Part shown: in pieces, positions 1 through 64,000 of the stretch
How the letters are laid out: each line of letters opens with the position of its first letter
How positions within the stretch are numbered: position 1 is the stretch's first letter
DNA from: Pseudomonas nicosulfuronedens
GTDB taxonomy: Bacteria; Pseudomonadota; Gammaproteobacteria; Pseudomonadales; Pseudomonadaceae
NCBI RefSeq assembly: GCF_005877905.1
Contig: NZ_SWDV01000004.1
Location: 248,001 to 312,000, forward strand
Length of the DNA stretch: 64,000 nt
Direction: 5' to 3'
Translations under genes and position numbers: made by a program
Notes under the pieces: generated by a model
Database searches by the model: none
What the model saw: the letters and a program-made list of their open reading frames with translations, nothing else
What the model was told of the DNA's origin: nothing

Positions 1-1
1 G

Positions 2-997
2 GAAGTCGGCGTACGGGTGTCCGGGCAGATCGACCGCCTGCTGGTGAAAGCCGGGGATGTGGTGAAACAGGGCCAGTTGCTCGCCGAGATCGACCCGAGG
101 ATTCCGCAGGCCACGGTGGATGCCGGCAAGGCACAGCTGGCCGACCTGCAGGCGCAGCTCGCCGAGCAGCGCGCGCAGCTGCAACTCGCCCAGCAGAAGC
201 ACGGCCGCCAGCGCCAGATGTTCGCGGAGGGCTCCACACGCCTGGAGGACCTGCAGACGGCAGAGGCCGAGCAGAAGGTGTCTGCTGCACGCATCGACCA
301 GTTGCAGGCGAAGATCCAGCAGACCCGATCGACCCTGAGCGCCGACCAGACCCAGCTGGACTACACCCGCGTCTACGCCCCCATCGCCGGTGCGGTGATC
401 TCGGTGAAGGCCGAGCAGGGCCAGACTCTCAATGCCACCTACCAGACCCCGGCTATCCTGCGCATCGCCGACCTCTCGTCGATGACCGTCTGGACCGATG
501 TATCCGAGGCCGATGTGGGGCGCGTGCGCGCCGGTATGCCGGTGCGCTTCACCACCTTGGGCGGCGATGGCCGCAGCTGGACTGGCACGGTGCGCCAGGT
601 ACTGCCAGCGCCGGAAGAGCCCAAGACCGAGGACAGCGCTAGCAGCAGCCAGGCCAGCAGCGGCACCAGCAAGGTCGTGCTCTACACCGTGTTGTTCGAC
701 GTGGACAACGCCGACGGCGCGCTGATGCCACAGATGACTGCCCAGGTCACCTTCGTCAACGCTGCCGCCAAGGGCGTACTTGCCGTACCGCTCACCGCGT
801 TGGAAGCCCTGCCACAACAGCGCGGCATCTATCGCGCGCGGGTGCTCGATGGTTCCGGCAAGGCGCAGACCCGCGACGTACGCATCGGCGTGCGCAATCG
901 GCTGCAGGGCGAGGTGCTCGAAGGTCTCGCCGAAGGCGACGAGCTGATACTCGGTGAGCTGACTGCCCAGGAAGGTCCGCGGAGATTCACCTGGTGA
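2..997 (+). CDS. macA: MacA-like periplasmic adaptor of an ABC efflux pump (5' truncated)
   Basis: The frame is open from the window edge, so the N-terminus (signal or anchor helix) lies outside; 331 residues remain. The visible part starts in the first half of the lipoyl/barrel-sandwich domain ([20 protein letters not shown]), continues with a coiled-coil hairpin rich in Gln and Ala (about residues 35-115), the second lipoyl half ([15 protein letters not shown]) and beta-barrel/membrane-proximal domains. This order is that of the HlyD/MacA membrane-fusion family. A Ser-rich insert ([13 protein letters not shown]) sits in the barrel region. The stop overlaps the next gene (GTGA), so the adaptor is translationally coupled to the MacB-type ATPase. 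PvdR of the pyoverdine-recycling pump PvdRT-OpmQ is a close alternative, but no pyoverdine genes are visible. Confidence 0.85.
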
Positions 998-2934
998 CCG
1001 CCGTGATCGAACTGGACGGCATCGTCAAACACTATGGCGGTGGCGCGAGCCCGACGGTCACGGTGCTGCATGGGGTGTCCCTGCGTATCGAACCGGGCGA
1101 ATTCGTCGCCATCGTCGGTGCATCTGGCTCCGGCAAATCGACCCTGATGCACATCCTTGGTTGCCTGGACCGCCCGAGCGCCGGCCGCTACCGTTTTGCC
1201 GGCACCGACGTGTCGCAGATGGGCAGCGACGAGCTAGCCTGGCTGCGCCGCGAGGCGTTCGGCTTCGTGTTCCAGGGCTACCACCTGATTCCCACCTGCA
1301 GCGCGCGGGAGAACGTCGAGGTCCCCGCGCTGTACGCAGGCCGTCCCACAGCGCAGCGCCAGCAGCGCGCCGCCGACCTGCTGCGCCGCCTGGGCCTGGG
1401 CGAGCGCCTGGACAATCGCCCCAACCAGCTGTCCGGCGGTCAGCAGCAGCGCGTGTCCATCGCCCGCGCGCTGATGAACGGCGGGCGCATCATCCTCGCC
1501 GACGAACCCACGGGGGCGCTGGACAGTCGCAGCGGCGAGGAAGTCATGGCCCTGCTGGACGAACTGTCCGCCCAGGGCCACACGCTGATCCTGATTACCC
1601 ATGACCGCGAAGTGGCGGCGCGGGCGAAGCGCGTCATCGAGATCCGCGACGGACACATCGTCGCCGACAGCGGCGGACAGGCGGGCGAAGCTGCGCTGCC
1701 ATTACCCGATCTGCGGGATGCCCGCGATGCCGGTGGCGCCAGTTTTGCGGGAGATCTGCTGGAAGCCCTGCGCTCAGCGTGGCGAGTGATGTGGTTGAAC
1801 CGCTTCCGTACCGCGCTGACGCTGCTGGGCATCGTCATCGGCGTCGCCTCGGTGATCGTCATGCTCGCCATCGGCCTGGGCACCAAGCAGCGTGTGGTGC
1901 AGCAGATGGCCTCCCTCGGCGCCACCATCATGTACGTCAGTGGCGACTATCCGCCCGAAGGCGGCCCCATGGGCGCGGTGACGGTCGAGGACTTGGCCGC
2001 CGTGTCCGAGCTGCCACAGGTGCGCCACGCAATGCCGGTGATCGGCAACGCCCTGACCGTGCGCTACGGCAACCTGTCGAAGTCGCTGTACACCTTCGCT
2101 TCGACCGAGGAGATGCCGCTGATCCATCGCTGGCCGGTGGTGCAGGGACGTTTCTTCACCGCCGCCGAAGACCGCGAGCTGGCGCCGCTGGTGGTGATGG
2201 GACACAAGGCCTGGACCTACTTTTTCCCCGATGGCGAGAGCCCGCTGGGACGGCAACTGCTGGTGGGCAACGCGCTGTTCGAGGTGATCGGCGTACTCAA
2301 GGAAAAGGGCGCCGACTCGGGGGTCGAGGACTACGACGAGATGCTCTTCATCCCTTACAACGCCGGGCGCGCGCGGGTCTACAAGGGCATGACCGACCCG
2401 GATTACGCGGTTATCGACGCCATGTCCCCGGCGCTGGTGAAAGAGGCCGAGGAGGCCATGCAGGAGCTGCTGCTGGAGCGCCACGGACGCAAGGACTTCG
2501 GCATCGGCAATGCCGCCGCCAAGTTGCAGGCCCAGGCCGAGGCGCAGGACAGCATGACCCTGATGCTCAGCCTGATCGCCGCCGTCTCGCTGCTGGTGGG
2601 TGGCATCGGCGTGATGAACGTGATGCTGATGACCGTGCGTGAACGCACCCGCGAGATCGGCATCCGTGTCGCCACCGGCGCGCGGCAACGGGACATCCTT
2701 CGCCAGTTCCTGTCCGAGTCCACCTTGCTGAGTCTGGTGGGCGGACTGATCGGCGTGGTCATCGGCCTGTCCATCGGCACCGTGCTGCTGCTCAGTGGTG
2801 TGCCGGTGGTGTTTTCGCTCACGGCGTGCCTTGGCGCTTTCGGCTGCGCGCTGGTCACCGGGCTGGTGTTCGGCTACGCGCCGGCCCGCAAGGCGGCGCG
2901 GCTCGATCCGGTCGTCGCCCTGGGAGGTGAGTGA
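994..2934 (+). CDS. macB: MacB-type ABC transporter, fused ATPase and permease
   Basis: A 646-residue protein with an N-terminal ABC ATPase: Walker [10 protein letters not shown] near residues 42-50, signature LSGGQQQR, Walker [10 protein letters not shown] followed by a D-loop. A transmembrane helix near residue 275 precedes a large periplasmic domain, and three C-terminal helices (from about residue 520) complete the MacB/FtsX fold. The segment [18 protein letters not shown] is the conserved cytoplasmic coupling region. MacB proteins act as mechanotransmitters that push periplasmic substrates (macrolides, siderophores, peptides) through an adaptor and outer membrane channel. The GTG start overlaps the adaptor stop; a second GTG three codons on is possible. 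PvdT is the alternative identity. Confidence 0.88.
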
Positions 2935-4319
2935 TGAGGGCCCGCCTTTCGCTGTTCTGCCTGCTGCTGGCCGGCTGCTCCTTGCAGGAGCCGGCGCCGC
3001 CGCACCAGATTGCCGCGCCCGCCGCCTGGACTCAGACGGTGGCGCCCGCCGAGGCAGAGTGGGACGAGCAATGGTGGAAGCAATTCGGCAGCGCCGAACT
3101 GGACCAATTGGTAGCGCGCGCCGCCCGCGACAGCTACGACCTGCAGGCCGCCGAGGCGCGCATGCGCCAGGCGCGTGCGACCTTGCGGGTCGCCGGTGCG
3201 CCCTTGCTGCCGGAGGTGAGCGGCACGCTGAACGCCTCGCGCCAGGGGCGTTTGGGCGGGAATGCCGATGTCGACGGCAACGCATTCGGCCTGGGCCTGC
3301 AAACCCGCTACGAGCTGGACCTGTGGGGCCGCAACCGCGCCCTGCGCGATGCGGCCCGTGCGCAATGGCAGGCCAGCGAATTCGACCTGCACAGCACCCA
3401 TCTGAGCCTGACCGCCGCCGTCGCCACAACCTGGCTGGAACACGCCGGTCTGAGCGCACGCCTGCGCATCGCCGGGCTGAACCTGAAGAACGCCGAGGAC
3501 GTACTCGCCACCCTGGAATCGCGCCAGCGCGCCGGGGCGGCCATGCCGCTGGAGCTGGCCCAGCAGCGTGCGTTGCTGGCTGGTCTGCGGGTGGAGCAGG
3601 CGGAGCTGCGCCAGCAACTGGCGCAGAGTGAGGTCGCGGTGGCCGTGTTGCTCGGCAGTCCGCGTCAGTCGTTGCGTTTACAGTCGGGGTCATTGAACGA
3701 GCTGAGCGATCCCGACATTGCGACGGGCGTACCGTCGCAGCTGCTGGCTCGCCGTCCGGACCTCGCCCGTGCCGAAGCACAACTGCGAAGCGCCGCCGCC
3801 GATCTGGGCGCTGCTCGTGCCGCGCTGTTCCCACAACTGACGCTGGGGCTGGACCTGGGCAGTGGCGGGGCCCGGCTGGGAGATCTCGCTGACAACCCTC
3901 TCTATAGCGTCAGTGGAGGCCTGCTGGCACCGGTCTTCAACAACGGCCGCCTGACCGGCCAGCGCGACCTGGCCCAGGCGCGGCAGGAGGAACTGCTCGC
4001 GAACTATCGAGCGGCGATCATCACCGCATTCGGCGAAGTGGAGTCCGGCCTGGACGCCATTGCCGGACTCGAGGCGCGTCTGCAGGCGCAGGCCGAGCAG
4101 GTGCGCCAGGCCGAGCGCGCCTTCGAACTGGCCAACTCGCGTTATCGCGCCGGAGCTGAAGACCTGCTGGTGCTGCTGGACGCCCAGCGCACGCTCTACA
4201 GCGCGCAGGATGGCCTGGCCAGCCTGCGCCAGCTGCGTCTGCAGGCCAGCGTGGCCTTGTACAAGGCCCTGGGTGGCGGTTGGCAGGCTGGAAATACCCC
4301 ACTGGCGACCTCCCTGTAG
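2934..4319 (+). CDS. NodT-family outer membrane efflux lipoprotein
   Basis: Outer membrane factor of the tripartite pump, 461 residues. The N-terminus is a lipoprotein signal, [16 protein letters not shown], with lipobox LLAGC giving an acylated Cys15. Two repeated OEP/TolC domains follow (near residues 60-260 and 265-455), with typical segments such as YELDLWGRNRALRDAARAQW and LLARRPDLARAEAQLR. The ATG at 2934 overlaps the macB stop (TGATG) and has GGGAGG eight bases upstream, so it is preferred to the GTG one codon earlier. The three genes form one operon. OpmQ (partner of PvdRT) is a plausible ortholog. Confidence 0.87.
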   Translation: MRARLSLFCLLLAGCSLQEPAPPHQIAAPAAWTQTVAPAEAEWDEQWWKQFGSAELDQLVARAARDSYDLQAAEARMRQARATLRVAGAPLLPEVSGTLNASRQGRLGGNADVDGNAFGLGLQTRYELDLWGRNRALRDAARAQWQASEFDLHSTHLSLTAAVATTWLEHAGLSARLRIAGLNLKNAEDVLATLESRQRAGAAMPLELAQQRALLAGLRVEQAELRQQLAQSEVAVAVLLGSPRQSLRLQSGSLNELSDPDIATGVPSQLLARRPDLARAEAQLRSAAADLGAARAALFPQLTLGLDLGSGGARLGDLADNPLYSVSGGLLAPVFNNGRLTGQRDLAQARQEELLANYRAAIITAFGEVESGLDAIAGLEARLQAQAEQVRQAERAFELANSRYRAGAEDLLVLLDAQRTLYSAQDGLASLRQLRLQASVALYKALGGGWQAGNTPLATSL

Positions 4320-4432
4320 GAGCGCGCCACCGCCAGGGCGAGCAGCTTGCCACCGATCATCTGAACCTATCCTTAGGCGATCCCGGTCTACAGTTGAAGT
4401 GACAAGTTCTGAAGACCCGAGGGAGTGCCACC

Positions 4433-5539
4433 ATGAGCCAGTTGTTCGAGCCCCTGACCCTGCGCCAACTGACCCTGTCCAACCGCATCGCCGTATCCCC
4501 CATGTGCCAGTACTCCGCCCAGGACGGTCTGGCCAACGACTGGCACCTGGTGCACCTGGGCAGCCGAGCCGTCGGTGGTGCCGGTCTGGTGATAGTCGAA
4601 GCCACGGCCATCGCCCCGGAAGGGCGAATCAGCGCCGAGGACCTGGGTATCTGGAACGACGAGCAGGTCGAGCCGCTCCGGCGCATCACCCGCTTCATCG
4701 AATCCCAGGGCGCAGTGGCCGGCGTGCAACTGGCCCATGCCGGCCGCAAGGCGAGCACCTGGGCTCCCTGGTTGGGCAAGCACGGCTCCGTGCCGATCAG
4801 CGAGGGCGGCTGGACGCCGGTGGCGCCCTCGGCCATCGCTTTCGACCCGCAGCACACGGCGCCCATCGCCCTGAGCGAAGAGCAGATGGCGACCATCAAG
4901 CACCAGTTCGTGCGCGGCGCCGAGCGCGCCCTGGCCGCTGGCTTCAAGGTCGCCGAGGTGCATGCCGCCCACGGCTACCTGCTGCACCAGTTCCTTTCGC
5001 CGCTCTCCAACCAGCGCCGCGACCAGTACGGCACCTGCTTCGAGAACCGCATCCGCTTCCTCCTGGAAGTCACCGAAGCCGTGCGCACGGTCTGGCCGCA
5101 GGAGCTGCCGCTGTTCGTCCGCCTGTCCGCCACCGACTGGGTGGAGGACGGCTGGAACCCCGACGAAACCGTGGAGCTGGCGCGCCGCCTGAAGGCCCTG
5201 GGCGTGGACTTGATCGACGTGTCTTCGGGCGGTACCGCGGTGAACGCCGAGATCCCCGTGGGCCCGGGCTACCAGACGCAGTTCGCCGAGCGGGTGCGCA
5301 AGGAGGCGGGCGTCGCCAGCGGCACCGTGGGGATGATCACCGAGCCGGTGCAGGCCGAGCACATCCTGCGTACCGGGCAGGCCGACCTGATCCTGCTGGC
5401 CCGCGAGCTGCTGCGCGATCCCTACTGGCCGCTGCATGCCGCCGACGAGCTGGGTGGCCAGCCGGTGCCCTGGCCGGCGCAGTACCTGCGCGCCGCGCAA
5501 CGCGGCACGCCCAAGCGCAAGGCCTACGGGCAGGTTTGA
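4433..5539 (+). CDS. Old yellow enzyme-family NADH:flavin oxidoreductase (YqjM/XenA class)
   Basis: A 368-residue FMN TIM-barrel enzyme. N-terminal SPMCQYSAQDG puts Cys25 and Tyr27 where the YqjM/XenA subclass has its FMN-modulating Cys and Tyr. EVHAAHGYLLHQFLSP carries the His pair that binds the oxyanion of activated alkenes, and QYGTCFENRIRFLLE is the family signature. These enzymes reduce alpha,beta-unsaturated carbonyls, nitro compounds or nitrate esters with NAD(P)H. The start is set by a GAGGGA ribosome site. It stands alone, 113 bp after the efflux operon and convergent with the next gene. The physiological substrate is unknown; xenA-like is the nearest recalled relative. Confidence 0.88.
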   Translation: MSQLFEPLTLRQLTLSNRIAVSPMCQYSAQDGLANDWHLVHLGSRAVGGAGLVIVEATAIAPEGRISAEDLGIWNDEQVEPLRRITRFIESQGAVAGVQLAHAGRKASTWAPWLGKHGSVPISEGGWTPVAPSAIAFDPQHTAPIALSEEQMATIKHQFVRGAERALAAGFKVAEVHAAHGYLLHQFLSPLSNQRRDQYGTCFENRIRFLLEVTEAVRTVWPQELPLFVRLSATDWVEDGWNPDETVELARRLKALGVDLIDVSSGGTAVNAEIPVGPGYQTQFAERVRKEAGVASGTVGMITEPVQAEHILRTGQADLILLARELLRDPYWPLHAADELGGQPVPWPAQYLRAAQRGTPKRKAYGQV

Positions 5540-5547
5540 CCCTTGAG

Positions 5548-5578
5548 CGGATCACGCGGGCCTGGGCCGCGTGATCCG
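5548..5578. terminator. Perfect 12-bp stem-loop between convergent genes
   Basis: CGGATCACGCGG at 5548-5559 pairs exactly with CCGCGTGATCCG at 5567-5578 around a 7-base loop. It lies between the stops of the OYE gene and the convergent TPR lipoprotein gene. It has no clear U-tract, so a bidirectional terminator is inferred from position and stem strength. Confidence 0.5.
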
Positions 5579-5585
5579 GATTGAG

Positions 5586-5978
5586 TCAGCGACGGGCGGC
5601 CTGATCGAACACCGGCCCCCACAGTGGATGGCCCACTTCGGTGCTATCCAGATGGAAGTGCGGATCGATCTGCAGCGCGCTCTCGAAGGCGAAGCGGCAT
5701 TGATTCGGTCGACCCGTCACGCAATAGCTGAACGCCAGGAGCTTGAGTGCCTGCGATTGCAGCGGCGAATCTTCGACCCAGATGGCAGGTGTGAGGAATT
5801 GCTCTTCGGCCGCGGCGTAGTCCCCCGCCTCGTAAAGCCGTATGCCTTCGCCGAAGGCTTTCTCGGCCTGAGCCTGGAAGGCATCCTCCTGCGGCTCTTC
5901 GTGGTGGCTCCTGCAGCCTGAGGCCGCCACCAGGCAGGCAATCATCAGCGGTGTCGACAGGGGACGCAGTATCTTCAT
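5586..5978 (-). CDS. Small TPR-like lipoprotein, possibly TssQ-related
   Basis: A 130-residue protein starting MKILRPLSTPLMIACLVAASGC, a lipoprotein signal with lipobox (VAASGC). The mature part contains EAGDYAAAEEQFLTPAIW and a second helix pair that read as one or two tetratricopeptide-type repeats. The ATG overlaps the stop of the PEGA gene (ATGA), so the two are co-translated; a longer open frame upstream is disregarded because the lipoprotein signal fixes the start. I recall TPR lipoproteins of similar size named TssQ near some type VI secretion loci, but no other secretion genes are visible here, so that name is only a suggestion. Confidence 0.65.
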   Translation of the reverse strand: MKILRPLSTPLMIACLVAASGCRSHHEEPQEDAFQAQAEKAFGEGIRLYEAGDYAAAEEQFLTPAIWVEDSPLQSQALKLLAFSYCVTGRPNQCRFAFESALQIDPHFHLDSTEVGHPLWGPVFDQAARR

Positions 5979-6853
5979 GGACTGTCCGCGTTGGGGGTTG
6001 TGTGGGCCGGTGCCTGGAGAAAATCGTGCCGCAGCGTGACGGACTGCCCGGAGGGAATCTGCAACCGCTGGACGTGGCTGGGGCGTCCGGGATTGCGCAA
6101 TTCCACCTGGTAGCACCCAGGTGGTAATTGCAGCCGGAACTGAGGAGGGCTGAATCCACGTTTCCGGCCATCGATCCAGACCTCGCCCCAGGGGTGCATG
6201 ATGACGATCAGGGTGCCTGTCGCTGCTGGGGCCATTGCATTGCGTGGCGAGGAGGTGAGTTCCTTGCGGGTGGACTTCCTGGCCTGTGGCAATGCCGGAG
6301 GTTCCTTGTGCTGTGCCCTGGGAGGCGTGACGGCGGTTGGCGCTTCAGCCACCGTGGGGGCTTCTGCGGGCGGCAGTGTGCTGGGCGCAGCGGGATCGGG
6401 CAGGTCTGGCGACAGGTCGTCCGGTACTGGCGCGGAGGCTGGGATGATTGTCGAGTCGTCTTCCAGTGCTGGACGCTTCTCTTCCTGGCGCGTGATGACG
6501 TCCACTTGGGGAGTTTGACCGCCGTCTCCCAAGGGTTTGCACAGTGCTACGGCAAGCACGCCGAGGAGCGTACAGACAATGATGCCGACAGTTAGCATCC
6601 CGTTCATGGAAGGAACTGGCGTGGGCAGTGGGCGCTTGATCGCTGACGAGGCTTCTTGCGCTTCCGTTTGATGGGCCTGAACGGGTGCCCAGGCAGAACC
6701 TGAGGAAGGAGCCGCCGGACGTGGTATCACCGTGTAGGCGGTGCCCGGACCCTCCCAGGAGCTGAGGGAGTCTGCAGGAGCCGAGTCGGCGCTCGGTGTC
6801 GCCGGAGTCGCCCGGGAAGCGGAGTGGCGGGGAGCGTTCGCGGTCGGTTCCAT
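5975..6853 (-). CDS. Single-pass membrane protein with C-terminal PEGA domain
   Basis: A 292-residue protein. Residues 1-80 are low-complexity (Pro, Ala, Ser, Thr), residues 86-105 (MLTVGIIVCTLLGVLAVALC) form one membrane helix, a Pro/Ala-rich linker follows, and the last 80 residues contain a PEGA domain (GTLIVIMHPWGEVWIDGRKR, then LPPGCYQVELRN). PEGA domains are extracytoplasmic beta-sandwich modules that often bind surface or envelope partners. The topology implies a disordered cytoplasmic head and a periplasmic PEGA tail. No Shine-Dalgarno site is evident before this ATG, so the start is uncertain. It is coupled to the downstream TPR lipoprotein. Confidence 0.7.
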   Translation of the reverse strand: MEPTANAPRHSASRATPATPSADSAPADSLSSWEGPGTAYTVIPRPAAPSSGSAWAPVQAHQTEAQEASSAIKRPLPTPVPSMNGMLTVGIIVCTLLGVLAVALCKPLGDGGQTPQVDVITRQEEKRPALEDDSTIIPASAPVPDDLSPDLPDPAAPSTLPPAEAPTVAEAPTAVTPPRAQHKEPPALPQARKSTRKELTSSPRNAMAPAATGTLIVIMHPWGEVWIDGRKRGFSPPQFRLQLPPGCYQVELRNPGRPSHVQRLQIPSGQSVTLRHDFLQAPAHTTPNADSP

Positions 6854-7196
6854 CGGACGGCATCTTCAAGGGAGGCGAAGAAGGGGCCTGGCCCTCGTAC
6901 TGGAAACGGGTCGCCGGATACGACGAGAAGCAGGCAGTCAAAGTTGGAAAAATGGCCGCGGATCATAGGGAGCCGATGTCGGTGGCTCAAACTCGCCGGG
7001 AGGTTTCCACTGCGCGGGCGGTTTTTTGAGGATCAGGTCGCGCTTTGCGGTGAACAGGCTTACCGGGCGAGCGTGACTGTGAAGTCAGGAAAAGAAATGA
7101 AATGTGATATCTGTCGCACAGTGGCGTTGTGATGCTACTCTCGGTGTGCTCGCGCAAGGACTGCGCACTACCCACCAGAGCATCACTGGAGCACGC
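6854..7196. other. 343-bp divergent intergenic region
   Basis: This gap separates the minus-strand PEGA gene from the plus-strand gene at 7197. Short open frames here overlap one another and lack ribosome sites or a recognisable protein. The right half (about 7070-7130) is AT-richer than the flanks and probably holds promoters. No repeat or RNA gene was recognised. Confidence 0.4.
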
Positions 7197-7526
7197 ATGG
7201 ACGCTTCTGCAACGCCTGCTGTCATCCCGCAATCGGAAATCGCCCTGCTGGCGAATATCCTTGCCCTCGCCACCCGCAACATGTCTAACCTCAGCACGCT
7301 GATCACCCAGTTGTCGGTGGAACTCGGCCATAGCCCCGACCCGCACCTGCAGCGCGTGGGCCAGCGGGTGCTGGCGGATGTGGATGTGCTGGCGAAATCC
7401 CTGGATACCCAGTGGGAACTGATCGGTGCGCTGGCGCGCTTCTGCCCGTTGCTGTCGCGTACGCCGCTGGTGAAGCCGGCGCTGGTGACGGAAATCCATA
7501 TCACCGAATTGCCCGATAGAGCATGA
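7197..7526 (+). CDS. Hypothetical protein, small helical
   Basis: A 109-residue protein of unknown function. It starts at MDASATPAVIPQSEIALLAN, with TGGAG six bases before the ATG; an in-frame extension upstream is disfavoured because it lacks a ribosome site. It has no signal peptide. The sequence is almost wholly predicted helix (LALATRNMSNLSTLITQLSV, then VGQRVLADVDVLAKSLDTQW) and ends in a short hydrophobic tail. It stands alone, followed by a family-A repeat. Confidence 0.55.
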   Translation: MDASATPAVIPQSEIALLANILALATRNMSNLSTLITQLSVELGHSPDPHLQRVGQRVLADVDVLAKSLDTQWELIGALARFCPLLSRTPLVKPALVTEIHITELPDRA

Positions 7527-7547
7527 CTCCCCGGCCTGAGGCATTGC

Positions 7548-7631
7548 GTAGGATGGGTGGAGCGTAGCGATACCCATGCTACTGCGGGTGCGCAGATATC
7601 GATGGGTATCGCTGCACTCCACGCCATCCTA
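7548..7631. repeat. Family A palindromic repeat, copy 1
   Basis: An inverted pair: the left arm GTAGGATGGGTGGAGCG continues to GCGATACCCATG, and the right arm is its near-complement ending CCATCCTA. Other copies: 8938-9016, 27061-27142, 46563-46645, 48602-48681. Confidence 0.85.
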
Positions 7632-7673
7632 ATTGGGAGCTTTCGCCAGCACGATCAGCTGGCAGGATGATGA

Positions 7674-8843
7674 TTATTCGCCGGCCTGCGCCAGCTCGAA
7701 GCTCATCATCAGGGCCCAGGGCGCATCGCTGTCGCCCACGCGGATGGGCTGCAACAGTTGCACACGGCGGCCTTTCACCTGTTCCCAACTTCGGCCCTGG
7801 GCGATGGCGTTGCGTGCTTCCTGTGGCAGTTCGCCGGCCTTGTCGCCCAGGCGTTTGGCGTCCGGGTGGGTGACGTAGACGCTGGCGTTGGACAGCAGCG
7901 TGTACTGGCCATTGCCCATGGGTGTCAGCTTGCCGAGGCTTTCCTGCAACTGGTGCAGGGTGTAGTCGGCGCCGAGGATACCGAGGAAGCGGCCGTTGGC
8001 AGTCATGGGCGACATGAACGAGGTCATCAGCACGGTGCTGCCGCCGACGCTGTACTCGTAGGGCTCCATGAACACGTCGCGGCCCTTGTCGCGGGGGATC
8101 TGGTACCAGTCGCCGCTGCCATCGGCCTTGTCGTAGCCGACCAGGCATTCGCGCTGGGCCACGCCGCTGCCGCGGTGCCAGTAGGCCATGAGACGACCGC
8201 TGGCGTCGTGACCCGGTGCGTTGACGAATTCGCTGTCACGGCCGTCGAAGGCGTTGGGCTCGCAGCCGCAGGCGAAGGCCAGCAGCTCGGGATTGCGGGT
8301 CAGGTACTCGTGCATCACCGCGTCGATCTGCTCGCGCTGCGGGCCGAGGTTGCGTGTCTTCAGGCCGAGCAGGAAGTGCTTCAGGCCGTAAAGCGCGGTG
8401 GCCATCACGGCGAAGCGTGCCTCCAGGCGCTGGGTCTCGCTGGCCAGCACCACGCGGGCGGTGTCCAGCAGGCTGGAGTGCTCGGCCTGTTCGACATCGG
8501 CCAGGGCCTTGGCGCTTTCGCTCTTGATCGAGGCGACGACGTTGCCGATATCGGCGGTGGCGTTGGCCGACTGGGTGGCCAGGCGGCGCACCTCATCGGC
8601 GACCACCGCGAAGCCGCGTCCGCTTTCCCCGGCGCGGGCAGCCTCGATGGCGGCATTGAGGGCCACCAGGTTGGTGTTCTTGGCGATCTGCTTGATGACT
8701 TCGGAGACTTTGCTGATCTCGGTCCAGCGCACATTGAGGCCGGCGATAAGCTGCTTGACCTGGTCGATGGTGGAACGGGTGCTGGAGCTGTCTTCGGCCT
8801 TGGCGGGCCGTGGTTCGAGTGTAATTGACATGGTTTGGGACAC
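7674..8843 (-). CDS. Soluble methyl-accepting chemotaxis-type receptor, inverted domain order
   Basis: A 389-residue protein. The receptor signalling tip is at the N-terminus: residues 45-90 contain [20 protein letters not shown] and [13 protein letters not shown], the CheA/CheW contact hairpin. Only about six heptads flank each side, so classical methylation helices and HAMP are absent. After a helical linker (about 110-165), residues 170-385 resemble a Cache/PDC sensor ([20 protein letters not shown], then [18 protein letters not shown]). No signal peptide or membrane segment is seen, so the sensor is predicted to be cytoplasmic. It is on the same strand as the polyamine locus but about 280 bp beyond it, with two repeats between. 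The ligand is unknown. Confidence 0.8.
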
Positions 8844-8937
8844 TGCAGTGGCGGAGGAGGGCAGGGGTAGACGAGGGCTGGGATTTTTCTTATGTCAGCC
8901 GCTTTCCAAAGCTGGGGCTGTGGTCGCAGGCGGGTCG

Positions 8938-9016
8938 TAGGATGGTGTGGAGCGAAGCGATACCCACCGTGCTTCGCGTAAACCGCATGGGTATCGCTGC
9001 GCTCCACCCATCCTAC
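8938..9016. repeat. Family A palindromic repeat, copy 2
   Basis: GTAGGATGGTGTGGAGCG at the left end and CGCTCCACCCATCCTAC at the right end. It sits immediately beside a family B repeat, 20 bp away. Confidence 0.85.
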
Positions 9017-9036
9017 AAAGGCCTCCCGGAAGGCCC

Positions 9037-9113
9037 GTAGGGCGAATAACGCGTAGCGTTATCCGCCGCCATGGCTGGACGGCGGATAACCCGTTCCGGG
9101 TTATGCGCCCTAC
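9037..9113. repeat. Family B palindromic repeat, copy 1
   Basis: The left arm begins GTAGGGCGAATAACGCG and the right arm ends GGTTATGCGCCCTAC, with an inner pair GTTATCCGCCG / CGGCGGATAAC. It lies just downstream of the SnoaL-like gene stop. Other copies: 19426-19514 and 24270-24343. Confidence 0.82.
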
Positions 9114-9120
9114 GTTTCCG

Positions 9121-9597
9121 TTACCAACCGAGCTGCTTGTGAAGGCCCAGGGCGTCGTAGTAGTCGCCCTGGTAGACGATCTTGCCGTCCTTGACCTTCA
9201 CGTAGCTCACACCGTCGAACGACAGCGGCTTGTTGGTCGCCGGGGTCTGGGCGTCCCAGGCGCCGGTGTTGGTGCCGCTGAAGGTCCACTGGAAGGCGAT
9301 GCCGTCCTTGTCGACGATCGGCTTGCCGTTCATCTTCCACTTCAGGTCCGGCACGGCCCCCACGAACACCTTGATCACGTTGTCGCGCGCGGCGTCGCGG
9401 CCTTTCTGCGGGGTGCCGACGGTGACGTCGAAGTACTCCGCATCCTTGGCCAGGTAGCCGGCGGCCTTCTCGGCGTCGTGGGCATTCCACGCGGCCATGT
9501 AGGCATCGACGATCTGTTTGGGCGACTCTGCGGCCTGTACCAGGCCGGCAAAGGTGAACAGCGACAGCAGGTAGAACGCTCTGACGAGGTGACGCAT
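9121..9597 (-). CDS. Secreted SnoaL-like / NTF2-fold protein
   Basis: A 158-residue precursor. The N-terminus MRHLVRAFYLLSLFTFAGLVQA is a Sec signal peptide with cleavage expected after VQA, and GGAGG lies upstream of the ATG. The mature part matches the SnoaL-like ester cyclase/NTF2 fold: VDAYMAAWNAHDAEKAAGYL, VGTPQKGRDAARDNVIKVF, FQWTFSGTNTGAW and KDGKIVYQGDYYD. Such domains bind small hydrophobic or carbonyl compounds and are sometimes catalytic. It follows spdH by 86 bp on the same strand, so it is likely the last gene of that transcript. A periplasmic role beside SpdH is inferred from context only. Confidence 0.75.
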   Translation of the reverse strand: MRHLVRAFYLLSLFTFAGLVQAAESPKQIVDAYMAAWNAHDAEKAAGYLAKDAEYFDVTVGTPQKGRDAARDNVIKVFVGAVPDLKWKMNGKPIVDKDGIAFQWTFSGTNTGAWDAQTPATNKPLSFDGVSYVKVKDGKIVYQGDYYDALGLHKQLGW

Positions 9598-9683
9598 GCT
9601 TGCCTCCGTTGCGGGCGTGCCCGCGGGTTGTCGGCCGGATGGCCGTTGAGTGTGGCGCCACGCGTGACGTGGCGCCGGGACCA

Positions 9684-11546
9684 TCAGGACAGTTCGCCCA
9701 CCGCGCGCCAGGCTTCGTCGATGGCCGCGTGGGCGTAGGCGTCCCAGGCGGCGTCGGAGTTGGCGATGGTGACGTTGCCGACCCTGGTACGAGCCAGGTT
9801 CATCAGTTTTTCGCTCTCTTCCTCATCATCGAAGAGGCTGTTGGAGAAGTACGAATAGCCGTGCGACCAACGGTTGATGGTGATCGCCTGGATGTCCTTC
9901 TGGTGGTCGAAGCCGGCCGGGCCGAGCATGGCCTGCAGCTGGTCGCGGATCTGCGTTTCCATCTGCTCGAAACTCATGGCGTAGAGCTTGCCGCGGCCGA
10001 CGCGGGCCTGGGTGCGCGCGTCCATGCCGGCGTTCGGGCTGGTGGGCACGTAGACCATGTGCAGGCCGATGGGCTGGTTCGGGTCGCGCGGGTGGCTGTA
10101 GCCGCCGATGTCCACCGGGTAGTCCAGCTTCACGCGGCTGTACGGCTGGCTCGGCGCGTAGATCTCGTGCACGCCCAGCTTCATGAAGCTCTGCCAGTTG
10201 CGGATCACCACCTTGGTGTACACCAGCGGGAACTTCACGTTCTGCGCCAGGGCGTGGCTCTGCTCGGCGGAGAGGTCGCGCAGGAGGTACGGGATGATCA
10301 TGTTGTAGCAGGCCAGCACGCAGTGCTTGCCACGCACGCGGTGCAGGGCGCCGGCACGGCTGTAGCCGACGTCTACGCCGCCGTCGCGGTTCTTCACGCT
10401 CACCGCGGTGCTGTTCAGACGCAGGCGCACGGCGTTCTTCGGCTGGTCCAGTTTCGAATAGTCGAAGGTGGCCAGGACGATGTCGTTCATGTCCTTGCCC
10501 GGCGCCACGCCTGGAATCAGGCCGCGCACCAGCAGGCGCGCCAGCGAGGCGTTGCCGTCGGGGAAGTGGTAGATGTACGGCTCTTCCATCTCCGCCTTGA
10601 GCTCTTCGCTGATGGGCGAGAGGTCCATCGCGGCGAAGCCGGGGAAGCCCACGCCATAGGCGTCAGCGGCAGCCACGGCGTCGATGCTCAGCGCCGAGAA
10701 GTCGTTGGTGCGGCTGAGGAAGTAGCGGGTGGCGGCTTCGCTCAGGCCGACGTCCTTGCGCAGGAAGTCCTGGTAGCTGGTCTTGGCCAGGTGCGCTTCC
10801 TTCTCCTCGCGGGTCTTGCCGGCGAGGTAATCCCTGGGGGCTTCGTGCAGGTCGATCAGCGCCTGGCGGTCGGCCTCGGGCAGCGGGAAGTCGCCGATGA
10901 AGGCACGCCAGCTACGGGCGTTGAGTTTTTCCGGGGCGATGTCGTCGGCCACCATCGGCGTCGGGTCGCCGCTGACCATCTTCGCTTCGCCGAAGCCGGC
11001 CTTGTCGAAGAACACCCCGCGTGACAGGCCCAGGCCCGGATAGAAGTCGCGGTCGAAGGCGGTCTGGAAGCGATCGACGTCGACGTTCAACTGCTTGAGC
11101 AGGCCGTTCACCGTGTCGCTGTACAGGTGCTTGGGCGACTGGAAGGCTTCGCTGCCGCCGTAGCCGAGGATCATCCGGCCACCGGCCTGGAATTCGTTGC
11201 GCTTGGCGTGGCCGCCGAAGTCGTCATGGTTCTCGATGATCAGTACGCGCGCCTTGGGGTGCTTCTGCCGGTAGAACCAGGCCGCAGACAAGCCGCTGAT
11301 GCCGCCGCCGACCACCACCAGGTCGTACTGCTCCTCGATCTTCAGGCCATCGGTATCGAATACCTTCTTCTCCCAGCCCATCTGGTGCGCGACCTCGAAC
11401 GCGCCGGGATGGCTGCCGCGCATGCCGGTCAGGGCGGGCGGGTAGTAGCGGCCGGAGGGGGCGGCCTGGAGAAGTTGCAGCGGGGTGAGGCCCGCGCCGA
11501 TGGTGAGGGCAACGCCGTTGAGGAAGTCGCGGCGGGTGATGGTCAT
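9684..11546 (-). CDS. spdH: Tat-exported FAD-dependent spermidine dehydrogenase
   Basis: A 620-residue flavoprotein, the length I recall for P. aeruginosa SpdH (PA3713). Residues 4-8 are the twin-arginine motif (TRRDF), followed by a hydrophobic stretch to LLQAAP, indicating folded export. The FAD-binding dinucleotide fold is YDLVVVGGGISGLSAAWFY, with ENHDDFGGHAKRN as the ribose-binding continuation. SpdH oxidises spermidine to 1,3-diaminopropane and 4-aminobutanal, the substrate of the PatD-like dehydrogenases in this locus. The ATG at 11546, preceded by AAGGA, is chosen over a TTG five codons upstream. It is separated from the upstream patD-like gene by a region holding a strong hairpin. 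Confidence 0.82.
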   Translation of the reverse strand: MTITRRDFLNGVALTIGAGLTPLQLLQAAPSGRYYPPALTGMRGSHPGAFEVAHQMGWEKKVFDTDGLKIEEQYDLVVVGGGISGLSAAWFYRQKHPKARVLIIENHDDFGGHAKRNEFQAGGRMILGYGGSEAFQSPKHLYSDTVNGLLKQLNVDVDRFQTAFDRDFYPGLGLSRGVFFDKAGFGEAKMVSGDPTPMVADDIAPEKLNARSWRAFIGDFPLPEADRQALIDLHEAPRDYLAGKTREEKEAHLAKTSYQDFLRKDVGLSEAATRYFLSRTNDFSALSIDAVAAADAYGVGFPGFAAMDLSPISEELKAEMEEPYIYHFPDGNASLARLLVRGLIPGVAPGKDMNDIVLATFDYSKLDQPKNAVRLRLNSTAVSVKNRDGGVDVGYSRAGALHRVRGKHCVLACYNMIIPYLLRDLSAEQSHALAQNVKFPLVYTKVVIRNWQSFMKLGVHEIYAPSQPYSRVKLDYPVDIGGYSHPRDPNQPIGLHMVYVPTSPNAGMDARTQARVGRGKLYAMSFEQMETQIRDQLQAMLGPAGFDHQKDIQAITINRWSHGYSYFSNSLFDDEEESEKLMNLARTRVGNVTIANSDAAWDAYAHAAIDEAWRAVGELS

Positions 11547-11732
11547 GGGAAATCCTTGCAAGGTGATGGCCCGGGGCAGGGGCTGTCATGGTTTTGCCCT
11601 TCCATGCCGGAAGGGGTTGCGGCATGCGTGGCCGCGCGGCGGCCCCGGTCGAGCGGGGCGCCGATTTGAAGCTTTTGATCTTTACGGTGTAACGAGGAAC
11701 CAACGACCGCGCGAGCTAGAGCAGGACGAGGC

Positions 11733-11784
11733 GGAAAGAGGGGCGGGCCCAGGAGGGTAAATAACTGGGCCCGCCCCTCTTTCC
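11733..11784. other. Perfect 20-bp stem-loop between patD-like gene and spdH
   Basis: GGAAAGAGGGGCGGGCCCAG at 11733-11752 is exactly complementary to 11765-11784 around a 12-base AT-rich loop. Neither strand has a U-tract next to the stem. It lies 33 bp after the stop of the patD-like gene and 187 bp before the spdH start. It could be a factor-independent terminator, an attenuator or an mRNA-stabilising stem. Confidence 0.75.
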
Positions 11785-11816
11785 AACGCTGTACTGCCGA
11801 CGCGCAGCCGGTTGTT

Positions 11817-13241
11817 TTAGTGTTTGATCATCACGTGGCGAATGGCGGTGTAATCCTCCAGGCCGTACATGGACATATCCTTGCCGTAGCCCGACAGCTT
11901 CATGCCGCCGTGGGGCATCTCGGTGGTCAGCATGAAGTGCGTGTTGACCCAGGTGCAGCCGTACTGCAGGCGCGCGGACAGGCGATGGGCACGGCCGATG
12001 TCGCTGGTCCACACCGAGGAGGCCAGGCCATAGTCGGAGTCGTTCGCCCAGGCCAGCGCCTGTGCTTCGTCTTCGAACTCGGTGACCGAAACCACCGGGC
12101 CGAAGATTTCGCGGCGGACCACTTCGTCGTCCTGGCGGGCGCCGGCCAGTACGGTCGGCTCGAAGAAGAAGCCCGCGCGGTCGGCACGCTTGCCGCCGGT
12201 AACGACTTCGATGTGCGGCACCTGGCGGGCGCGCTCGACGAAGCCGATCACGCGCTCCAGGTGCTGTTCGGTGATGACCGGGCCCAGCTCGGTGTTCGGG
12301 TCGTCCTGCTCGCCGTACTGGATGCTGGCCACGGCGGCGCCGAGCTTCTCGACGAACTTGGCGTAGATGCCCTTCTGCGCGTAGATGCGGCAGGCGGCGG
12401 TGCAGTCTTGGCCTGCGTTGTAGAAGCCGAAGGTGCGGATGCCTTCCACGGCGGCGTCGATGTCGGCGTCGTCGAAGATCAGTACCGGGGCCTTGCCGCC
12501 CAGTTCCATGTGCATGCGCTTCACGGTGTCGGCGGTGCCGGCGATGATGCGGCTGCCGGTGGCGACCGAACCGGTCAGGGACACCATGCGCACTTTCGGA
12601 TGGGTGGTCAGCGGCTCGCCAACGGTCGGGCCACGGCCGAAGACCAGGTTGACCACGCCAGCGGGGAAGATGCCGGCCATCAGCTGCGCCAGGCGCAGGG
12701 CGGTCAGCGGGGTCTGCTCGGACGGCTTGAGCACCACGGTGTTGCCGGCGGCCAGGGCCGGGCCGAGTTTCCACGCGACCATCATCAGCGGGTAGTTCCA
12801 CGGCGCGATGGAGGCGACCACGCCCACCGGGTCGCGGCGGATCATCGAGGTGTGGCCCGGCAGGTATTCGCCAGCGGCGGAGCCTTGCATCACGCGGCAG
12901 GCGCCGGCGAAGAAGCGGAACACGTCGGCCACGGCCGGCAGTTCGTCGTTCAGCGCGGCGGAGTAGGGCTTGCCGCAGTTGTTGGACTCCAGGCGGGCCA
13001 GTTCCTCGGCGTTGGCGTCGATGGCGTCGGCCAGTTGCAGCAGGAGCATCGCGCGGTCTTTCGGCGCGGTCTGCGACCAGCTGTCGAAGGCCGCATCGGC
13101 GGCCAGCACGGCGGCGTCGACCTGGGCCGGGGTGGCCTCGGCGATCTCCACCAGGGTGGTGCCCAGGGACGGGTTCAGGACGGCGAGCTTCTCGCCTTCG
13201 CCAGCGACCAGTTGGCCGTTGATCAGCAGGTTGGTTTGCAT
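11817..13241 (-). CDS. patD: Gamma-aminobutyraldehyde dehydrogenase, PatD/YdcW-like (copy 1)
   Basis: A 474-residue aldehyde dehydrogenase, the same length as recalled for E. coli PatD (YdcW) and very similar along its length ([20 protein letters not shown]; ends [12 protein letters not shown]). Catalytic features: MELGGKAP with the general-base Glu, GQDCTAACR with the nucleophilic Cys, and [20 protein letters not shown] at the cofactor site. It oxidises 4-aminobutanal to GABA with NAD+. The start at 13241 has AGAGGA upstream; an 11-codon extension is rejected. It is the last gene after the importer genes, with a family D repeat between, and precedes spdH, which produces its presumed substrate. 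Confidence 0.85.
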
Positions 13242-13375
13242 GGTTGGGTCCTCTTGTTCAGAAGCGTGGTGCAAATTCGGTTGGGGTGTTTCTTCTTGGG
13301 GGCCTGCCGGTTCTGGGAGCCGGCGGGCCTGAGGGGTTCTGTGAGTTCGGAGTGGGGGCTTTTCCCTTTCCCCCG

Positions 13376-13493
13376 CCCTCTCCCTGAAGGGAGAGGGAGC
13401 AGTTCGTGCCGGCTGAAACTGTGGTTTCCTCCGGCGCCGATCCAGTCCCCTCTCCCTTCGGAGCGGGGCGCGCAGCCAGGGTTAGGGAGAGGG
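13376..13493. repeat. Family D repeat, copy 1 (inverted relative to copy 2)
   Basis: A roughly 120-bp element whose reverse complement aligns along its length with 53079-53197. Shared exact blocks include GAAGGGAGAGGGGACTGG and TCAGCCGGCAC. The ends are CCCTCTCCC-type inverted repeats. It contains no gene. Confidence 0.8.
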
Positions 13494-13509
13494 CCGCACG
13501 GCACCCAGG

Positions 13510-14316
13510 TTATTTCCCGCTCCCCGCCACGCCTTCACCACCCTTGGTCAGGTAGTAGGCGCCGAGGATCGGCAGCATGGTCACGATCATCACCAGCATC
13601 GCCACCACGTTGGTCACCGGCACGTCGCGCGGGCGGCCCAACTGGTTGAGCAGCCAGATCGGCAGGGTGCGTTCATGGCCGGCGGTGAAGGTGGTGACGA
13701 TGATCTCGTCGAAGGACAGCGCGAACGCCAGCATGCCGCCGGCCAGCAGCGCCGAGCCGAGGTTGGGCAGGATCACGTAGCGGAAGGTCTGCCAGCCGTC
13801 GGCGCCCAGGTCCATCGAGGCTTCGATGAGGCTGTGGGAGGTGCGGCGGAAGCGTGCGATGACGTTGTTGTAGACGATCACCACGCAGAAGGTGGCGTGG
13901 CCGATGACGATGGTCAGGAAGCCCGGCTCGATGCCGAGGGTCTTGAACGCCGACAGCAGCGCGATACCGGTGATGATGCCGGGCAGGGCGATCGGCAGGA
14001 TCAGCATCAGCGAGATGCCCTCCTTGCCGAAGAAGTCGCGGCGATACAGCGCGGCGGCCGCGAGCGTGCCCAGAAGCATGGCGATCAGCGTGGCGACGCT
14101 GGCGATCTTCACCGACAGCTCGATGGCTTCGAGCACGTCCTGGCGCGCAAAGGCGACGCTGAACCAGTGCAGGGTGAAGCCCTTGGGCGGGAAGCTGAAG
14201 GCCGCGTCCTCGGTGTTGAAGGCGTACAGGAAGATGATCAGGATCGGGAAGTGCAGGAACACCAGCCCGCCCCAGGCGGCCGCTTTCAGGCCCCACGAAG
14301 CTTTCTCAGAGTGCAT
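13510..14316 (-). CDS. ydcV: Polyamine ABC transporter permease, YdcV/PotC-like
   Basis: A 268-residue inner membrane protein with six predicted helices, starting near [20 protein letters not shown]. The EAA loop ([20 protein letters not shown]) that docks on the ATPase is clear. The length and the N-terminal segment match the PotC/YdcV branch of spermidine/putrescine permeases. The gene overlaps the upstream permease by 11 bp, so the two are co-translated and probably form the heterodimeric channel. Confidence 0.83.
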
Positions 14317-15256
14317 CGAAGGCCCCCAGACGTTTGACGATGGACAGGTACACGGCGATCAGCACGATGGGCACCAGGGTGAAGGCGGCGGCCATCGGCA
14401 TGTTGCCGATCGCGCCCTGCTGGGCGTAGACCATGCTGCCGATGAAGTAGCCCGGCGGGCCCACCAGTTGCGGCACGATGAAGTCGCCCAGGGTCAGGCT
14501 GAAGGTAAAGATCGAGCCGGCGGCGATGCCGGGGATCGACAGCGGCAGGATGACCTGGAAGAAGGTCTGCCGCGGGTGCGCGCCGAGGTCCGCCGAGGCC
14601 TGCAGCAGTGACGGCGGCAGGCGCTCCAGGGAGGCCTGGATCGGCAGGATCATGAACGGCAGCCAGATGTACACGAACACCAGGAAGCGCCCGAAGCTGG
14701 AGGTGGACAGGGTGTTGCCACCGATACCCGGAATGCCCAGCAGCAGGTTCAGTATGGGCTCCAGGCCCAGGTGCTGGACGAACCACATGGCCACGCCGCC
14801 CTTGGCCAGCAGCAGGGTCCAGGCGTAGGCCTTGACGATGTAGCTGGCCCACATCGGCATCATCACGGCGATGTAGAAGAACGCCTTGGTCTTGCCGGTG
14901 GTGTAGCGCGCCATGTAGTAGGCGATGGGGAATGCCACCGCTCCGCTGGCAATGGAGACCGCGACCGCCATCAGCACGGTGCGCTGGATGATGTCGAAGT
15001 TGGAGCCACTGAACAGCGAGCCGAAGTTGGCCCAGGTCAGGTCCGGCGTCACCGTCATGGTGAAGTCGTCGAAGGTGTAGAAACCCTGCCACAGCAGTGT
15101 CAGCAGGGAGCCCAGGTAGATCGCGCCGAACCACAGCAGCGGCGGAATCAGCAGCAGCGAGAGGTACAGCGTCGGCTTGCGGTAGAGCAGGTTGGACAGG
15201 CGCCGCAGCGGGCCATTGCTGGCCGCGGGCAGCGCTGCATTCATCGTCAGTTCCAT
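14306..15256 (-). CDS. ydcU: Polyamine ABC transporter permease, YdcU/PotB-like
   Basis: A 316-residue permease with an N-terminal helix [20 protein letters not shown], a periplasmic loop, and five further helices. The EAA motif reads [20 protein letters not shown]. The start lies one base after the stop of the ATPase gene with a GAGGGGG sequence upstream; a second ATG four codons in is possible. It pairs with the YdcV-like permease in a PotB/PotC-type heterodimer. Confidence 0.83.
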
Positions 15257-15257
15257 G

Positions 15258-16286
15258 TCACGCCCCCTCGTTCAGCACCACCATCGCCTCGCGTGCCCAG
15301 CGAGCGGTCACGCGCTGGCCCGGCTGATGGGCGAGGTCGATGTCGGCCCATTGGCTGTTGGCCTGGCTGAGGCAGAGGTTCTGGCCGTTGTCGAGACGGA
15401 TCTCGTAGCGGGTCGCCGCGCCCTGGTACTGGATGTCGTGGAGCAGGCCGCTGATTTCGATGTCCGAGGCGCTGCGCTCGCCGTTGGCGAAGCGGATGTG
15501 CTCGGGGCGGATGGAGAAGGGCTGGACGTTGCCGGTCAGGCTCTGGGCGATGTCGCCGCGCAGCACGTTGGAGGTGCCGACGAACTCGGCCACGAACGGG
15601 GTGGCCGGCTTCATGTAGAGGTTGCGCGGGGTGTCGACCTGCTCGATGCGGCCCTTGTTGAATACCGCGACGCGGTCGGACATGGACAGCGCTTCGCTCT
15701 GGTCGTGGGTGACGAAGATGAAGGTGATGCCCAGCTGGCGCTGCAGCTTCTTCAGCTCGCTCTGCATCTGCTCGCGCAGCTTGAGGTCGAGGGCGCCGAG
15801 GGGTTCGTCCAGCAACAGCACGCGCGGACGATTCACCAGAGCGCGGGCCAGGGCGACGCGCTGGCGCTGACCACCGGAGAGCTGCACCGGCTTGCGCACG
15901 CCGTAGCCACCCAGGGCAACCATGGCCAGGGCTTCTTCGGCGCGCTTGAGGCGTTCGGCCTTGCCGATGCCTTTCACCTTCAGGCCGTAGGCGACGTTCT
16001 CCAGCACGCTCATGTGCGGGAACAGCGCGTAGTCCTGGAACACCGTGTTGACGTCGCGCTGGTACGGCGGAAGGCCTGCGGCCTCCTCACCATGGATGCG
16101 GATGGAGCCTGCGCTGGGTTGCTCGAAGCCGGCGATCAGGCGCAGGCAGGTGGTCTTGCCCGAACCCGACGGGCCGAGCATGGAGAAGAACTCGCCGTCC
16201 TTGATGTCGATGGACACCCGGTCAACGGCTTTCACCTCGCCGAACTGGCGGGAGACCTGGGTGAATTGAACAGCGGGGGTGGTCAT
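15258..16286 (-). CDS. ydcT: Polyamine ABC transporter ATPase, YdcT/PotA-like
   Basis: A 342-residue ATPase. Walker A is GPSGSGKTT, Q-loop VFQDYALFPHM, signature LSGGQRQR, Walker B VLLLDEPLGALD, and the H-loop FVTHDQSEAL. A C-terminal TOBE-type domain follows (VQPFSIRPEHIRFANGE). The start MTTPAVQF has TTGGAG upstream; a 40-codon extension into the intergenic region is rejected because it crosses the repeat zone without a ribosome site. The length is close to recalled YdcT and PotA proteins. Confidence 0.85.
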   Translation of the reverse strand: MTTPAVQFTQVSRQFGEVKAVDRVSIDIKDGEFFSMLGPSGSGKTTCLRLIAGFEQPSAGSIRIHGEEAAGLPPYQRDVNTVFQDYALFPHMSVLENVAYGLKVKGIGKAERLKRAEEALAMVALGGYGVRKPVQLSGGQRQRVALARALVNRPRVLLLDEPLGALDLKLREQMQSELKKLQRQLGITFIFVTHDQSEALSMSDRVAVFNKGRIEQVDTPRNLYMKPATPFVAEFVGTSNVLRGDIAQSLTGNVQPFSIRPEHIRFANGERSASDIEISGLLHDIQYQGAATRYEIRLDNGQNLCLSQANSQWADIDLAHQPGQRVTARWAREAMVVLNEGA

Positions 16287-16413
16287 GGTGCACGCTCCAA
16301 GGGGCAGGAATCCGGCGCGGCCGGGCCCTGCCCGTAAATCTGAGATACGGGTGAATCGATGCAATCGGATGGATGCCGTGAGGCTCGCCGGGATGGCGAG
16401 GTGCACGGGGCGG

Positions 16414-16479
16414 GTTCGCGAGCAAGCTCGCTCCTACAGGGGGCGATTGCTCTTCGTAGGAGCGAGCTTGCTCGCGAAC
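16414..16479. repeat. Family C repeat pair, copy 1 (REP-like)
   Basis: Two inverted copies of the unit GTAGGAGCGAGCTTGCTCG plus CGAAC, arranged tail-to-tail with a 17-base spacer between CCTAC and GTAGG. It lies between the binding-protein and ATPase genes, a place where REP stems often stabilise the upstream message. Confidence 0.85.
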
Positions 16480-16489
16480 ACTCTAGGCC

Positions 16490-17635
16490 TTAACGGCCGC
16501 CCATGATCCCGATGTAGTCCTGGGTCCAGCGGCTGTACGGGACGAACTTGCCGCCTTCAGCCTGCGGGGTCTTCCAGAACGCGATCTTGTCGAACTGGTC
16601 GTAGCCGTTGGTGGCGCAGCCCTCGGCACCCAGCAGGGTGCTGGCCTTGCAGCCTTCGGGCACGGCCGGTACGGAACCGAACCAGGCCGCCACGTCGCCC
16701 TGGACCTTGGGCTCCAGCGACCAGTTCAGCCACTTGTAGGCGCAGCTCGGGTGCTGGGCTTCGGCGTGCAGCATGGTGGTGTCGGCCCAGCCGGTGACGC
16801 CTTCTTTCGGGAACACGGTGGCGATGGGCTGACCTTCGGCCTTCAGGGCGTTGGCCTGGTACGGCCAGGCGCTGGAAGCGGCGACGCCTTCGTTCTTGAA
16901 GTCGCTCATCTGCACGGTGGTGTCGTGCCAGTAGCGGTGGATCAGGTCATGCTGCTTGCGCAGCAGGTCGACCACGGCGGCGTACTGCTTCTCGTCGAGC
17001 TGGTACGGGTCGGTGATGCCCAACTCGGGCTGGATGGCCTTCAGGTACAGCGCGGCATCGGCGACGTAGATCGGGCCGTCGTAGGCCTGTACGCGGCCCT
17101 TGTTCGGCTTGCCGTCAGGCAGGTTCTGCGCTTCGAACACGACTTTCCAGCTGTCCGGCGCGGTGGGGAAGACCTTGGTGTTGTACATCAGCAGGTTCGG
17201 GCCCCACTGGTACGGCGCGCCGTAGGTCTTGCCGTTGACCACGTACCAGGCGGCGTCCTTCAGGCGTGGGTCGATGTTCTTCCAGTTGGGGATCAGCGAC
17301 GGGTCGATCGGCTGCACGCGCTTGCCGTAGATCAGGCGCAGGGAGGCGTCGCCCGAGGCGGTGACCAGGTCGTAGCCGCCCTTGGCCATCAGGCTGACCA
17401 TCTCGTCGGAGGTGGCGGCGGTCTTCACGTTGACCTGGCAGCCGGTGTCCTTCTCGAACTGGGTCACCCAGTCGTAGTTCTTGTCGGACTGGCCGCGCTC
17501 GATGTAGCCGGGCCAGGCGATGATGTCCAGGCGGCCTTCGCCTTGGCCGACTTCCTTCAGGGCCTCGGCGGCCTGGACGCCGGCGCTGGCCAGCAGGGCG
17601 GTGGTGATGGCACTGAGCAGTGCGGTCTTGCGCAT
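16490..17635 (-). CDS. ydcS: Periplasmic polyamine-binding protein, YdcS/PotD-like
   Basis: A 381-residue precursor with a Sec signal peptide MRKTALLSAITTALLASAGVQA. The mature part shows the PotD-type fold: GRLDIIAWPGYIERGQ at the start, YDLVTASGDASLRLIYGKRV, then YQWGPNLLMYNTKVF in the hinge region. GAGGGAG precedes the ATG. It leads the transporter genes and is followed by a REP pair, the usual arrangement for an abundant binding protein. The ligand (putrescine, spermidine or a related compound) is inferred from the PatD-like and SpdH neighbours. Confidence 0.82.
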   Translation of the reverse strand: MRKTALLSAITTALLASAGVQAAEALKEVGQGEGRLDIIAWPGYIERGQSDKNYDWVTQFEKDTGCQVNVKTAATSDEMVSLMAKGGYDLVTASGDASLRLIYGKRVQPIDPSLIPNWKNIDPRLKDAAWYVVNGKTYGAPYQWGPNLLMYNTKVFPTAPDSWKVVFEAQNLPDGKPNKGRVQAYDGPIYVADAALYLKAIQPELGITDPYQLDEKQYAAVVDLLRKQHDLIHRYWHDTTVQMSDFKNEGVAASSAWPYQANALKAEGQPIATVFPKEGVTGWADTTMLHAEAQHPSCAYKWLNWSLEPKVQGDVAAWFGSVPAVPEGCKASTLLGAEGCATNGYDQFDKIAFWKTPQAEGGKFVPYSRWTQDYIGIMGGR

Positions 17636-17754
17636 CGGGTGTCTCCCTCTCGTTGTTGTCTCTATTGGTGGGGCAGTTCAATCGAGCAACAGCCCTCGCG
17701 CGGCGTACCGCCGGGGCGTTTCTTATGTGCCGGCGGGCGACCCCGCCGGATGGT

Positions 17755-19251
17755 TCAATCCAGTTGCTGGCCGTGGCGCGCCATGATGTGGCGCACCACG
17801 CTGTAGTCCTGCAGCGAGTCGCTGGACAGGTCCTTGCCGTAGCCCGAGCGCTTGAGCCCGCCGTGGGGCATCTCGCTGGCGAGCATGAAATGGGTGTTGA
17901 TCCAGGTGCAGCCGTACTGCAGGCGGTTGGCGATCTGGAAGGCCTTGTCCAGGTTCTGCGTCCACACCGAGGAGGCCAGGCCGTATTCGGAGTCGTTGGC
18001 CCAGTCCACCGCCTGCTCCAGCTGGTCGAAGCGGGTCACGGTGACCACCGGGCCGAACACTTCGCGCTGGACGATCTCGTCCTGCTGCTTGCAGCCGGCC
18101 AGCAGGGTCGGCTGGTAGTAGAAGCCGGGGCCCGAATGCACGGCGGCGCCGGTGACGCGTTCGATGTGCGGCTGGCCGAGGGCGCGTTCGACGAAGCTGG
18201 CCACGCGGTCGCGCTGGCGGGCGCTGATCAGCGGGCTGATCTCGTTGTCGGCGTCGCGCTTGCGGGCGAAACGGATGCTGGCCACGGCGTCGCCCAGCTC
18301 GGCGACGAGGCGGTCATGGATGCCGGCCTGGGCGTAGATGCGGCAGGCGGCGGTGCAGTCCTGCCCGGCGTTGTAGTAACCGTGGGTACGCACGCCCTGG
18401 ACCACGGCTTCGAGGTCGGCGTCGTTGCAGACGATCACCGGTGCCTTGCCGCCCAGTTCCAGGTGGGTGCGTTTGAGCGTGCGCGAGGCGGCCTGGAGAA
18501 TCTTCTGCCCGGTGACGATGTCGCCGGTGAGCGAGACCATGCGCACCTTCGGGTGGCTGACCAGATGACTGCCGACGCCTTCGCCGCCGCCGCAGACGAT
18601 ATTGATCACGCCCGGTGGGAGAATCTCGACCAGCGCCGGCGCCAGCGCCAGGATGCTCAGCGGGGTGTGTTCGGACGGCTTGAACACCAGCGTGTTGCCG
18701 GCGGCGAGTGCGGGGGCGATCTTCCACGCGGCCATCATCAGCGGGTAGTTCCACGGTGCGATGGAGGCAACCACGCCCACCGGATCGCGGCGGACCATGC
18801 TGGTGTGGCCGGGCACGTATTCGCCAGCGAGCTGGCCCTGCTGGCAGCGCACGGCGCCGGCGAAGAAGCGGAACACGTCGGCGGTGGCCGGAATATCGTC
18901 CTGGCGCGCGAGATGCAACGGCTTGCCGCAGTTCAGCGATTCCAACTGGGCGAGATCATTCGCGCGCTTGTCGATGGCGTCGGCGATAGCCAGCAGCGCG
19001 GCGGAACGTTGTGCGGGGGTCGTGCGGGCCCAGGCGGGGAAGGCGCGGTGCGCGCTGGCGATGGCCTGCTCGACCTGGTCGATGGAGCCGTCGGCGATGC
19101 TGACGATGTTCTCGCCCGTGGTCGGGTTGATGATCGGTTCGGCCATGCCTTCGCCGGCGACCAATTGGCCGTCGATCAGCAAGGCGGTATGCAGGGTTGC
19201 GCCGGTCATCTTGGAAACTCGTCTTTTATCTGTCTTGTTTTCGGGGGCCAT
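17755..19251 (-). CDS. PatD-like aldehyde dehydrogenase (copy 2)
   Basis: A 498-residue aldehyde dehydrogenase paralogous to the one at 11817: both carry [26 protein letters not shown] and [13 protein letters not shown] blocks. Catalytic Glu is in LELGGKAP and catalytic Cys in GQDCTAACR. Differences at the cofactor and substrate loops ([14 protein letters not shown] versus [14 protein letters not shown]) suggest a different aldehyde, for example 3-aminopropanal or the putrescine-derived aldehyde. The ATG at 19251 has GGAG seven bases upstream; a start 14 codons later (19209) matches the paralog better at the N-terminus but has a weaker site. It is first in the block and lies below the LysR gene. 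Confidence 0.82.
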
Positions 19252-19357
19252 GTGCGTGCTCCGGCGTAGGGGCGGTGCCCGGAACTTGGCTCTTTGGTAT
19301 GGGGCGAGAGACTAGAGTCCGGGCGTGGGGTCGACAAATTCTAATTACTGAAAGCGC

Positions 19358-19376
19358 CGTTCGATTAAATCGAACG
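19358..19376. promoter_or_regulatory. Candidate LysR operator upstream of the polyamine block
   Basis: CGTTCGATTAAATCGAACG is a perfect dyad with 8-base arms and contains a T-N11-A core, the usual LysR-type half-site geometry. It is centred about 115 bp upstream of the dehydrogenase start at 19251. A 15-of-19 match in the reverse orientation lies upstream of the LysR gene at 20551-20569. Confidence 0.65.
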
Positions 19377-19425
19377 CTGTAAGCCTCTAGTTCAAAAGGC
19401 GTTTTGCCATTGCGTAGCGGCTTTC

Positions 19426-19514
19426 GTAGGGCGCATAACGCTGCAAGCGTTATCCGTCGTTCATTTCTTCCCGGTCCATTCGGCGGATAACCGCTAGCGG
19501 TTATCCGCCCTGCG
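19426..19514. repeat. Family B palindromic repeat, copy 2
   Basis: Begins GTAGGGCGCATAACGCTG and ends GCGGTTATCCGCCCTGCG. It lies just after the stop of the LysR gene at 19545, so it may serve as its 3' boundary. Confidence 0.82.
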
Positions 19515-19544
19515 TTGGTCCGGCACGTACGGGTAAATCGGTTT

Positions 19545-20456
19545 TCAGATCGACAGGCGTTTTGCGTTGGGCTGCTCGCGGGCGACGGTAAGGAACGGGT
19601 CCACCAGTGCCGGCCGCGCGGTACCGCGCCGCCACGCCAGGCCCACGTCGAGCGGCTCGGACAGGTCCACCAGCGGCCGTGCTTCGATGATGTCGCCTTC
19701 CAGCGACCAGGGGCGATAGGTCATGTCCGGCTGGATCGACAGCCCCAGGCCCGCCGCCACCAGGCTTCGTACCGCTTCCACCGAGGCGGTGCGCAGCGTC
19801 ACCTGCGGCACCAGCCCGGCACGCGACCAGATGCGCTGGGTGTGCAGGCCCATCTCGTCGGCGTTCAGCTGGATCAACGGCTCGCCCGCTACATCGGCCA
19901 GGCCGATGCTGTCGCGTTCCAGCAGCGGGTGCTGCGCCGGTAGCCAGAGGCGGTGCGGCGAGTGGGTCAGTACCTCGGTCTGCAGGGCGTGGCGGTCCTC
20001 CAGGTTGGAGAGGATCAGCACGCCGACATCGATCTCGCCGCTCACCAGCAGGTGTTCGATGTACGGGCGTTCGTCCTCCACCACGCGGGTCTTCACGTTG
20101 GGGAAGGCGCGTTGGAAGCGATTGATCAGGTCCGCCAGGTAATAGCCCGCCACCAGGCTGGTCACCCCGATGGTGAGGCTGCCCGCCACCTGGTCGGTGC
20201 TCTGCTGCAGGCTGCGCTTGGCGTTCTCCACCGTGGCCAGGATCAGGTGCGCCTGGCGCAGGAACTGGTGGCCCTGGTGGGTCAGGGTCATGCCCTTGGC
20301 GTGGCGGTCGAACAGGCGCACGCCGATCTCTTCTTCCAGTTGCTGGATGGCCAGGGTCAGGGTGGACTGGGAAATGAACACCGCCTGGGCAGCGGCGGAG
20401 ATCGAGCCGGTCTCGGCGACGGCGATGAAGTGGCGGATCTGGCGGAGCGTCATCAT
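19545..20456 (-). CDS. LysR-family transcriptional regulator of the polyamine block (inferred)
   Basis: A 303-residue regulator. The winged helix-turn-helix is at residues 1-60 (TLRQIRHFIAVAETGSISAA, then SQSTLTLAIQQLEEEIGVRL), followed by an effector-binding domain (GSLTIGVTSLVAGYYLADLI). The ATG at 20456 is chosen over a GTG seven codons upstream; neither has a strong ribosome site, and the next codon is also ATG. It is transcribed in the same direction as, and upstream of, the dehydrogenase and transporter genes. Related dyads precede both it and the operon, which supports control of both by this protein. Confidence 0.8.
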   Translation of the reverse strand: MMTLRQIRHFIAVAETGSISAAAQAVFISQSTLTLAIQQLEEEIGVRLFDRHAKGMTLTHQGHQFLRQAHLILATVENAKRSLQQSTDQVAGSLTIGVTSLVAGYYLADLINRFQRAFPNVKTRVVEDERPYIEHLLVSGEIDVGVLILSNLEDRHALQTEVLTHSPHRLWLPAQHPLLERDSIGLADVAGEPLIQLNADEMGLHTQRIWSRAGLVPQVTLRTASVEAVRSLVAAGLGLSIQPDMTYRPWSLEGDIIEARPLVDLSEPLDVGLAWRRGTARPALVDPFLTVAREQPNAKRLSI

Positions 20457-20550
20457 GCTGATTGGCCGCTGGCGCACGGAGCCGCGATCTAGAGCCTTGT
20501 CTAGCCGGTCTCGGCGCTTTTCATTGTTGATTATCGAAAATCTATAGGAG

Positions 20551-20569
20551 CATTCTTTTTAATCGAATG
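20551..20569. promoter_or_regulatory. Candidate LysR autoregulatory operator
   Basis: On the minus strand this reads CATTCGATTAAAAAGAATG, identical at 15 of 19 positions to the dyad at 19358-19376, with 5-base perfect outer arms and the same T-N11-A spacing. It ends 95 bp upstream of the LysR start, close to the 107-bp distance of the other site from its gene. Confidence 0.6.
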
Positions 20570-20706
20570 AAAGCGGCCTATTTGCCCTGCGGACCCGCTG
20601 GCAAAGGCCCGCAATATCCGGAAGCACTCTGTGCCTGCGCTGTGACAAGGCTGCGAGCTAGAGTCGGAGGCCTGACTTTTCATCTCGATAGCTAGCGGAG
20701 ATCGCC

Positions 20707-21426
20707 ATGAACACACGTGGCCTGCTCGACCAACTGCTCAAGTCCGGGCAGGAACTGATGCAGAACAAGGGCCTCACCCAGCAGGGCGGCGGCCAGAGCT
20801 CGCAAGGCAGCAACAAAGGCGGCCTGGACCTGGGCAGCCTGCTGTCCGGCGCCGGAGGCGGTGCGTTGGCAGCTGGCGCGCTGGGTCTGCTGATGGGCAG
20901 CAAGAAGGCGCGCAAGGTGGGCGGCAAGGTCGTCGCCTATGGCGGTCTCGCGGCGCTCGGCGTGCTCGCCTACAAGGCCTACGGCAACTGGCAGCAGAAG
21001 CAGGCCAGCGCCCCGCGCGGTGAGCCGCAGACCGTCGACCGGCTGCCGCCTGCCCAGGCCGAGCAGCACAGCCATGCCATCCTTCGGGCCATCGTCGCTG
21101 CCGCGAAGGCCGACGGTCATATCGACGATCGCGAACGCCAGCTGATCGACGGCGAGATCGCCAAGCTCACCGGCGACGTCGAGCTGCAGGGCTGGCTCGA
21201 CCGCGAACTGGCCAAGCCGCTGGACCCGGCCGAAGTCGCCCGCGCGGCCACCAGCGAGGAAATGGCCGCCGAGATGTACCTGGCCAGTCTGCTGATGGTC
21301 GACGAGACCAATTTCATGGAGCGCGCCTACCTCGACGAACTGGCCCGCCAGCTGAGCCTTGACGCTGGCCTCAAGGTCGAACTGGAGGCCCAGGCGCAGA
21401 AGGCGCTGGAGGCTGTTCCGGCCTAG
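20707..21426 (+). CDS. DUF533 / TerB-like protein (tandem copy 1)
   Basis: A 239-residue protein with a DUF533 architecture: N-terminal amphipathic segment MNTRGLLDQLLKSGQELMQ, a Gly-rich hydrophobic stretch (GGGALAAGALGLLMG) and a second hydrophobic stretch (GGLAALGVLAYKAYGNW), then a helical TerB-like domain from about residue 110. The acidic loop AAKADGHIDDRERQLIDGE is the TerB metal-binding-type signature. CGGAGAT precedes the ATG. Function is unknown; relatives such as YebE are membrane-associated. A paralog follows 195 bp downstream. Confidence 0.75.
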   Translation: MNTRGLLDQLLKSGQELMQNKGLTQQGGGQSSQGSNKGGLDLGSLLSGAGGGALAAGALGLLMGSKKARKVGGKVVAYGGLAALGVLAYKAYGNWQQKQASAPRGEPQTVDRLPPAQAEQHSHAILRAIVAAAKADGHIDDRERQLIDGEIAKLTGDVELQGWLDRELAKPLDPAEVARAATSEEMAAEMYLASLLMVDETNFMERAYLDELARQLSLDAGLKVELEAQAQKALEAVPA

Positions 21427-21621
21427 TCCGTGACGACCCTCGCAAGCGTCGGATAAACCTCGCGACTGCGTTGCTTTGTCTGGCTCCGGACGGGGCTGCG
21501 CTTCAGGCTCCATCGCCGGGCGTCCCGACCATTCCGGGCCGGCTGGCGGACGGCGCTGGCGCATCGGTGTGGCGGGACTATCGTTGCCCAACGCACACCG
21601 CGCGATGGCGAGGGACTGGTC

Positions 21622-22419
21622 ATGAACACAACCGATCTACTGGAACAACTGCTGCGGGCCGGACAGGGCTCGGCGGCGCAACAGCAACAGGGTGGCGCCG
21701 GCGGCGCAGACCCGCTGGGTGGCCTGGGTGGCTTGCTCGGCGGGCTTCTGGGCGGTGGCGGAGCCGGCGGTGGCGGCGGCCTGGGTGGGCTGGGCTCGAT
21801 CCTCGGCGGCGGCAGTTCCGGTGGCGGTGGGCTCGGCGGCCTGGGTGGCGTGCTCGGCAGCATGCTCGGTGGTGGCAGCAGCGGTGGTGGCATGCCGCAG
21901 GGGCGTTCCAGTGGCGGCGGTGTCAACTACGCCATGCTCGCCTCGCTGGGGATGATGGCTTATCAGGCCTATCAGAGTTGGCAACGCAATCAAGGCGCCA
22001 ATCCCTCGCAGCAGCAATCCCTGACCACCGTCGACCAGCTCGATGGCCCCGAGGCCGAGGCGCACAGCCACGCCATCCTCCAGGCGATGCTGGCGGCAGC
22101 CAAGGCGGACGGTCGAATCGATCAGCGTGAGCAGGCCGCCATTCAGGCCGAATTGCAGCGCCATGCCGGCGAGCCACAACTGCAAGCGTGGATCGACGCC
22201 GAGATGCGCAAGCCGCTGGACGCCGCCGATGTCGCCCGCGCGGCCCAGGGTGACCCTGCGGTGGCCGCGGAGATGTACCTGGTCAGCGTGATGCTGGTGG
22301 ATGACCAGCAGGACGCCGAGCGTACCTACCTCGACGAACTGGCCTACAACCTCAACCTCGACCCGCAACTGCAGGCGCACCTGGAGCAACAGGCCAAGAC
22401 GGGCGGCGAAGTAGCTTGA
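21622..22419 (+). CDS. DUF533 / TerB-like protein (tandem copy 2, Gly-rich)
   Basis: A 265-residue paralog of the preceding protein. It shares the start (MNTTDLLEQLLRAGQ), the acidic TerB loop (AAAKADGRIDQREQAAI) and the tail (AEMYLVSVMLVDDQQDAERT). Its linker, residues about 15-100, is expanded with Gly, Ser and Leu in GGLGGLGG-type repeats. AGGGA lies before the ATG. The two genes are in tandem and probably arose by duplication; the linker difference is the main divergence. Function unknown. Confidence 0.75.
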   Translation: MNTTDLLEQLLRAGQGSAAQQQQGGAGGADPLGGLGGLLGGLLGGGGAGGGGGLGGLGSILGGGSSGGGGLGGLGGVLGSMLGGGSSGGGMPQGRSSGGGVNYAMLASLGMMAYQAYQSWQRNQGANPSQQQSLTTVDQLDGPEAEAHSHAILQAMLAAAKADGRIDQREQAAIQAELQRHAGEPQLQAWIDAEMRKPLDAADVARAAQGDPAVAAEMYLVSVMLVDDQQDAERTYLDELAYNLNLDPQLQAHLEQQAKTGGEVA

Positions 22420-22529
22420 TACAACTCAGGGCATGGCCGTAGGAGCATTCGTACAATCTTACGGTCAGAGAGGCTCGGACGAACGCACCTTCGCGGCGCG
22501 TTCGTTCCTCAATTCTGCAAGGAGGCTTC

Positions 22530-23012
22530 ATGCCGTTCGCTCGTTACACCCTGCCCACTGCGCTGCTGCTCAGCGCCACCGCCACCCTGGCCAACGCCGC
22601 CAAGCTCGAAGATGTCGCGCCTTATCCCAAGGCCGATGAAGGCTTCGTCCGCCAGGTCATCCACCTGCCCAAGCAGGCCCATGAAGAGAACTTCAAGGTC
22701 GAGATCCTCGCCGGCAAGATGCTGAGCGTCGACTGCAATCGCCAGCGCCTGGGCGGCACCCTGGAAGAGAAGACCCTGGAAGGCTGGGGCTACACCTACT
22801 ACCGCCTGGACAAGGTCAGCGGCCCGGCCAGCACGATGATGGCCTGCCCGGATGGCAAGAAGCACGAGGCCTTCGTGCCCGTGATCGGTGACGGCTTCGT
22901 GCTGCGCTACAACAGCAAGCTGCCCATCGTGGTCTACGCGCCGAAGGACGTAGAAGTGCGCTACCGCCTGTGGTCGGCCTCCGAGAAGGTCGAGAAGGCC
23001 CGCGCGGAGTAA
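22530..23012 (+). CDS. eco: Ecotin, periplasmic serine protease inhibitor
   Basis: A 160-residue precursor with signal peptide [23 protein letters not shown]. The mature part matches ecotin: [47 protein letters not shown], and the reactive loop [11 protein letters not shown] with Met at P1 and the paired Cys residues. Ecotin dimers inhibit trypsin-fold proteases such as neutrophil elastase. AAGGAGG precedes the ATG. It stands alone, followed by a REP pair. Confidence 0.95.
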
Positions 23013-23030
23013 TCCCCGCGTTTTTCCCCT

Positions 23031-23108
23031 GTAGGAGCGATCTTGCTCGCGAACGCTTTCCCCCATGGCTCCTGCGTTGGGTGGGTTCGCGAGCAAGCTC
23101 GCTCCTAC
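23031..23108. repeat. Family C repeat pair, copy 2 (REP-like)
   Basis: The left unit GTAGGAGCGATCTTGCTCGC and its inverted partner, ending CGAGCAAGCTCGCTCCTAC, lie about 28 bases apart. It follows the ecotin stop by 18 bp. Confidence 0.85.
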
Positions 23109-23120
23109 ATGAAAGGCAAC

Positions 23121-23145
23121 GCCCCGCCGCTATCGGCGGCGGGGC
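23121..23145 (-). terminator. GC-rich stem-loop after the Bro-N gene
   Basis: GCCCCGCCGC pairs exactly with GCGGCGGGGC around a 5-base loop. It lies 9 bp beyond the stop of the minus-strand gene at 23154. The U-tract is weak (GTTGCCTTT). Confidence 0.5.
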
Positions 23146-23153
23146 GCCTCATC

Positions 23154-23621
23154 TCATCCCAGGCTCAACGCCTGTGGCAACTCCGGCAGCGGCACCCACA
23201 CCTGCCCCTGCCAATCCAGCACGCTCAACTGCTGGCGCTCCCAGCGCAGCAGGCGCCGGCGTGGCTGTTCATCTGGCGTCTGCCCATCCGCCCGCAGGCT
23301 CGGCACCACGGTCTGGGTGATCCACTGGCGGATGCAGCGGTTTTCCGGGTGGTAGAAGTAGATCAGCGAAGCGTACAGGCCGGATTCGCTGACCAGTTCC
23401 ACGGCTTCAGCGGGCTCGTACTCGCCGAGAATCGTCACTCGGCGTACCTGGTCCGCATCGAGATTCTTGCCGACGCGTTCTTCCAGAAAGGCATGCATCA
23501 GCTTCGCCAGGTCGTGCACGACGAACCACGGCTGGCCTTCGATCAGCAAGGCGCGGAGGCGGCGTTTGTGGCGGTAGAAGGTGGTGGCAATGAATGGCGT
23601 TCGGGTTGTCGAAAGGGACAT
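23154..23621 (-). CDS. Bro-N domain protein (phage antirepressor-like)
   Basis: A 155-residue protein with an N-terminal Bro-N domain: IATTFYRHKRRLRALLIEGQ, WFVVHDLAKLMHAFLEERVG, VSESGLYASLIYFYHPENR. In phages this domain is the DNA-binding part of antirepressors; chromosomal single-domain versions are common in pseudomonads and mostly uncharacterised. The C-terminal 35 residues (RRRLLRWERQQLSVLDWQGQ) do not match a domain I know. AGGACG precedes the start. No other phage gene is nearby. Confidence 0.75.
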   Translation of the reverse strand: MSLSTTRTPFIATTFYRHKRRLRALLIEGQPWFVVHDLAKLMHAFLEERVGKNLDADQVRRVTILGEYEPAEAVELVSESGLYASLIYFYHPENRCIRQWITQTVVPSLRADGQTPDEQPRRRLLRWERQQLSVLDWQGQVWVPLPELPQALSLG

Positions 23622-23793
23622 GGATTGGGCGTCCTATACGTAACGCTCCATGCTAACGGGCATGTATTCCGCCGCGAGGGTGTGTTCAGCACCATGGCGA
23701 AGGACGTTAGAAAATGTCCATGATCCGGTCAATCGAAGTAGTTGCTGAATTTGACGTCTGAAAAGGTTTGCTGCTCCCTGAGCCCGTTTGCTG

Positions 23794-24180
23794 CTAGATA
23801 TTGCGCTGCAGTTCCTTCCGGTCTCTCCAGTAAATCGTCGACTCATATTGGAAGCTGACCAGGAATTGTCCGGTGGCTTGGTTCGAAATTGCAGTGATCA
23901 GTCTGTCCAGATCGTCCAACGGGGATAGTCCGTCCGGCGCAGGGCCCTTAATCCTCAGGTAGCCTCGCAACGCGACAGCAAAAGACATTCCTTTCGAATC
24001 TTCGGCGCGAATATTCTGGTCGGAGGAATAACTGACGCATATGGAAAGCCCTGACTCGAATACTGCTTCCAGTTCGTTTGGCAGTGCTTGGGTTGCACGA
24101 ACGCCGATTGAGTTCAGCGTGCCTTCAATTAGCTCGATTGATAGATCGCTGCTGGCTTCCAGGAAAAAGTCCAGGCTCAT
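23794..24180 (-). CDS. Lower-GC orphan protein
   Basis: A 128-residue protein starting MSLDFFLEASSDLSIELIEG, with an AGGGAAG ribosome site. No signal peptide or membrane segment is seen. Its base composition is visibly lower in G+C than neighbours, and it lies between repeats and the Bro-N gene, which suggests recent acquisition. The size, solubility and opening of alternating strand and helix recall immunity proteins of contact-dependent or polymorphic toxin systems (a SitI3-like fold crossed my mind), but no toxin gene is adjacent. Function unknown. Confidence 0.6.
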   Translation of the reverse strand: MSLDFFLEASSDLSIELIEGTLNSIGVRATQALPNELEAVFESGLSICVSYSSDQNIRAEDSKGMSFAVALRGYLRIKGPAPDGLSPLDDLDRLITAISNQATGQFLVSFQYESTIYWRDRKELQRNI

Positions 24181-24269
24181 AATTCTTCCCTGATACCGAT
24201 GAGTGGTGATGTTGGTAGATTGGCGAGTATTTGCCACACCCTGTGCTGCTAGTTGATTCCTTGGGGCAT

Positions 24270-24343
24270 GAGGGCGCATAACGCCCCAAGCGTTATCCGC
24301 CATCCCATCGGCGGATAAAGCGTTCCGCTTTATGCGCCCTACG
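24270..24343. repeat. Family B palindromic repeat, copy 3
   Basis: Left arm GGGCGCATAACGCC...GTTATCCGCC and right arm GGCGGATAAAGCG...ATGCGCCCTACG. It lies between the orphan gene start and the LysR stop. Confidence 0.8.
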
Positions 24344-25244
24344 CGGGTACTCCGGTTTTCCCTTCCACCAGAATCCCTTGTTCCCGCCCACAGACTTCCA
24401 CCAGGAAATCCCACACCAGTCGCAGGCGCACCGAGCGGTGCAACTCCCGCCGAGTACACATCCAGTATTCCCGTTCGATGAATTCCTCCGGCAGCACCGG
24501 CACCAGCCGCGGGTCGTGCAGACCCATGTACTGCGGAAGGATGGCGATGCCGATGCCGGCCTGGGCGGCCTGTTGCTGGGCGACCACGCTGGTGCTGCGG
24601 AACACCACCTGCGGGTGGCGGCAGAAGCTGTGGTGGAACAGCAGTTCCTGGCTGAACAGCAGGTCGTCGACGTAGCCGATCCACGGGTGCTGGCTGAGGT
24701 CTTCGCGATCGCGCAGGGGTGGGGCTTTTTCCAGGTAGGCGGGGCTGGCGAACAGGCTCAGGCGGTAGCGGGTGAGCAGGCGGCTGATCACCAGGTCGGC
24801 GCTGGGGCGTTCCAGGGTGATGGCGATGTCCGCCTCGCGGTTGGTGATGCTGACGAAGCGCGGCACCGACACCAGTTCCACTTCCAGGCCCGGGTAGCGC
24901 TGCATCAGTTCGCCCAGGCGCGGGGCAAGGAACATGGTGCCCAGGCCTTCGGTGACGCCGATGCGGATCTGCCCCAGCGGCGAGATGGCCTGGCTCATGT
25001 CCTCCTGGGCGAGGAGGGCGGTGTTCTCCATGGCCTCGGCGTGCTTGAGCAGCGCCTGGCCGGCCGGGGTGAGCTGGTAGCCGCCAGTGTGCTGGGCGAA
25101 CAACTGGGTGCCGAGGTCGCGCTCGATGCTCTCGATATGCCGTGCCACCGTGGCGTGGGTGGTGCCCAGGCGCTTGGCGGTGGTCAGCAGACGGCCGCTG
25201 CGGTGCAGCTCCAGGAAGTAGCGCAGGTCATTCCAGTCGAACAT
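24339..25244 (-). CDS. LysR-family regulator, divergent from the GMC oxidoreductase gene
   Basis: A 301-residue LysR protein starting MFDWNDLRYFLELHRSGRLL, with an AAGGA site eight bases before the ATG; a 10-codon extension is rejected. The DNA-binding helices are in RLGTTHATVARHIESIERDL. The effector domain begins QIRIGVTEGLGTMFLAPRLG. It is divergent from the GMC oxidoreductase gene across a 124-bp spacer holding an imperfect inverted repeat, so it probably controls that gene. I recall the same order (LysR, GMC, MFS, wsp) in PAO1 as PA3711-PA3708. Confidence 0.85.
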   Translation of the reverse strand: MFDWNDLRYFLELHRSGRLLTTAKRLGTTHATVARHIESIERDLGTQLFAQHTGGYQLTPAGQALLKHAEAMENTALLAQEDMSQAISPLGQIRIGVTEGLGTMFLAPRLGELMQRYPGLEVELVSVPRFVSITNREADIAITLERPSADLVISRLLTRYRLSLFASPAYLEKAPPLRDREDLSQHPWIGYVDDLLFSQELLFHHSFCRHPQVVFRSTSVVAQQQAAQAGIGIAILPQYMGLHDPRLVPVLPEEFIEREYWMCTRRELHRSVRLRLVWDFLVEVCGREQGILVEGKTGVPA

Positions 25245-25294
25245 CTCGGCAGTCCTTGTTGTTAGAAAACGCACAGCAGCTGACTCGAAACGAC

Positions 25295-25347
25295 TGTTCT
25301 TTTATCACGAACGAACGACTAGGCTCGGTCTTCAGATAAAAAGAACA
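25295..25347. promoter_or_regulatory. Inverted repeat in the LysR/GMC divergent promoter
   Basis: TGTTCTTTTATC at 25295-25306 is mirrored by GATAAAAAGAACA at 25335-25347 (one extra A), 28 bp apart. It is the only AT-rich dyad in the spacer and is a candidate regulator-binding site. Confidence 0.55.
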
Positions 25348-25368
25348 AGCACGACGAGGTACTTCTCC

Positions 25369-27033
25369 ATGCCCCAGGCACTGGATGCTTATGACTACCT
25401 GATCGTCGGCGCGGGCCCTGCCGGCTGCCTGCTGGCCAATCGTCTGTCCGCCGACCCTGCCAACCGTGTGCTGCTGCTCGAAGCGGGCGGCCCGGACAAC
25501 TATCCCTGGATCCACATTCCCGTCGGCTACCTCTATTGCATCGGCAACCCGCGCACCGACTGGTGCTTCGACACCGAGCAGGTGCCGGGCCTGAACGGCC
25601 GCGCCATCAAGTACCCGCGCGGACGCACCCTCGGCGGCTGTTCCTCGATCAACGGCATGATCTACATGCGTGGCCAGGCGCTGGACTATGACGGTTGGGC
25701 GGCCGAGGGCAACTCTGGCTGGGGCTGGAACGACCTGCTGCCGCTGTTCATGAAGATGGAGGACCACTTCGGCGGGTCGAGTGAGCTGCATGGCGCGGGC
25801 GGCGAATGGCGGGTGGAGAAGCAGCGGCTGTCGTGGGCGATCCTCGATGCCTTCCGCGAGGCGGCGGCGCAGTCCGGTGTGCGTCCGGTGGAGGACTTCA
25901 ACGGCGGCGACAACGAAGGCTGCGGCTACTTCCAGGTCAACCAGCGTTCCGGTGTGCGCTGGAATGCGTCGAAGGCCTTCCTGCGGCCCATCGCCAACCG
26001 ACCCAATCTCACCGTGCTGACGAACGTCGAGGCCCTGCGCGTGCTGCTCGAGAACGGCCGCGCCGCCGGGCTGGAAGTGAACTGGCAGGGCGCGCGGCGC
26101 GAGTTGCGTGCTCGGCGTGAAGTGATTCTCTGCGCCGGGGCGATCAACACGCCGGTGCTGCTGCAACGCTCCGGCATCGGCCCACGTGACCTGCTGGAGA
26201 AGCATGGTATCGGCGTGCGCCATGAGCTTGCCGGCGTGGGCGGCAACCTGCAGGACCATCTGCAACTGCGCCTGATCTACCGCATGAATGGCGCGCCGTC
26301 GCTGAACCAGATCGCCTCGACGCTGTGGGGCAAGATGGGCATGGGCCTGGAGTACCTGCTCAAGCGCAGCGGCCCGCTGTCCATGGCGCCAAGCCAACTG
26401 GGCGCGTTCGCCAAGTCCGACCCGAACCAGCGCTCGGCCAATCTCGAGTACCACGTGCAGCCGCTGTCGCTGGAGCGTTTCGGCGAGCCGCTGCATAGCT
26501 TCCCGGCGTTCACCGCTTCGGTGTGCGACCTGCGTCCATTGAGCCGTGGCACGGTCACGCTGCGCTCGCTGGACCCGCGCGACAAGCCGGTGATCCAGCC
26601 CAACTACCTGAGCCACCCGCAGGACCTGCGCGTGGCCGCCGATGCCATCCGCCTGACCCGCCGTATCGCCGCGGCTCCCGCCCTGGCGCGTTTCAATCCG
26701 GTCGAGTTCAAGCCGGGCCCGGATTACCAGAGCGAGGAAGACCTGCAGCGCGCCGCCGCCGAGATCGGCACCACCATCTTCCACCCGGCCGGCACCTGCC
26801 GCATGGGGCAGGGCGAGGGTGCGGTGGTGGACAGCCAGTTGCGCGTCCACGGCATTCCTGGCCTGCGCATTGCCGATGCCTCGATCATGCCCAGCCTGAC
26901 CTCCGGCAACAGTTGCTCGCCGGTGCTGGTGATCGCAGAAAAGGCCGCACAGATGATTTTGAGCGAACCCGCGCGCGGCGCGGAGGTCATCCCTTCCAGT
27001 GGGCGCACACAGGAGGAAGCTCCGGTGGCGTGA
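25369..27033 (+). CDS. GMC-family FAD oxidoreductase (choline/alcohol dehydrogenase-like)
   Basis: A 554-residue enzyme. The N-terminal FAD fold is YLIVGAGPAGCLLANRLSAD with EAGG at the ribose site. The first GMC signature is GRTLGGCSSINGMIYMRGQ, the second GAINTPVLLQRSGIGP. The active-site His is in IFHPAGTCRMG, and the second residue of the pair is Asn in SGNSCSPVLVIAEKAA. These enzymes oxidise alcohols, choline or sugars. The substrate is not evident. GAGG precedes the ATG. The gene probably shares its pathway with the downstream transporter, separated by 230 bp and a family A repeat. Confidence 0.87.
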   Translation: MPQALDAYDYLIVGAGPAGCLLANRLSADPANRVLLLEAGGPDNYPWIHIPVGYLYCIGNPRTDWCFDTEQVPGLNGRAIKYPRGRTLGGCSSINGMIYMRGQALDYDGWAAEGNSGWGWNDLLPLFMKMEDHFGGSSELHGAGGEWRVEKQRLSWAILDAFREAAAQSGVRPVEDFNGGDNEGCGYFQVNQRSGVRWNASKAFLRPIANRPNLTVLTNVEALRVLLENGRAAGLEVNWQGARRELRARREVILCAGAINTPVLLQRSGIGPRDLLEKHGIGVRHELAGVGGNLQDHLQLRLIYRMNGAPSLNQIASTLWGKMGMGLEYLLKRSGPLSMAPSQLGAFAKSDPNQRSANLEYHVQPLSLERFGEPLHSFPAFTASVCDLRPLSRGTVTLRSLDPRDKPVIQPNYLSHPQDLRVAADAIRLTRRIAAAPALARFNPVEFKPGPDYQSEEDLQRAAAEIGTTIFHPAGTCRMGQGEGAVVDSQLRVHGIPGLRIADASIMPSLTSGNSCSPVLVIAEKAAQMILSEPARGAEVIPSSGRTQEEAPVA

Positions 27034-27060
27034 GGCTTACAGCGGAAAACCGCCCGCTTC

Positions 27061-27142
27061 GTAGGATGGGTGGAGCGCAGCGATACCCATGCGGTAGCTG
27101 CGCAGTCATCGATGGGTATCGCTGCGCTCCACGCCATCCTAC
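27061..27142. repeat. Family A palindromic repeat, copy 3
   Basis: GTAGGATGGGTGGAGCGCAG at the left, GCGCTCCACGCCATCCTAC at the right. It follows the GMC stop by 27 bp. Confidence 0.85.
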
Positions 27143-27263
27143 GGATTTGATGTACAGAGACGCTCCTACAAAGAGCTGAAAAAACGGTATCGCGCGGTGT
27201 GACAACCGCGGCAGTCGAGGCTGACAAAAACAAGAGCCCCCAGAAGGGGCAGGAGAGCCCGTA

Positions 27264-28886
27264 ATGACCGAAGCAGCACAGTCCAGCCCATACCAGGGGC
27301 AGGTGACGTCCCGCCGCGATGAGCGCAAGGTGATCTTCGCCTCGTCGCTCGGCACGGTGTTCGAGTGGTACGACTTCTTCCTCTACGGCTCGCTGGCAGC
27401 GATCATCGCCAAGCATTTCTTCGCCGGGGTCAACGACACCACCGCCTTCATCTTCGCCCTGCTGGCGTTCGCCGCCGGCTTCCTCGTCCGACCGTTCGGC
27501 GCGCTGGTGTTCGGCCGACTGGGCGACATGATCGGGCGCAAGTACACCTTCCTCGTCACCATCCTGCTGATGGGGCTGTCGACCTTCGCGGTGGGCCTGT
27601 TGCCGGCCTACGCCACCATTGGTGTGGCGGCGCCGATCATCCTCATCGTGCTGCGGCTGCTGCAGGGCCTGGCACTGGGCGGTGAGTACGGCGGCGCTGC
27701 AATCTACGTGGCCGAGCACGCGCCGGACCACAAACGCGGCGCCTACACCAGCTGGATCCAGTGCACCGCCACCGGCGGCCTGCTGCTCTCTCTGGTGGTG
27801 ATCTGGGGCTGCCGCCAGATCACCGGGCCCGAGTTCGAAACCTGGGGCTGGCGCCTGCCATTCCTGATCTCCATCGTGCTGCTGGGCATCTCCACCTGGA
27901 TTCGCCTGTCCATGCACGAGTCGCCAGCCTTCCTGAAGATGAAGGCCGAGGGCAAGGTGAGCAAGTCGCCGCTCAAGGAGTCGTTCACCAACTGGAGCAA
28001 CCTGAAGATCGTCCTGATCGCGCTGTTCAGCATCAACGCCGGCCAGGCGGTGACCTTCTACGCGGCGCAGTTCTACGTGATGTTCTTCCTCACCCAGGTG
28101 TTGAAGGTCGACCCGGCGCTGTCCAACGGACTGTTGATCATCTCCCTGGTGATCGGCGCGCCGCTGTTCGTGATCATGGGCTGGCTGTCGGACAAGGTCG
28201 GGCGCAAGCCAGTGCTGATCACCGGTCTGCTGCTGGCCACGGTGCTGTACTTCCCGCTGTTCAAGGCGCTGACCCATTACGCCAACCCGCAGATCGACGC
28301 GGCCTCGCGCCAGGCGCCGGTGACGGTGATGGCGGACCCGGCGACTTGTACCTTCCAGTTCGACCCGGTGGGCAAGGCCAAATTCGACAGCGCCTGCGAC
28401 AAGGCCAAGACCCTACTGGTGAAGGGCGGCGTGCCTTACAGCTCGGTGGCCGCGCCGGCCGGCAGCGAGTTGGTGGTGACCGTGGGCGAGAAGCGCATCG
28501 AGGGCTTCGACGCCGCCGCGCTGGGCGCTGCCGTGAAGGACGCCGGTTACCCGACCGTGGCCGACTCCTCGCTGGTGAACCGGCCGATGGTGGTGGCGAT
28601 CATCGTCGCGCTGATCTTCATCGCCACCTGCTGTTACGGCCCGCTGGCGGCGCTGATGGTCGAGCTGTTCCCGACGCGCATCCGCTACACCTCGCTGTCG
28701 CTGCCGTACCACATCGGCAACGGCTGGTTCGGCGGCTTGCTGCCGACCATCTCGTTCGCGCTGGTGGTGTACACCGGCAACATCTTCTACGGCCTTTGGT
28801 ACCCGGTGCTGATCACGGCGATGAGCCTGGTCTGCTCGCTGCTGTTCCTGAAGGAGACCAAGGACAATGATATTCACGCCGACTGA
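27264..28886 (+). CDS. MHS-family MFS transporter with a periplasmic loop insertion
   Basis: A 540-residue transporter of the metabolite:H+ symporter type: EWYDFFLYGSLAAIIAKHFF in helix 1, RPFGALVFGRLGDMIGRKYT in the first cytoplasmic loop, GGEYGGAAIYVAEHAP, and GWLSDKVGRKP in the half-repeat loop. Between predicted helices 9 and 10 (about residues 337-434) there is a soluble segment of about 95 residues with two Cys (CTFQFDPVG...SACDK), making the protein longer than most MHS members (about 430-450). AGGAG precedes the ATG. The substrate is probably an organic acid or a compound linked to the GMC enzyme. Confidence 0.85.
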   Translation: MTEAAQSSPYQGQVTSRRDERKVIFASSLGTVFEWYDFFLYGSLAAIIAKHFFAGVNDTTAFIFALLAFAAGFLVRPFGALVFGRLGDMIGRKYTFLVTILLMGLSTFAVGLLPAYATIGVAAPIILIVLRLLQGLALGGEYGGAAIYVAEHAPDHKRGAYTSWIQCTATGGLLLSLVVIWGCRQITGPEFETWGWRLPFLISIVLLGISTWIRLSMHESPAFLKMKAEGKVSKSPLKESFTNWSNLKIVLIALFSINAGQAVTFYAAQFYVMFFLTQVLKVDPALSNGLLIISLVIGAPLFVIMGWLSDKVGRKPVLITGLLLATVLYFPLFKALTHYANPQIDAASRQAPVTVMADPATCTFQFDPVGKAKFDSACDKAKTLLVKGGVPYSSVAAPAGSELVVTVGEKRIEGFDAAALGAAVKDAGYPTVADSSLVNRPMVVAIIVALIFIATCCYGPLAALMVELFPTRIRYTSLSLPYHIGNGWFGGLLPTISFALVVYTGNIFYGLWYPVLITAMSLVCSLLFLKETKDNDIHAD

Positions 28887-28903
28887 CGGCGCAAGGTGGA
28901 GAG

Positions 28904-28932
28904 AAGGGCGCCATTGGGCGCCCTTTTGCTTT
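28904..28932 (+). terminator. Intrinsic terminator after the MFS gene
   Basis: AAGGGCGCC pairs exactly with GGCGCCCTT around a 4-base loop, followed by TTTGCTTTT. Confidence 0.85.
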
Positions 28933-29033
28933 TACTGGCGGAATCCGGGCTCGCCTGGCGGCCGGCGCTGGAATACCCTTGCGCTATTGCCTGGCGCGCC
29001 TTGCGCCGAACCCATCGCGGAGAGTCATCGAAC

Positions 29034-29318
29034 ATGAAACAGGAAATCGCCACCGTGACCGTCAGCGCCGAGCATTGGGGCCGCGAGACTGAAGCGGTGG
29101 ACAATGCCCGCGTAACGGTGAGCCTGAGCGCGCCGGAAGAGGGTGTGATCGAGGTGAGCTTCAAGGGCCAACTGGATGCGCCGGAAGAGCCGACCCACGT
29201 CTGTGTGACGCTGGAGAACGGGCTTTCCTATTACGGCGAGATCAAGGATGGCGAGGCGAATGAAGAAGGTGGGTCGATTCGTTTCGAGGGCGAACTGATC
29301 GATCTGGAAGGGTTCTGA
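29034..29318 (+). CDS. Small acidic hypothetical protein
   Basis: A 94-residue protein with alternating beta-strand character (VSLSAPEEGVIEVSFKGQLD, GGSIRFEGELIDLEGF) and many Asp and Glu. It has no signal peptide. GGAGA precedes the ATG. A 46-codon upstream extension overlaps the MFS terminator and is rejected. It is followed by a strong terminator, so it is probably monocistronic. Function unknown. Confidence 0.6.
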   Translation: MKQEIATVTVSAEHWGRETEAVDNARVTVSLSAPEEGVIEVSFKGQLDAPEEPTHVCVTLENGLSYYGEIKDGEANEEGGSIRFEGELIDLEGF

Positions 29319-29362
29319 CTCCTCCGGAGACCGCGGGCCCAGACCTGCAAAAAAGCCCGTCC

Positions 29363-29397
29363 AATGAAAAACCGGCCACAGGGGCCGGTTTTTCATT
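29363..29397. terminator. Bidirectional intrinsic terminator
   Basis: AATGAAAAACCGGCC at 29363-29377 pairs with GGCCGGTTTTTCATT at 29383-29397. A and T runs within the stem serve both directions, between the converging gene at 29034 and lipoprotein gene at 29413. Confidence 0.85.
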
Positions 29398-29412
29398 GCC
29401 TGCGGATATCCC

Positions 29413-29802
29413 TCACTGCTGCGGGAGCATCCCCTCGATGCGTTTGGCGAAGGCATTGGCCAGCGGGCCGTCGGCGAGCAGCAGCAGGTAGTCGTGCTCG
29501 GATTTGGCCGCCGGGGCGATCTGGTATTTCAGGGTGCCCGAGGCCACCTGGCCGACTACCGGTACGGTCAGGGTGCCGACGCATTCCAGGACGCCGCTGT
29601 CCGGGTCCTTTTCGATGATCGCCACATCTTTCAGCTCGGCTTTGCTCAACGCGTCGGACTGCGCGGACAGCGCGCCGGACAGGAAGATCTTCACCAGCTG
29701 GTTCTTCACGTCGTCCGAACCGCAGACCTTGGCTTCGTTGCCTCCGCAGGCGCTCAACAGCGCGGCGGCGGCCAGCACGGCCGACAATTTCAACAGTTTC
29801 AT
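29413..29802 (-). CDS. Small lipoprotein
   Basis: A 129-residue protein. MKLLKLSAVLAAAALLSACG is a lipoprotein signal with lipobox LSAC. The mature part has two further Cys (AKVCGSDD and VLECVGTL), probably a disulfide, and a strand-rich middle (LTVPVVGQVASGTLKYQIAP). AGGGTGG precedes the ATG. It resembles small envelope lipoproteins of unknown role. Confidence 0.7.
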   Translation of the reverse strand: MKLLKLSAVLAAAALLSACGGNEAKVCGSDDVKNQLVKIFLSGALSAQSDALSKAELKDVAIIEKDPDSGVLECVGTLTVPVVGQVASGTLKYQIAPAAKSEHDYLLLLADGPLANAFAKRIEGMLPQQ

Positions 29803-29920
29803 CTATCCACCCTGTGGCGTTCCATGATGGCCATTGGATAGGAAAAGGCCGGAAAAATTCCCCGTCGCCCCCTCCAGTTTCGTTACTCAGTTGGCGAAAC
29901 GGGAGAAGGACTGCTGGTCG

Positions 29921-31543
29921 TCAGACCACGAAGCGCGCCACCATCCCGTTCAGGTCCACGGCCAGGCGCGACAGCTCCTGGCTCGCTGCGCTGGTCTGGG
30001 TGGCGCCGGCAGAGGTCTGGGTCGCCAGGTCGCGGATGTTCAGCAGGTTGCGGTCCACCTCGCGGGCGACCTGGGCCTGCTCCTCGGTGGCGCTGGCGAT
30101 CACCAGGTTGCGCTCGTTGATCAGCGACATGCGCTCCAGGATCACCACCAGCGAAGCGCCGGCCTCGCCGGTGCGACTGACAGTACGCTCGGCGTGGGCG
30201 GTGCTGCTGAGCAACGCGGCGACGGTGCGGTCGCTGCCGTTCTGGATGGCCGAGACCAGCTCTTCGATCTCGCGGGTCGAGCTCTGGGTGCGCTGGGCCA
30301 GCGAGCGCACCTCGTCGGCGACCACGGCGAAGCCTCGCCCGGCCTCGCCAGCGCGGGCCGCCTCGATGGCGGCATTGAGCGCCAGCAGGTTGGTCTGCTC
30401 GGCGACGCTGCGGATGACTTCCAGCACCTTGCCGATGTCCTGTGCCTGGTTCGCCAGCACTTCTGCCTGCTGCGACGCCTGGCCCACTTCGCCGGCCAGG
30501 GTGCCGATGGCGCTGGAGGTTTCGTCCACCCGCTCGCTGCCGCTACGTGCGGCGTCGATGGCCTCGCGGGAAGCGGCGGAGGTGGAGGCGGCGTTGCTGG
30601 CCACTTCCTCCACGGCGCTGGTCATCTGGTTGACGGCGGTGGCGGCCATTTCGATCTGGTCGCTCTGTTGTTGCAGCGCGCGGCTGCTTTCCTCCATGAC
30701 GCTGTGCATTTCCTCGGCGGCCGAGGCCAGCTGGCTGGCCGAGTTGCCAATGCCACGGATGGTTTCGCGCAGGCTGTTCTGCATGTCCGACAGGGCGTTG
30801 AGCAACTGCGCCGGCTCGTCACGGCCCTCTACGGTGAAACGCTGGCTGAGGTCGCCGCTGGCGATGGTCCGGGCTACGCGCACGGCCTGGTTGAGCGGCA
30901 CGACGATACTGCGGGTGAGTTGCCAGGCCAGCAGCAGGGTGAGGCCGATGCTCAGTAGCAGGATGGCGCCGACTACCAGCCGGCCACTCTGGTATTGCTC
31001 CACGGCGCGGTCGGCGGCAGCGGCGGCGCCGTTGCGGTTGAGGTCGATCAGGGCGGTGAGGCGCTTGTTCAGCTCCGCGCCCTGCTGGGCGATGTTGCCG
31101 TTGAGGATGTGCAGCGCGCCTTCGTTGTCATCCTGGCGGACCTTCTCCAATAGCTGGTCAACGTAACCAAGGTAGCCGTCCAGCGCCTGGCGTAGCTCAT
31201 CGGTGTGCTGCTGCTCCTCCGCACTGAGGATCAGCCGGCGGTAGTCGGCAAGCACCTTGTCCTTGTCCTGCCGCGCTTCGGCGATCAGCTCCAGGCTGTG
31301 CTGGCGGGTGGCACTGTCATGGTTGACCAGCAGGCGCATGGATTCCAGGCGGATGCGGGCGATGTCTCCCGACAGCTGGTTCATGTGGTTGATGCTCAGC
31401 AGCCAGTTGCTGTCGATTTCTTCTGAAGCGGCGCGCAAGGTCGAGAGCTTGTACAGCGAGAACAAGCCGAGAAACACCAGGAGCAGGCCCATGGCGGCGA
31501 AACCCAGGGACGCGCGGCGACCAATACTCATGCTTCTGAACAT
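29921..31543 (-). CDS. Methyl-accepting chemotaxis protein, 4HB type
   Basis: A 540-residue transmembrane receptor. Helix 1 is at residues 10-31, a periplasmic four-helix bundle follows to about 185, and helix 2 ([20 protein letters not shown]) leads into HAMP ([20 protein letters not shown]). The cytoplasmic rod ends at the tip [27 protein letters not shown] precedes the ATG. There is no C-terminal CheR-tether pentapeptide. It is next to but antiparallel to the wsp operon and is not part of it. The ligand is unknown. Confidence 0.88.
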
Positions 31544-31698
31544 CGTGAATTTCCCTTTTCTTCATCCATTGTGTTGGGGCCATGGCCCTGCCATGTGCAG
31601 TGATGGCGCGGTGATATTACTGGGCGCCATTTTTTCGCAGCAGTGGCAAAACAGGACTAGCAGACGAAAAACCTGTCCGCTTTCGGGGAGGGGATCGT

Positions 31699-32136
31699 TC
31701 AGACGAGCGTGAGCCAGGCCAGCACGACGTAGCGCCCGACCTTGGCCAGCGTGACCAGCAACAGGAAGCGCCACAACGGCTCGCGCATGACGCCGGCAAT
31801 CAGCGTCAGCGGGTCGCCGATCACCGGCGCCCAGCTCAGCAGCAACGACCAGCAGCCGAAGCGTCGGTAGTGGCGCTGGGCTTTTTCCAGCGCCGCATCG
31901 CTTACCGGGAACCAGCGTCTACCGTGCCAGCGCTCGATTCCGCGCCCTAGCAACCAGTTCACCAGCGAGCCGAGCACATTGCCCAGGCTGGCCGCCAGGA
32001 GCAGCGACCAAAGCGGGTACTGGCCGCCCAGCAGCAGGCCGACCAGCACGGCCTCCGATTGCAGGGGCAGCAAGGTGGCGGCGACGAAGGCGGAGAGGAA
32101 GAGACCGGCGTGGGCGGCGAGGGCGAGACTGAACAT
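31699..32136 (-). CDS. YqaA/DedA-like small inner membrane protein
   Basis: A 145-residue protein with four hydrophobic segments and the SNARE-associated/YqaA pattern: AATLLPLQSEAVLVGLLLGG, AASLGNVLGSLVNWLLGRGI, RFGCWSLLLSWAPVIGDPLT and GRYVVLAWL. The SE and GxxxG-type residues match the DedA superfamily, thought to move or flip lipid carriers. No Shine-Dalgarno site is evident upstream. Confidence 0.78.
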   Translation of the reverse strand: MFSLALAAHAGLFLSAFVAATLLPLQSEAVLVGLLLGGQYPLWSLLLAASLGNVLGSLVNWLLGRGIERWHGRRWFPVSDAALEKAQRHYRRFGCWSLLLSWAPVIGDPLTLIAGVMREPLWRFLLLVTLAKVGRYVVLAWLTLV

Positions 32137-32343
32137 CGGCTAGGAGGGAAAAGGTCTTGAAAAGGGGCGGTCAGAATGACAGGAACCGCCGTACTAAAAA
32201 TTTGGAATAAAGAGAGGAGCTTCAGACGTCTCCGGATACTATATGTCCTATCTTGCTGAGGATTTAGTAGGAATTTACATTCGCGCGATCACTCGCCCGA
32301 ATCCATCATCCGTCGGCACGCCACACATCTTCTGGGGAACGCT

Positions 32344-33963
32344 GTGAAGAACTGGACTCTACGCCAACGCATCCTGGCCAGCTTTGCCGTCGTCATCGCG
32401 ATCATGCTGCTGATGGTGGTGATTTCCTACACCCGTCTGCTGCGCGTGGAGGCCAGCACCAAGCGGGTCAGCGAAGACGCCATGCCGGGTACCTACGCCC
32501 TGACCACGGTGCGCTCGGCCTGGACCGACAGCATCCTGCTGACCCAGGTGACCATCGGGCTGAGCGACGGCAAGCCGCTGGACCAGGCACGCCGCCAGGA
32601 ATTCCGGGCCATCCACGACTCGCTGGTGGAGCGTATTGCGCTGTATGAGCGTACGGTCAACGACACTCGCGACAAGGAAATCCTGGCCCGCTTCAAGCAG
32701 CAGGTGCAGAGTTACGACGCGTTGCTGGCGCAGCTGTTGGACCTTTACGGGAATGACCGCGAAGCGGCCCGCAAGGTGTTGCTGGAGCGCCTGGAGCCGG
32801 ATTGGGAAACCGGCCGCAAGACGCTCAACGAACTGATTTCGCTGAACAAGGAAATCGCCGATGCGGCGGCCTCGGACATCGTCACCGAGGTGTCCACTGC
32901 CAAGGCGATCATGCTGATTTCCCTGCTGCTGGCTATCGTTGCCGCGGCAGTCTGTGGGCTGCTGCTGATGCGCGCCATCACCGAACCGGTCCGTCAGGTG
33001 GTGAAAGGCTTGCAAGTGATGGGCAGCGGTGATTTCACCACGCGTCTGGCCATGGAGCGCAACGACGAGTTCGCGGTGATCGAGACCGGCTTCAACGGCA
33101 TGGCCGAGGAGCTCAAGGGCCTGGTATCTCAGGCCCAGCGCTCGGCCATCCAGGTGACTACCTCGGTGACCGAGATCGCCGCTACGTCCAAGCAGCAACA
33201 GGCCACCGCCACCGAAACGGCCGCCACCACCACCGAGATCGGTGCGACCTCACGGGAAATCGCCGCCACCTCGCGTGACCTGGTGCGCACCATGACCGAG
33301 GTGTCCTCGGCCGCCGAACAGACATCCACCCTGGCTGGCTCCGGCCAGCTGGGCCTGGCGCGCATGGAAGAGACCATGCACCACGTGATGGGCGCCGCCG
33401 AACTGGTCAACGCCAAGCTGGCGATCCTCAACGAGCGTGCCGGCAATATCAATCAGGTGGTCACCACCATCGTCAAGGTGGCCGACCAGACCAACCTGCT
33501 GTCGCTCAATGCTGCCATCGAGGCGGAGAAGGCCGGCGAATATGGCCGTGGTTTCGCGGTGGTCGCCACCGAAGTGCGCCGCCTGGCCGACCAGACCGCC
33601 GTGGCCACCTACGACATCGAGCAGATGGTGCGCGAGATCCAGTCCGCCGTGTCCGCCGGCGTGATGGGCATGGACAAGTTCTCCGAGGAGGTGCGCCGCG
33701 GCATCTCGGAAGTCGGCCAGGTCGGCGAGCAGCTCTCGCAGATCATCCAGCAGGTGCAGGCGCTGGCGCCCCGCGTGCAGATGGTCAACGAAGGCATGCA
33801 GGCCCAGGCCACCGGCGCCGAGCAGATCAACCAGGCGCTGGTGCAGCTCGGCGAGGCCACCGGGCAGACCGTGGAATCCCTGCGCCAGGCCAGCTTCGCC
33901 ATCGACGAGCTGAACCTCGTGGCCAACGGACTGCGCAATGGCGTCTCCCGCTTCAAGGTCTGA
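32344..33963 (+). CDS. wspA: WspA, surface-sensing chemoreceptor
   Basis: A 539-residue receptor. Helix 1 is at about residues 10-30, a periplasmic bundle to about 185, helix 2 [24 protein letters not shown], then a rod with tip [20 protein letters not shown]. The GTG start is preceded by GGGGAA. It is first of seven tightly packed genes. WspA in P. aeruginosa is laterally distributed and responds to surface growth by activating the WspE kinase. Unlike flagellar receptors the coupled output is c-di-GMP synthesis by WspR. Confidence 0.92.
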
Positions 33964-34450
33964 CGCCGCCGCGGCGGGCAGGCTGTACCTGCAGTTCCGC
34001 CTGGGTGGGGACCGCTATGCGCTGGATGTCCACGACGTCATCGAGGTGCTGCCGGTGCCTGCGCTCAAGCGTGTGCCGGAAGCACCGGCCTGGGTTGTCG
34101 GACTGTTCCCCCATCGCGGCGAGTTGCTGCCGGTGCTCGACCTGAGCCAACTGGCCTTCGGGTACAGCGCGCCGCGTCGCACCAGTACGCGCCTGGTGCT
34201 GGTGCGTTATCGCGCCAGGGGCGACGCTGTTGAACAGCGGCTCGGGCTGATCCTCGAGCAGGCGACCCACACCCTGCGCCGCGATCCGGCGGCCTTCCAC
34301 GACTACGAACTGGATAACGGCAGCGCCCGTTACCTGGGCCCCGTGCTGGAGGACGAGCAAGGGTTGCTGCAGCGCGTGGGTGTCGATCAGTTGCTCAGTG
34401 ACGAGGCCCGCGCGCGCCTGCTGCGTGATGCAGGAGAGGCGTCGGCATGA
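33938..34450 (+). CDS. wspB: WspB, CheW-like adaptor
   Basis: A 170-residue CheW-domain protein ([20 protein letters not shown], then [20 protein letters not shown]). It couples WspA to WspE. It starts inside the last codons of wspA (26-bp overlap in another frame), with ACGGA nine bases before the ATG, so it is translationally coupled. The length equals that recalled for PAO1 WspB. Confidence 0.88.
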
Positions 34451-35691
34451 GCGATCCGCGTTTCGCCCAGTTGCTCAAGGAGCGCATCGGACTGGATGCC
34501 GAGTCGGTCGGCGAAGCCGTGATCGAGCGCGCTGTGCACCAGCGCATCAACAAGGTCAGCGGCGGCAGTGCCGAGCACTACTGGATGCTCCTGCAGGGTT
34601 CCGCCGAGGAAGTGCAGGCGCTGATCGAGGCGGTGATCGTCCCGGAGACCTGGTTCTTCCGATATCCCGAATCCTTCGGCGCGCTGGCCGACCTCGCGTC
34701 CCGGCGCGTGCTGGAACTGGCCGGCTCCCGGCCGCTGCGTATTCTCAGCCTGCCGTGCTCCACCGGCGAGGAACCGTACTCCATCGTCATGGCGCTACTG
34801 GACGCCGGTCTCGCGCCGTCTGCGTTCCAGGTGGATGCGTTGGACGTCAGCCGCGCGGTGCTGGAGCGGGCCGAGGAGGGGCGCTACGGGCGCAACTCGT
34901 TCCGCGGCTCCAATCTGGCATTCCGTGACCGTTACTTCCGCGCCGACGGCAACGATTTCCAATTGGCCGAGGCCGTGCGCCACAAGGTTCGCTTCCGCGT
35001 CGGCAACCTGCTGGCACCGGGCTTGCTGGCCGGCGAGGCGCCCTATGACTACGTGTTCTGCCGCAACCTGCTGATCTACTTCGACCGCCCGACCCAGGAG
35101 CAGGTGGTGGATGTGCTGCACCGTCTGGCGCGACCCGATGGCGTGCTGTTCATCGGCCCCGCTGAAGCCAGCCTGATGTCGCGCATCGGCCTGCGCCCGC
35201 TGGGTGTGCCGCAGTCCTTCGCCTTCCCACGGCAGGGCGCCGATCCAGTTCCTCGCACAGCGCCGCTGAACTGGACTGCCCCGGCGCCGATTCCGCGTCC
35301 GGCTCCGCCCAAGCCCGCGCCGGCACGTCCGCGTCCGGTCGCCAAGCCTGAGCAGTCTGAGCAGCCGATGCCCTTGTCTGCCGATAAGGCGCTGGCGGAG
35401 ATCGCCCGGTTGGCCAATTCCGGCCAGGCCGATGAAGCGCGCCAGCGCTGCGAGGCGCTGCTGACCAAGCAGGGTCCGAACGCCGAAGCCTTCTACTGGC
35501 TCGGCCTGCTGGCCGACGCCCAGGGGCAAGGCAGCGAGGCCCAGGCGTTCTACCGCAAGGCGCTGTATCTGCAACCCGATCACCAGGAAAGCCTGCAACA
35601 TCTGGCCGCGCTGCTCGCGGCCCAGGGCGACATGGCCGGCGCCCGTCGCTTGCAGGAGCGCGCCGCGCGAGGAGTGAAGCGCAATGGTTGA
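34447..35691 (+). CDS. wspC: WspC, CheR-type receptor methyltransferase with TPR tail
   Basis: A 414-residue protein. The N-terminal helical and SAM-binding CheR domains contain VPETWFFRYPESFGAL, RILSLPCSTGEEPYSIVMAL and YDYVFCRNLLIYFDRP. A Pro-rich linker (about residues 270-305) leads to a C-terminal TPR segment (AEAFYWLGLLADAQGQGSEA, YRKALYLQPDHQES). It methylates WspA. Its ATG overlaps the wspB stop (ATGA). Confidence 0.9.
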   Translation: MSDPRFAQLLKERIGLDAESVGEAVIERAVHQRINKVSGGSAEHYWMLLQGSAEEVQALIEAVIVPETWFFRYPESFGALADLASRRVLELAGSRPLRILSLPCSTGEEPYSIVMALLDAGLAPSAFQVDALDVSRAVLERAEEGRYGRNSFRGSNLAFRDRYFRADGNDFQLAEAVRHKVRFRVGNLLAPGLLAGEAPYDYVFCRNLLIYFDRPTQEQVVDVLHRLARPDGVLFIGPAEASLMSRIGLRPLGVPQSFAFPRQGADPVPRTAPLNWTAPAPIPRPAPPKPAPARPRPVAKPEQSEQPMPLSADKALAEIARLANSGQADEARQRCEALLTKQGPNAEAFYWLGLLADAQGQGSEAQAFYRKALYLQPDHQESLQHLAALLAAQGDMAGARRLQERAARGVKRNG

Positions 35692-36385
35692 ACGCAATTT
35701 GTCATCCATCGGCAGTTCCGCCTTCGGCGATGACCTGCCGACGGTGGACGACTGCTGGAACCGCATCGGCGTGCGTGGCGACCGCAGCTGCCCGAAGCTG
35801 GCCGAGTACATCCATTGCCGCAATTGCCCGGTGCATGCCGCCGCTGCCATCAGCCTGCTGGACCGCTACGCGCTGGGCAGCGAAGGCGTGGAACTGGCTC
35901 CTGTCGAAGTCGCCGAAGCGGCTGTCGAGGAAGGCCGTCAGCACCTGATCTTCCGCCTTGGCGAGGAATGGTTGGGCCTGCCCACCCGTGCGCTGGCTGA
36001 GGTTGCTCCTGCGTGCGTGGTGCATTCGCTGCCGCACCAGCGCTCGCCCGCGCTGCTGGGCGTTGCCAATGTGCGCGGCACGCTGGTGGCCTGCATTTCC
36101 CTGGGCGAACTGCTGGGCCTCGACGCTCGCGCGGCCGCCCGTGACAACGCGCGCATCGTGCCGCGCATGCTGATCCTGGCCGCTGTCGGAGGGCCGATCA
36201 TTTCGCCGGTGGATGAAGTGGACGGCATCCATGAGCTGGACGAGAAGGCCATCGTCGAAGCCGCCTCCCAGAGCCACGCCGCCAACGACCGCTTCACCCG
36301 CGGGGTGATGCAGTGGCGCAATCGCAGCATCCGCCTGCTCGACCAGGAAGCCCTGCTCGACGCCGCTACCCGGAGCCTCGCATGA
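35684..36385 (+). CDS. wspD: WspD, CheW-like adaptor
   Basis: A 233-residue protein with an N-terminal extension containing three Cys (CWNRIGVRGDRSCPKL, HCRNCPVHAA) and a CheW domain from about residue 80 (LIFRLGEEWLGLPTRALAEV, VRGTLVACISLGELLG). It is the second coupling protein of the Wsp array. The start overlaps the wspC end by eight bases and has GAGGAG upstream. The CxxC-like cluster in the extension could bind metal or form a disulfide, which is inference. Confidence 0.88.
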   Translation: MVERNLSSIGSSAFGDDLPTVDDCWNRIGVRGDRSCPKLAEYIHCRNCPVHAAAAISLLDRYALGSEGVELAPVEVAEAAVEEGRQHLIFRLGEEWLGLPTRALAEVAPACVVHSLPHQRSPALLGVANVRGTLVACISLGELLGLDARAAARDNARIVPRMLILAAVGGPIISPVDEVDGIHELDEKAIVEAASQSHAANDRFTRGVMQWRNRSIRLLDQEALLDAATRSLA

Positions 36386-38679
36386 CCCCGGACCAGATGA
36401 AGGACGCGTCGATGCTGGAGCTGTTCCGCCTGGAGGCGGAGGCCCAGACGCAGGTGCTGGTGCAGGGCCTGATGGCGCTGGAGCGCAACCCGACCCAGGC
36501 CGACCAGCTCGAAGCCTGCATGCGCGCGGCGCACTCGCTCAAGGGCGCCGCGCGTATCGTCGGCCTCGATGCCGGCGTGCAAGTTGCCCACGTAATGGAG
36601 GACTGCCTGGTCGGTGCCCAGGAAGGCCGGCTGCTGCTGACCTCGGGGCATATCGACGCGTTGCTGGCCGGCACCGATATCCTCCTGCACATCGCCGATG
36701 CTCAGCCCGAGCGCGCCGAACAGGCCCAGCAGGGCGTGCCGGCCATGGTCGAACGCCTGCAGGCGCTGGTTTCCGGAAAGGCTCCGGCGCCGCCAACCGC
36801 GCCCGTTTCGGCACCCGTCCCAGAACTTGTCGAACCCCCTGCGCCGGCTGTCGAACCGCCCGCGCCCGCCGCTAACACTCCTGCTCCCGCCGAGCGGGCT
36901 CCGCGTCGTCGCTCCAGCGACAGCGATGAAGCCGGCGAGCGCGTGCTGCGGGTGACCGCCGAGCGCCTGAACCAGTTGCTCGACTACTCCAGCAAGTCGC
37001 TGGTGGAGTCCCAGCGCCTGAAGCCGCTGCTTGATTCGCTGCAGCGCCTCAAGCGTATCCAGGCCAGCGCCAGCCGTGTGCTCGACGGTGCCCGCGATGC
37101 CGCCAGTACGGCCAACCTCGACGCCGAAGCGCAGGCCTATCTGGCCGACGCACGCCGGCTGGTCGGTGAGTGCCAGCAACTGCTCAGCGAGCAGATCGCC
37201 GAGCTGGATGAGTTCAGCTTCAAGGCTGGCCAGCGAGCGCAGTCGCTTTATGACACCGCGCTGTCCTGCCGTATGCGGCCCTTCTCCGACGTGCTGTCCG
37301 GGCAGGCGCGGATGGTCCGCGACCTCGGCCGCTCGCTGGGCAAGACCGTGCGCCTGGACATCCAGGGCGCCACCACCCAGGTTGACCGCGACGTGCTGGA
37401 GAAGCTCGAAGCGCCGCTCACCCACTTGCTGCGCAACGCCGTCGACCACGGTATCGAATCCGCCGAAGTGCGCGCCCGCACCGGCAAGCCGGAGGAGGGC
37501 AGCATCCAGCTGCTGGCCCGCCATCACGCCGGCATGCTGGTGCTGGAGCTGCAGGACGACGGCGCTGGCGTCGATCTCGACCGCCTGCGCTCGGCCATCG
37601 TGCGCCGCCAGCTGTCCACCGAGGAAACGGTGGCGCGCCTCACCGAGGAAGAGCTGCTGAGCTTCCTGTTCCTGCCCGGGTTCAGCATGCGGGAGCAGGT
37701 GACCGAGGTGTCCGGCCGCGGCGTCGGCCTGGACGCCGTGCAGCACATGGTGCGCCAGCTGCGCGGTGGCATCCGCATGGAGCAGGTGCGAGGGCAGGGG
37801 GCGCACTTCCATCTGGAAGTACCGCTGACGCTGTCCGTGGTGCGCAGCCTGGTCGTCAGTATCGGTGGTGAGGCCTACGCCTTCCCACTGGCGCACATCG
37901 AACGCATGCGCCGCCTGGCGTCGGACGAAATCGTCCAGCTCGAAGGCCGCCAGCAGTTCTGGCACGAAGGCCGGCATGTCGGCCTGGTATCCGCCAGCCA
38001 GCTGTTGCAGCGCCCCGATGGTGAAGCCGCGCCGGACGAGATCCCGGTGGTGGTGATCCGCGATCGAGAAAGCGCCTACGGCGTGGCCGTGGAGAAGTTC
38101 CTCGGTGAGCGCACCCTGGTGGTAGTACCGCTGGATACCCGGCTGGGCAAGGTGCAGGACGTTTCCGCCGGCGCGCTGCTGGATGACGGCACACCGGTGC
38201 TGATCCTCGACGTCGAGGACATGCTGCGTTCAGTGGAAAAACTCCTGGCCACCGGCCGCCTGGAGCGCATCGACCCCACCGGTCGCCTACTGGGTCCGGC
38301 GCGCAAGCGCGTGCTGGTGGTGGATGATTCGCTCACCGTGCGCGAGCTGGAGCGCAAGCTCCTGCTGGGCCGGGGTTATGACGTCGCCGTGGCCGTGGAC
38401 GGCATGGACGGCTGGAACGCCTTGCGCTCGGAGCATTTCGACCTGGTCATTACCGACATCGACATGCCGCGCATGGACGGTATCGAGCTGGTCACCCTGA
38501 TTCGCCGCGACACCCGCTTGCAGTCGCTGCCGGTGATGGTGGTGTCCTACAAGGACCGCGAAGAAGACCGTCGGCGCGGCCTGGATGCCGGCGCCGACTA
38601 TTATCTGGCCAAGGCCAGCTTCCACGACGAGGCCCTGCTGGATGCGGTGGTCGACCTGATCGGAGGAGCACACGGGTGA
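36382..38679 (+). CDS. wspE: WspE, hybrid CheA-type histidine kinase with receiver
   Basis: A 765-residue protein. Hpt domain at residues 10-110 with phospho-acceptor His51 (CMRAAHSLKGAARIVG), a Pro/Ala linker, dimerisation helices, HATPase (LTHLLRNAVDHGIESAEVRA, ELQDDGAGVDLDRLR, GRGVGLDAVQ), CheW-like domain, and C-terminal receiver with phospho-acceptor Asp692 (LVITDIDMPRMDG). It phosphorylates WspR and WspF. The ATG overlaps the wspD stop (ATGA); an in-frame 23-codon extension is rejected. Confidence 0.92.
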   Translation: MTPDQMKDASMLELFRLEAEAQTQVLVQGLMALERNPTQADQLEACMRAAHSLKGAARIVGLDAGVQVAHVMEDCLVGAQEGRLLLTSGHIDALLAGTDILLHIADAQPERAEQAQQGVPAMVERLQALVSGKAPAPPTAPVSAPVPELVEPPAPAVEPPAPAANTPAPAERAPRRRSSDSDEAGERVLRVTAERLNQLLDYSSKSLVESQRLKPLLDSLQRLKRIQASASRVLDGARDAASTANLDAEAQAYLADARRLVGECQQLLSEQIAELDEFSFKAGQRAQSLYDTALSCRMRPFSDVLSGQARMVRDLGRSLGKTVRLDIQGATTQVDRDVLEKLEAPLTHLLRNAVDHGIESAEVRARTGKPEEGSIQLLARHHAGMLVLELQDDGAGVDLDRLRSAIVRRQLSTEETVARLTEEELLSFLFLPGFSMREQVTEVSGRGVGLDAVQHMVRQLRGGIRMEQVRGQGAHFHLEVPLTLSVVRSLVVSIGGEAYAFPLAHIERMRRLASDEIVQLEGRQQFWHEGRHVGLVSASQLLQRPDGEAAPDEIPVVVIRDRESAYGVAVEKFLGERTLVVVPLDTRLGKVQDVSAGALLDDGTPVLILDVEDMLRSVEKLLATGRLERIDPTGRLLGPARKRVLVVDDSLTVRELERKLLLGRGYDVAVAVDGMDGWNALRSEHFDLVITDIDMPRMDGIELVTLIRRDTRLQSLPVMVVSYKDREEDRRRGLDAGADYYLAKASFHDEALLDAVVDLIGGAHG

Positions 38680-39683
38680 AGATAGGGATAGTCAACGACA
38701 TGCCGCTGGCGGTGGAAGCGATGCGCCGCGCGCTCGCCTTCGAACCGGCGCATCGCGTCGTCTGGGTCGCTGCCAATGGCGCCGAAGCGCTGGAGATGTG
38801 CGCCGCGCACAAGCCCGACGTGATCCTCATGGACCTGCTGATGCCAGTGATGGATGGCGTCGAGGCCACCCGCCGGATCATGGCCCAGAGCCCCTGCGCG
38901 ATTATCGTCGTCACGGTCGACCTGGAACAGAACATGAGCCGGGTGTTCGACGCCATGGGCAACGGTGCAGTTGATGCGGTGAATACCCCGATCATCGGCG
39001 TCGGCGATCCCGCCGAAGCGGCCCGCCCGCTGCTGCGCAAGTTGCAGAACCTGGCCTGGCTCACCGCCCCGCGCGATACCCGGCCCACTACCAGCGTTTC
39101 CCCGGTACGCAAGGGGGGCGGCGCGCGCAAGCTGATCGCCATCGGCTCCTCGGCAGGCGGCCCGGCGGCGCTGGCGGACCTGTTCGCCCGGCTGCCGGCG
39201 GATTTCCCGGCGGCCGTCGTGGTGGTCCAGCACGTCGACGAGGTGTTCGCCGCCGGCATGGCCGAGTGGCTGTCCACCCAGTCGAAGATTCCCGTGCGCC
39301 TGGCGCGCAATGGCGAGCCGCCGCAGCCCGGCTGTGTGTTGCTGGCCGCGACCAATCACCATATCCGTCTGGTCAAGGGCGGTGAACTGGCCTACACCGC
39401 CGAGCCCAGCGGGCACATCTACCGGCCATCGATCGATGTGTTCTTCGACAGTGTGGTGGAACACTGGTCCGGCGATGCGGTCGGCGTGCTGCTCACCGGC
39501 ATGGGCCGGGACGGTGCCGAAGGATTGAAACGCATGCGTGCGCGCGGCTTTTTGACGCTGGCCCAGGACCAGGCCAGCAGCGCCGTGTACGGTATGCCCA
39601 AGGCTGCGGCGGCGATCGGTGCCGCGGTGGAGATTCGTGCACTGGGCGACATTGCCCGAAGACTCGCTGAGGTCTGCGCCTGA
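38676..39683 (+). CDS. wspF: WspF, CheB-type methylesterase
   Basis: A 335-residue protein, the length recalled for PAO1 WspF. The receiver has Asp53 in [13 protein letters not shown]. The C-terminal methylesterase has the nucleophile Ser in [11 protein letters not shown], the His in [19 protein letters not shown] and the Asp in [13 protein letters not shown]. It demethylates WspA and dampens signalling; loss-of-function mutants hyperactivate WspR and give wrinkly colonies. The GTG start overlaps the wspE stop (GTGA). It is intact here. Confidence 0.92.
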
Positions 39684-39708
39684 GCGCAGCCTACGGAGCC
39701 CCCATCAG

Positions 39709-40719
39709 ATGAACCCTTTGACGAGTGACTACCCCGTGAACACCCCAGGCGATTCCGCTGTGATGGTGCTGTTGGTCGACGATCAGCCGATGATCGGCGA
39801 GGCCGTGCGCCGCGCGCTGGCGGACGACCCCAGCATCGACTTCCATTTCTGCTCCGATCCGCACCAGGCCATCGCCCTGGCCATCCAGATCAAGCCCACG
39901 GTGATCCTCCAGGATCTGGTGATGCCCGGCGCCGATGGCCTTTCGCTGGTGCGCGAGTACCGTGCCAACCCGGCTACCCGCGACCTGCCGATCATCGTCC
40001 TGTCGACCAAGGAAGACCCGGCGGTCAAGAGCGCGGCATTCAGCGCCGGCGCCAACGACTACCTGGTCAAGCTGCCCGATGCCATCGAGTTGATTGCCCG
40101 GGTGCGCTACCACTCGCGTTCCTACCTCGCGCTGCTGCAGCGTGACGAGGCCTACCGCGCCCTGCGCGAGAGCCAGCAGCAGCTGTTGGAAACCAACCTG
40201 GTGCTGCAGCGGCTGATGAATTCCGACGGCCTGACCGGGCTGTCCAACCGCCGACACTTCGACGAATACCTGGAAATGGAGTGGCGTCGCGGCCTGCGCG
40301 ACCAGACGCAGCTGTCGATCCTGCTGATCGACGTGGATCACTTCAAGGCCTACAACGACACCTTCGGCCACGTGCAGGGCGACGAGGCGCTGCGCCAGGT
40401 GGCCGGGGCGATCCGTACCAGTGCCAGCCGCCCCTCGGACCTGCCGGCGCGTTACGGCGGCGAGGAGTTCGTCATGGTCCTGCCCAACACCTCGCCCGGC
40501 GGCGCGCGCCTGCTGGCGGAGAAGCTGCGGCGCCTGGTGCAGGACCTGAACATCCGCCATGAACTGCCGACACCGGGTTCGTCGCTGACCATCAGCATCG
40601 GCGTGGCGACCCTGATCCCCCAGGCCGGGCAGGCCTGCCGCCAGCTCATCGAATTGGCCGACCAGGCGCTCTACAACGCCAAGCACGGTGGTCGAAACCA
40701 GGTGGCCATCGCCGGCTGA
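39709..40719 (+). CDS. wspR: WspR, receiver-GGDEF diguanylate cyclase
   Basis: A 336-residue protein. Receiver with Asp69 in [18 protein letters not shown] domain from about residue 160, opening [20 protein letters not shown]. The active-site motif is GGEEF at 250-254, and the allosteric inhibitory site RxxD is intact at Arg241-Asp244 (RPSD). It makes c-di-GMP when phosphorylated by WspE, favouring attachment. GGAG lies 11 bases before the ATG; the gene begins 25 bp after wspF. It is slightly shorter than PAO1 WspR (347 recalled) because the N- and C-terminal tails differ. Confidence 0.92.
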
Positions 40720-40838
40720 ACGGGCGGGGAGGGTGCGGAAACGGTGAGCGTGCTTTGTCGTAAAGCCTGAAAGGGTGACAAAAAATCACGTATACTTGCC
40801 GGCTTTTCTACGCCCTTTACCCGTGAGAGATGCCCGCC

Positions 40839-41934
40839 ATGGAAATCCAACCGATCCTCAACAGCATCAAGGACCTCTCCGACCGTACCCATTCGATTCG
40901 GGGGTATCTTTGACTACGATCTGAAACATGATCGTCTGATCGAAGTAAACCGCGAACTGGAAGACCCGGCGGTCTGGAACAAGCCCGAATACGCCCAGAA
41001 CCTGGGCCGCGAGCGCGCCATGCTGGCGCAGATCGTCGAGACCCTCGACGAGCTCACCGGCGGTCTGGCCGATTCCCGCGACCTGCTCGACATGGCGGTC
41101 GAGGAGAATGACGAAGGCGCCGTCGGCGACGTTGAAGCCGAAGTCCAGCGCCTGCGCGAAATCCTCGAGAAGCTCGAATTCCGCCGCATGTTCAGTGGCG
41201 AGATGGACCCCAACAACGCCTACCTGGACATCCAGGCCGGCTCCGGCGGCACCGAAGCCCAGGACTGGGCCAACATGCTGCTGCGCATGTACCTGCGCTG
41301 GGCGGACAAGAACGGCTTCGATGCCGAGATCGTCGAGCTGTCCGAAGGCGAAGTCGCCGGCATCAAGGGCGCCACCGTGCACATCAAGGGCGAGTACGCG
41401 TTCGGCTGGCTGCGCACCGAGATCGGCGTGCACCGTCTGGTGCGCAAGAGCCCGTTCGATTCCGGCAACCGTCGCCATACCTCGTTCACCGCGGTGTTCG
41501 TCTCGCCTGAGATCGACGACAACATCGAGATCGAGATCAACCCGGCCGACCTGCGCATCGACACCTACCGCTCCTCCGGCGCGGGCGGTCAGCACGTGAA
41601 CACCACCGACTCCGCGGTGCGTATCACCCACGTGCCGACCAACACCGTGGTGGCGTGCCAGAACGAACGCTCCCAGCACGCCAACAAGGACACCGCCATG
41701 AAGATGCTGCGGGCCCGGTTGTACGAGCAGGAGATGCAAAAGCGCACCGCCGCCTCGCAGGCGCTGGAAGACACCAAGTCCGATATCGGCTGGGGTCACC
41801 AGATCCGTTCCTACGTGCTCGACCAGTCGCGCATCAAGGACCTGCGTACCGGCGTGGAACGCAGCGATTGTGACAAGGTGCTCGACGGCGACCTGAACGA
41901 GTACCTCGAGGCCAGCCTCAAGCAAGGGCTCTGA
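40839..41934 (+). CDS. prfB: Peptide chain release factor 2, programmed +1 frameshift
   Basis: RF2, 364 residues after frameshifting. The first 24 codons (40839-40910) end at an in-frame TGA; translation shifts +1 on CTT and continues from GAC at 40914. The catalytic GGQ is in GAGGQHVN, and the codon-reading tripeptide SPF is in [12 protein letters not shown]2 terminates at UAA and UGA; the frameshift gives autoregulation because low RF2 favours shifting over termination. It lies downstream of wspR and upstream of lysS, as in many gamma-proteobacteria. Confidence 0.97.
40899..40914 (+). promoter_or_regulatory. prfB: prfB +1 programmed frameshift site
   Basis: CGGGGGTATCTTTGAC: an internal GGGGG Shine-Dalgarno-like run, then the slippery CTT followed by TGA and C, the conserved bacterial RF2 arrangement. 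Confidence 0.96.
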
Positions 41935-41948
41935 CGCAGAGCCCCATT

Positions 41949-42007
41949 GTAGGAGCGAGCTTGCTCGCGAACCCGTCCAAGAGCTTCGCGAGCAAGCTCG
42001 CTCCTAC
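41949..42007. repeat. Family C repeat pair, copy 3 (REP-like)
   Basis: GTAGGAGCGAGCTTGCTCGC and its inverted partner ending CAAGCTCGCTCCTAC, separated by about 12 bases. It lies in the 117-bp prfB-lysS spacer. Confidence 0.85.
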
Positions 42008-42051
42008 ACGTATCCCCCAATTTGATTTAGACGCCAGGCAGATAGACGACC

Positions 42052-43557
42052 ATGAGCGACCAACAACTCGACCAGCACGAACTGCAACAGGAAGAAAACA
42101 AGCTGATCGCCCAGCGCAAGGAAAAGCTTGCCGCCGTGCGTGAGGCCAAGGCCATCGCCTTCCCCAACGACTTCCGCCGCGAGAACTACTTCGCGGACCT
42201 GCAGAAACAGTACGAAACCGCGACCAAGGAAGAGCTGGAAGCAGCCGCCATCCCGGTCAAGGTTGCCGGTCGCATCATGCTCAACCGCGGCTCCTTCATC
42301 GTTCTGCAGGACAGCAGCGGCCGCCTGCAGGTCTACGTGAACCGCAAGACCCTGCCCGAAGAGACCCTGGCCGAGATCAAGACCTGGGACCTGGGCGACA
42401 TCATCGGCGCCGAAGGCACCCTGGCCCGTTCCGGCAAGGGCGACCTGTACGTCGAGATGACCAGCGTGCGCCTGCTGACCAAGTCGCTGCGCCCGCTGCC
42501 GGACAAGCACCACGGCCTGACCGACACCGAGCAGCGCTACCGCCAGCGCTACGTCGACCTGATCGTCAACGAAGAAACCCGCCATACCTTCCGTGTGCGT
42601 TCCCAGGTCATCGCCCACATCCGTCGCTTCCTGTCCGATCGCGGCTTCCTCGAAGTGGAAACCCCGATGCTGCAGACCATCCCCGGCGGCGCGGCGGCCA
42701 AGCCCTTCGAAACCCACCACAATGCGCTGGACATGGCCATGTTCCTGCGGATCGCCCCGGAGCTGTACCTCAAGCGCCTGGTGGTCGGTGGCTTCGAGAA
42801 GGTCTTCGAGATCAACCGCAACTTCCGTAACGAAGGCGTCTCGACCCGGCACAACCCCGAGTTCACCATGCTCGAGTTCTACCAGGCCTACGCCGACTAC
42901 GAAGACAACATGGACCTGACGGAGGAGCTGTTCCGCGAGCTGGCCCAGGCCGTGCTCGGCAGTACCGACGTGCCCTATGGCGACAAGGTCTTCCACTTTG
43001 GCGAGCCGTTTGCCCGCCTGTCCGTGTTCGACGCCATCCTCAAGTACAACCCGGAACTCACCGCGGCTGACCTGACCGACCTCGAGAAGGCCCGCGCCAT
43101 CGCCAAGAAGGCCGGCGCCAAGGTCCTCGGCCACGAAGGCCTGGGCAAGCTGCAGGTGATGATTTTCGAAGAGCTGGTCGAGCACAAGCTGGAGCAGCCG
43201 CACTTCATCACCCAGTACCCGTTCGAAGTGTCCCCGCTGGCGCGCCGCAACGACAACGACCCGAGCGTTACCGACCGCTTCGAGCTGTTCATCGGTGGCC
43301 GCGAGATCGCCAACGCCTACTCCGAGCTCAACGACGCCGAAGACCAGGCCGAGCGCTTCATGCTGCAGGTCAAGGAGAAGGATGCCGGTGACGACGAGGC
43401 GATGCACTACGACGCCGACTTCGTCAACGCGCTCGAATACGGCATGCCACCCACCGCCGGCGAAGGCATCGGCATCGACCGCCTGGTGATGCTGCTGACC
43501 AACTCGCCGTCGATCCGCGACGTCATCCTCTTCCCGCACATGCGCCCGCAGGCGTAA
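42052..43557 (+). CDS. lysS: Lysyl-tRNA synthetase, class II
   Basis: A 501-residue class II synthetase. The N-terminal OB-fold anticodon-binding domain includes [20 protein letters not shown]. Motif 1 is [20 protein letters not shown], motif 2 [20 protein letters not shown], motif 3 [13 protein letters not shown]. It charges tRNA-Lys. The prfB-lysS order is conserved in many bacteria. Confidence 0.97.
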
Positions 43558-43570
43558 GTGCAGGATCGGT

Positions 43571-43604
43571 GAGAAAGGCCGCCTTCGGGCGGCCTTTCTC
43601 GTTT
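43571..43604 (+). terminator. Intrinsic terminator of lysS
   Basis: GAGAAAGGCCGCC pairs exactly with GGCGGCCTTTCTC around a TTCG tetraloop (43571-43600), then GTTT. Confidence 0.88.
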
Positions 43605-43847
43605 GGGCAGCGGACGGCTTTTGTAGGAACGTGGGATTTGGGCGGTATGCCATCCGACGAAGTGCACCCGCGCACCGTGGCTCGGCGTGCCTGTGGCACG
43701 TCTCACTCCCAGGCCTGATTCCCAGCCGCCTGCTCTGCCTCGCGGTCTGCTCTGTGCGCCGGTGTCGCAGCTGCACGGCGGCAATTGTTTTCCCACAGAA
43801 AAGCTCGAACAATGCGCCATCAGGCCGCGCCGCCGGAGGTAATGCCA

Positions 43848-44564
43848 GTGACCCAAGTGTCCCCGCGAGACAGCGCAGCGCAAGTCGCCAGCGCCATCGC
43901 AGAAAGTGTCAAATACCAAGGCCGCAAGGCCAGCCGCCAGGGCAGCGAGCAGCGCCGCCAGGCGATCCTCGACGCCGCCCTGCGGATCATCGTGCGTGAT
44001 GGTGTCCGCGCCGTGCGCCACCGCGCCGTGGCCGCCGAGGCGGGTGTGCCGCTATCGGCCACGACGTATTACTTCAAGGATATCCAGGACCTCATCACCG
44101 ACACCTTCGCGCTGTTCGTCGAACGCAGCGCCGAAGCCCTGTCGACTTTCTGGGGCAGCGTCGAGGGTGACCTTCAGGCCATGGCCGCCGGCCTCGCCCA
44201 GGACGACCCGCAGGCACGCCGGGAGTTGACCGCCAATATCGTCGAGCTGGCGATCAAGTACGTGCAGGTCCAGCTCACCGAGCGCCGCGAGCACCTGCTG
44301 GCCGAACAGGCCTTCCGCCAGGAAGCGCTGCTCAACCCCAGCCTCAGCGATCTGGCGCAGCGTCACCGGCGGATTCTGTCCCTGGGCGTAGTGCATTTCT
44401 TCGAAGTGCTCGGCTCCAGACAGCCCGAGCAGGATGCCCGGGTGTTGACGGCCATCATCCTGCAGATGGAGTATCAGGGCCTGCTGGACGGGGCCGATCA
44501 CCTGCAGATCGAGGAAATGCGTGCCATCCTTAGCCGCTATCTCGACCTGGTGATGGGCCTGTAG
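43848..44564 (+). CDS. TetR-family transcriptional regulator
   Basis: About 238 residues from the GTG at 43848, which has GGAGG eight bases upstream; ATGs at 43842 and 43785 are in frame but less well placed. The helix-turn-helix is RRQAILDAALRIIVRDGVRA, RHRAVAAEAGVPLSATTYYF. The C-terminal ligand domain is helical. An N-terminal extension of about 40 residues precedes the DNA-binding domain. I recall a TetR gene in the same place after lysS in PAO1 (PA3699). The targets are unknown. Confidence 0.82.
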   Translation: MTQVSPRDSAAQVASAIAESVKYQGRKASRQGSEQRRQAILDAALRIIVRDGVRAVRHRAVAAEAGVPLSATTYYFKDIQDLITDTFALFVERSAEALSTFWGSVEGDLQAMAAGLAQDDPQARRELTANIVELAIKYVQVQLTERREHLLAEQAFRQEALLNPSLSDLAQRHRRILSLGVVHFFEVLGSRQPEQDARVLTAIILQMEYQGLLDGADHLQIEEMRAILSRYLDLVMGL

Positions 44565-44582
44565 CCCCGGCTGCTGCATTCC

Positions 44583-44606
44583 AACCCCGCCATCCGGCGG
44601 GGTTTT
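44583..44606 (+). terminator. Intrinsic terminator after the TetR gene
   Basis: AACCCCGCC pairs with GGCGGGGTT around ATCC, followed by TTTT. Confidence 0.8.
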
Positions 44607-44671
44607 CGTGTCGGAACTCTGGAGGCCTCTGCGCATCGCATGGGAAGGCATCCGGACCTAAGGAGGGCGTG

Positions 44672-45235
44672 ATGAAAGTCTGGCGTGCACTGCTGCTGTT
44701 GAGCATCGGCCTGCTCAGTGGCTGTCTGGTGACGTTCAAGGACCCGATTCCGGCCAACGAGCCCGCTCCGGCTCACCTGCTGGGCCAGTGGTCGCGTGTG
44801 GACGAGTACGGCGAGGAGCAGTTCCTCGAAGTCACCCGTTCCGGCTCCAACCTTTACCGCGCTGTCAGCTATGTCGACAGCAAGGACAATACCGACAGCG
44901 TCGAGGACTTCGGCTTCACCGTCGCCCACCACGGCAAGCGCTGGTACCTGTCGGCCGGTTTGCCGAAAAGCATGGGTGGCAACTTCGCCCTGGCCGGCTT
45001 CGAGATCACCGACAAGGACGAACTGGTGATCTATAACCTGGATGTCGAGCACATCCTGCAGGACATGAAGGAAGGCGCGCTCAAGGGCGAGAAGGTCGAC
45101 ACCGAGCAGGGCGCCGGCGCCCTGGTGACCAGCCCGTTGCCCCAGGTGATCACCTACCTCAACGATCCGGCCAACTCTGATGTGTTCGTCGAAGCGCTGC
45201 GCTTTTCGCGCGTGACCCCGGGAGAACAGCAATGA
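44672..45235 (+). CDS. Predicted lipoprotein
   Basis: A 187-residue protein. MKVWRALLLLSIGLLSGCLV is a lipoprotein signal with lipobox LSGC. The mature domain is strand-rich (WSRVDEYGEEQFLEVTRSGS, HHGKRWYLSAGLPKSMGG). AAGGAGG precedes; the GTG one codon upstream is an alternative. The stop overlaps the next gene's ATG (ATGA), so it is coupled to the DUF1704 gene. Function unknown. Confidence 0.78.
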   Translation: MKVWRALLLLSIGLLSGCLVTFKDPIPANEPAPAHLLGQWSRVDEYGEEQFLEVTRSGSNLYRAVSYVDSKDNTDSVEDFGFTVAHHGKRWYLSAGLPKSMGGNFALAGFEITDKDELVIYNLDVEHILQDMKEGALKGEKVDTEQGAGALVTSPLPQVITYLNDPANSDVFVEALRFSRVTPGEQQ

Positions 45236-46536
45236 CCCCACGGCGCAAGAAGTCCACGCCCAACGAATACCAGCAGATCATTCGCGGCCTGTCTGACCGC
45301 ATCGTCGAGGCGCAGACGCCGATCCGCGTGCTCGACGCCATCAAGTGGGATGACGGCATCCGCGATGACTTCCTCAAGGGCCGTGGCAAGCACGCGCCCA
45401 AGGTTGACCGTGCCTACTACGACAGCCGTCCGCTGTCCTTCGACAGCAGCGCGAAGAAGCAGGAATTCCAGAACATCGAGCGCGACATCACCCGTCACCT
45501 GGGGCAGTTCAACCCGGTCGGGCAGATCATGCGGCGCATGTGCAAGGAATACCGCATGGTCATCCGCATGCTCGAAGCGCGCGGCACCCAGGACTTCGGC
45601 CTGATTTCCCAGGAGCTCTACGGCTCAGCCTCCGACGCCTTCCACGCCGGCGACCCGACCTTGGCTGATCTGGGCCTGATGCTTTCGGATTACCTGAACA
45701 ATATCGCTGACCGTGGTGACCTCAAGGATGAGCCCAAGACCCTGACTGCCAGCGACGCGGTGAAGATGCTGCAGGAACGCCTGAACAAGGTGTTCGACGG
45801 CAAGGAAGACACCATCCGTGTCTTCGAATCCGACGGTATCGTGGCCGACGCCGCGGCTGGCGCCGACTACATCAAGGTGCGCGCCGATGCCATGTTCAAT
45901 GAGCGCGATGTGCGCGCGCTGGAAGTTCATGAAGGCCTGGTGCACGTCGGCACCACGCTGAACGGCCTCAACCAGCCGATCTGCACCTTCCTCGCCAAGG
46001 GGCCGCCGTCCTCCACTGTGACCCAGGAAGGCCTGGCGATCCTGATGGAAGTCATCGCCTTTGCCTCCTACCCGACGCGCCTGCGCAAGCTCACCAACCG
46101 CACGCGAGCCATCCACATGGCCGAAGAGGGCGCGGATTTCCTCGAGGTGTTTCACTTCTACCGCGAGCAGAACTACAGCGTGGAAAGCAGCTACCAGAAC
46201 GCCAGTCGGGTGTTCCGTGGCTCGACCCCTGTCGGCCTGCCCTTCACCAAGGACCTGTCGTACCTCAAGGGCTTCATCCTGATCTACAACTACATCCAGC
46301 TCGCGGTGCGCAAGGGCAAGCTGGAGCAGATCCCGCTGCTGTTCTGCGGCAAGGCCACCCTGGAAGACATGCGCACCTTGCGCCAGCTGGTGGACGAGGG
46401 CCTGGTGGTGCCGCCCAAGTACCTGCCTCCGCAGTTCCGCGACCTCAACGCCTTGTCGGCGTGGATGTGCTTCTCCAACTTCCTCAATCACCTCAGCCTC
46501 GACCGCATCGAGGCGGATTACGCCAATATCCTCTGA
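45232..46536 (+). CDS. DUF1704 / QEGLA-motif protein, putative zinc metallopeptidase
   Basis: A 434-residue protein of the family annotated as flavohemoglobin expression-modulating QEGLA motif proteins. It carries HEGLVH at residues 233-238, an HExxxH zinc-binding motif, and TQEGLA at 264-269, whose Glu may be the third ligand. The same motif pair defines the eukaryotic DUF1704 peptidase MATCAP, which removes C-terminal tyrosine from tubulin. The protein is soluble. It is translationally coupled to the upstream lipoprotein. The peptidase activity is inference from the motif; the bacterial substrate is unknown. Confidence 0.8.
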   Translation: MTPRRKKSTPNEYQQIIRGLSDRIVEAQTPIRVLDAIKWDDGIRDDFLKGRGKHAPKVDRAYYDSRPLSFDSSAKKQEFQNIERDITRHLGQFNPVGQIMRRMCKEYRMVIRMLEARGTQDFGLISQELYGSASDAFHAGDPTLADLGLMLSDYLNNIADRGDLKDEPKTLTASDAVKMLQERLNKVFDGKEDTIRVFESDGIVADAAAGADYIKVRADAMFNERDVRALEVHEGLVHVGTTLNGLNQPICTFLAKGPPSSTVTQEGLAILMEVIAFASYPTRLRKLTNRTRAIHMAEEGADFLEVFHFYREQNYSVESSYQNASRVFRGSTPVGLPFTKDLSYLKGFILIYNYIQLAVRKGKLEQIPLLFCGKATLEDMRTLRQLVDEGLVVPPKYLPPQFRDLNALSAWMCFSNFLNHLSLDRIEADYANIL

Positions 46537-46562
46537 CTGCCTACGCGGGATGGACCGCGGTC

Positions 46563-46645
46563 GTAGGACGGTGTGGAGCGAAGCGATACCCATCGATGTT
46601 TCGGCGCTGCAGGGTGATGGGTATCGCAGGCTCCACCCATCCTAC
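46563..46645. repeat. Family A palindromic repeat, copy 4
   Basis: GTAGGACGGTGTGGAGCGAA at the left, GGCTCCACCCATCCTAC at the right; it follows the DUF1704 stop by 26 bp. Confidence 0.83.
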
Positions 46646-46695
46646 GCAAGGTGTTTCCCTGCAATCCCGGGGTGATGTATGCCAAGGACGAACTC

Positions 46696-47634
46696 ATGCT
46701 GAACCGCTGTTTCCGCGCCGCCACTCTGACCTTGCTCCTCGCACTCGGCGGCTGCAGCTCGCTGCTGTTCTACCCCAGCGACGACGTCGCCATCACCCCG
46801 GCCCGCGCCAAGCTGGACTACCGCGACGTCACGATCACCACCGCCGACGGTGTGAGGCTGGCCGGCTGGTGGCTGCCGGCAAAGGCGGGTGTGCCGGTGA
46901 AGGGCACCGTACTGCACCTGCACGGCAACGGCGGCAACATGGCCTGGCACCTGGGCGGCGCCTACTGGCTGCCGGAGCAGGGCTATCAGGTGCTGATGCT
47001 GGATTACCGTGGCTACGGAAAGTCCCAGGGCGAACCCAGCCTACCGGCGATCTACCAGGACATCGACGCTGCTTTCGCCTGGCTGGACAAGGCTCCGGAG
47101 GTGCAGGGCAAACCGGTGATCCTGCTCGGCCAGAGCCTGGGCGGTGCCCTGGCGGTGCACTACCTGGGCCAGCATCCCGACCGGCAGAAGCAACTGCACG
47201 CGGTTGTGCTGGACGGCGTGCCGGCCAGTTACCGCGACGTCGCGCAATACACCCTCGGCAACGCCTGGCTGACCTGGCCGCTGCAGGTCCCGCTGTCCTG
47301 GCTGGTGCCCGATGGCGACAGCGCTATCCGTTCCATGCCGCGACTTTCTGGCGCACCCGTGCTGCTCTTCCACAGCATCGACGATACCATTGTGCCCCTG
47401 GACAACGGCCTGAGCCTCTACAAGGCCGCGTCGCCGCCCAAGGTCTTCCAGCTGACGCGCGGCAACCACGTGGAGACCTTCGGCGAACCCGTGTGGCGCG
47501 AAGTGATGCTGCGCTTCCTCGATGACCCGCAGCACTTCACCGGTTTGCGTCGTCTGGCTGAAGTCCCGAACTATCCCTCTCCGGCGAAGCCACAGGAATC
47601 GCAGGCGGACCCGAAACAACAAGGCACCCCATGA
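46696..47634 (+). CDS. Alpha/beta hydrolase lipoprotein
   Basis: A 312-residue protein. MLNRCFRAATLTLLLALGGC is a lipoprotein signal with Cys20 in the lipobox LGGC. The hydrolase fold shows the oxyanion-region HLHGNGGNM, the nucleophile elbow GQSLGG, and the downstream acid and base segments HSIDDTIVPLDNG and TRGNHVETF. AAGGACG precedes the ATG at 46696; a 15-codon extension is rejected. It is coupled to the next gene (ATGA overlap). The substrate is unknown. Confidence 0.82.
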   Translation: MLNRCFRAATLTLLLALGGCSSLLFYPSDDVAITPARAKLDYRDVTITTADGVRLAGWWLPAKAGVPVKGTVLHLHGNGGNMAWHLGGAYWLPEQGYQVLMLDYRGYGKSQGEPSLPAIYQDIDAAFAWLDKAPEVQGKPVILLGQSLGGALAVHYLGQHPDRQKQLHAVVLDGVPASYRDVAQYTLGNAWLTWPLQVPLSWLVPDGDSAIRSMPRLSGAPVLLFHSIDDTIVPLDNGLSLYKAASPPKVFQLTRGNHVETFGEPVWREVMLRFLDDPQHFTGLRRLAEVPNYPSPAKPQESQADPKQQGTP

Positions 47635-47954
47635 ACGACCGCAACCCGATCTCCTACATTCTCACCGTCATCGCCACCATCTTCGTCTCGGTCGGCACGC
47701 TCTGGTACTACGGCTACCTGCACTTCGCCAAGCCCGAGGATGCGCTGGAACTGACCCAGTTCACCATGCTGAAAAGCATTCCGGGCCAGGACACCAAGCT
47801 GTCCCTGGACCCGGCCGACCAGCAGGCGCAGTGCATCGACGGAGTACTGGTGATGTTCGACATGAACCAGAAGGGCCTGACCGGTGTGCTGGTCGACGGT
47901 CGCAAGCGCGCCGTGCGCTGCATGGGCGAGCAGACCCCGCAAGAGGTCAAGTGA
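47631..47954 (+). CDS. Small membrane-anchored hypothetical protein
   Basis: A 107-residue protein. Residues 8-28 (SYILTVIATIFVSVGTLWYY) form one helix, followed by a periplasmic domain with two Cys (AQCIDGV and VRCMGEQ) that could pair. The start overlaps the hydrolase stop. Function unknown. Confidence 0.7.
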   Translation: MNDRNPISYILTVIATIFVSVGTLWYYGYLHFAKPEDALELTQFTMLKSIPGQDTKLSLDPADQQAQCIDGVLVMFDMNQKGLTGVLVDGRKRAVRCMGEQTPQEVK

Positions 47955-47993
47955 CGGCGAGCCCGCCGTCGCAGGCCAAAGGGAGCAAGCAAC

Positions 47994-48503
47994 ATGAGCC
48001 ATCCCGAGATCCGCGTCTGGCAGGGCGATATCACCCGTCTCGACGTCGACGCCATCGTCAACGCCGCCAACAGCTCATTGCTGGGCGGCGGTGGTGTAGA
48101 CGGCGCCATCCATCGGGCCGCCGGCCCGGATCTGGTTCACGCTTGCCGCCCGCTGGGTGGTTGCAAGACCGGCCAGGCGAAGATCACCCCCGGCTTCCGC
48201 CTGCCGGCACGTTTCGTCATCCACACCGTCGGGCCGGTCTGGCGCGGCGGTGAGCACGGCGAGCCGGAGCTGCTCGCCCAGTGCTATCGCAACAGCCTGC
48301 AACTGGCCGAGGACAAGGGCCTCGCCAGTATCGCCTTTCCCGCCATCAGCACCGGCATCTATGGCTATCCCGCCGAAGCTGCAGCGCAGGTCGCCGTGGA
48401 CGAGCTGAGTCGCCCGCGCGGGGAGGGGAGTTCGTTGAGGGAACTGGTGCTGGTGCCGTTCTCGGCGGAGATGGCGGAGCTCTATCGGCGCTTGCTGGGC
48501 TGA
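47994..48503 (+). CDS. Macro-domain protein, O-acetyl-ADP-ribose deacetylase-like
   Basis: A 169-residue protein that is a single macro domain of the YmdB class: [40 protein letters not shown] (catalytic Asn/Asp region), and [20 protein letters not shown]. Such enzymes bind ADP-ribose and remove acetyl or ADP-ribosyl adducts. AGGGAGC precedes the ATG. It follows the membrane protein by 39 bp and may be the last gene of that operon. Confidence 0.88.
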
Positions 48504-48539
48504 TCGCCCTTAATGAACGGAGCGGATGAGGGCGTTCGC

Positions 48540-48562
48540 TTCGCGAGCAAGCTCGCTCCTAC
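48540..48562. repeat. Family C repeat, single unit
   Basis: One REP-like unit ending CAAGCTCGCTCCTAC, without an inverted partner. A family A copy follows 40 bp on. Confidence 0.75.
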
Positions 48563-48601
48563 GAAGAGCACAAGAGCGGACAGTGTCGCCGGATCCTGAT
48601 C

Positions 48602-48681
48602 GTAGGATGGGTGGAGCGCAGCGATACCCATGCTGCAGGTGCAGTGATCGATGGGTATCGCTTCGCTCCACGCCATCCTAC
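48602..48681. repeat. Family A palindromic repeat, copy 5
   Basis: GTAGGATGGGTGGAGCGCAG at the left, TCGCTCCACGCCATCCTAC at the right; it lies just beyond the lptF stop, between converging genes. Confidence 0.85.
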
Positions 48682-48703
48682 AAGAGCGCCGTGTCCCGAA
48701 GGA

Positions 48704-49495
48704 TCAATAGGTGCCGCTCACCGAAGAGCGCGGCTGCACCGGGTTGGCATCGTTGGAGATGGTCACCTCGACGCGGCGGTTCATCGCGCGGCCGGCCGAA
48801 GTCGCATTGCTCGATACCGGATACTCCTTGCCGTAGCCACGGGCGACGACGCGGTCAGGGGTTACGCCCTGGCTCAGCAGTGCCAGGCGGATGGCGTCGG
48901 CGCGGCGCTCGGACAGACCCTGGTTGTGGGAGGATGAGCCGCTGCTGTCGGTATAGCCCTCGACGATCACCTTGCGCTCCGGGTTCTGCTGCAGATAGCC
49001 GGCGAGGTTCTGCACGTTGCCCATGGCGCCGGGCTTGAGCTCGGCGCGGTCGAGATCGAACAGCACGTCACCGAACGACACCATGGTCCCGCGCGAGGTC
49101 TGCTTGGCGTTCAGCTCGCCCTTGAGCTTGTTCAGCTGCGCGGTGCGAGCATCCAGTCGAGCCTGGGCACGCTGAGCCGAGGTGTTCTTCATCTGGTCCT
49201 CGGCATTGCGCAGGGCCACGGTCTGGTTGGCCAGCTCGATACGCTGCTGGGTCAGGTAGGCCAGTTGGTCGACCTCCTTCTGCTCGGCACCGTCGCGGTA
49301 GGCCTTGTCAGTCTTGGCCAACCAGTCGCCAGCGTCCTTGGTTTCCAGTGCGGCCTGCTGGGTTGCCTGCGGTTCGGCCTGCAGGGCCTGGAAGTCGCCA
49401 CGGGCCTTCTCCAGGTTGGCGTTGGGCGGCGTGGAGCACGCGGCCAAGGCCAGGGCAAGGGTCGAAATGGCGGGCAGTACGATGAGCTTGTTCAT
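48704..49495 (-). CDS. lptF: LptF, OmpA-family outer membrane lipoprotein
   Basis: A 263-residue protein. MNKLIVLPAISTLALALAAC is a lipoprotein signal with lipobox LAAC. A coiled, Gln- and Ala-rich middle (about residues 25-135) precedes a C-terminal OmpA domain: DRAELKPGAMGNVQNLAGYL, VEGYTDSSGSSSHNQGLSER (Asp and Arg for peptidoglycan binding), ADAIRLALLSQGV. It anchors the outer membrane to peptidoglycan. Recalled as PA3692 lptF, induced by envelope stress in P. aeruginosa. AAGGAAT precedes the ATG. It is 37 bp after the DUF4398 gene. Confidence 0.88.
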   Translation of the reverse strand: MNKLIVLPAISTLALALAACSTPPNANLEKARGDFQALQAEPQATQQAALETKDAGDWLAKTDKAYRDGAEQKEVDQLAYLTQQRIELANQTVALRNAEDQMKNTSAQRAQARLDARTAQLNKLKGELNAKQTSRGTMVSFGDVLFDLDRAELKPGAMGNVQNLAGYLQQNPERKVIVEGYTDSSGSSSHNQGLSERRADAIRLALLSQGVTPDRVVARGYGKEYPVSSNATSAGRAMNRRVEVTISNDANPVQPRSSVSGTY

Positions 49496-49532
49496 GTCGA
49501 AATTCCTTATATGACCGGACGTAGGGGCGGGA

Positions 49533-49943
49533 TCACTGGGCCTGCTGCAGGCCTTCCTGACGCAACTCCATCACGCCCTGCTGGGCGTCCTTGACGTTGT
49601 TCTGGGCCTTTACGGCCTGCGACTTGCGTTCGGCCACGCGGGCGTCCCATTCGGCCTGCTGCGCCAGGCGCTTGGCCTGGTCGTATTCCTTGTCGTTCAG
49701 GGCGATGCGCGCCTGGGCGAGTTTGTCCTGGGCATTCTTGGTCTCGACCGGGGCGTATTCCGGTCCGCCGGAGCTGACGGCGGCATTCACCGCCGACTCG
49801 GTGACGGCCATCTGTTCGCTGGGCGGGTTACCGGCGCAGCCGGCCAGCAGCGCGGCGCTGCCAAGGGCGAGCAGGCTGAGGCGCAGGGAAGCGCGGGTGG
49901 AGGCGGTCGGGACGGTTCGAGCGCTCTGAGATTTCAGTTCCAT
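49533..49943 (-). CDS. DUF4398 lipoprotein
   Basis: A 136-residue protein. A long basic leader (MELKSQSARTVPTASTRASL) is followed by RLSLLALGSAALLAGC, giving lipobox LAGC. The mature part is a helical DUF4398 domain (TKNAQDKLAQARIALNDKEY, DQAKRLAQQAEWDARVAERK). AGAGGAT precedes the ATG. It is cotranscribed with lptF, with the matching coiled middle of LptF suggesting an envelope partnership, which is inference. Confidence 0.82.
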   Translation of the reverse strand: MELKSQSARTVPTASTRASLRLSLLALGSAALLAGCAGNPPSEQMAVTESAVNAAVSSGGPEYAPVETKNAQDKLAQARIALNDKEYDQAKRLAQQAEWDARVAERKSQAVKAQNNVKDAQQGVMELRQEGLQQAQ

Positions 49944-50070
49944 TGGATGAATCCTCTGACGTTTGGTAAGGGGTTCCCTCGGCGATTCGAGTGCCGGTGG
50001 ATGCCTGCCGCGCGGGTCTGCGACTTCGTGGGCATCTGATTAGGGGACTAAGAGTTTTGTCAGGGGGTTC

Positions 50071-50100
50071 AAAAAAAATGCCCGCCGTATTGGCGGGCAT
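50071..50100 (-). terminator. Intrinsic terminator of the P-type ATPase gene
   Basis: ATGCCCGCC pairs with GGCGGGCAT around GTATT; on the minus strand the stem is followed by eight T. It lies 20 bp after the ATPase stop. Confidence 0.88.
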
Positions 50101-50119
50101 TGGCGACGATCCACTGGGA

Positions 50120-52462
50120 TCAGCCGCGATGACGCAGTAATCGCAGGCCGTTGAACACGACCAGCAGGCTGGCGCCCATGTCGGCGAAAACCGCCATCCA
50201 CAGGGTGCCTTCGCCGGCCAGGGTGAGGGCAAGGAACACCGCTTTGATGCCCAGCGCCAGGGTGATGTTCTGGATCAGCACGCGGTGGGTCTGTCGCGAC
50301 AGGCGAATGAAGGACGGCAGCTTGCGCAGGTCGTCATCCATCAGTGCGACGCCAGCGGTTTCGATGGCCGTGTCGGTGCCCGCCGCGCCCATGGCGAAGC
50401 CGATGTCGGCGCGCGCCAGGGCCGGAGCGTCGTTGATGCCGTCACCGACCATGCCGACGCGCTTGCCGCCTTCCTGGCGCTGCTTCACTTCACGCAACTT
50501 GTCTTCGGGCAACAGGTTGCCCAGCGCCTCGTCGATGCCCACCTGGGCGCCGATGGCATTGGCGGTGTGCGGATTGTCGCCGGTCAGCATCAATGTCTTC
50601 ACACCCAGTTCGTGCAACTGGGCGACCGCTTCACGGCTGGTCTGCTTGACGCCATCGGCCACGGCAAACAGCGCCAGCGGGCCGTCGTCATCGAGCAGCA
50701 CGATGACCGTCTTGCCCTGCTGTTCGAGGGCATCGAGGCGGGCCTCCAGCTCCTTCGAGCACAGCTCCAGCTCCTCCACCAGACGGTGGTTGCCCAGGTG
50801 ATAAGTGCGGCCGTCGATCTCGCCTTTCACGCCGCGGCCGGGCAGGGCGGTCAGCTCGCCGACGCTGTACAGCGAGATGTTGTCGGCTTCGGCGGCCTGG
50901 GCCACGGCGTGCGACACCGGGTGATCCGAGCGAGCAGCGAGGCTGGCGGCCAGTGCGCGCACGTCGCCGGCGGCGGTCTCCCGCAGGGCGGTGAAGTCGG
51001 TCTGGCGCGGGCGTCCCTCGGTGAGCGTGCCGGTCTTGTCGAGGGCGATCCACTCCAGGGAACGGCCCATTTCCAGGAACACGCCGCCCTTGATCAGGAT
51101 ACCCAGGCGTGCCGCTGCCGACAGGCCGCTGACGATGGTCACCGGAGTGGAAATCACCAGGGCGCAGGGGCAGGCGATCACCAGCAGCACCAGCGCGCGA
51201 TAGACCCAGTCCAGCCAGGCGCCGCCGAAGAACAGCGGCGGAATTAGCGCGGTGGCGATGGCAATGAGGAACACCGCCGGGGTGTAGATGCGCGAGAACT
51301 GGTCGACGAAGCGCTGGGTCGGTGCGCGCGAGCCCTGGGCCTCTTCCACGGCGTGGATGATGCGCGCCAGGGTGCTGTCATCGGCCACGCGAGTGACGCG
51401 GTATTCCAGCGCGCTTTCACCGTTGATGGTGCCGGCGAACAGGGTGTCACCGGCCTGTTTTTCCACCGGCAGGCTTTCACCGGTGATGGGGGCCTGGTTG
51501 ACGCTGGAGCGACCGTTAAGCACCTCGCCGTCGAGGGCGATGCGCTCGCCGGGACGCACCCGCACTCGTGCGCCGAGAGCGACGGACTTGGCGGAAACTT
51601 CCTGCCACTGCCCGTCGACCTGCACCGTGGCCAGTTCCGGAGCCAGTTGCAGCAGGCCGCGAATGGCATTGCGTGCGCGATCCAGCGACTTGGCCTCGAT
51701 CAGTTCGGCGATGGCGAACAGCACCGCGACCATCGCCGCTTCCGGCCACTGGCCGATGAGCATGGCGCCGGTCACGGCGATGCTCATCAGGGCGTTGATG
51801 TTGAGGTTGCGGTTTTTCAGGGCGATCCAGCCCTTGCGGTAGGTCGGCAGGCCTGCACCGAGGATGGCGGCGATGGCCAGTGCTGCCACCAGCCATTGCG
51901 GGCCGATGGCGAACCACTCGAAGAACTCCGCGCCTGCCGCTGCGACACCGGCCAGCGCCAGCGGCCACCAGGGCTTCTGCTGGGTGGGCTGTGCGGAAAC
52001 GGGGGCGTTTTCGTCCACTGGCTCGGCCTGCATGCCGAGGGAAGCGACCAGCTTCTGCAGCGGCTCGATGCTGTCGAAGCGATGCTGCACGCGCAGCAGG
52101 CGCTGCATCAGGTTGAAGTCGAGGTCCTCCACCGCCGACACGCGGCCCAGCGCATCGCGTAGCAAGCGCTCCTCGGTGGGGCAGTCCATGGCTTCGATGC
52201 GCAGGCTGGTCCAGCGCAGCTCGCCGCTGGCCGAGCCGGCGGCGGCAGTGGCGGCGCTTTCGGCTCGCGCACCGTGATCTTCGCCATGATCGTGATCGTG
52301 GGCATGGCCATGGTCGTGCGAGTGCGGTGCAGGTTCGGTGGCCGGGGCACGCAGCAGCGCGCCTTTGTCGCAGCCGCAGCAGCCGGCGGCTGGGTGTTCG
52401 CGGTGCTGCTCCTGGGTTGGGGCTGGACCGTGGATGATCGGGCCCTGGCGATTGGCAGTCAT
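50120..52462 (-). CDS. cadA: P1B-type heavy-metal ATPase (ZntA/CadA-like)
   Basis: A 780-residue exporter. The N-terminus has CCGCDKG and a His-rich stretch HSHDHGHAHDHDHGEDH, then a degenerate heavy-metal domain in which the CxxC motif is replaced by MDCPTEE. Transmembrane CPC is in LVIACPCALVIS, phosphorylation motif DKTGTLTEG, nucleotide-domain HP in RSDHPVSHAVA, hinge GDGINDAPALARADIGFAMG. CPC with DCPTEE points to Zn/Cd/Pb export. The ATG at 52462 is chosen over a TTG 17 codons upstream. It is divergent from a CadR-type regulator gene. Confidence 0.9.
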   Translation of the reverse strand: MTANRQGPIIHGPAPTQEQHREHPAAGCCGCDKGALLRAPATEPAPHSHDHGHAHDHDHGEDHGARAESAATAAAGSASGELRWTSLRIEAMDCPTEERLLRDALGRVSAVEDLDFNLMQRLLRVQHRFDSIEPLQKLVASLGMQAEPVDENAPVSAQPTQQKPWWPLALAGVAAAGAEFFEWFAIGPQWLVAALAIAAILGAGLPTYRKGWIALKNRNLNINALMSIAVTGAMLIGQWPEAAMVAVLFAIAELIEAKSLDRARNAIRGLLQLAPELATVQVDGQWQEVSAKSVALGARVRVRPGERIALDGEVLNGRSSVNQAPITGESLPVEKQAGDTLFAGTINGESALEYRVTRVADDSTLARIIHAVEEAQGSRAPTQRFVDQFSRIYTPAVFLIAIATALIPPLFFGGAWLDWVYRALVLLVIACPCALVISTPVTIVSGLSAAARLGILIKGGVFLEMGRSLEWIALDKTGTLTEGRPRQTDFTALRETAAGDVRALAASLAARSDHPVSHAVAQAAEADNISLYSVGELTALPGRGVKGEIDGRTYHLGNHRLVEELELCSKELEARLDALEQQGKTVIVLLDDDGPLALFAVADGVKQTSREAVAQLHELGVKTLMLTGDNPHTANAIGAQVGIDEALGNLLPEDKLREVKQRQEGGKRVGMVGDGINDAPALARADIGFAMGAAGTDTAIETAGVALMDDDLRKLPSFIRLSRQTHRVLIQNITLALGIKAVFLALTLAGEGTLWMAVFADMGASLLVVFNGLRLLRHRG

Positions 52463-52494
52463 GTCGTCCGTTCCTGTTTGACGAGTTGCTGCTG

Positions 52495-52525
52495 ATTGCA
52501 CACCCTGTAGCAACTACAGAGTCAA
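52495..52525 (-). promoter_or_regulatory. MerR-type promoter and operator of the metal ATPase gene
   Basis: On the minus strand, TTGACT (52525-52520) and TGCAAT (52500-52495) are separated by 19 bp, the over-long spacer typical of MerR-activated promoters. The spacer holds the dyad CTGTAG-N3-CTACAG, extended to 9-base arms with one mismatch (52502-52522). It resembles the CadR/ZntR operators I know. Confidence 0.8.
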
Positions 52526-52549
52526 GCGTCCGTTGGCGAGGAGTCGCAC

Positions 52550-53017
52550 ATGAAGATCGGTGAACTGGCGAAACTGACCGGCTGCCCGGTGGAAACCATC
52601 CGCTACTACGAGCGCGAAGGCCTGCTGCCCGCGCCGTCGCGCAGCGAAGGCAACTACCGGCAGTACGATGCCAGCCACGTCGAGCGGCTGTCCTTCATCC
52701 GCCATTGCCGATCGCTGGACATGACCCAGGAGGAGATTCGCATTCTCCTCGGCCTGCGCGATCGTCCCGAATCCGATTGCGGCACCGCCAATCGCCTGAT
52801 CGACGAGCACCTGCACCATGTTGAGGTGCGCATCGCTGAGCTGCAGTCGCTCAGCCAGCAACTGCGCGACCTGCGTGCGCAGTGCCAGGGCGAAGGCAAC
52901 AGCGAGGATTGCGGCATCCTGCGCGAGCTGGAGCAGCCGGCGGAGCCTTCGGTGATTCCGGAGGCCTGCGCCGAGGCGGGACATCTGCACGTCCCCGGTG
53001 TCCATGGGCGGCATTGA
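52550..53017 (+). CDS. cadR: CadR-type MerR-family metal-responsive regulator
   Basis: A 155-residue regulator. DNA-binding domain MKIGELAKLTGCPVETIRYY; dimerisation helix after residue 80. Metal-binding Cys77 (ESDCGTAN), Cys112 (RAQCQGE) and Cys121 (SEDCGIL) correspond to the CadR/ZntR/PbrR set, and a His-rich tail (HLHVPGVHGRH) resembles the P. putida CadR tail. It should sense Cd, Pb or Zn and activate the divergent ATPase gene by untwisting the 19-bp spacer promoter. Confidence 0.87.
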   Translation: MKIGELAKLTGCPVETIRYYEREGLLPAPSRSEGNYRQYDASHVERLSFIRHCRSLDMTQEEIRILLGLRDRPESDCGTANRLIDEHLHHVEVRIAELQSLSQQLRDLRAQCQGEGNSEDCGILRELEQPAEPSVIPEACAEAGHLHVPGVHGRH

Positions 53018-53027
53018 TCGCACCCGG

Positions 53028-53054
53028 TAGGAGCGCCCTATGGGCCCGCTCCTA
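53028..53054. repeat. Short family C-like stem
   Basis: GTAGGAGCGCCCTATGGGCC followed by CGCTCCTAC: a GTAGGAGCG / CGCTCCTAC palindrome with a different centre from other family C units, just after cadR. Confidence 0.6.
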
Positions 53055-53078
53055 CATGAGGTCCGGTGCGAGGATCTG

Positions 53079-53197
53079 CCCTCTCCCTAACCCTCTCCCT
53101 GAAGGGAGAGGGGACTGGTTCGGCACAGGTTGAAACCAATGTGTCAGCCGGCACAGACGGCTCCCTCTCCCTTCAGGGAGAAGGCGGGGGAGAGGGA
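53079..53197. repeat. Family D repeat, copy 2
   Basis: A roughly 120-bp element, inverted relative to 13376-13493. It carries the same GAAGGGAGAGGGGACTGG, TCAGCCGGCAC and CTCCCTCTCCCTTCAGGGAG blocks, with CCCTCTCCC / GGGAGAGGG ends. No gene. Confidence 0.8.
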
Positions 53198-53240
53198 AAC
53201 CCTGGGCACGACCTCCCAGAGGAATGCTGTCGCTTCTACA

Positions 53241-53274
53241 GGTAAAACAAACGCCCCGGCATCTGCCGGGGGCG
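53241..53274 (-). terminator. Intrinsic terminator after the minus-strand gene at 53281
   Basis: CGCCCCGGC pairs with GCCGGGGGCG (one bulge) around ATCT; on the minus strand it is followed by TTTGTTTT. Confidence 0.75.
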
Positions 53275-53280
53275 CTTTCA

Positions 53281-53616
53281 TCAGGAGTGCTCCGCCTCCG
53301 TAAGTTCGTGCAGGTACTTGCGCGACAGTGCCAGGAAACGCGGAGTCGGGCCGATGTCCTCGTAGATCGGATCACCCTGTTCGTCCTGCGCTACTACCTT
53401 GTTTCCCTGCACATAGGGGAAGCTTGCCTCCAGTTCTTCCAGCGCCGCATTGACCAGTTCCCCCAGCAGTTCCTCGACGCTGCGCTTGGGATACATGTCG
53501 TGTAGTGCGGCCAGACGCGCGGCCGTCTCGACATCCAGCGGAATGCTGTACTGGTGGTGGGTCATGCGCCCCCTGGCGTTCTTTTCCCAATGGCGTACCA
53601 GCTCGCGAATCTTCAT
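53281..53616 (-). CDS. Small conserved hypothetical protein
   Basis: A 111-residue soluble protein starting MKIRELVRHWEKNARGRMTH. It has a ribbon-helix-helix-like middle (YSIPLDVETAARLAALHDMY, RSVEELLGELVNAALEELEA) and a conserved tail GDPIYEDIGPTPRFLALSRK. I recall a gene of this type next to ppc in PAO1 (PA3688). AGAGGTG precedes the ATG; a 50-codon extension is rejected. A transcriptional or antitoxin-like role is possible because of the RHH-like helices, but this is weak. Confidence 0.65.
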   Translation of the reverse strand: MKIRELVRHWEKNARGRMTHHQYSIPLDVETAARLAALHDMYPKRSVEELLGELVNAALEELEASFPYVQGNKVVAQDEQGDPIYEDIGPTPRFLALSRKYLHELTEAEHS

Positions 53617-53834
53617 GTTCACCTCTAGGGTCGTTACGTGGCGGTCGGCCCTCGTGAGGTCGCCGCAGGTTTTCCCGATGATGGGGATAACTTTCAGCCT
53701 AGACGTTGTCCGAGCAGGATTGCGGGCGTTCGTCGAGCGCTTGCCTGCCGGCCCGGCCGGCGGCACTGTGAAGCCAAGCGACGCCTATTCAGTCAGGGGC
53801 TCTCAGACTAGGGCTTTCTATCCAGGAGACTGTG

Positions 53835-56471
53835 ATGCCGGATATCGACGCGCGCCTGCGCGAGGACGTTCACCTGCTCGGCGAGCTGCTCGGGCAGACC
53901 ATCCGCGCCCAGTACGGGCAGGGCTTCCTCGACAAGATCGAGCTGATCCGCACGGGCGCCAAGGCCGCTCGACGCGGCTCCGCCGAAGGCGCCAAGCAGC
54001 TTACTGCTACCCTCGACGGCCTCGGCGAAGACGAATTGCTGCCGGTGGCGCGGGCTTTCAACCAGTTCCTCAACCTGGCCAACATCGCCGAGCAGTATCA
54101 CCGCATCCGCCGGCGCACGCCCAAGGAGCCGGAGCCCTTCGAGAACCGCGTGCTGGCCGAGCTGCTGGCGCGCCTGCGCAAGTCCGGCCTGGGTGCCGAG
54201 GGCCTGGCGCGTCAGGTGGCGGACCTGGAGATTGAGCTGGTGCTCACCGCGCACCCCACCGAGGTGGCGCGCCGCACGCTGATCCAGAAATACGATGCCA
54301 TCGCCGCGCAACTGGCCGCTGGCGACCACTCCGATCTGTTGCCCGAGGAGCGCCAGGCGGTGCAGGAAAAGCTCCAGCGCCTGATCGCCGAAGCCTGGCA
54401 CACCGACGAGATCCGCCGCACCCGCCCGACGCCGGTGGACGAGGCCAAATGGGGCTTCGCGGTGATCGAACACTCGCTCTGGCATGCGCTGCCGGACTTC
54501 CTCCGCCATGTCGACCGCACTCTCCAGGAAACCCTTGGCGAGCGCCTGCCGCTGAGCGCCGCGCCGATCCGTTTCGCCTCCTGGATGGGCGGCGACCGTG
54601 ACGGTAACCCCAACGTCACCGCCGCCATCACCCGCGAGGTGCTGCTACTGGCGCGCTGGATGGCGGCCGACCTCTATCTGCGCGACGTGGACAGCCTAGC
54701 CGCCGAACTCTCCATGCAGCAGGCCAGCGATGAGCTGCGCGGCGAGGTCGGCGATCTCGCCGAGCCGTATCGCGCGCTGCTCAAGCAACTGCGTGAACGC
54801 CTGCGCGCCACTCGCTCCTGGGCCGAGCGTGCCATCCATACCGGCGAAGAGCCGGGCACCGAGGTATTGCAGGACAACCGCGAGCTGCTGGAGCCGCTGC
54901 AGCTCTGCTATCGCTCGTTGCAGGCCTGTGGCATGGGCGTGATTGCCGATGGCGACCTGCTCGACACCCTGCGTCGCGCCGCCACTTTCGGGCTGTTCCT
55001 GGCGCGGCTGGACGTGCGCCAGGACTCCACGCGCCACGCCAACGCCATGGCCGAAATCACCGAGTACCTGGGCCTGGGCAACTACACCGAGTGGGACGAA
55101 AGCGTGCGCCAGGAGTTTCTTCTCGAAGAGCTGGCCAGCCGTCGCCCGTTGCTGCCAGCGAACTACGAAGCTTCGCCCGAAACCGCCGAAGTCCTCGCTA
55201 CCTGCCGCGTGGTGGCGCAGGCACCGGCGGCTTCGCTGGGCTCCTACGTCATCTCCATGGCCGGGCATCCCTCCGACGTGCTGGCCGTGCAGCTGCTGCT
55301 CAAGGAGTGCGGGCTGGAGCGGCCGATGCGCGTGGTGCCGCTGTTCGAGACGCTGGATGACCTGGACAACGCAGGCCCCTGCATCGACCGCCTGCTCAGC
55401 CTGGACAGCTACCGCACCCGCCTGGCCGGGCCGCAGGAAGTAATGATCGGCTATTCCGACTCGGCCAAGGACGCCGGCACCCTGGCCGCCGCCTGGGCGC
55501 AGTACCGCGCCCAGGAGGCGCTGGTGGATATCTGCCGTAACCACGGTGTCGAGTTACTGTTGTTCCATGGCCGCGGTGGCACCGTCGGCCGTGGCGGCGG
55601 CCCGGCCCATGCGGCAATTCTCTCGCAGCCGCCGGGCTCCGTGGCCGGGCGTTTCCGTACCACCGAGCAGGGCGAGATGATCCGCTTCAAGTTCGGCCTG
55701 CCGGATATCGCCGAGCAGAACCTCAACCTCTACCTGGCTGCCGTGCTGGAGGCTACCTTGCAACCGCCGCCAGTACCCGAGCCGGCCTGGCGCGAGGAGA
55801 TGGACCGCCTGGCCGCCGATGGCGTGCTTGCTTACCGCGCCGTGGTGCGGGAGAACCCGCAGTTCGTCGACTACTTCCGTGAGGCCACGCCGGAGCAGGA
55901 ACTGGGCCGCCTGCCGTTGGGCAGCCGCCCGGCCAAGCGCCGCGAGGGCGGGGTGGAGAGTCTGCGGGCGATCCCGTGGATCTTCGCGTGGACCCAGACG
56001 CGGCTGATGCTGCCGGCCTGGCTGGGCTGGGAAGACGCTCTGTTCAAGGCCATCGAACGCGGCGAAGGCGCGCTGCTGGGGCGCATGCGCAAGGAGTGGC
56101 CATTCTTCACCACGCGCATCGACATGCTGGAGATGGTGCTGGCCAAGGCCGACCGGGAAATCGCCCAACTCTACGACGAACGATTGGTGCAATCGGAACT
56201 GCGACCATTAGGTGCGCATTTACGCGACCTATTGTCGCAGTCGGTGCGAGTGGTGCTGGGGCTTACCGGGCAGTCGCAGTTGCTCGCCCACGCCGCCGAG
56301 ACGCGCGAATCCATCGGCGTGCGCAACACCTACCTGGACCCGCTGCACCTGCTTCAGGCCGAGCTGCTGGCGCGCTCGCGGCGCTGCACGGGCGATGCCT
56401 GCGGCGGTCTGGAGCAGGCCATGCTGGTGACGGTGGCGGGTATTGCGGCGGGACTGCGCAACACCGGTTGA
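53835..56471 (+). CDS. ppc: Phosphoenolpyruvate carboxylase
   Basis: An 878-residue enzyme, the length recalled for P. aeruginosa. It carboxylates PEP to oxaloacetate with bicarbonate, replenishing the TCA cycle. Catalytic His lies in [13 protein letters not shown]; other signatures are [23 protein letters not shown], and the catalytic loop [14 protein letters not shown]. The protein ends RNTG, the conserved C-terminus that forms part of the aspartate site. AGGAG precedes the ATG; a GTG one codon upstream is an alternative. Confidence 0.97.
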
Positions 56472-56534
56472 GGTCTCGTCACCCCCCACCAAAGGTGGAT
56501 TGCCGAGCGGCCAGATGAGATTAATTTGATGGCT

Positions 56535-56562
56535 GTCCCGGGCGCTAAGAAACGCCCGGGAC
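56535..56562 (+). terminator. Stem-loop after ppc
   Basis: GTCCCGGGCG pairs exactly with CGCCCGGGAC around an 8-base loop. There is no U-tract, so terminator activity is uncertain. Confidence 0.45.
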
Positions 56563-56697
56563 CGGCTCGCGCAGTCCCCATGGCCGGCTTGTCTGGCGGG
56601 GGACCGCTGTGTATCGTGAGCAACCTTTCGGCGCATGTCTGCGCCATTCCAGCACGATGAGATTGGCCCCACGAGGCGGATCCGTGATTTCGCTTAA

Positions 56698-57366
<669 letters not shown>

Positions 57367-57384
57367 TCCATCCTTGGCACCACC

Positions 57385-57411
57385 AAAGGCCCGCACACGC
57401 GGGCCTTTGGC
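57385..57411 (+). terminator. Intrinsic terminator of adk
   Basis: AAAGGCCCGC pairs exactly with GCGGGCCTTT around ACAC. A TATAAT -10-like element follows at 57415-57420 and may serve tsaB. Confidence 0.8.
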
Positions 57412-57470
57412 GTTTATAATGCCCGCCCATTTTTGATCGCCTCCTGCTCTCAGCCCTGAAGGAAAGCACC

Positions 57471-58145
57471 ATGCCCACGCTGCTGGCCCTGGATACCTCG
57501 ACCGAAGCCTGTTCCGTCGCTTTGCTGCATGACGGCCGCCGGTTCGTCCGCCACGAGGTGATCCCGCGCCTGCACGCTCAGCGCCTGCTGCCCATGGTGC
57601 AGGACATCCTTGGCGAGGCTGGTATAGCGCTGTCCGCCGTGGACGCCATTGCCTTCGGTCGTGGCCCCGGCGCCTTCACTGGCGTGCGTATCGCCATTGG
57701 CGTGGTGCAGGGGCTGGCTTTCGCCCTGCAGAAGCCGGTACTGCCGATCTCCGACCTGGCGGTGCTGGCCCAGCGTGCCTATCGCGAGCACGGCGTGAGC
57801 CAGGTGGCTGCGGCCATCGATGCGCGCATGGACGAGGTGTACTGGGGTTGCTACCGCCTGGAGCAGGGCGAGATGCGCCTGTCCGGCGCCGAGGCGGTGT
57901 TGCCGCCGGAGCGAGTCGAGTTGCCGCGCGACGCCCAGGGCGAGTGGTTCGGCTCCGGCACCGGCTGGGGTTTCCAGGAGCGCCTGGCGGTGAAGGTGTC
58001 CGCCTGCGACGCCAGCCTGCTGCCGCACTCCGAAGACCTGCTGAGCCTGGCCGAATTCGCCTGGACACGCGGTGAGGCCGTTGACGCAGAGCAGGCCCAG
58101 CCCGTCTACCTGCGCGACAACGTGGCAACTCCCAAGAAAGCCTGA
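57471..58145 (+). CDS. tsaB: TsaB, tRNA threonylcarbamoyladenosine biosynthesis factor
   Basis: A 224-residue protein of the ASKHA fold: LLALDTSTEACSVALLHDGR at the N-terminus and AFGRGPGAFTGVRIAIGVVQ, the TsaB signature. It partners TsaD and TsaE in making t6A at position 37 of ANN-reading tRNAs. The C-terminal segment EQAQPVYLRDNVATPKK is typical. It lies after adk, as in many pseudomonads. Confidence 0.93.
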   Translation: MPTLLALDTSTEACSVALLHDGRRFVRHEVIPRLHAQRLLPMVQDILGEAGIALSAVDAIAFGRGPGAFTGVRIAIGVVQGLAFALQKPVLPISDLAVLAQRAYREHGVSQVAAAIDARMDEVYWGCYRLEQGEMRLSGAEAVLPPERVELPRDAQGEWFGSGTGWGFQERLAVKVSACDASLLPHSEDLLSLAEFAWTRGEAVDAEQAQPVYLRDNVATPKKA

Positions 58146-58211
58146 CCTGCGCCAATTGACCACAGCCCGGAGCGCTCGCTAGAGTGAGCGCATTCCCACC
58201 GAGTTTCTGAC

Positions 58212-58556
58212 ATGCGTATCGACGGTTTTACTTCCATTTCCCAGACGCCGGAGCGTGGTTCCCGAACGGGCACCGCGGTCACGCCGTATCGGGACGTGCA
58301 AAGTGACGTCGAAGCCCGTCGCGATCAACCCGCGCCGACCTCGGCGAGCCAGGGGCTGGAGTCGCAGTCGCAGACTCGCCGCGTCGAATCCTCCAGCGCC
58401 AGCAGCTACAGCGTGCCGGCGACCCTGCGCGACATCGAGTACCAGCGCCCGCTGAGCTCCCGCGCGGCCCAGGCCCTGGCCAGCTACACCAGCACCGCCA
58501 GCATGGCCGGCCAGTACGAAGGCCAGGAAGTCCTCGGTCTCGACCTTTACGCCTGA
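58212..58556 (+). CDS. Ser-rich small hypothetical protein
   Basis: A 114-residue protein with a disordered-looking first half rich in Ser, Thr, Gln and Arg (SASQGLESQSQTRRVESSSA) and a more ordered tail (LSSRAAQALASYTSTASMAG, then GQEVLGLDLYA). It has no signal peptide or membrane helix. Its stop overlaps the start of the DUF72 gene (TGATG), so the two are co-translated. No family was recognised. Confidence 0.65.
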   Translation: MRIDGFTSISQTPERGSRTGTAVTPYRDVQSDVEARRDQPAPTSASQGLESQSQTRRVESSSASSYSVPATLRDIEYQRPLSSRAAQALASYTSTASMAGQYEGQEVLGLDLYA

Positions 58557-59413
58557 TGTCCTTGCCGTACTTCCTTGGCTGCCCCTCGTGGAACGAGCCG
58601 GCCTGGCGCGGCACTTTCTACCCCTCCGATCTGCGCGCCGCTGAGACGCTGGGCTTCTACTCTCAAGTGTTCAACGCCGTGGAAGGCAACACTACCTTCT
58701 ACGCCCGCCCCAACGCCGACACCCTCGCGCGCTGGGCGCAGACCATGCCGGAGACGTTCCGCTTCTGCGCCAAGCTGCCGCGCGACATCAGCCACGAAGG
58801 CGACTTGCGCGGGCAGTTGGAAAACACCCGTGACTTCCTCGATCTGCTCAAACCGCTGGGCAAGCGCGTAGCGCCGCTGTGGCTGCAGGTTTCCGCAGGT
58901 TTCGGCCCGGATCGCCTGGGTGAACTGGCTGCCTGGCTGGATGAGTTCTCCGGGCGGCGCATTGCCGTGGAAGTGCGACACCCGGCGTTTTTCGCCAAGG
59001 GTGACGAGGAGCGGGCTCTGAACCGCCTGCTGCTCGACCGCGGCGTCGAGCGTATCTGCCTGGACTCGCGGGCATTGTTCGCCGTGCAGTCCGACGACCC
59101 GGCCGTGCTCCATGCGCAGTCGAAGAAGCCCAAGGTGCCGGTACGCCCGGCTGCCTTCAGCGACAGCCCGCAGGTTCGCTTCATCGGCGGGCCGGACCTG
59201 GATGCCAATCTCGTCCATCTCACGCCCTGGATCGGCAAGGTGGCCGAGTGGATCGAGCAGGGCCTGACGCCTTACATCTTCCTGCACACACCGGACAATC
59301 ACCGCGCCGCCGAACAGGCCCAGCGCTTCCACGCCTTGCTGCGCGATCGCCTTCCGGGCCTGCCGCCGCTGTTCGAGCCCAAGCCGGAAGTGGAACAGCT
59401 CGGCCTGCTCTGA
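58556..59413 (+). CDS. DUF72 (YecE-family) TIM-barrel-like protein
   Basis: A 285-residue protein. It opens LPYFLGCPSWNEPAWRGTFY and contains FNAVEGNTTFYARPN, CAKLPRDISHEG, LDEFSGRRIAVEVRHPAFF and DSRALFAVQSDD, the DUF72/YecE pattern. Structures of the family are TIM barrels of unknown activity. It is coupled to the upstream Ser-rich gene. Confidence 0.8.
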   Translation: MSLPYFLGCPSWNEPAWRGTFYPSDLRAAETLGFYSQVFNAVEGNTTFYARPNADTLARWAQTMPETFRFCAKLPRDISHEGDLRGQLENTRDFLDLLKPLGKRVAPLWLQVSAGFGPDRLGELAAWLDEFSGRRIAVEVRHPAFFAKGDEERALNRLLLDRGVERICLDSRALFAVQSDDPAVLHAQSKKPKVPVRPAAFSDSPQVRFIGGPDLDANLVHLTPWIGKVAEWIEQGLTPYIFLHTPDNHRAAEQAQRFHALLRDRLPGLPPLFEPKPEVEQLGLL

Positions 59414-59487
59414 GCGGTCAACTGGGCATGGCGCGGGGTGGGCGAGGGGACTAACCTGCTCCTTCCCCGTTCGGCAAGGAGTTAGCC

Positions 59488-60315
59488 ATGACCACTCAAC
59501 AACAGCGCGGCGCAGCCTTCCGCGCGCTGCACCAGCGCGACGGCCTGTTCGTCCTGCCTAATCCCTGGGATGCCGGCTCAGCGAAGATGCTTGCCCACCT
59601 GGGTTTCGAAGCCCTGGCCACCACCAGCGCCGGACTGGCCTTCGCGCTCGGTCGCCGTGATGCCGAAGGGACAGTGAGCCGTGACGAAGCGCTGGCTAAT
59701 GCGCGTGAGATCGTCGAGGCGACGTCGCTGCCGGTGGCCGCTGATCTGGAGAACGGCTATGGCGATACGCCTGACGATTGCGCCGAGACCATTCGCCTGG
59801 CCGCTGCCTGTGGGCTGGTTGGCGGCTCCATCGAGGACGCCACAGGCCGACCGGATACGCCGATCTACCCGCTGGAGCTGGCGGTCGAGCGCGTCGCCGC
59901 TGCCGTGCAGGCCGCACGAGCCTTGCCGTTCACCTTCACCCTGGTGGCGCGCGCGGAGAACTTCCTGCACGGCCGTGTCGATCTGGACGACACCATTCGC
60001 CGCCTGGTGGCCTTTGCCGAGGCTGGCGCCGATGTGCTCTACGCGCCGGGGCTGAAGACTCGCGAGGAAATCTCTGCAGTGGTGCAGGCGGTAGCGCCGC
60101 GGCCGGTCAATGTGTTGGTGGGCTCGCCTGCGGTGCAACTGAGCTTGGAGGAACTGGCGGAACTGGGCGTGAAGCGCGTCAGCGTCGGTTCGACCCTGGC
60201 GCGGGCGGCGTACGGTGCTTTCTTCAGTGCTTCCGAGGCATTGGCCAAAGGCGACCTGAAGCCCATGCACGGTGCCATGCCGTTCGACCGCATCAACGGG
60301 CTTTTCCGGGGCTGA
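59488..60315 (+). CDS. Isocitrate lyase / PEP mutase-family enzyme
   Basis: A 275-residue TIM-barrel protein: LFVLPNPWDAGSAKMLAHLG, VAADLENGYGDTPDDCAETI (metal-binding Asp and Glu), VGGSIEDATG and LVARAENFLHGRVDLDDTIR. The catalytic Cys loop of isocitrate lyase (KKCGH) is absent, and the YGDT-like segment fits the PEP mutase/oxaloacetate hydrolase/2-methylisocitrate side of the superfamily. The substrate is unknown. AAGGAG precedes the ATG. Confidence 0.82.
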   Translation: MTTQQQRGAAFRALHQRDGLFVLPNPWDAGSAKMLAHLGFEALATTSAGLAFALGRRDAEGTVSRDEALANAREIVEATSLPVAADLENGYGDTPDDCAETIRLAAACGLVGGSIEDATGRPDTPIYPLELAVERVAAAVQAARALPFTFTLVARAENFLHGRVDLDDTIRRLVAFAEAGADVLYAPGLKTREEISAVVQAVAPRPVNVLVGSPAVQLSLEELAELGVKRVSVGSTLARAAYGAFFSASEALAKGDLKPMHGAMPFDRINGLFRG

Positions 60316-60318
60316 CAC

Positions 60319-61011
60319 TTGCGCGGGTGGCTGCTGGGTTTCGGCCTCGTCATCGCCGGCTTCGCACTGGCCGTGCAGCAGCAATGGTTGAAGCTGCCCG
60401 ACCGCTGGAGTCCCTGGGCGCCGCTGAATGTAAGCGATGAGCCGAACCTGCTGACCCGCTACAAGCTATGGCGCCTGCGCGACGATGCGGAGCTATGCCG
60501 GCTGGCGCTGCAAAGCTCCGACCTCAAGGCACAGCCCATGGCCGACAGTGAACCGGTTGCCGGCTGCCCGTTGCAGAACGTCTGGCGTGTGCAGGCCGCC
60601 GAGGTGAAATTGAGCAGCAGCTTCCTCGCCAGTTGCCCGTTGGCCGTGAGCTTCGCGCTGTTCGAGCGCTACTCCCTGCAACCGGCTGCACGGTCGGTCT
60701 ACGGTCAGTCGGTGGTGGGCGTGGAGCACCTGGGTAGCTTTGCCTGCCGCAATATCTATGGCCGCACCGAAGGGCGGCGCAGTCAGCATGCCAGCGCCAA
60801 TGCGCTGGACATCGCGGCCTTCCGCCTCGCCGATGGTCGGCGCATTGTCGTGGCCCGGGACTGGAACGGCGAGGGCGATGCCGCGCGCTTCCTGCGCGCC
60901 GTGCGTGATAGCGCCTGTGGCAACTTCGACGGCGTGCTCGGACCGGACTACAACCGCGCCCACCACGACCATTTCCACTTCGACCTGGGGGGCTGGCAGC
61001 TCTGCCGTTGA
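60319..61011 (+). CDS. Extensin-like family protein, putative D,D-peptidase fold
   Basis: A 230-residue protein, read from a TTG three bases after the preceding stop. An N-terminal hydrophobic segment (GWLLGFGLVIAGFALAVQQQ) is a signal anchor. The C-terminal domain matches the bacterial extensin-like family: CRNIYGRTEGRRSQHASANA, LDIAAFRLADG, and NRAHHDHFHFDLGGW. QHA...D and HxHF resemble zinc ligands of LAS-type (M15/MepA) peptidases acting on peptidoglycan, so a wall-hydrolase role is inferred. No strong ribosome site is seen; translational coupling from the upstream gene is likely. Confidence 0.75.
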   Translation: MRGWLLGFGLVIAGFALAVQQQWLKLPDRWSPWAPLNVSDEPNLLTRYKLWRLRDDAELCRLALQSSDLKAQPMADSEPVAGCPLQNVWRVQAAEVKLSSSFLASCPLAVSFALFERYSLQPAARSVYGQSVVGVEHLGSFACRNIYGRTEGRRSQHASANALDIAAFRLADGRRIVVARDWNGEGDAARFLRAVRDSACGNFDGVLGPDYNRAHHDHFHFDLGGWQLCR

Positions 61012-61066
61012 GCCCCTGTGCCACGGGCTGCGGTAGAATCACGGTTTTTTCCAGGATCGTCCCGTC

Positions 61067-61849
61067 ATGACCGAAGCACTCACCCCGCCGCGCATCGTCG
61101 TCCAGGCGCTGGCGCCTGCCTGGCAAGTCGCCGCCGAGCAGTGGGCGCAGCGGCTCGGGCTGTCGATGGGCGAGGGCGAGGCGGATTTCGCCCTGCAACT
61201 GGGCGATGACGGTCTGCAGTTGCTACAACTGGGGCCGGATTCCCCCGGCCCGGTGCGGGTGGACTTCCTCGAAGGCGCTAGTGCGCATCGCCGTCAGTTC
61301 GGTGGCGGTGCCGGGCAGATGATCGCCAAGGCGGTCGGCATCCAGCAGGGCGTGCGTCCCCATGTGCTGGACGCCACCGCAGGCCTGGGCAAGGACGCCT
61401 TCGTGCTGGCGACCCTGGGCTGCGAGATGGACCTGACCGAGCGCCAGCCGATCATCGCCGCGCTGCTCGAAGACGGCCTGGCCCGTGCCGCAGGGGATTT
61501 CGAGGTGGGCGCCATCGTGGCGCGCATGCGCCTGCTGCAGGGCAATGCCATCGAGCGCATGGCCGCGTGGGAAGGGGAGGCGCCGCAGGTGATCTACCTC
61601 GACCCGATGTTCCCGCACCGAGACAAGAGTGCGCTGGTGAAGAAGGAGATGCGCCTGTTCCGCCCGCTGGTGGGGGATGACCTCGACGCTCCGGCCCTGC
61701 TGGAAGCGGCGCTGAAACTGGCCAGCCACCGCGTGGTGGTCAAGCGCCCGCGCAAGGCGCCGATCATCGAGGGCGGCAAGCCCAGCTACAGCCTGGAAGG
61801 CAAGTCCAGCCGGTACGACATCTATCCGCTGAAGAGCCTCAAGGGCTGA
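61067..61849 (+). CDS. rsmJ: RsmJ, 16S rRNA (guanine1516-N2)-methyltransferase
   Basis: A 260-residue SAM-dependent methyltransferase. The SAM motif is [20 protein letters not shown], acidic [18 protein letters not shown], and the catalytic motif is [20 protein letters not shown]. An N-terminal extension ([20 protein letters not shown]) is typical of RsmJ. It methylates G1516 of 16S rRNA. It is probably monocistronic, with a TAGAAT -10-like element at 61033-61038. Confidence 0.92.
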
Positions 61850-61877
61850 CGGCCAGGTCGAGGGTCCGAGGCTTTGC

Positions 61878-61901
61878 GTAGGAGCGGACTCCGTCCGCGA
61901 T
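61878..61901. repeat. Diverged family C unit
   Basis: GTAGGAGCGGACTCCGTCCG: the same GTAGGAGCG head as family C units, with a different centre. It precedes a full family C pair. Confidence 0.5.
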
Positions 61902-61976
61902 GACTCTCGGCGCGACCCAAACCTATCGCGAACAAGGCCCGCTCTTACTGAACATATCGCCGCAGCTTCTGCTTTT

Positions 61977-62055
61977 GTAGGAGCGAGCTTGCTCGCGAAC
62001 CCGCCCAACGCCGAAGCTGCCGGAGTGCCCCGTTCGCGAGCAAGCTCGCTCCTAC
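61977..62055. repeat. Family C repeat pair, copy 4 (REP-like)
   Basis: GTAGGAGCGAGCTTGCTCGC and its inverted partner ending CAAGCTCGCTCCTAC, about 33 bases apart. It lies between the converging rsmJ and mexL genes. Confidence 0.85.
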
Positions 62056-62087
62056 AGGTTCCCTGGGCGCTCGTGAGGCTGGCTCGG

Positions 62088-62720
62088 TCAGGGCCGGAAG
62101 GCCTTGAGGAACAGCGCCACTACCTCCCGTGCGTGAGCCTCTGACTCTTCCTCGGTCGGCGGCACCACACAGCCGATCATCAGGCGGAAGTGCACGCAAC
62201 CCTGCACCAGCATCAGGAAATGCTCGGCAGCCCGGCGCGGGCTGTCCATCGCAAGCTTGCCCTGCTGGCGCGCCTGCTCCAGCAAGCGTTCCATCTGGTC
62301 CAGCACGCGCTGGGGCCCTGCATCGAAGAATAGCTGCGACAAATGCGGATTCTGACCACCCTGGGCAATCATCAGCCGGCTCAACGCAATGGCTTCCGGG
62401 CTGTTGATCAGCTGGTTGAAGCCGCGCGCGAGGTTAAGCAGCAGGCTTTCCAGCGGCGCATCAGCCGATGGCTCGGCGAACAGCTCGGGCAGGTTCTCTG
62501 CGCACTTGGCCTGCACGGCTTCGGCGAACAAGGTCTCCTTGTCCGTGAAGTGGCTGTACACGGTGAGCTTGGACACCCCGGCCTCGGAGGCGATGGCCTC
62601 CATACTGCTGCCGTCGTAGCCGTGGCGGACGAACAGCTCCTTGGCGGCTTCGAGAATGGCCTTGCGCTTGGCTGGGTCCTTGGGTCGACCCGGTCCGTTC
62701 GATGAGTTCGATGGCGACAT
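62088..62720 (-). CDS. mexL: TetR-family repressor, probably MexL
   Basis: A 210-residue TetR protein: RKAILEAAKELFVRHGYDGS, then MEAIASEAGVSKLTVYSHFT at the DNA-binding helices; a helical ligand domain follows. It is divergent from the MexJ-type adaptor gene across a 97-bp spacer, the arrangement of mexL and mexJK in P. aeruginosa, where MexL represses the pump genes and itself. A neighbouring TetR gene in PAO1 makes the exact ortholog uncertain. The ribosome site is weak. Confidence 0.75.
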   Translation of the reverse strand: MSPSNSSNGPGRPKDPAKRKAILEAAKELFVRHGYDGSSMEAIASEAGVSKLTVYSHFTDKETLFAEAVQAKCAENLPELFAEPSADAPLESLLLNLARGFNQLINSPEAIALSRLMIAQGGQNPHLSQLFFDAGPQRVLDQMERLLEQARQQGKLAMDSPRRAAEHFLMLVQGCVHFRLMIGCVVPPTEEESEAHAREVVALFLKAFRP

Positions 62721-62764
62721 GATTTTACATTTCTAATACTGGACTGATGGGTTCTGTATTTTTA

Positions 62765-62782
62765 CTATACCGGGGAGTATAA
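62765..62782. promoter_or_regulatory. Candidate MexL operator
   Basis: CTATAC at 62765-62770 and GTATAA at 62777-62782 form a near-dyad around CGGGGA in the AT-rich mexL-mexJ spacer; it also overlaps TATA-like -10 sequences. Confidence 0.5.
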
Positions 62783-62817
62783 GAATTCCAACCGCGTTTT
62801 GCGAAAGGTCACACATC

Positions 62818-63921
62818 ATGTTCCGCCATGCTCTGTCTGTCGCGCTGCCTGCTGCCTTCATCCTTTCCCTTTCCGCTTGCGGTAATGGCGAGCCTCCCAA
62901 GCCCGCTGTGCGCCCGGCCATCGTGGTCCAGCCGCTGCCGGCGAAGGACATCACCGAGGCCTATCCCGGCGAAGTCCACGCCCGCCATGAGCCCGAACTG
63001 GCCTTCCGCATCGGTGGCAAGGTCAGCAAGCGCCTGGTGGAAACCGGCGAACGGGTGAAGAAGGACCAGCCACTGGCGGAACTCGATCCCGAAGACGTTC
63101 GCCTGCAGCTCGAAGCCACGCGTGCCCAGGTGGCCGCTGCCGAAGCCAACCTGCAGACCGTCCGCTCCGAATATGCCCGCTACAAGACCCTGCTGGAGCG
63201 CCAGCTGGTCAGCCAGTCGCAGTTCGACAACATCGAGAATACCTACCGCGCCGGCGAGGCGCGGGTGAAACAGATTCGCGCCGAGTACGACGTGGCCAGC
63301 AACCAGGCCGGCTACGCGGTGCTGCGCTCGCCCCAGGACGGCGTGATCGCTACCCGTCGGGTGGAGGTCGGGCAGGTGGTCGCCGCTGGGCAGACCGTCT
63401 TCACCCTGGCCGCCGATGGCGACCGCGAAGTGCTGATCAGCTTCCCTGAACACGCCTTCGAACGCTTCCGCGTCGGCGAAGCAGTGAGCGTCGAACTCTG
63501 GTCGCAGCGCGACAAACGCTTCAGCGGCAAGATTCGCGAACTGTCGCCGGCGGCCGATCCGCAGTCGCGCACCTTCGCCGCACGTGTCGCCTTCGACGAC
63601 GCCAAGGTGCCCGCCGAGCTGGGCCAGAGCGCCCGCGTCTATATCCATGCCGAGGGCGCCGTGCCGCTGGCGGTGCCGCTCGCTGCCGTGACTTCGGAAG
63701 CCGGCCAGCCGTTCGTCTGGGTCGTCGACCCGAAAACTTCCACCCTGCATCGCCGCCCGGTGCGCATCGGGCCTTTCGCCGAAGACCGTGTGCCGGTGCT
63801 GGAAGGCCTGAAGGATGGTGACTGGGTGGTGGCCGCCGGTGTTCAGGTGCTACGCGAAGGACAGGAGGTGCGGCCGGTCGACCGGGAGAACCGGTCGATC
63901 AAGCTGGTGGCGAAGGAGTAA
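62818..63921 (+). CDS. mexJ: MexJ-type RND efflux membrane-fusion protein
   Basis: A 367-residue adaptor, the length recalled for MexJ. MFRHALSVALPAAFILSLSAC is a lipoprotein signal (lipobox LSAC). Domains in order: first lipoyl half (ELAFRIGGKVSKRLVETGER), alpha-hairpin (ATRAQVAAAEANLQTVRSEY), second lipoyl half (VLRSPQDGVIATRRVEVGQV), beta-barrel and membrane-proximal domain. In P. aeruginosa MexJK with OprM or OpmH exports triclosan, tetracycline and erythromycin. AAGG precedes the ATG. Confidence 0.85.
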   Translation: MFRHALSVALPAAFILSLSACGNGEPPKPAVRPAIVVQPLPAKDITEAYPGEVHARHEPELAFRIGGKVSKRLVETGERVKKDQPLAELDPEDVRLQLEATRAQVAAAEANLQTVRSEYARYKTLLERQLVSQSQFDNIENTYRAGEARVKQIRAEYDVASNQAGYAVLRSPQDGVIATRRVEVGQVVAAGQTVFTLAADGDREVLISFPEHAFERFRVGEAVSVELWSQRDKRFSGKIRELSPAADPQSRTFAARVAFDDAKVPAELGQSARVYIHAEGAVPLAVPLAAVTSEAGQPFVWVVDPKTSTLHRRPVRIGPFAEDRVPVLEGLKDGDWVVAAGVQVLREGQEVRPVDRENRSIKLVAKE

Positions 63922-63927
63922 CGCCCG

Positions 63928-64000
63928 ATGCAATTCAACCTTTCCGCCTGGGCGCTGCAGAACCGCTCCATCGTCCTGTACCTCATGCTGCTGCTGGGCA
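63928..64000 (+). CDS. mexK: MexK-type RND inner membrane transporter (3' truncated by window)
   Basis: Only the first 24 codons are present: MQFNLSAWALQNRSIVLYLM then LLLG, the cytoplasmic start and first helix typical of RND transporters. It begins six bases after the mexJ stop, so it is in the same operon. The rest lies outside. Confidence 0.75.
   Translation, partial: MQFNLSAWALQNRSIVLYLMLLLG

Follow-up and report, generated by a model that had tools for sequence, protein, structure and literature searches.

Predicted LysR-type operators on both sides of a regulator gene next to a probable polyamine operon in Pseudomonas

The window, meaning the whole 64,000-nucleotide stretch of Pseudomonas nicosulfuronedens DNA that was analyzed, contains a tandem minus-strand array in the order lysR, ALDH1, YdcS-type protein, PotA-like ATPase, two permeases, ALDH2, and a relative of the spermidine dehydrogenase SpdH, with a DUF533 gene at 20707 divergent from lysR. 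The genes of the array are:

19545 to 20456, minus strand: LysR-type regulator gene (HTH_1 and LysR_substrate; Pfam PF00126, 79.8 bits, and PF03466, 140.3 bits)
17755 to 19251, minus strand: ALDH1, aminobutyraldehyde-dehydrogenase-like, first gene after the operator (NF010000, 782.7 bits, cut-off 615)
16490 to 17635, minus strand: YdcS-type solute-binding protein (NF041888, 803.2 bits, cut-off 725)
15258 to 16406, minus strand: PotA-like ABC ATPase, whose true start may be at about 16289 (TIGR01187, 381.7 bits, cut-off 355.6)
14306 to 15256, minus strand: ABC permease, PotB/PotH-like (PF00528)
13510 to 14316, minus strand: ABC permease, PotC/PotI-like (PF00528)
11817 to 13274, minus strand: ALDH2, aminobutyraldehyde-dehydrogenase-like, likely start at about 13238 (NF010000, 820.3 bits, cut-off 615)
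9684 to 11561, minus strand: SpdH relative, operon membership uncertain (1117.5 bits to PDB 7d9f)

The regulator has the domains of a LysR-type protein of about 300 aa, with an N-terminal winged HTH (PF00126, residues 11–70) and a C-terminal substrate-binding domain (PF03466, residues 95–302). Its ATG is at 20456; a GTG further upstream, at 20477, is likewise open. Among the best 25 of 56 NCBIfam models it stays below the curated cut-offs of the LysR equivalogs (CidR, GltC, PtrR, and others), the top score being 156.7 for CidR against a cut-off of 415. In the PDB it matches best to 6m5f and 3fzv, two LysR proteins of P. aeruginosa, the first of which we take to be HinK. Orthology to HinK is not indicated, since the best solved relatives reach 135 bits over 296 residues, compared to more than 560 bits for the regulator's own orthologs. 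The YdcS-type protein and both aldehyde dehydrogenases are above their family cut-offs, so the name “polyamine locus” is reasonable by family, and the genes form a probable operon for the breakdown of polyamines (or amino-aldehydes). ALDH2 also matches TIGR03374 (859.2 bits, under the cut-off of 909.3), and the SpdH relative is close to P. aeruginosa SpdH. The E. coli cluster presumably has the gene order ydcSTUV-patD. As there, a YdcS-type binding protein (NF041888), ABC components, and an aminobutyraldehyde dehydrogenase are clustered, but here an extra aldehyde dehydrogenase (ALDH1) and a LysR-type regulator precede the cluster; the regulator adjoining the E. coli genes presumably belongs to another family.

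Gene order was compared in 10 related stretches of ~14 to 15.6 kb each. In all of them lysR and ALDH1 are adjacent, which makes ALDH1 the constant target; ALDH2 is likewise present in 10/10, the four transporter genes in nine, the first DUF533 copy upstream in eight, and the SpdH relative in just three. None of the locus genes were found in an eleventh stretch, L136, where the regulator is a 47% relative. One locus, L129 (G025:C34:178300-193000), keeps lysR and ALDH1, and the four transporter genes were not found between its ALDH1 and ALDH2. Another stretch, L124 (G000:C27:3000-22000), has at 7617–13333 a second cluster made up of relatives of the YdcS-type, ATPase, two permease, and ALDH2 genes (74–84% identity), with no match to the LysR studied here nor to ALDH1.

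The counts given below refer to 94 distinct loci. A scan of genome contigs found 363 regulator relatives, of which the best 80 of the 363 were kept. Among 56 host-related genomes searched, 31 had a match at 1e-60, and 26 loci from host-related genomes (L082 to L107) have both lysR and ALDH1. L081, a duplicate of the window's own locus, and L108–L111, 41–49% relatives with no ALDH1 match, were left out before counting, and 12 of the 106 rows were removed as identical in lysR and the 107 bp downstream. The remaining 94 are close orthologs (identity to the protein in the window is at least 87%, measured over the best-matching stretch), and as such share descent and are not independent. The operator and promoter spacing patterns used on the operon and lysR sides were written after viewing the alignment.

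Two matching sites flank lysR, each associated with a predicted promoter:

19358 to 19376, minus strand: operon-side operator (recognition site), with a 15-bp core TTCGATTTAATCGAA at 19360–19374, centered at -65 relative to the predicted start
19338 to 19359, minus strand: 22-bp stretch from the operator to the -35 box, a candidate activation site (22 bp in 94/94 loci; mean 1.55 bits/column)
19332 to 19337, minus strand: predicted -35 box of the operon promoter, TTGTCG (TTGT at a fixed distance in 94/94)
19309 to 19314, minus strand: predicted -10 box of the operon promoter, TAGTCT, with a predicted start at about 19302 (spacer of 17 bp in 93/94 loci, 18 in one)
20551 to 20569, minus strand: lysR-side operator, with a 15-bp core TTCGATTAAAAAGAA at 20553–20567
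20530 to 20535, minus strand: predicted -10 box of lysR, GATAAT, 17 bp past the operator, with a predicted start at about 20523

The operon-side site was first described in an earlier note on this DNA as a perfect 19-bp dyad, and it is one: on the plus strand, 19358–19376 reads CGTTCGATTAAATCGAACG, a 9+1+9 palindrome containing T-N11-A. The same note's partner for it, on the minus strand upstream of lysR (CATTCGATTAAAAAGAATG), does equal the dyad at 15 of 19 positions and does contain T-N11-A. The distances of 107 and 95 bp it gave from these sites to the start codons are each one too many, the gaps to the ATGs being 106 and 94. Allowing up to three mismatches, the 19-mer occurs at a single place in the window, counting both strands (shuffle mean 0.02, with two matches in 1 of 100 shuffles).

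Conservation on the operon side is strong. Compared with TTCGATTNAATCGAA, the core has no mismatches in 50 of the 94 loci, one in a single locus, two in 42, and three in one; 35 of the 42 two-mismatch cores share one form, ATCTATTTAATCGAA, with ATCTATT as the left half. L037 alone has ATCTATTTAATAGAA, with both inner halves of the palindrome changed. From the end of the core to the TTGT of the -35 box is 22 bp in every locus, and within these 22 bp is an imperfect palindrome, TTCAGTAATTAGAA, at 19339–19352, centered near -44. The -10 box was searched as TA[GAC][TGC]CT. With the start taken as 7 bp past it, the dyad center falls at -65 in 93 loci and at -66 in one, the position expected for a LysR-type regulator. 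A LysR recognition site has the form T-N11-A and is often found around -65, and an activation site extends over the -35 and -10 regions (PMC8407307). On average the dyad carries 1.82 bits/column and the 22 bp after it 1.55; the -35 and -10 boxes reach 1.70 and 1.80, the spacer between them 1.04, and the 19 bp beyond the -10 box 0.46. Intergenic conservation is thus not limited to the two dyads, as had been claimed: it also takes in the 22-bp stretch, both promoter boxes, and in some loci an element on the DUF533 side. A generic sigma-70 scan, which demands a stricter fit to TTGACA/TATAAT, found no promoter in 19200–20750.

On the lysR side, the last six bases of the operator (20553–20558) fall where the predicted lysR promoter would have its -35 box, an overlap which suggests that lysR is repressed by its own product. 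The strict form of this arrangement, [TA]TC-N9-GA[AT] and then, exactly 17 bp further on, [GT]A[TC]AA, is found in 64 of the 94 loci and in 1 of 4700 shuffles. At 18 other spacings (8–16 and 18–26 bp), it is seen at 9 bp only, in five loci. The 30 loci that miss the strict pattern include, by eye, near forms of it. A matrix was trained on operon-side operators alone, of which the 94 loci have 8 distinct types. In the window it gives its highest score, 24.8 bits, to the dyad and its second highest, 18.4, to the lysR-side site, the third being 10.2. Dinucleotide shuffles of the lysR upstream region reach the lysR-side score in 1 of 2000 cases. The matrix finds the site at no more than 5 of 100 shuffles in 90 of the 94 loci and at no more than 1 of 100 in 79; the test failed in L033, L055, L078, and L079. 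DUF533 was considered as an alternative target and rejected. This gene was found in 58 of 80 named loci, in some of which the upstream flank is cut, and the site stays where DUF533 is missing, so it was assigned to lysR. Covariation between the left halves of the two operators was looked for by eye and dropped; some operon-side TTC halves pair with ATC halves on the lysR side.

It could be argued that only the operon-side dyad is functional and that the lysR-side likeness is a by-product of an AT-rich promoter, given that the second site is imperfect, with four differences, and that so many loci miss the strict pattern. This is unlikely. A matrix that had never been given the lysR-side site still picks it out ahead of everything but the dyad, shuffled sequence rarely scores as well, the great majority of loci pass at the 5-in-100 level, and the spacing of 17 bp to the -10-like box is exact. 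Two operators, both functional, remain the preferred reading.

The whole host genome (6.68 Mb) was searched by pattern scans, as the earlier note had recommended. With up to three mismatches the 19-mer occurs once. At up to two mismatches TTCGATTWAATCGAA occurs at four places, namely the two sites and two weaker matches in reading frames; the latter, on contigs C24 and C42, have two mismatches each, lie inside frames of 251 and 497 aa, and were set aside as chance. At up to one mismatch TTCKATWWAAWMGAA finds the two sites only, and a reversed control gave 2 matches, equal to the forward pattern on that strand. No third intergenic operator was found by these scans, and from the pattern matches the regulon appears to be this locus alone. 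Across related Pseudomonas the expected conservation is borne out, in all 94 loci on the operon side and in 64 (strict) or 90 (matrix) on the lysR side; dyads that failed to be conserved in species carrying the locus, which the note had held would tell against it, were not what was found.

In 148 family genomes, a 29-base pattern made up of the operator and the next stretch (up to three mismatches) occurs once each in 42 and not at all in the other 106, while its control had no matches in the 148. By eye, these 42 are also the genomes whose regulator is at least 87% identical, and the pattern lies within ~190 bp of the lysR end in them. ALDH1 is present in the same 42. A further 26 genomes have only 39–49% regulator relatives, and none of these has the pattern. 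This co-occurrence shows one conserved unit, but not which protein binds, and so leaves some room for a different regulator at the dyads, for example a nitrogen or polyamine regulator of many genes. Such a regulator is very unlikely to be the one: it should have more sites than two intergenic places in 6.68 Mb, and T-N11-A, the -65 position, and paired sites at a target and at the regulator's own promoter are all LysR-type traits.

In 74 of the 94 loci the operon-side operator straddles the stop codon of lysR, and the window is among the other 20; an “intergenic dyad” is accordingly a minority feature, the window's included. The register of the overlap is fixed: TTCGATT-TAA-TCGAA, or a variant of it, encodes Ser-Ile-stop in all 74. 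The last isoleucine codon is ATT in every one of these and the stop is TAA in all but one, which has TAG. Elsewhere in the same lysR genes ATT makes up 230 of 1377 isoleucine codons. Among 67 overlap loci of equal length, with 17 isoleucine columns, ATT is fixed only in the final column, and this column is one of just four among 196 invariant degenerate columns to have no synonymous change. The 20 non-overlap loci keep Ser-Ile, with ATC in 17 and ATT in three, and stop with TGA (12) or TAG (8) and never TAA. On the lysR tree these 20 loci need four changes, of which well supported branches require at least three, and three loci with the overlap are interspersed with them. The pattern is thus not evidence of a single move, and with only four changes on the tree there are few independent events behind the codon contrast.

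How the operator may have become separated from the stop codon in the window is suggested by its relatives and by one further feature:

19387 to 19544 (approximate), no strand: insertion of ~158 bp compared with sister locus L084 (gap of 293 vs. 135 bp)

In L008 the operator overlaps the stop. In L097 a short tandem copy puts a TAG in front of an intact dyad, and L084 has a few extra bases. A further ~158 bp is present in the window and in L086, where REP-like palindromes occur along with a repeat of the lysR tail. Because this repeated tail flanks the insertion, the exact ends of the insertion are uncertain. In the window the two REP-like palindromes are at 19432–19456 and 19482–19509; the longer is found at 11 places in the host genome at up to two mismatches. 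Read as a series, L008, L097, L084, and the window with L086 suggest steps by which an operator left a stop codon, and the distance of 22 bp to the promoter stayed unchanged through duplication and insertion, which argues for a DNA operator and not an RNA element tied to the stop. An alternative, judged extremely unlikely, is that the operon-side dyad acts in RNA, as a hairpin closing the lysR message (a ribosome termination structure or transcript-end stabilizer). In its favor, the dyad sits at the stop codon in 74 of the 94 loci and can fold (-12.4 kcal/mol, z -2.10, 11 of 200 shuffles equally good), and conserved structures just 3′ of stop codons are described in PMC7518266. Against it, the dyad has no T-run, a terminator scan found no terminator-like site between lysR and ALDH1, the matching lysR-side site does not fold (z -0.20), and a dyad shifted up to ~190 bp from the stop retains its 22 bp to the -35 box in 94/94 loci, so that its fixed partner is the downstream promoter.

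Taken as DNA operators, the two dyads very probably serve a LysR-type regulator that activates the operon and represses itself through both of them. The sequence features fit this: the center at -65 on the operon side is consistent with activation, and the lysR-side site over its own -35 with autorepression. Both dyads would be targets of the regulator whose gene lies between them. In front of ALDH1, a regulator tetramer would bind two places, with high affinity the dyad at -65 and more weakly a half-palindrome near -44, and in the presence of inducer would activate ALDH1-ydcSTUV-ALDH2. At its own promoter the regulator would sit on the dyad covering the -35 box and limit its own synthesis. 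Transcription starts were placed from the predicted boxes. A candidate inducer, guessed by analogy to HinK, is a product or intermediate of the aldehyde dehydrogenase step, such as GABA or an amino-aldehyde. In the 74 overlap relatives the last lysR codons and stop would serve protein and operator alike, and in the window's lineage the operator would have shifted off the stop, with the stop codon changing afterwards.

Most of the better-known LysR-type regulators are encoded divergently from their targets, with one shared region between the pair. Here regulator and target are instead in tandem and each has its own site, that of the operon lying over the regulator's stop in 74 of the 94 loci. 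In other respects the arrangement resembles the LysR-type architecture summarized in PMC8407307, with a T-N11-A dyad at about -65, a candidate second site beside the -35 box, and a putative site at the regulator's own promoter. The HinK system of P. aeruginosa is also similar. HinK adjoins an aldehyde dehydrogenase and a solute-binding protein, activates them, and regulates its own transcription region; its inducer is a pathway intermediate, imidazole-4-acetic acid, and it controls a second operon, hinFLHG, as well (PMC8231116). As with HinK-hinDAC, the regulator here is next to an aldehyde dehydrogenase and a solute-binding protein, but the neighboring genes differ and the PDB match is modest, as noted above. 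In the open-licence literature searched, the regulator is not named, and no case is described of a LysR-type operator that spans the stop codon of the regulator gene itself. The architecture itself is known and ordinary; what is new is an operator over the regulator's own stop, later freed in one lineage.

A more tentative proposal, and an unlikely one, is that selection on DNA binding keeps the stop as TAA and the final isoleucine codon as ATT, and that bound regulator acts as a roadblock to read-through from lysR into the operon, for which the lack of a terminator-like site between lysR and ALDH1 leaves room. If so, how far a single position is occupied would determine both read-through and activation of the operon and, via the upstream site, the level of the regulator. 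Apart from this, the locus provides a regulator, two predicted operators, and predicted promoters for an operon, concerned with polyamines or amino-aldehydes, that is found in many Pseudomonas. The layout is also a natural experiment, with codons fixed under the overlap and, once freed, a changed stop and an unchanged place of the operator relative to the promoter; comparing overlap and non-overlap loci separates selection on protein from selection on DNA within a few bases.

The DUF533-side element mentioned above, GTGCTTCCGGATATTG, is in the gap between lysR and DUF533 (minus strand, 20612–20627) and is found in 33 of the 94 loci. It is perhaps part of a DUF533 promoter region. In the window the DUF533 genes adjoining the regulator are a tandem pair (239 and 265 aa), at 20707–22419.
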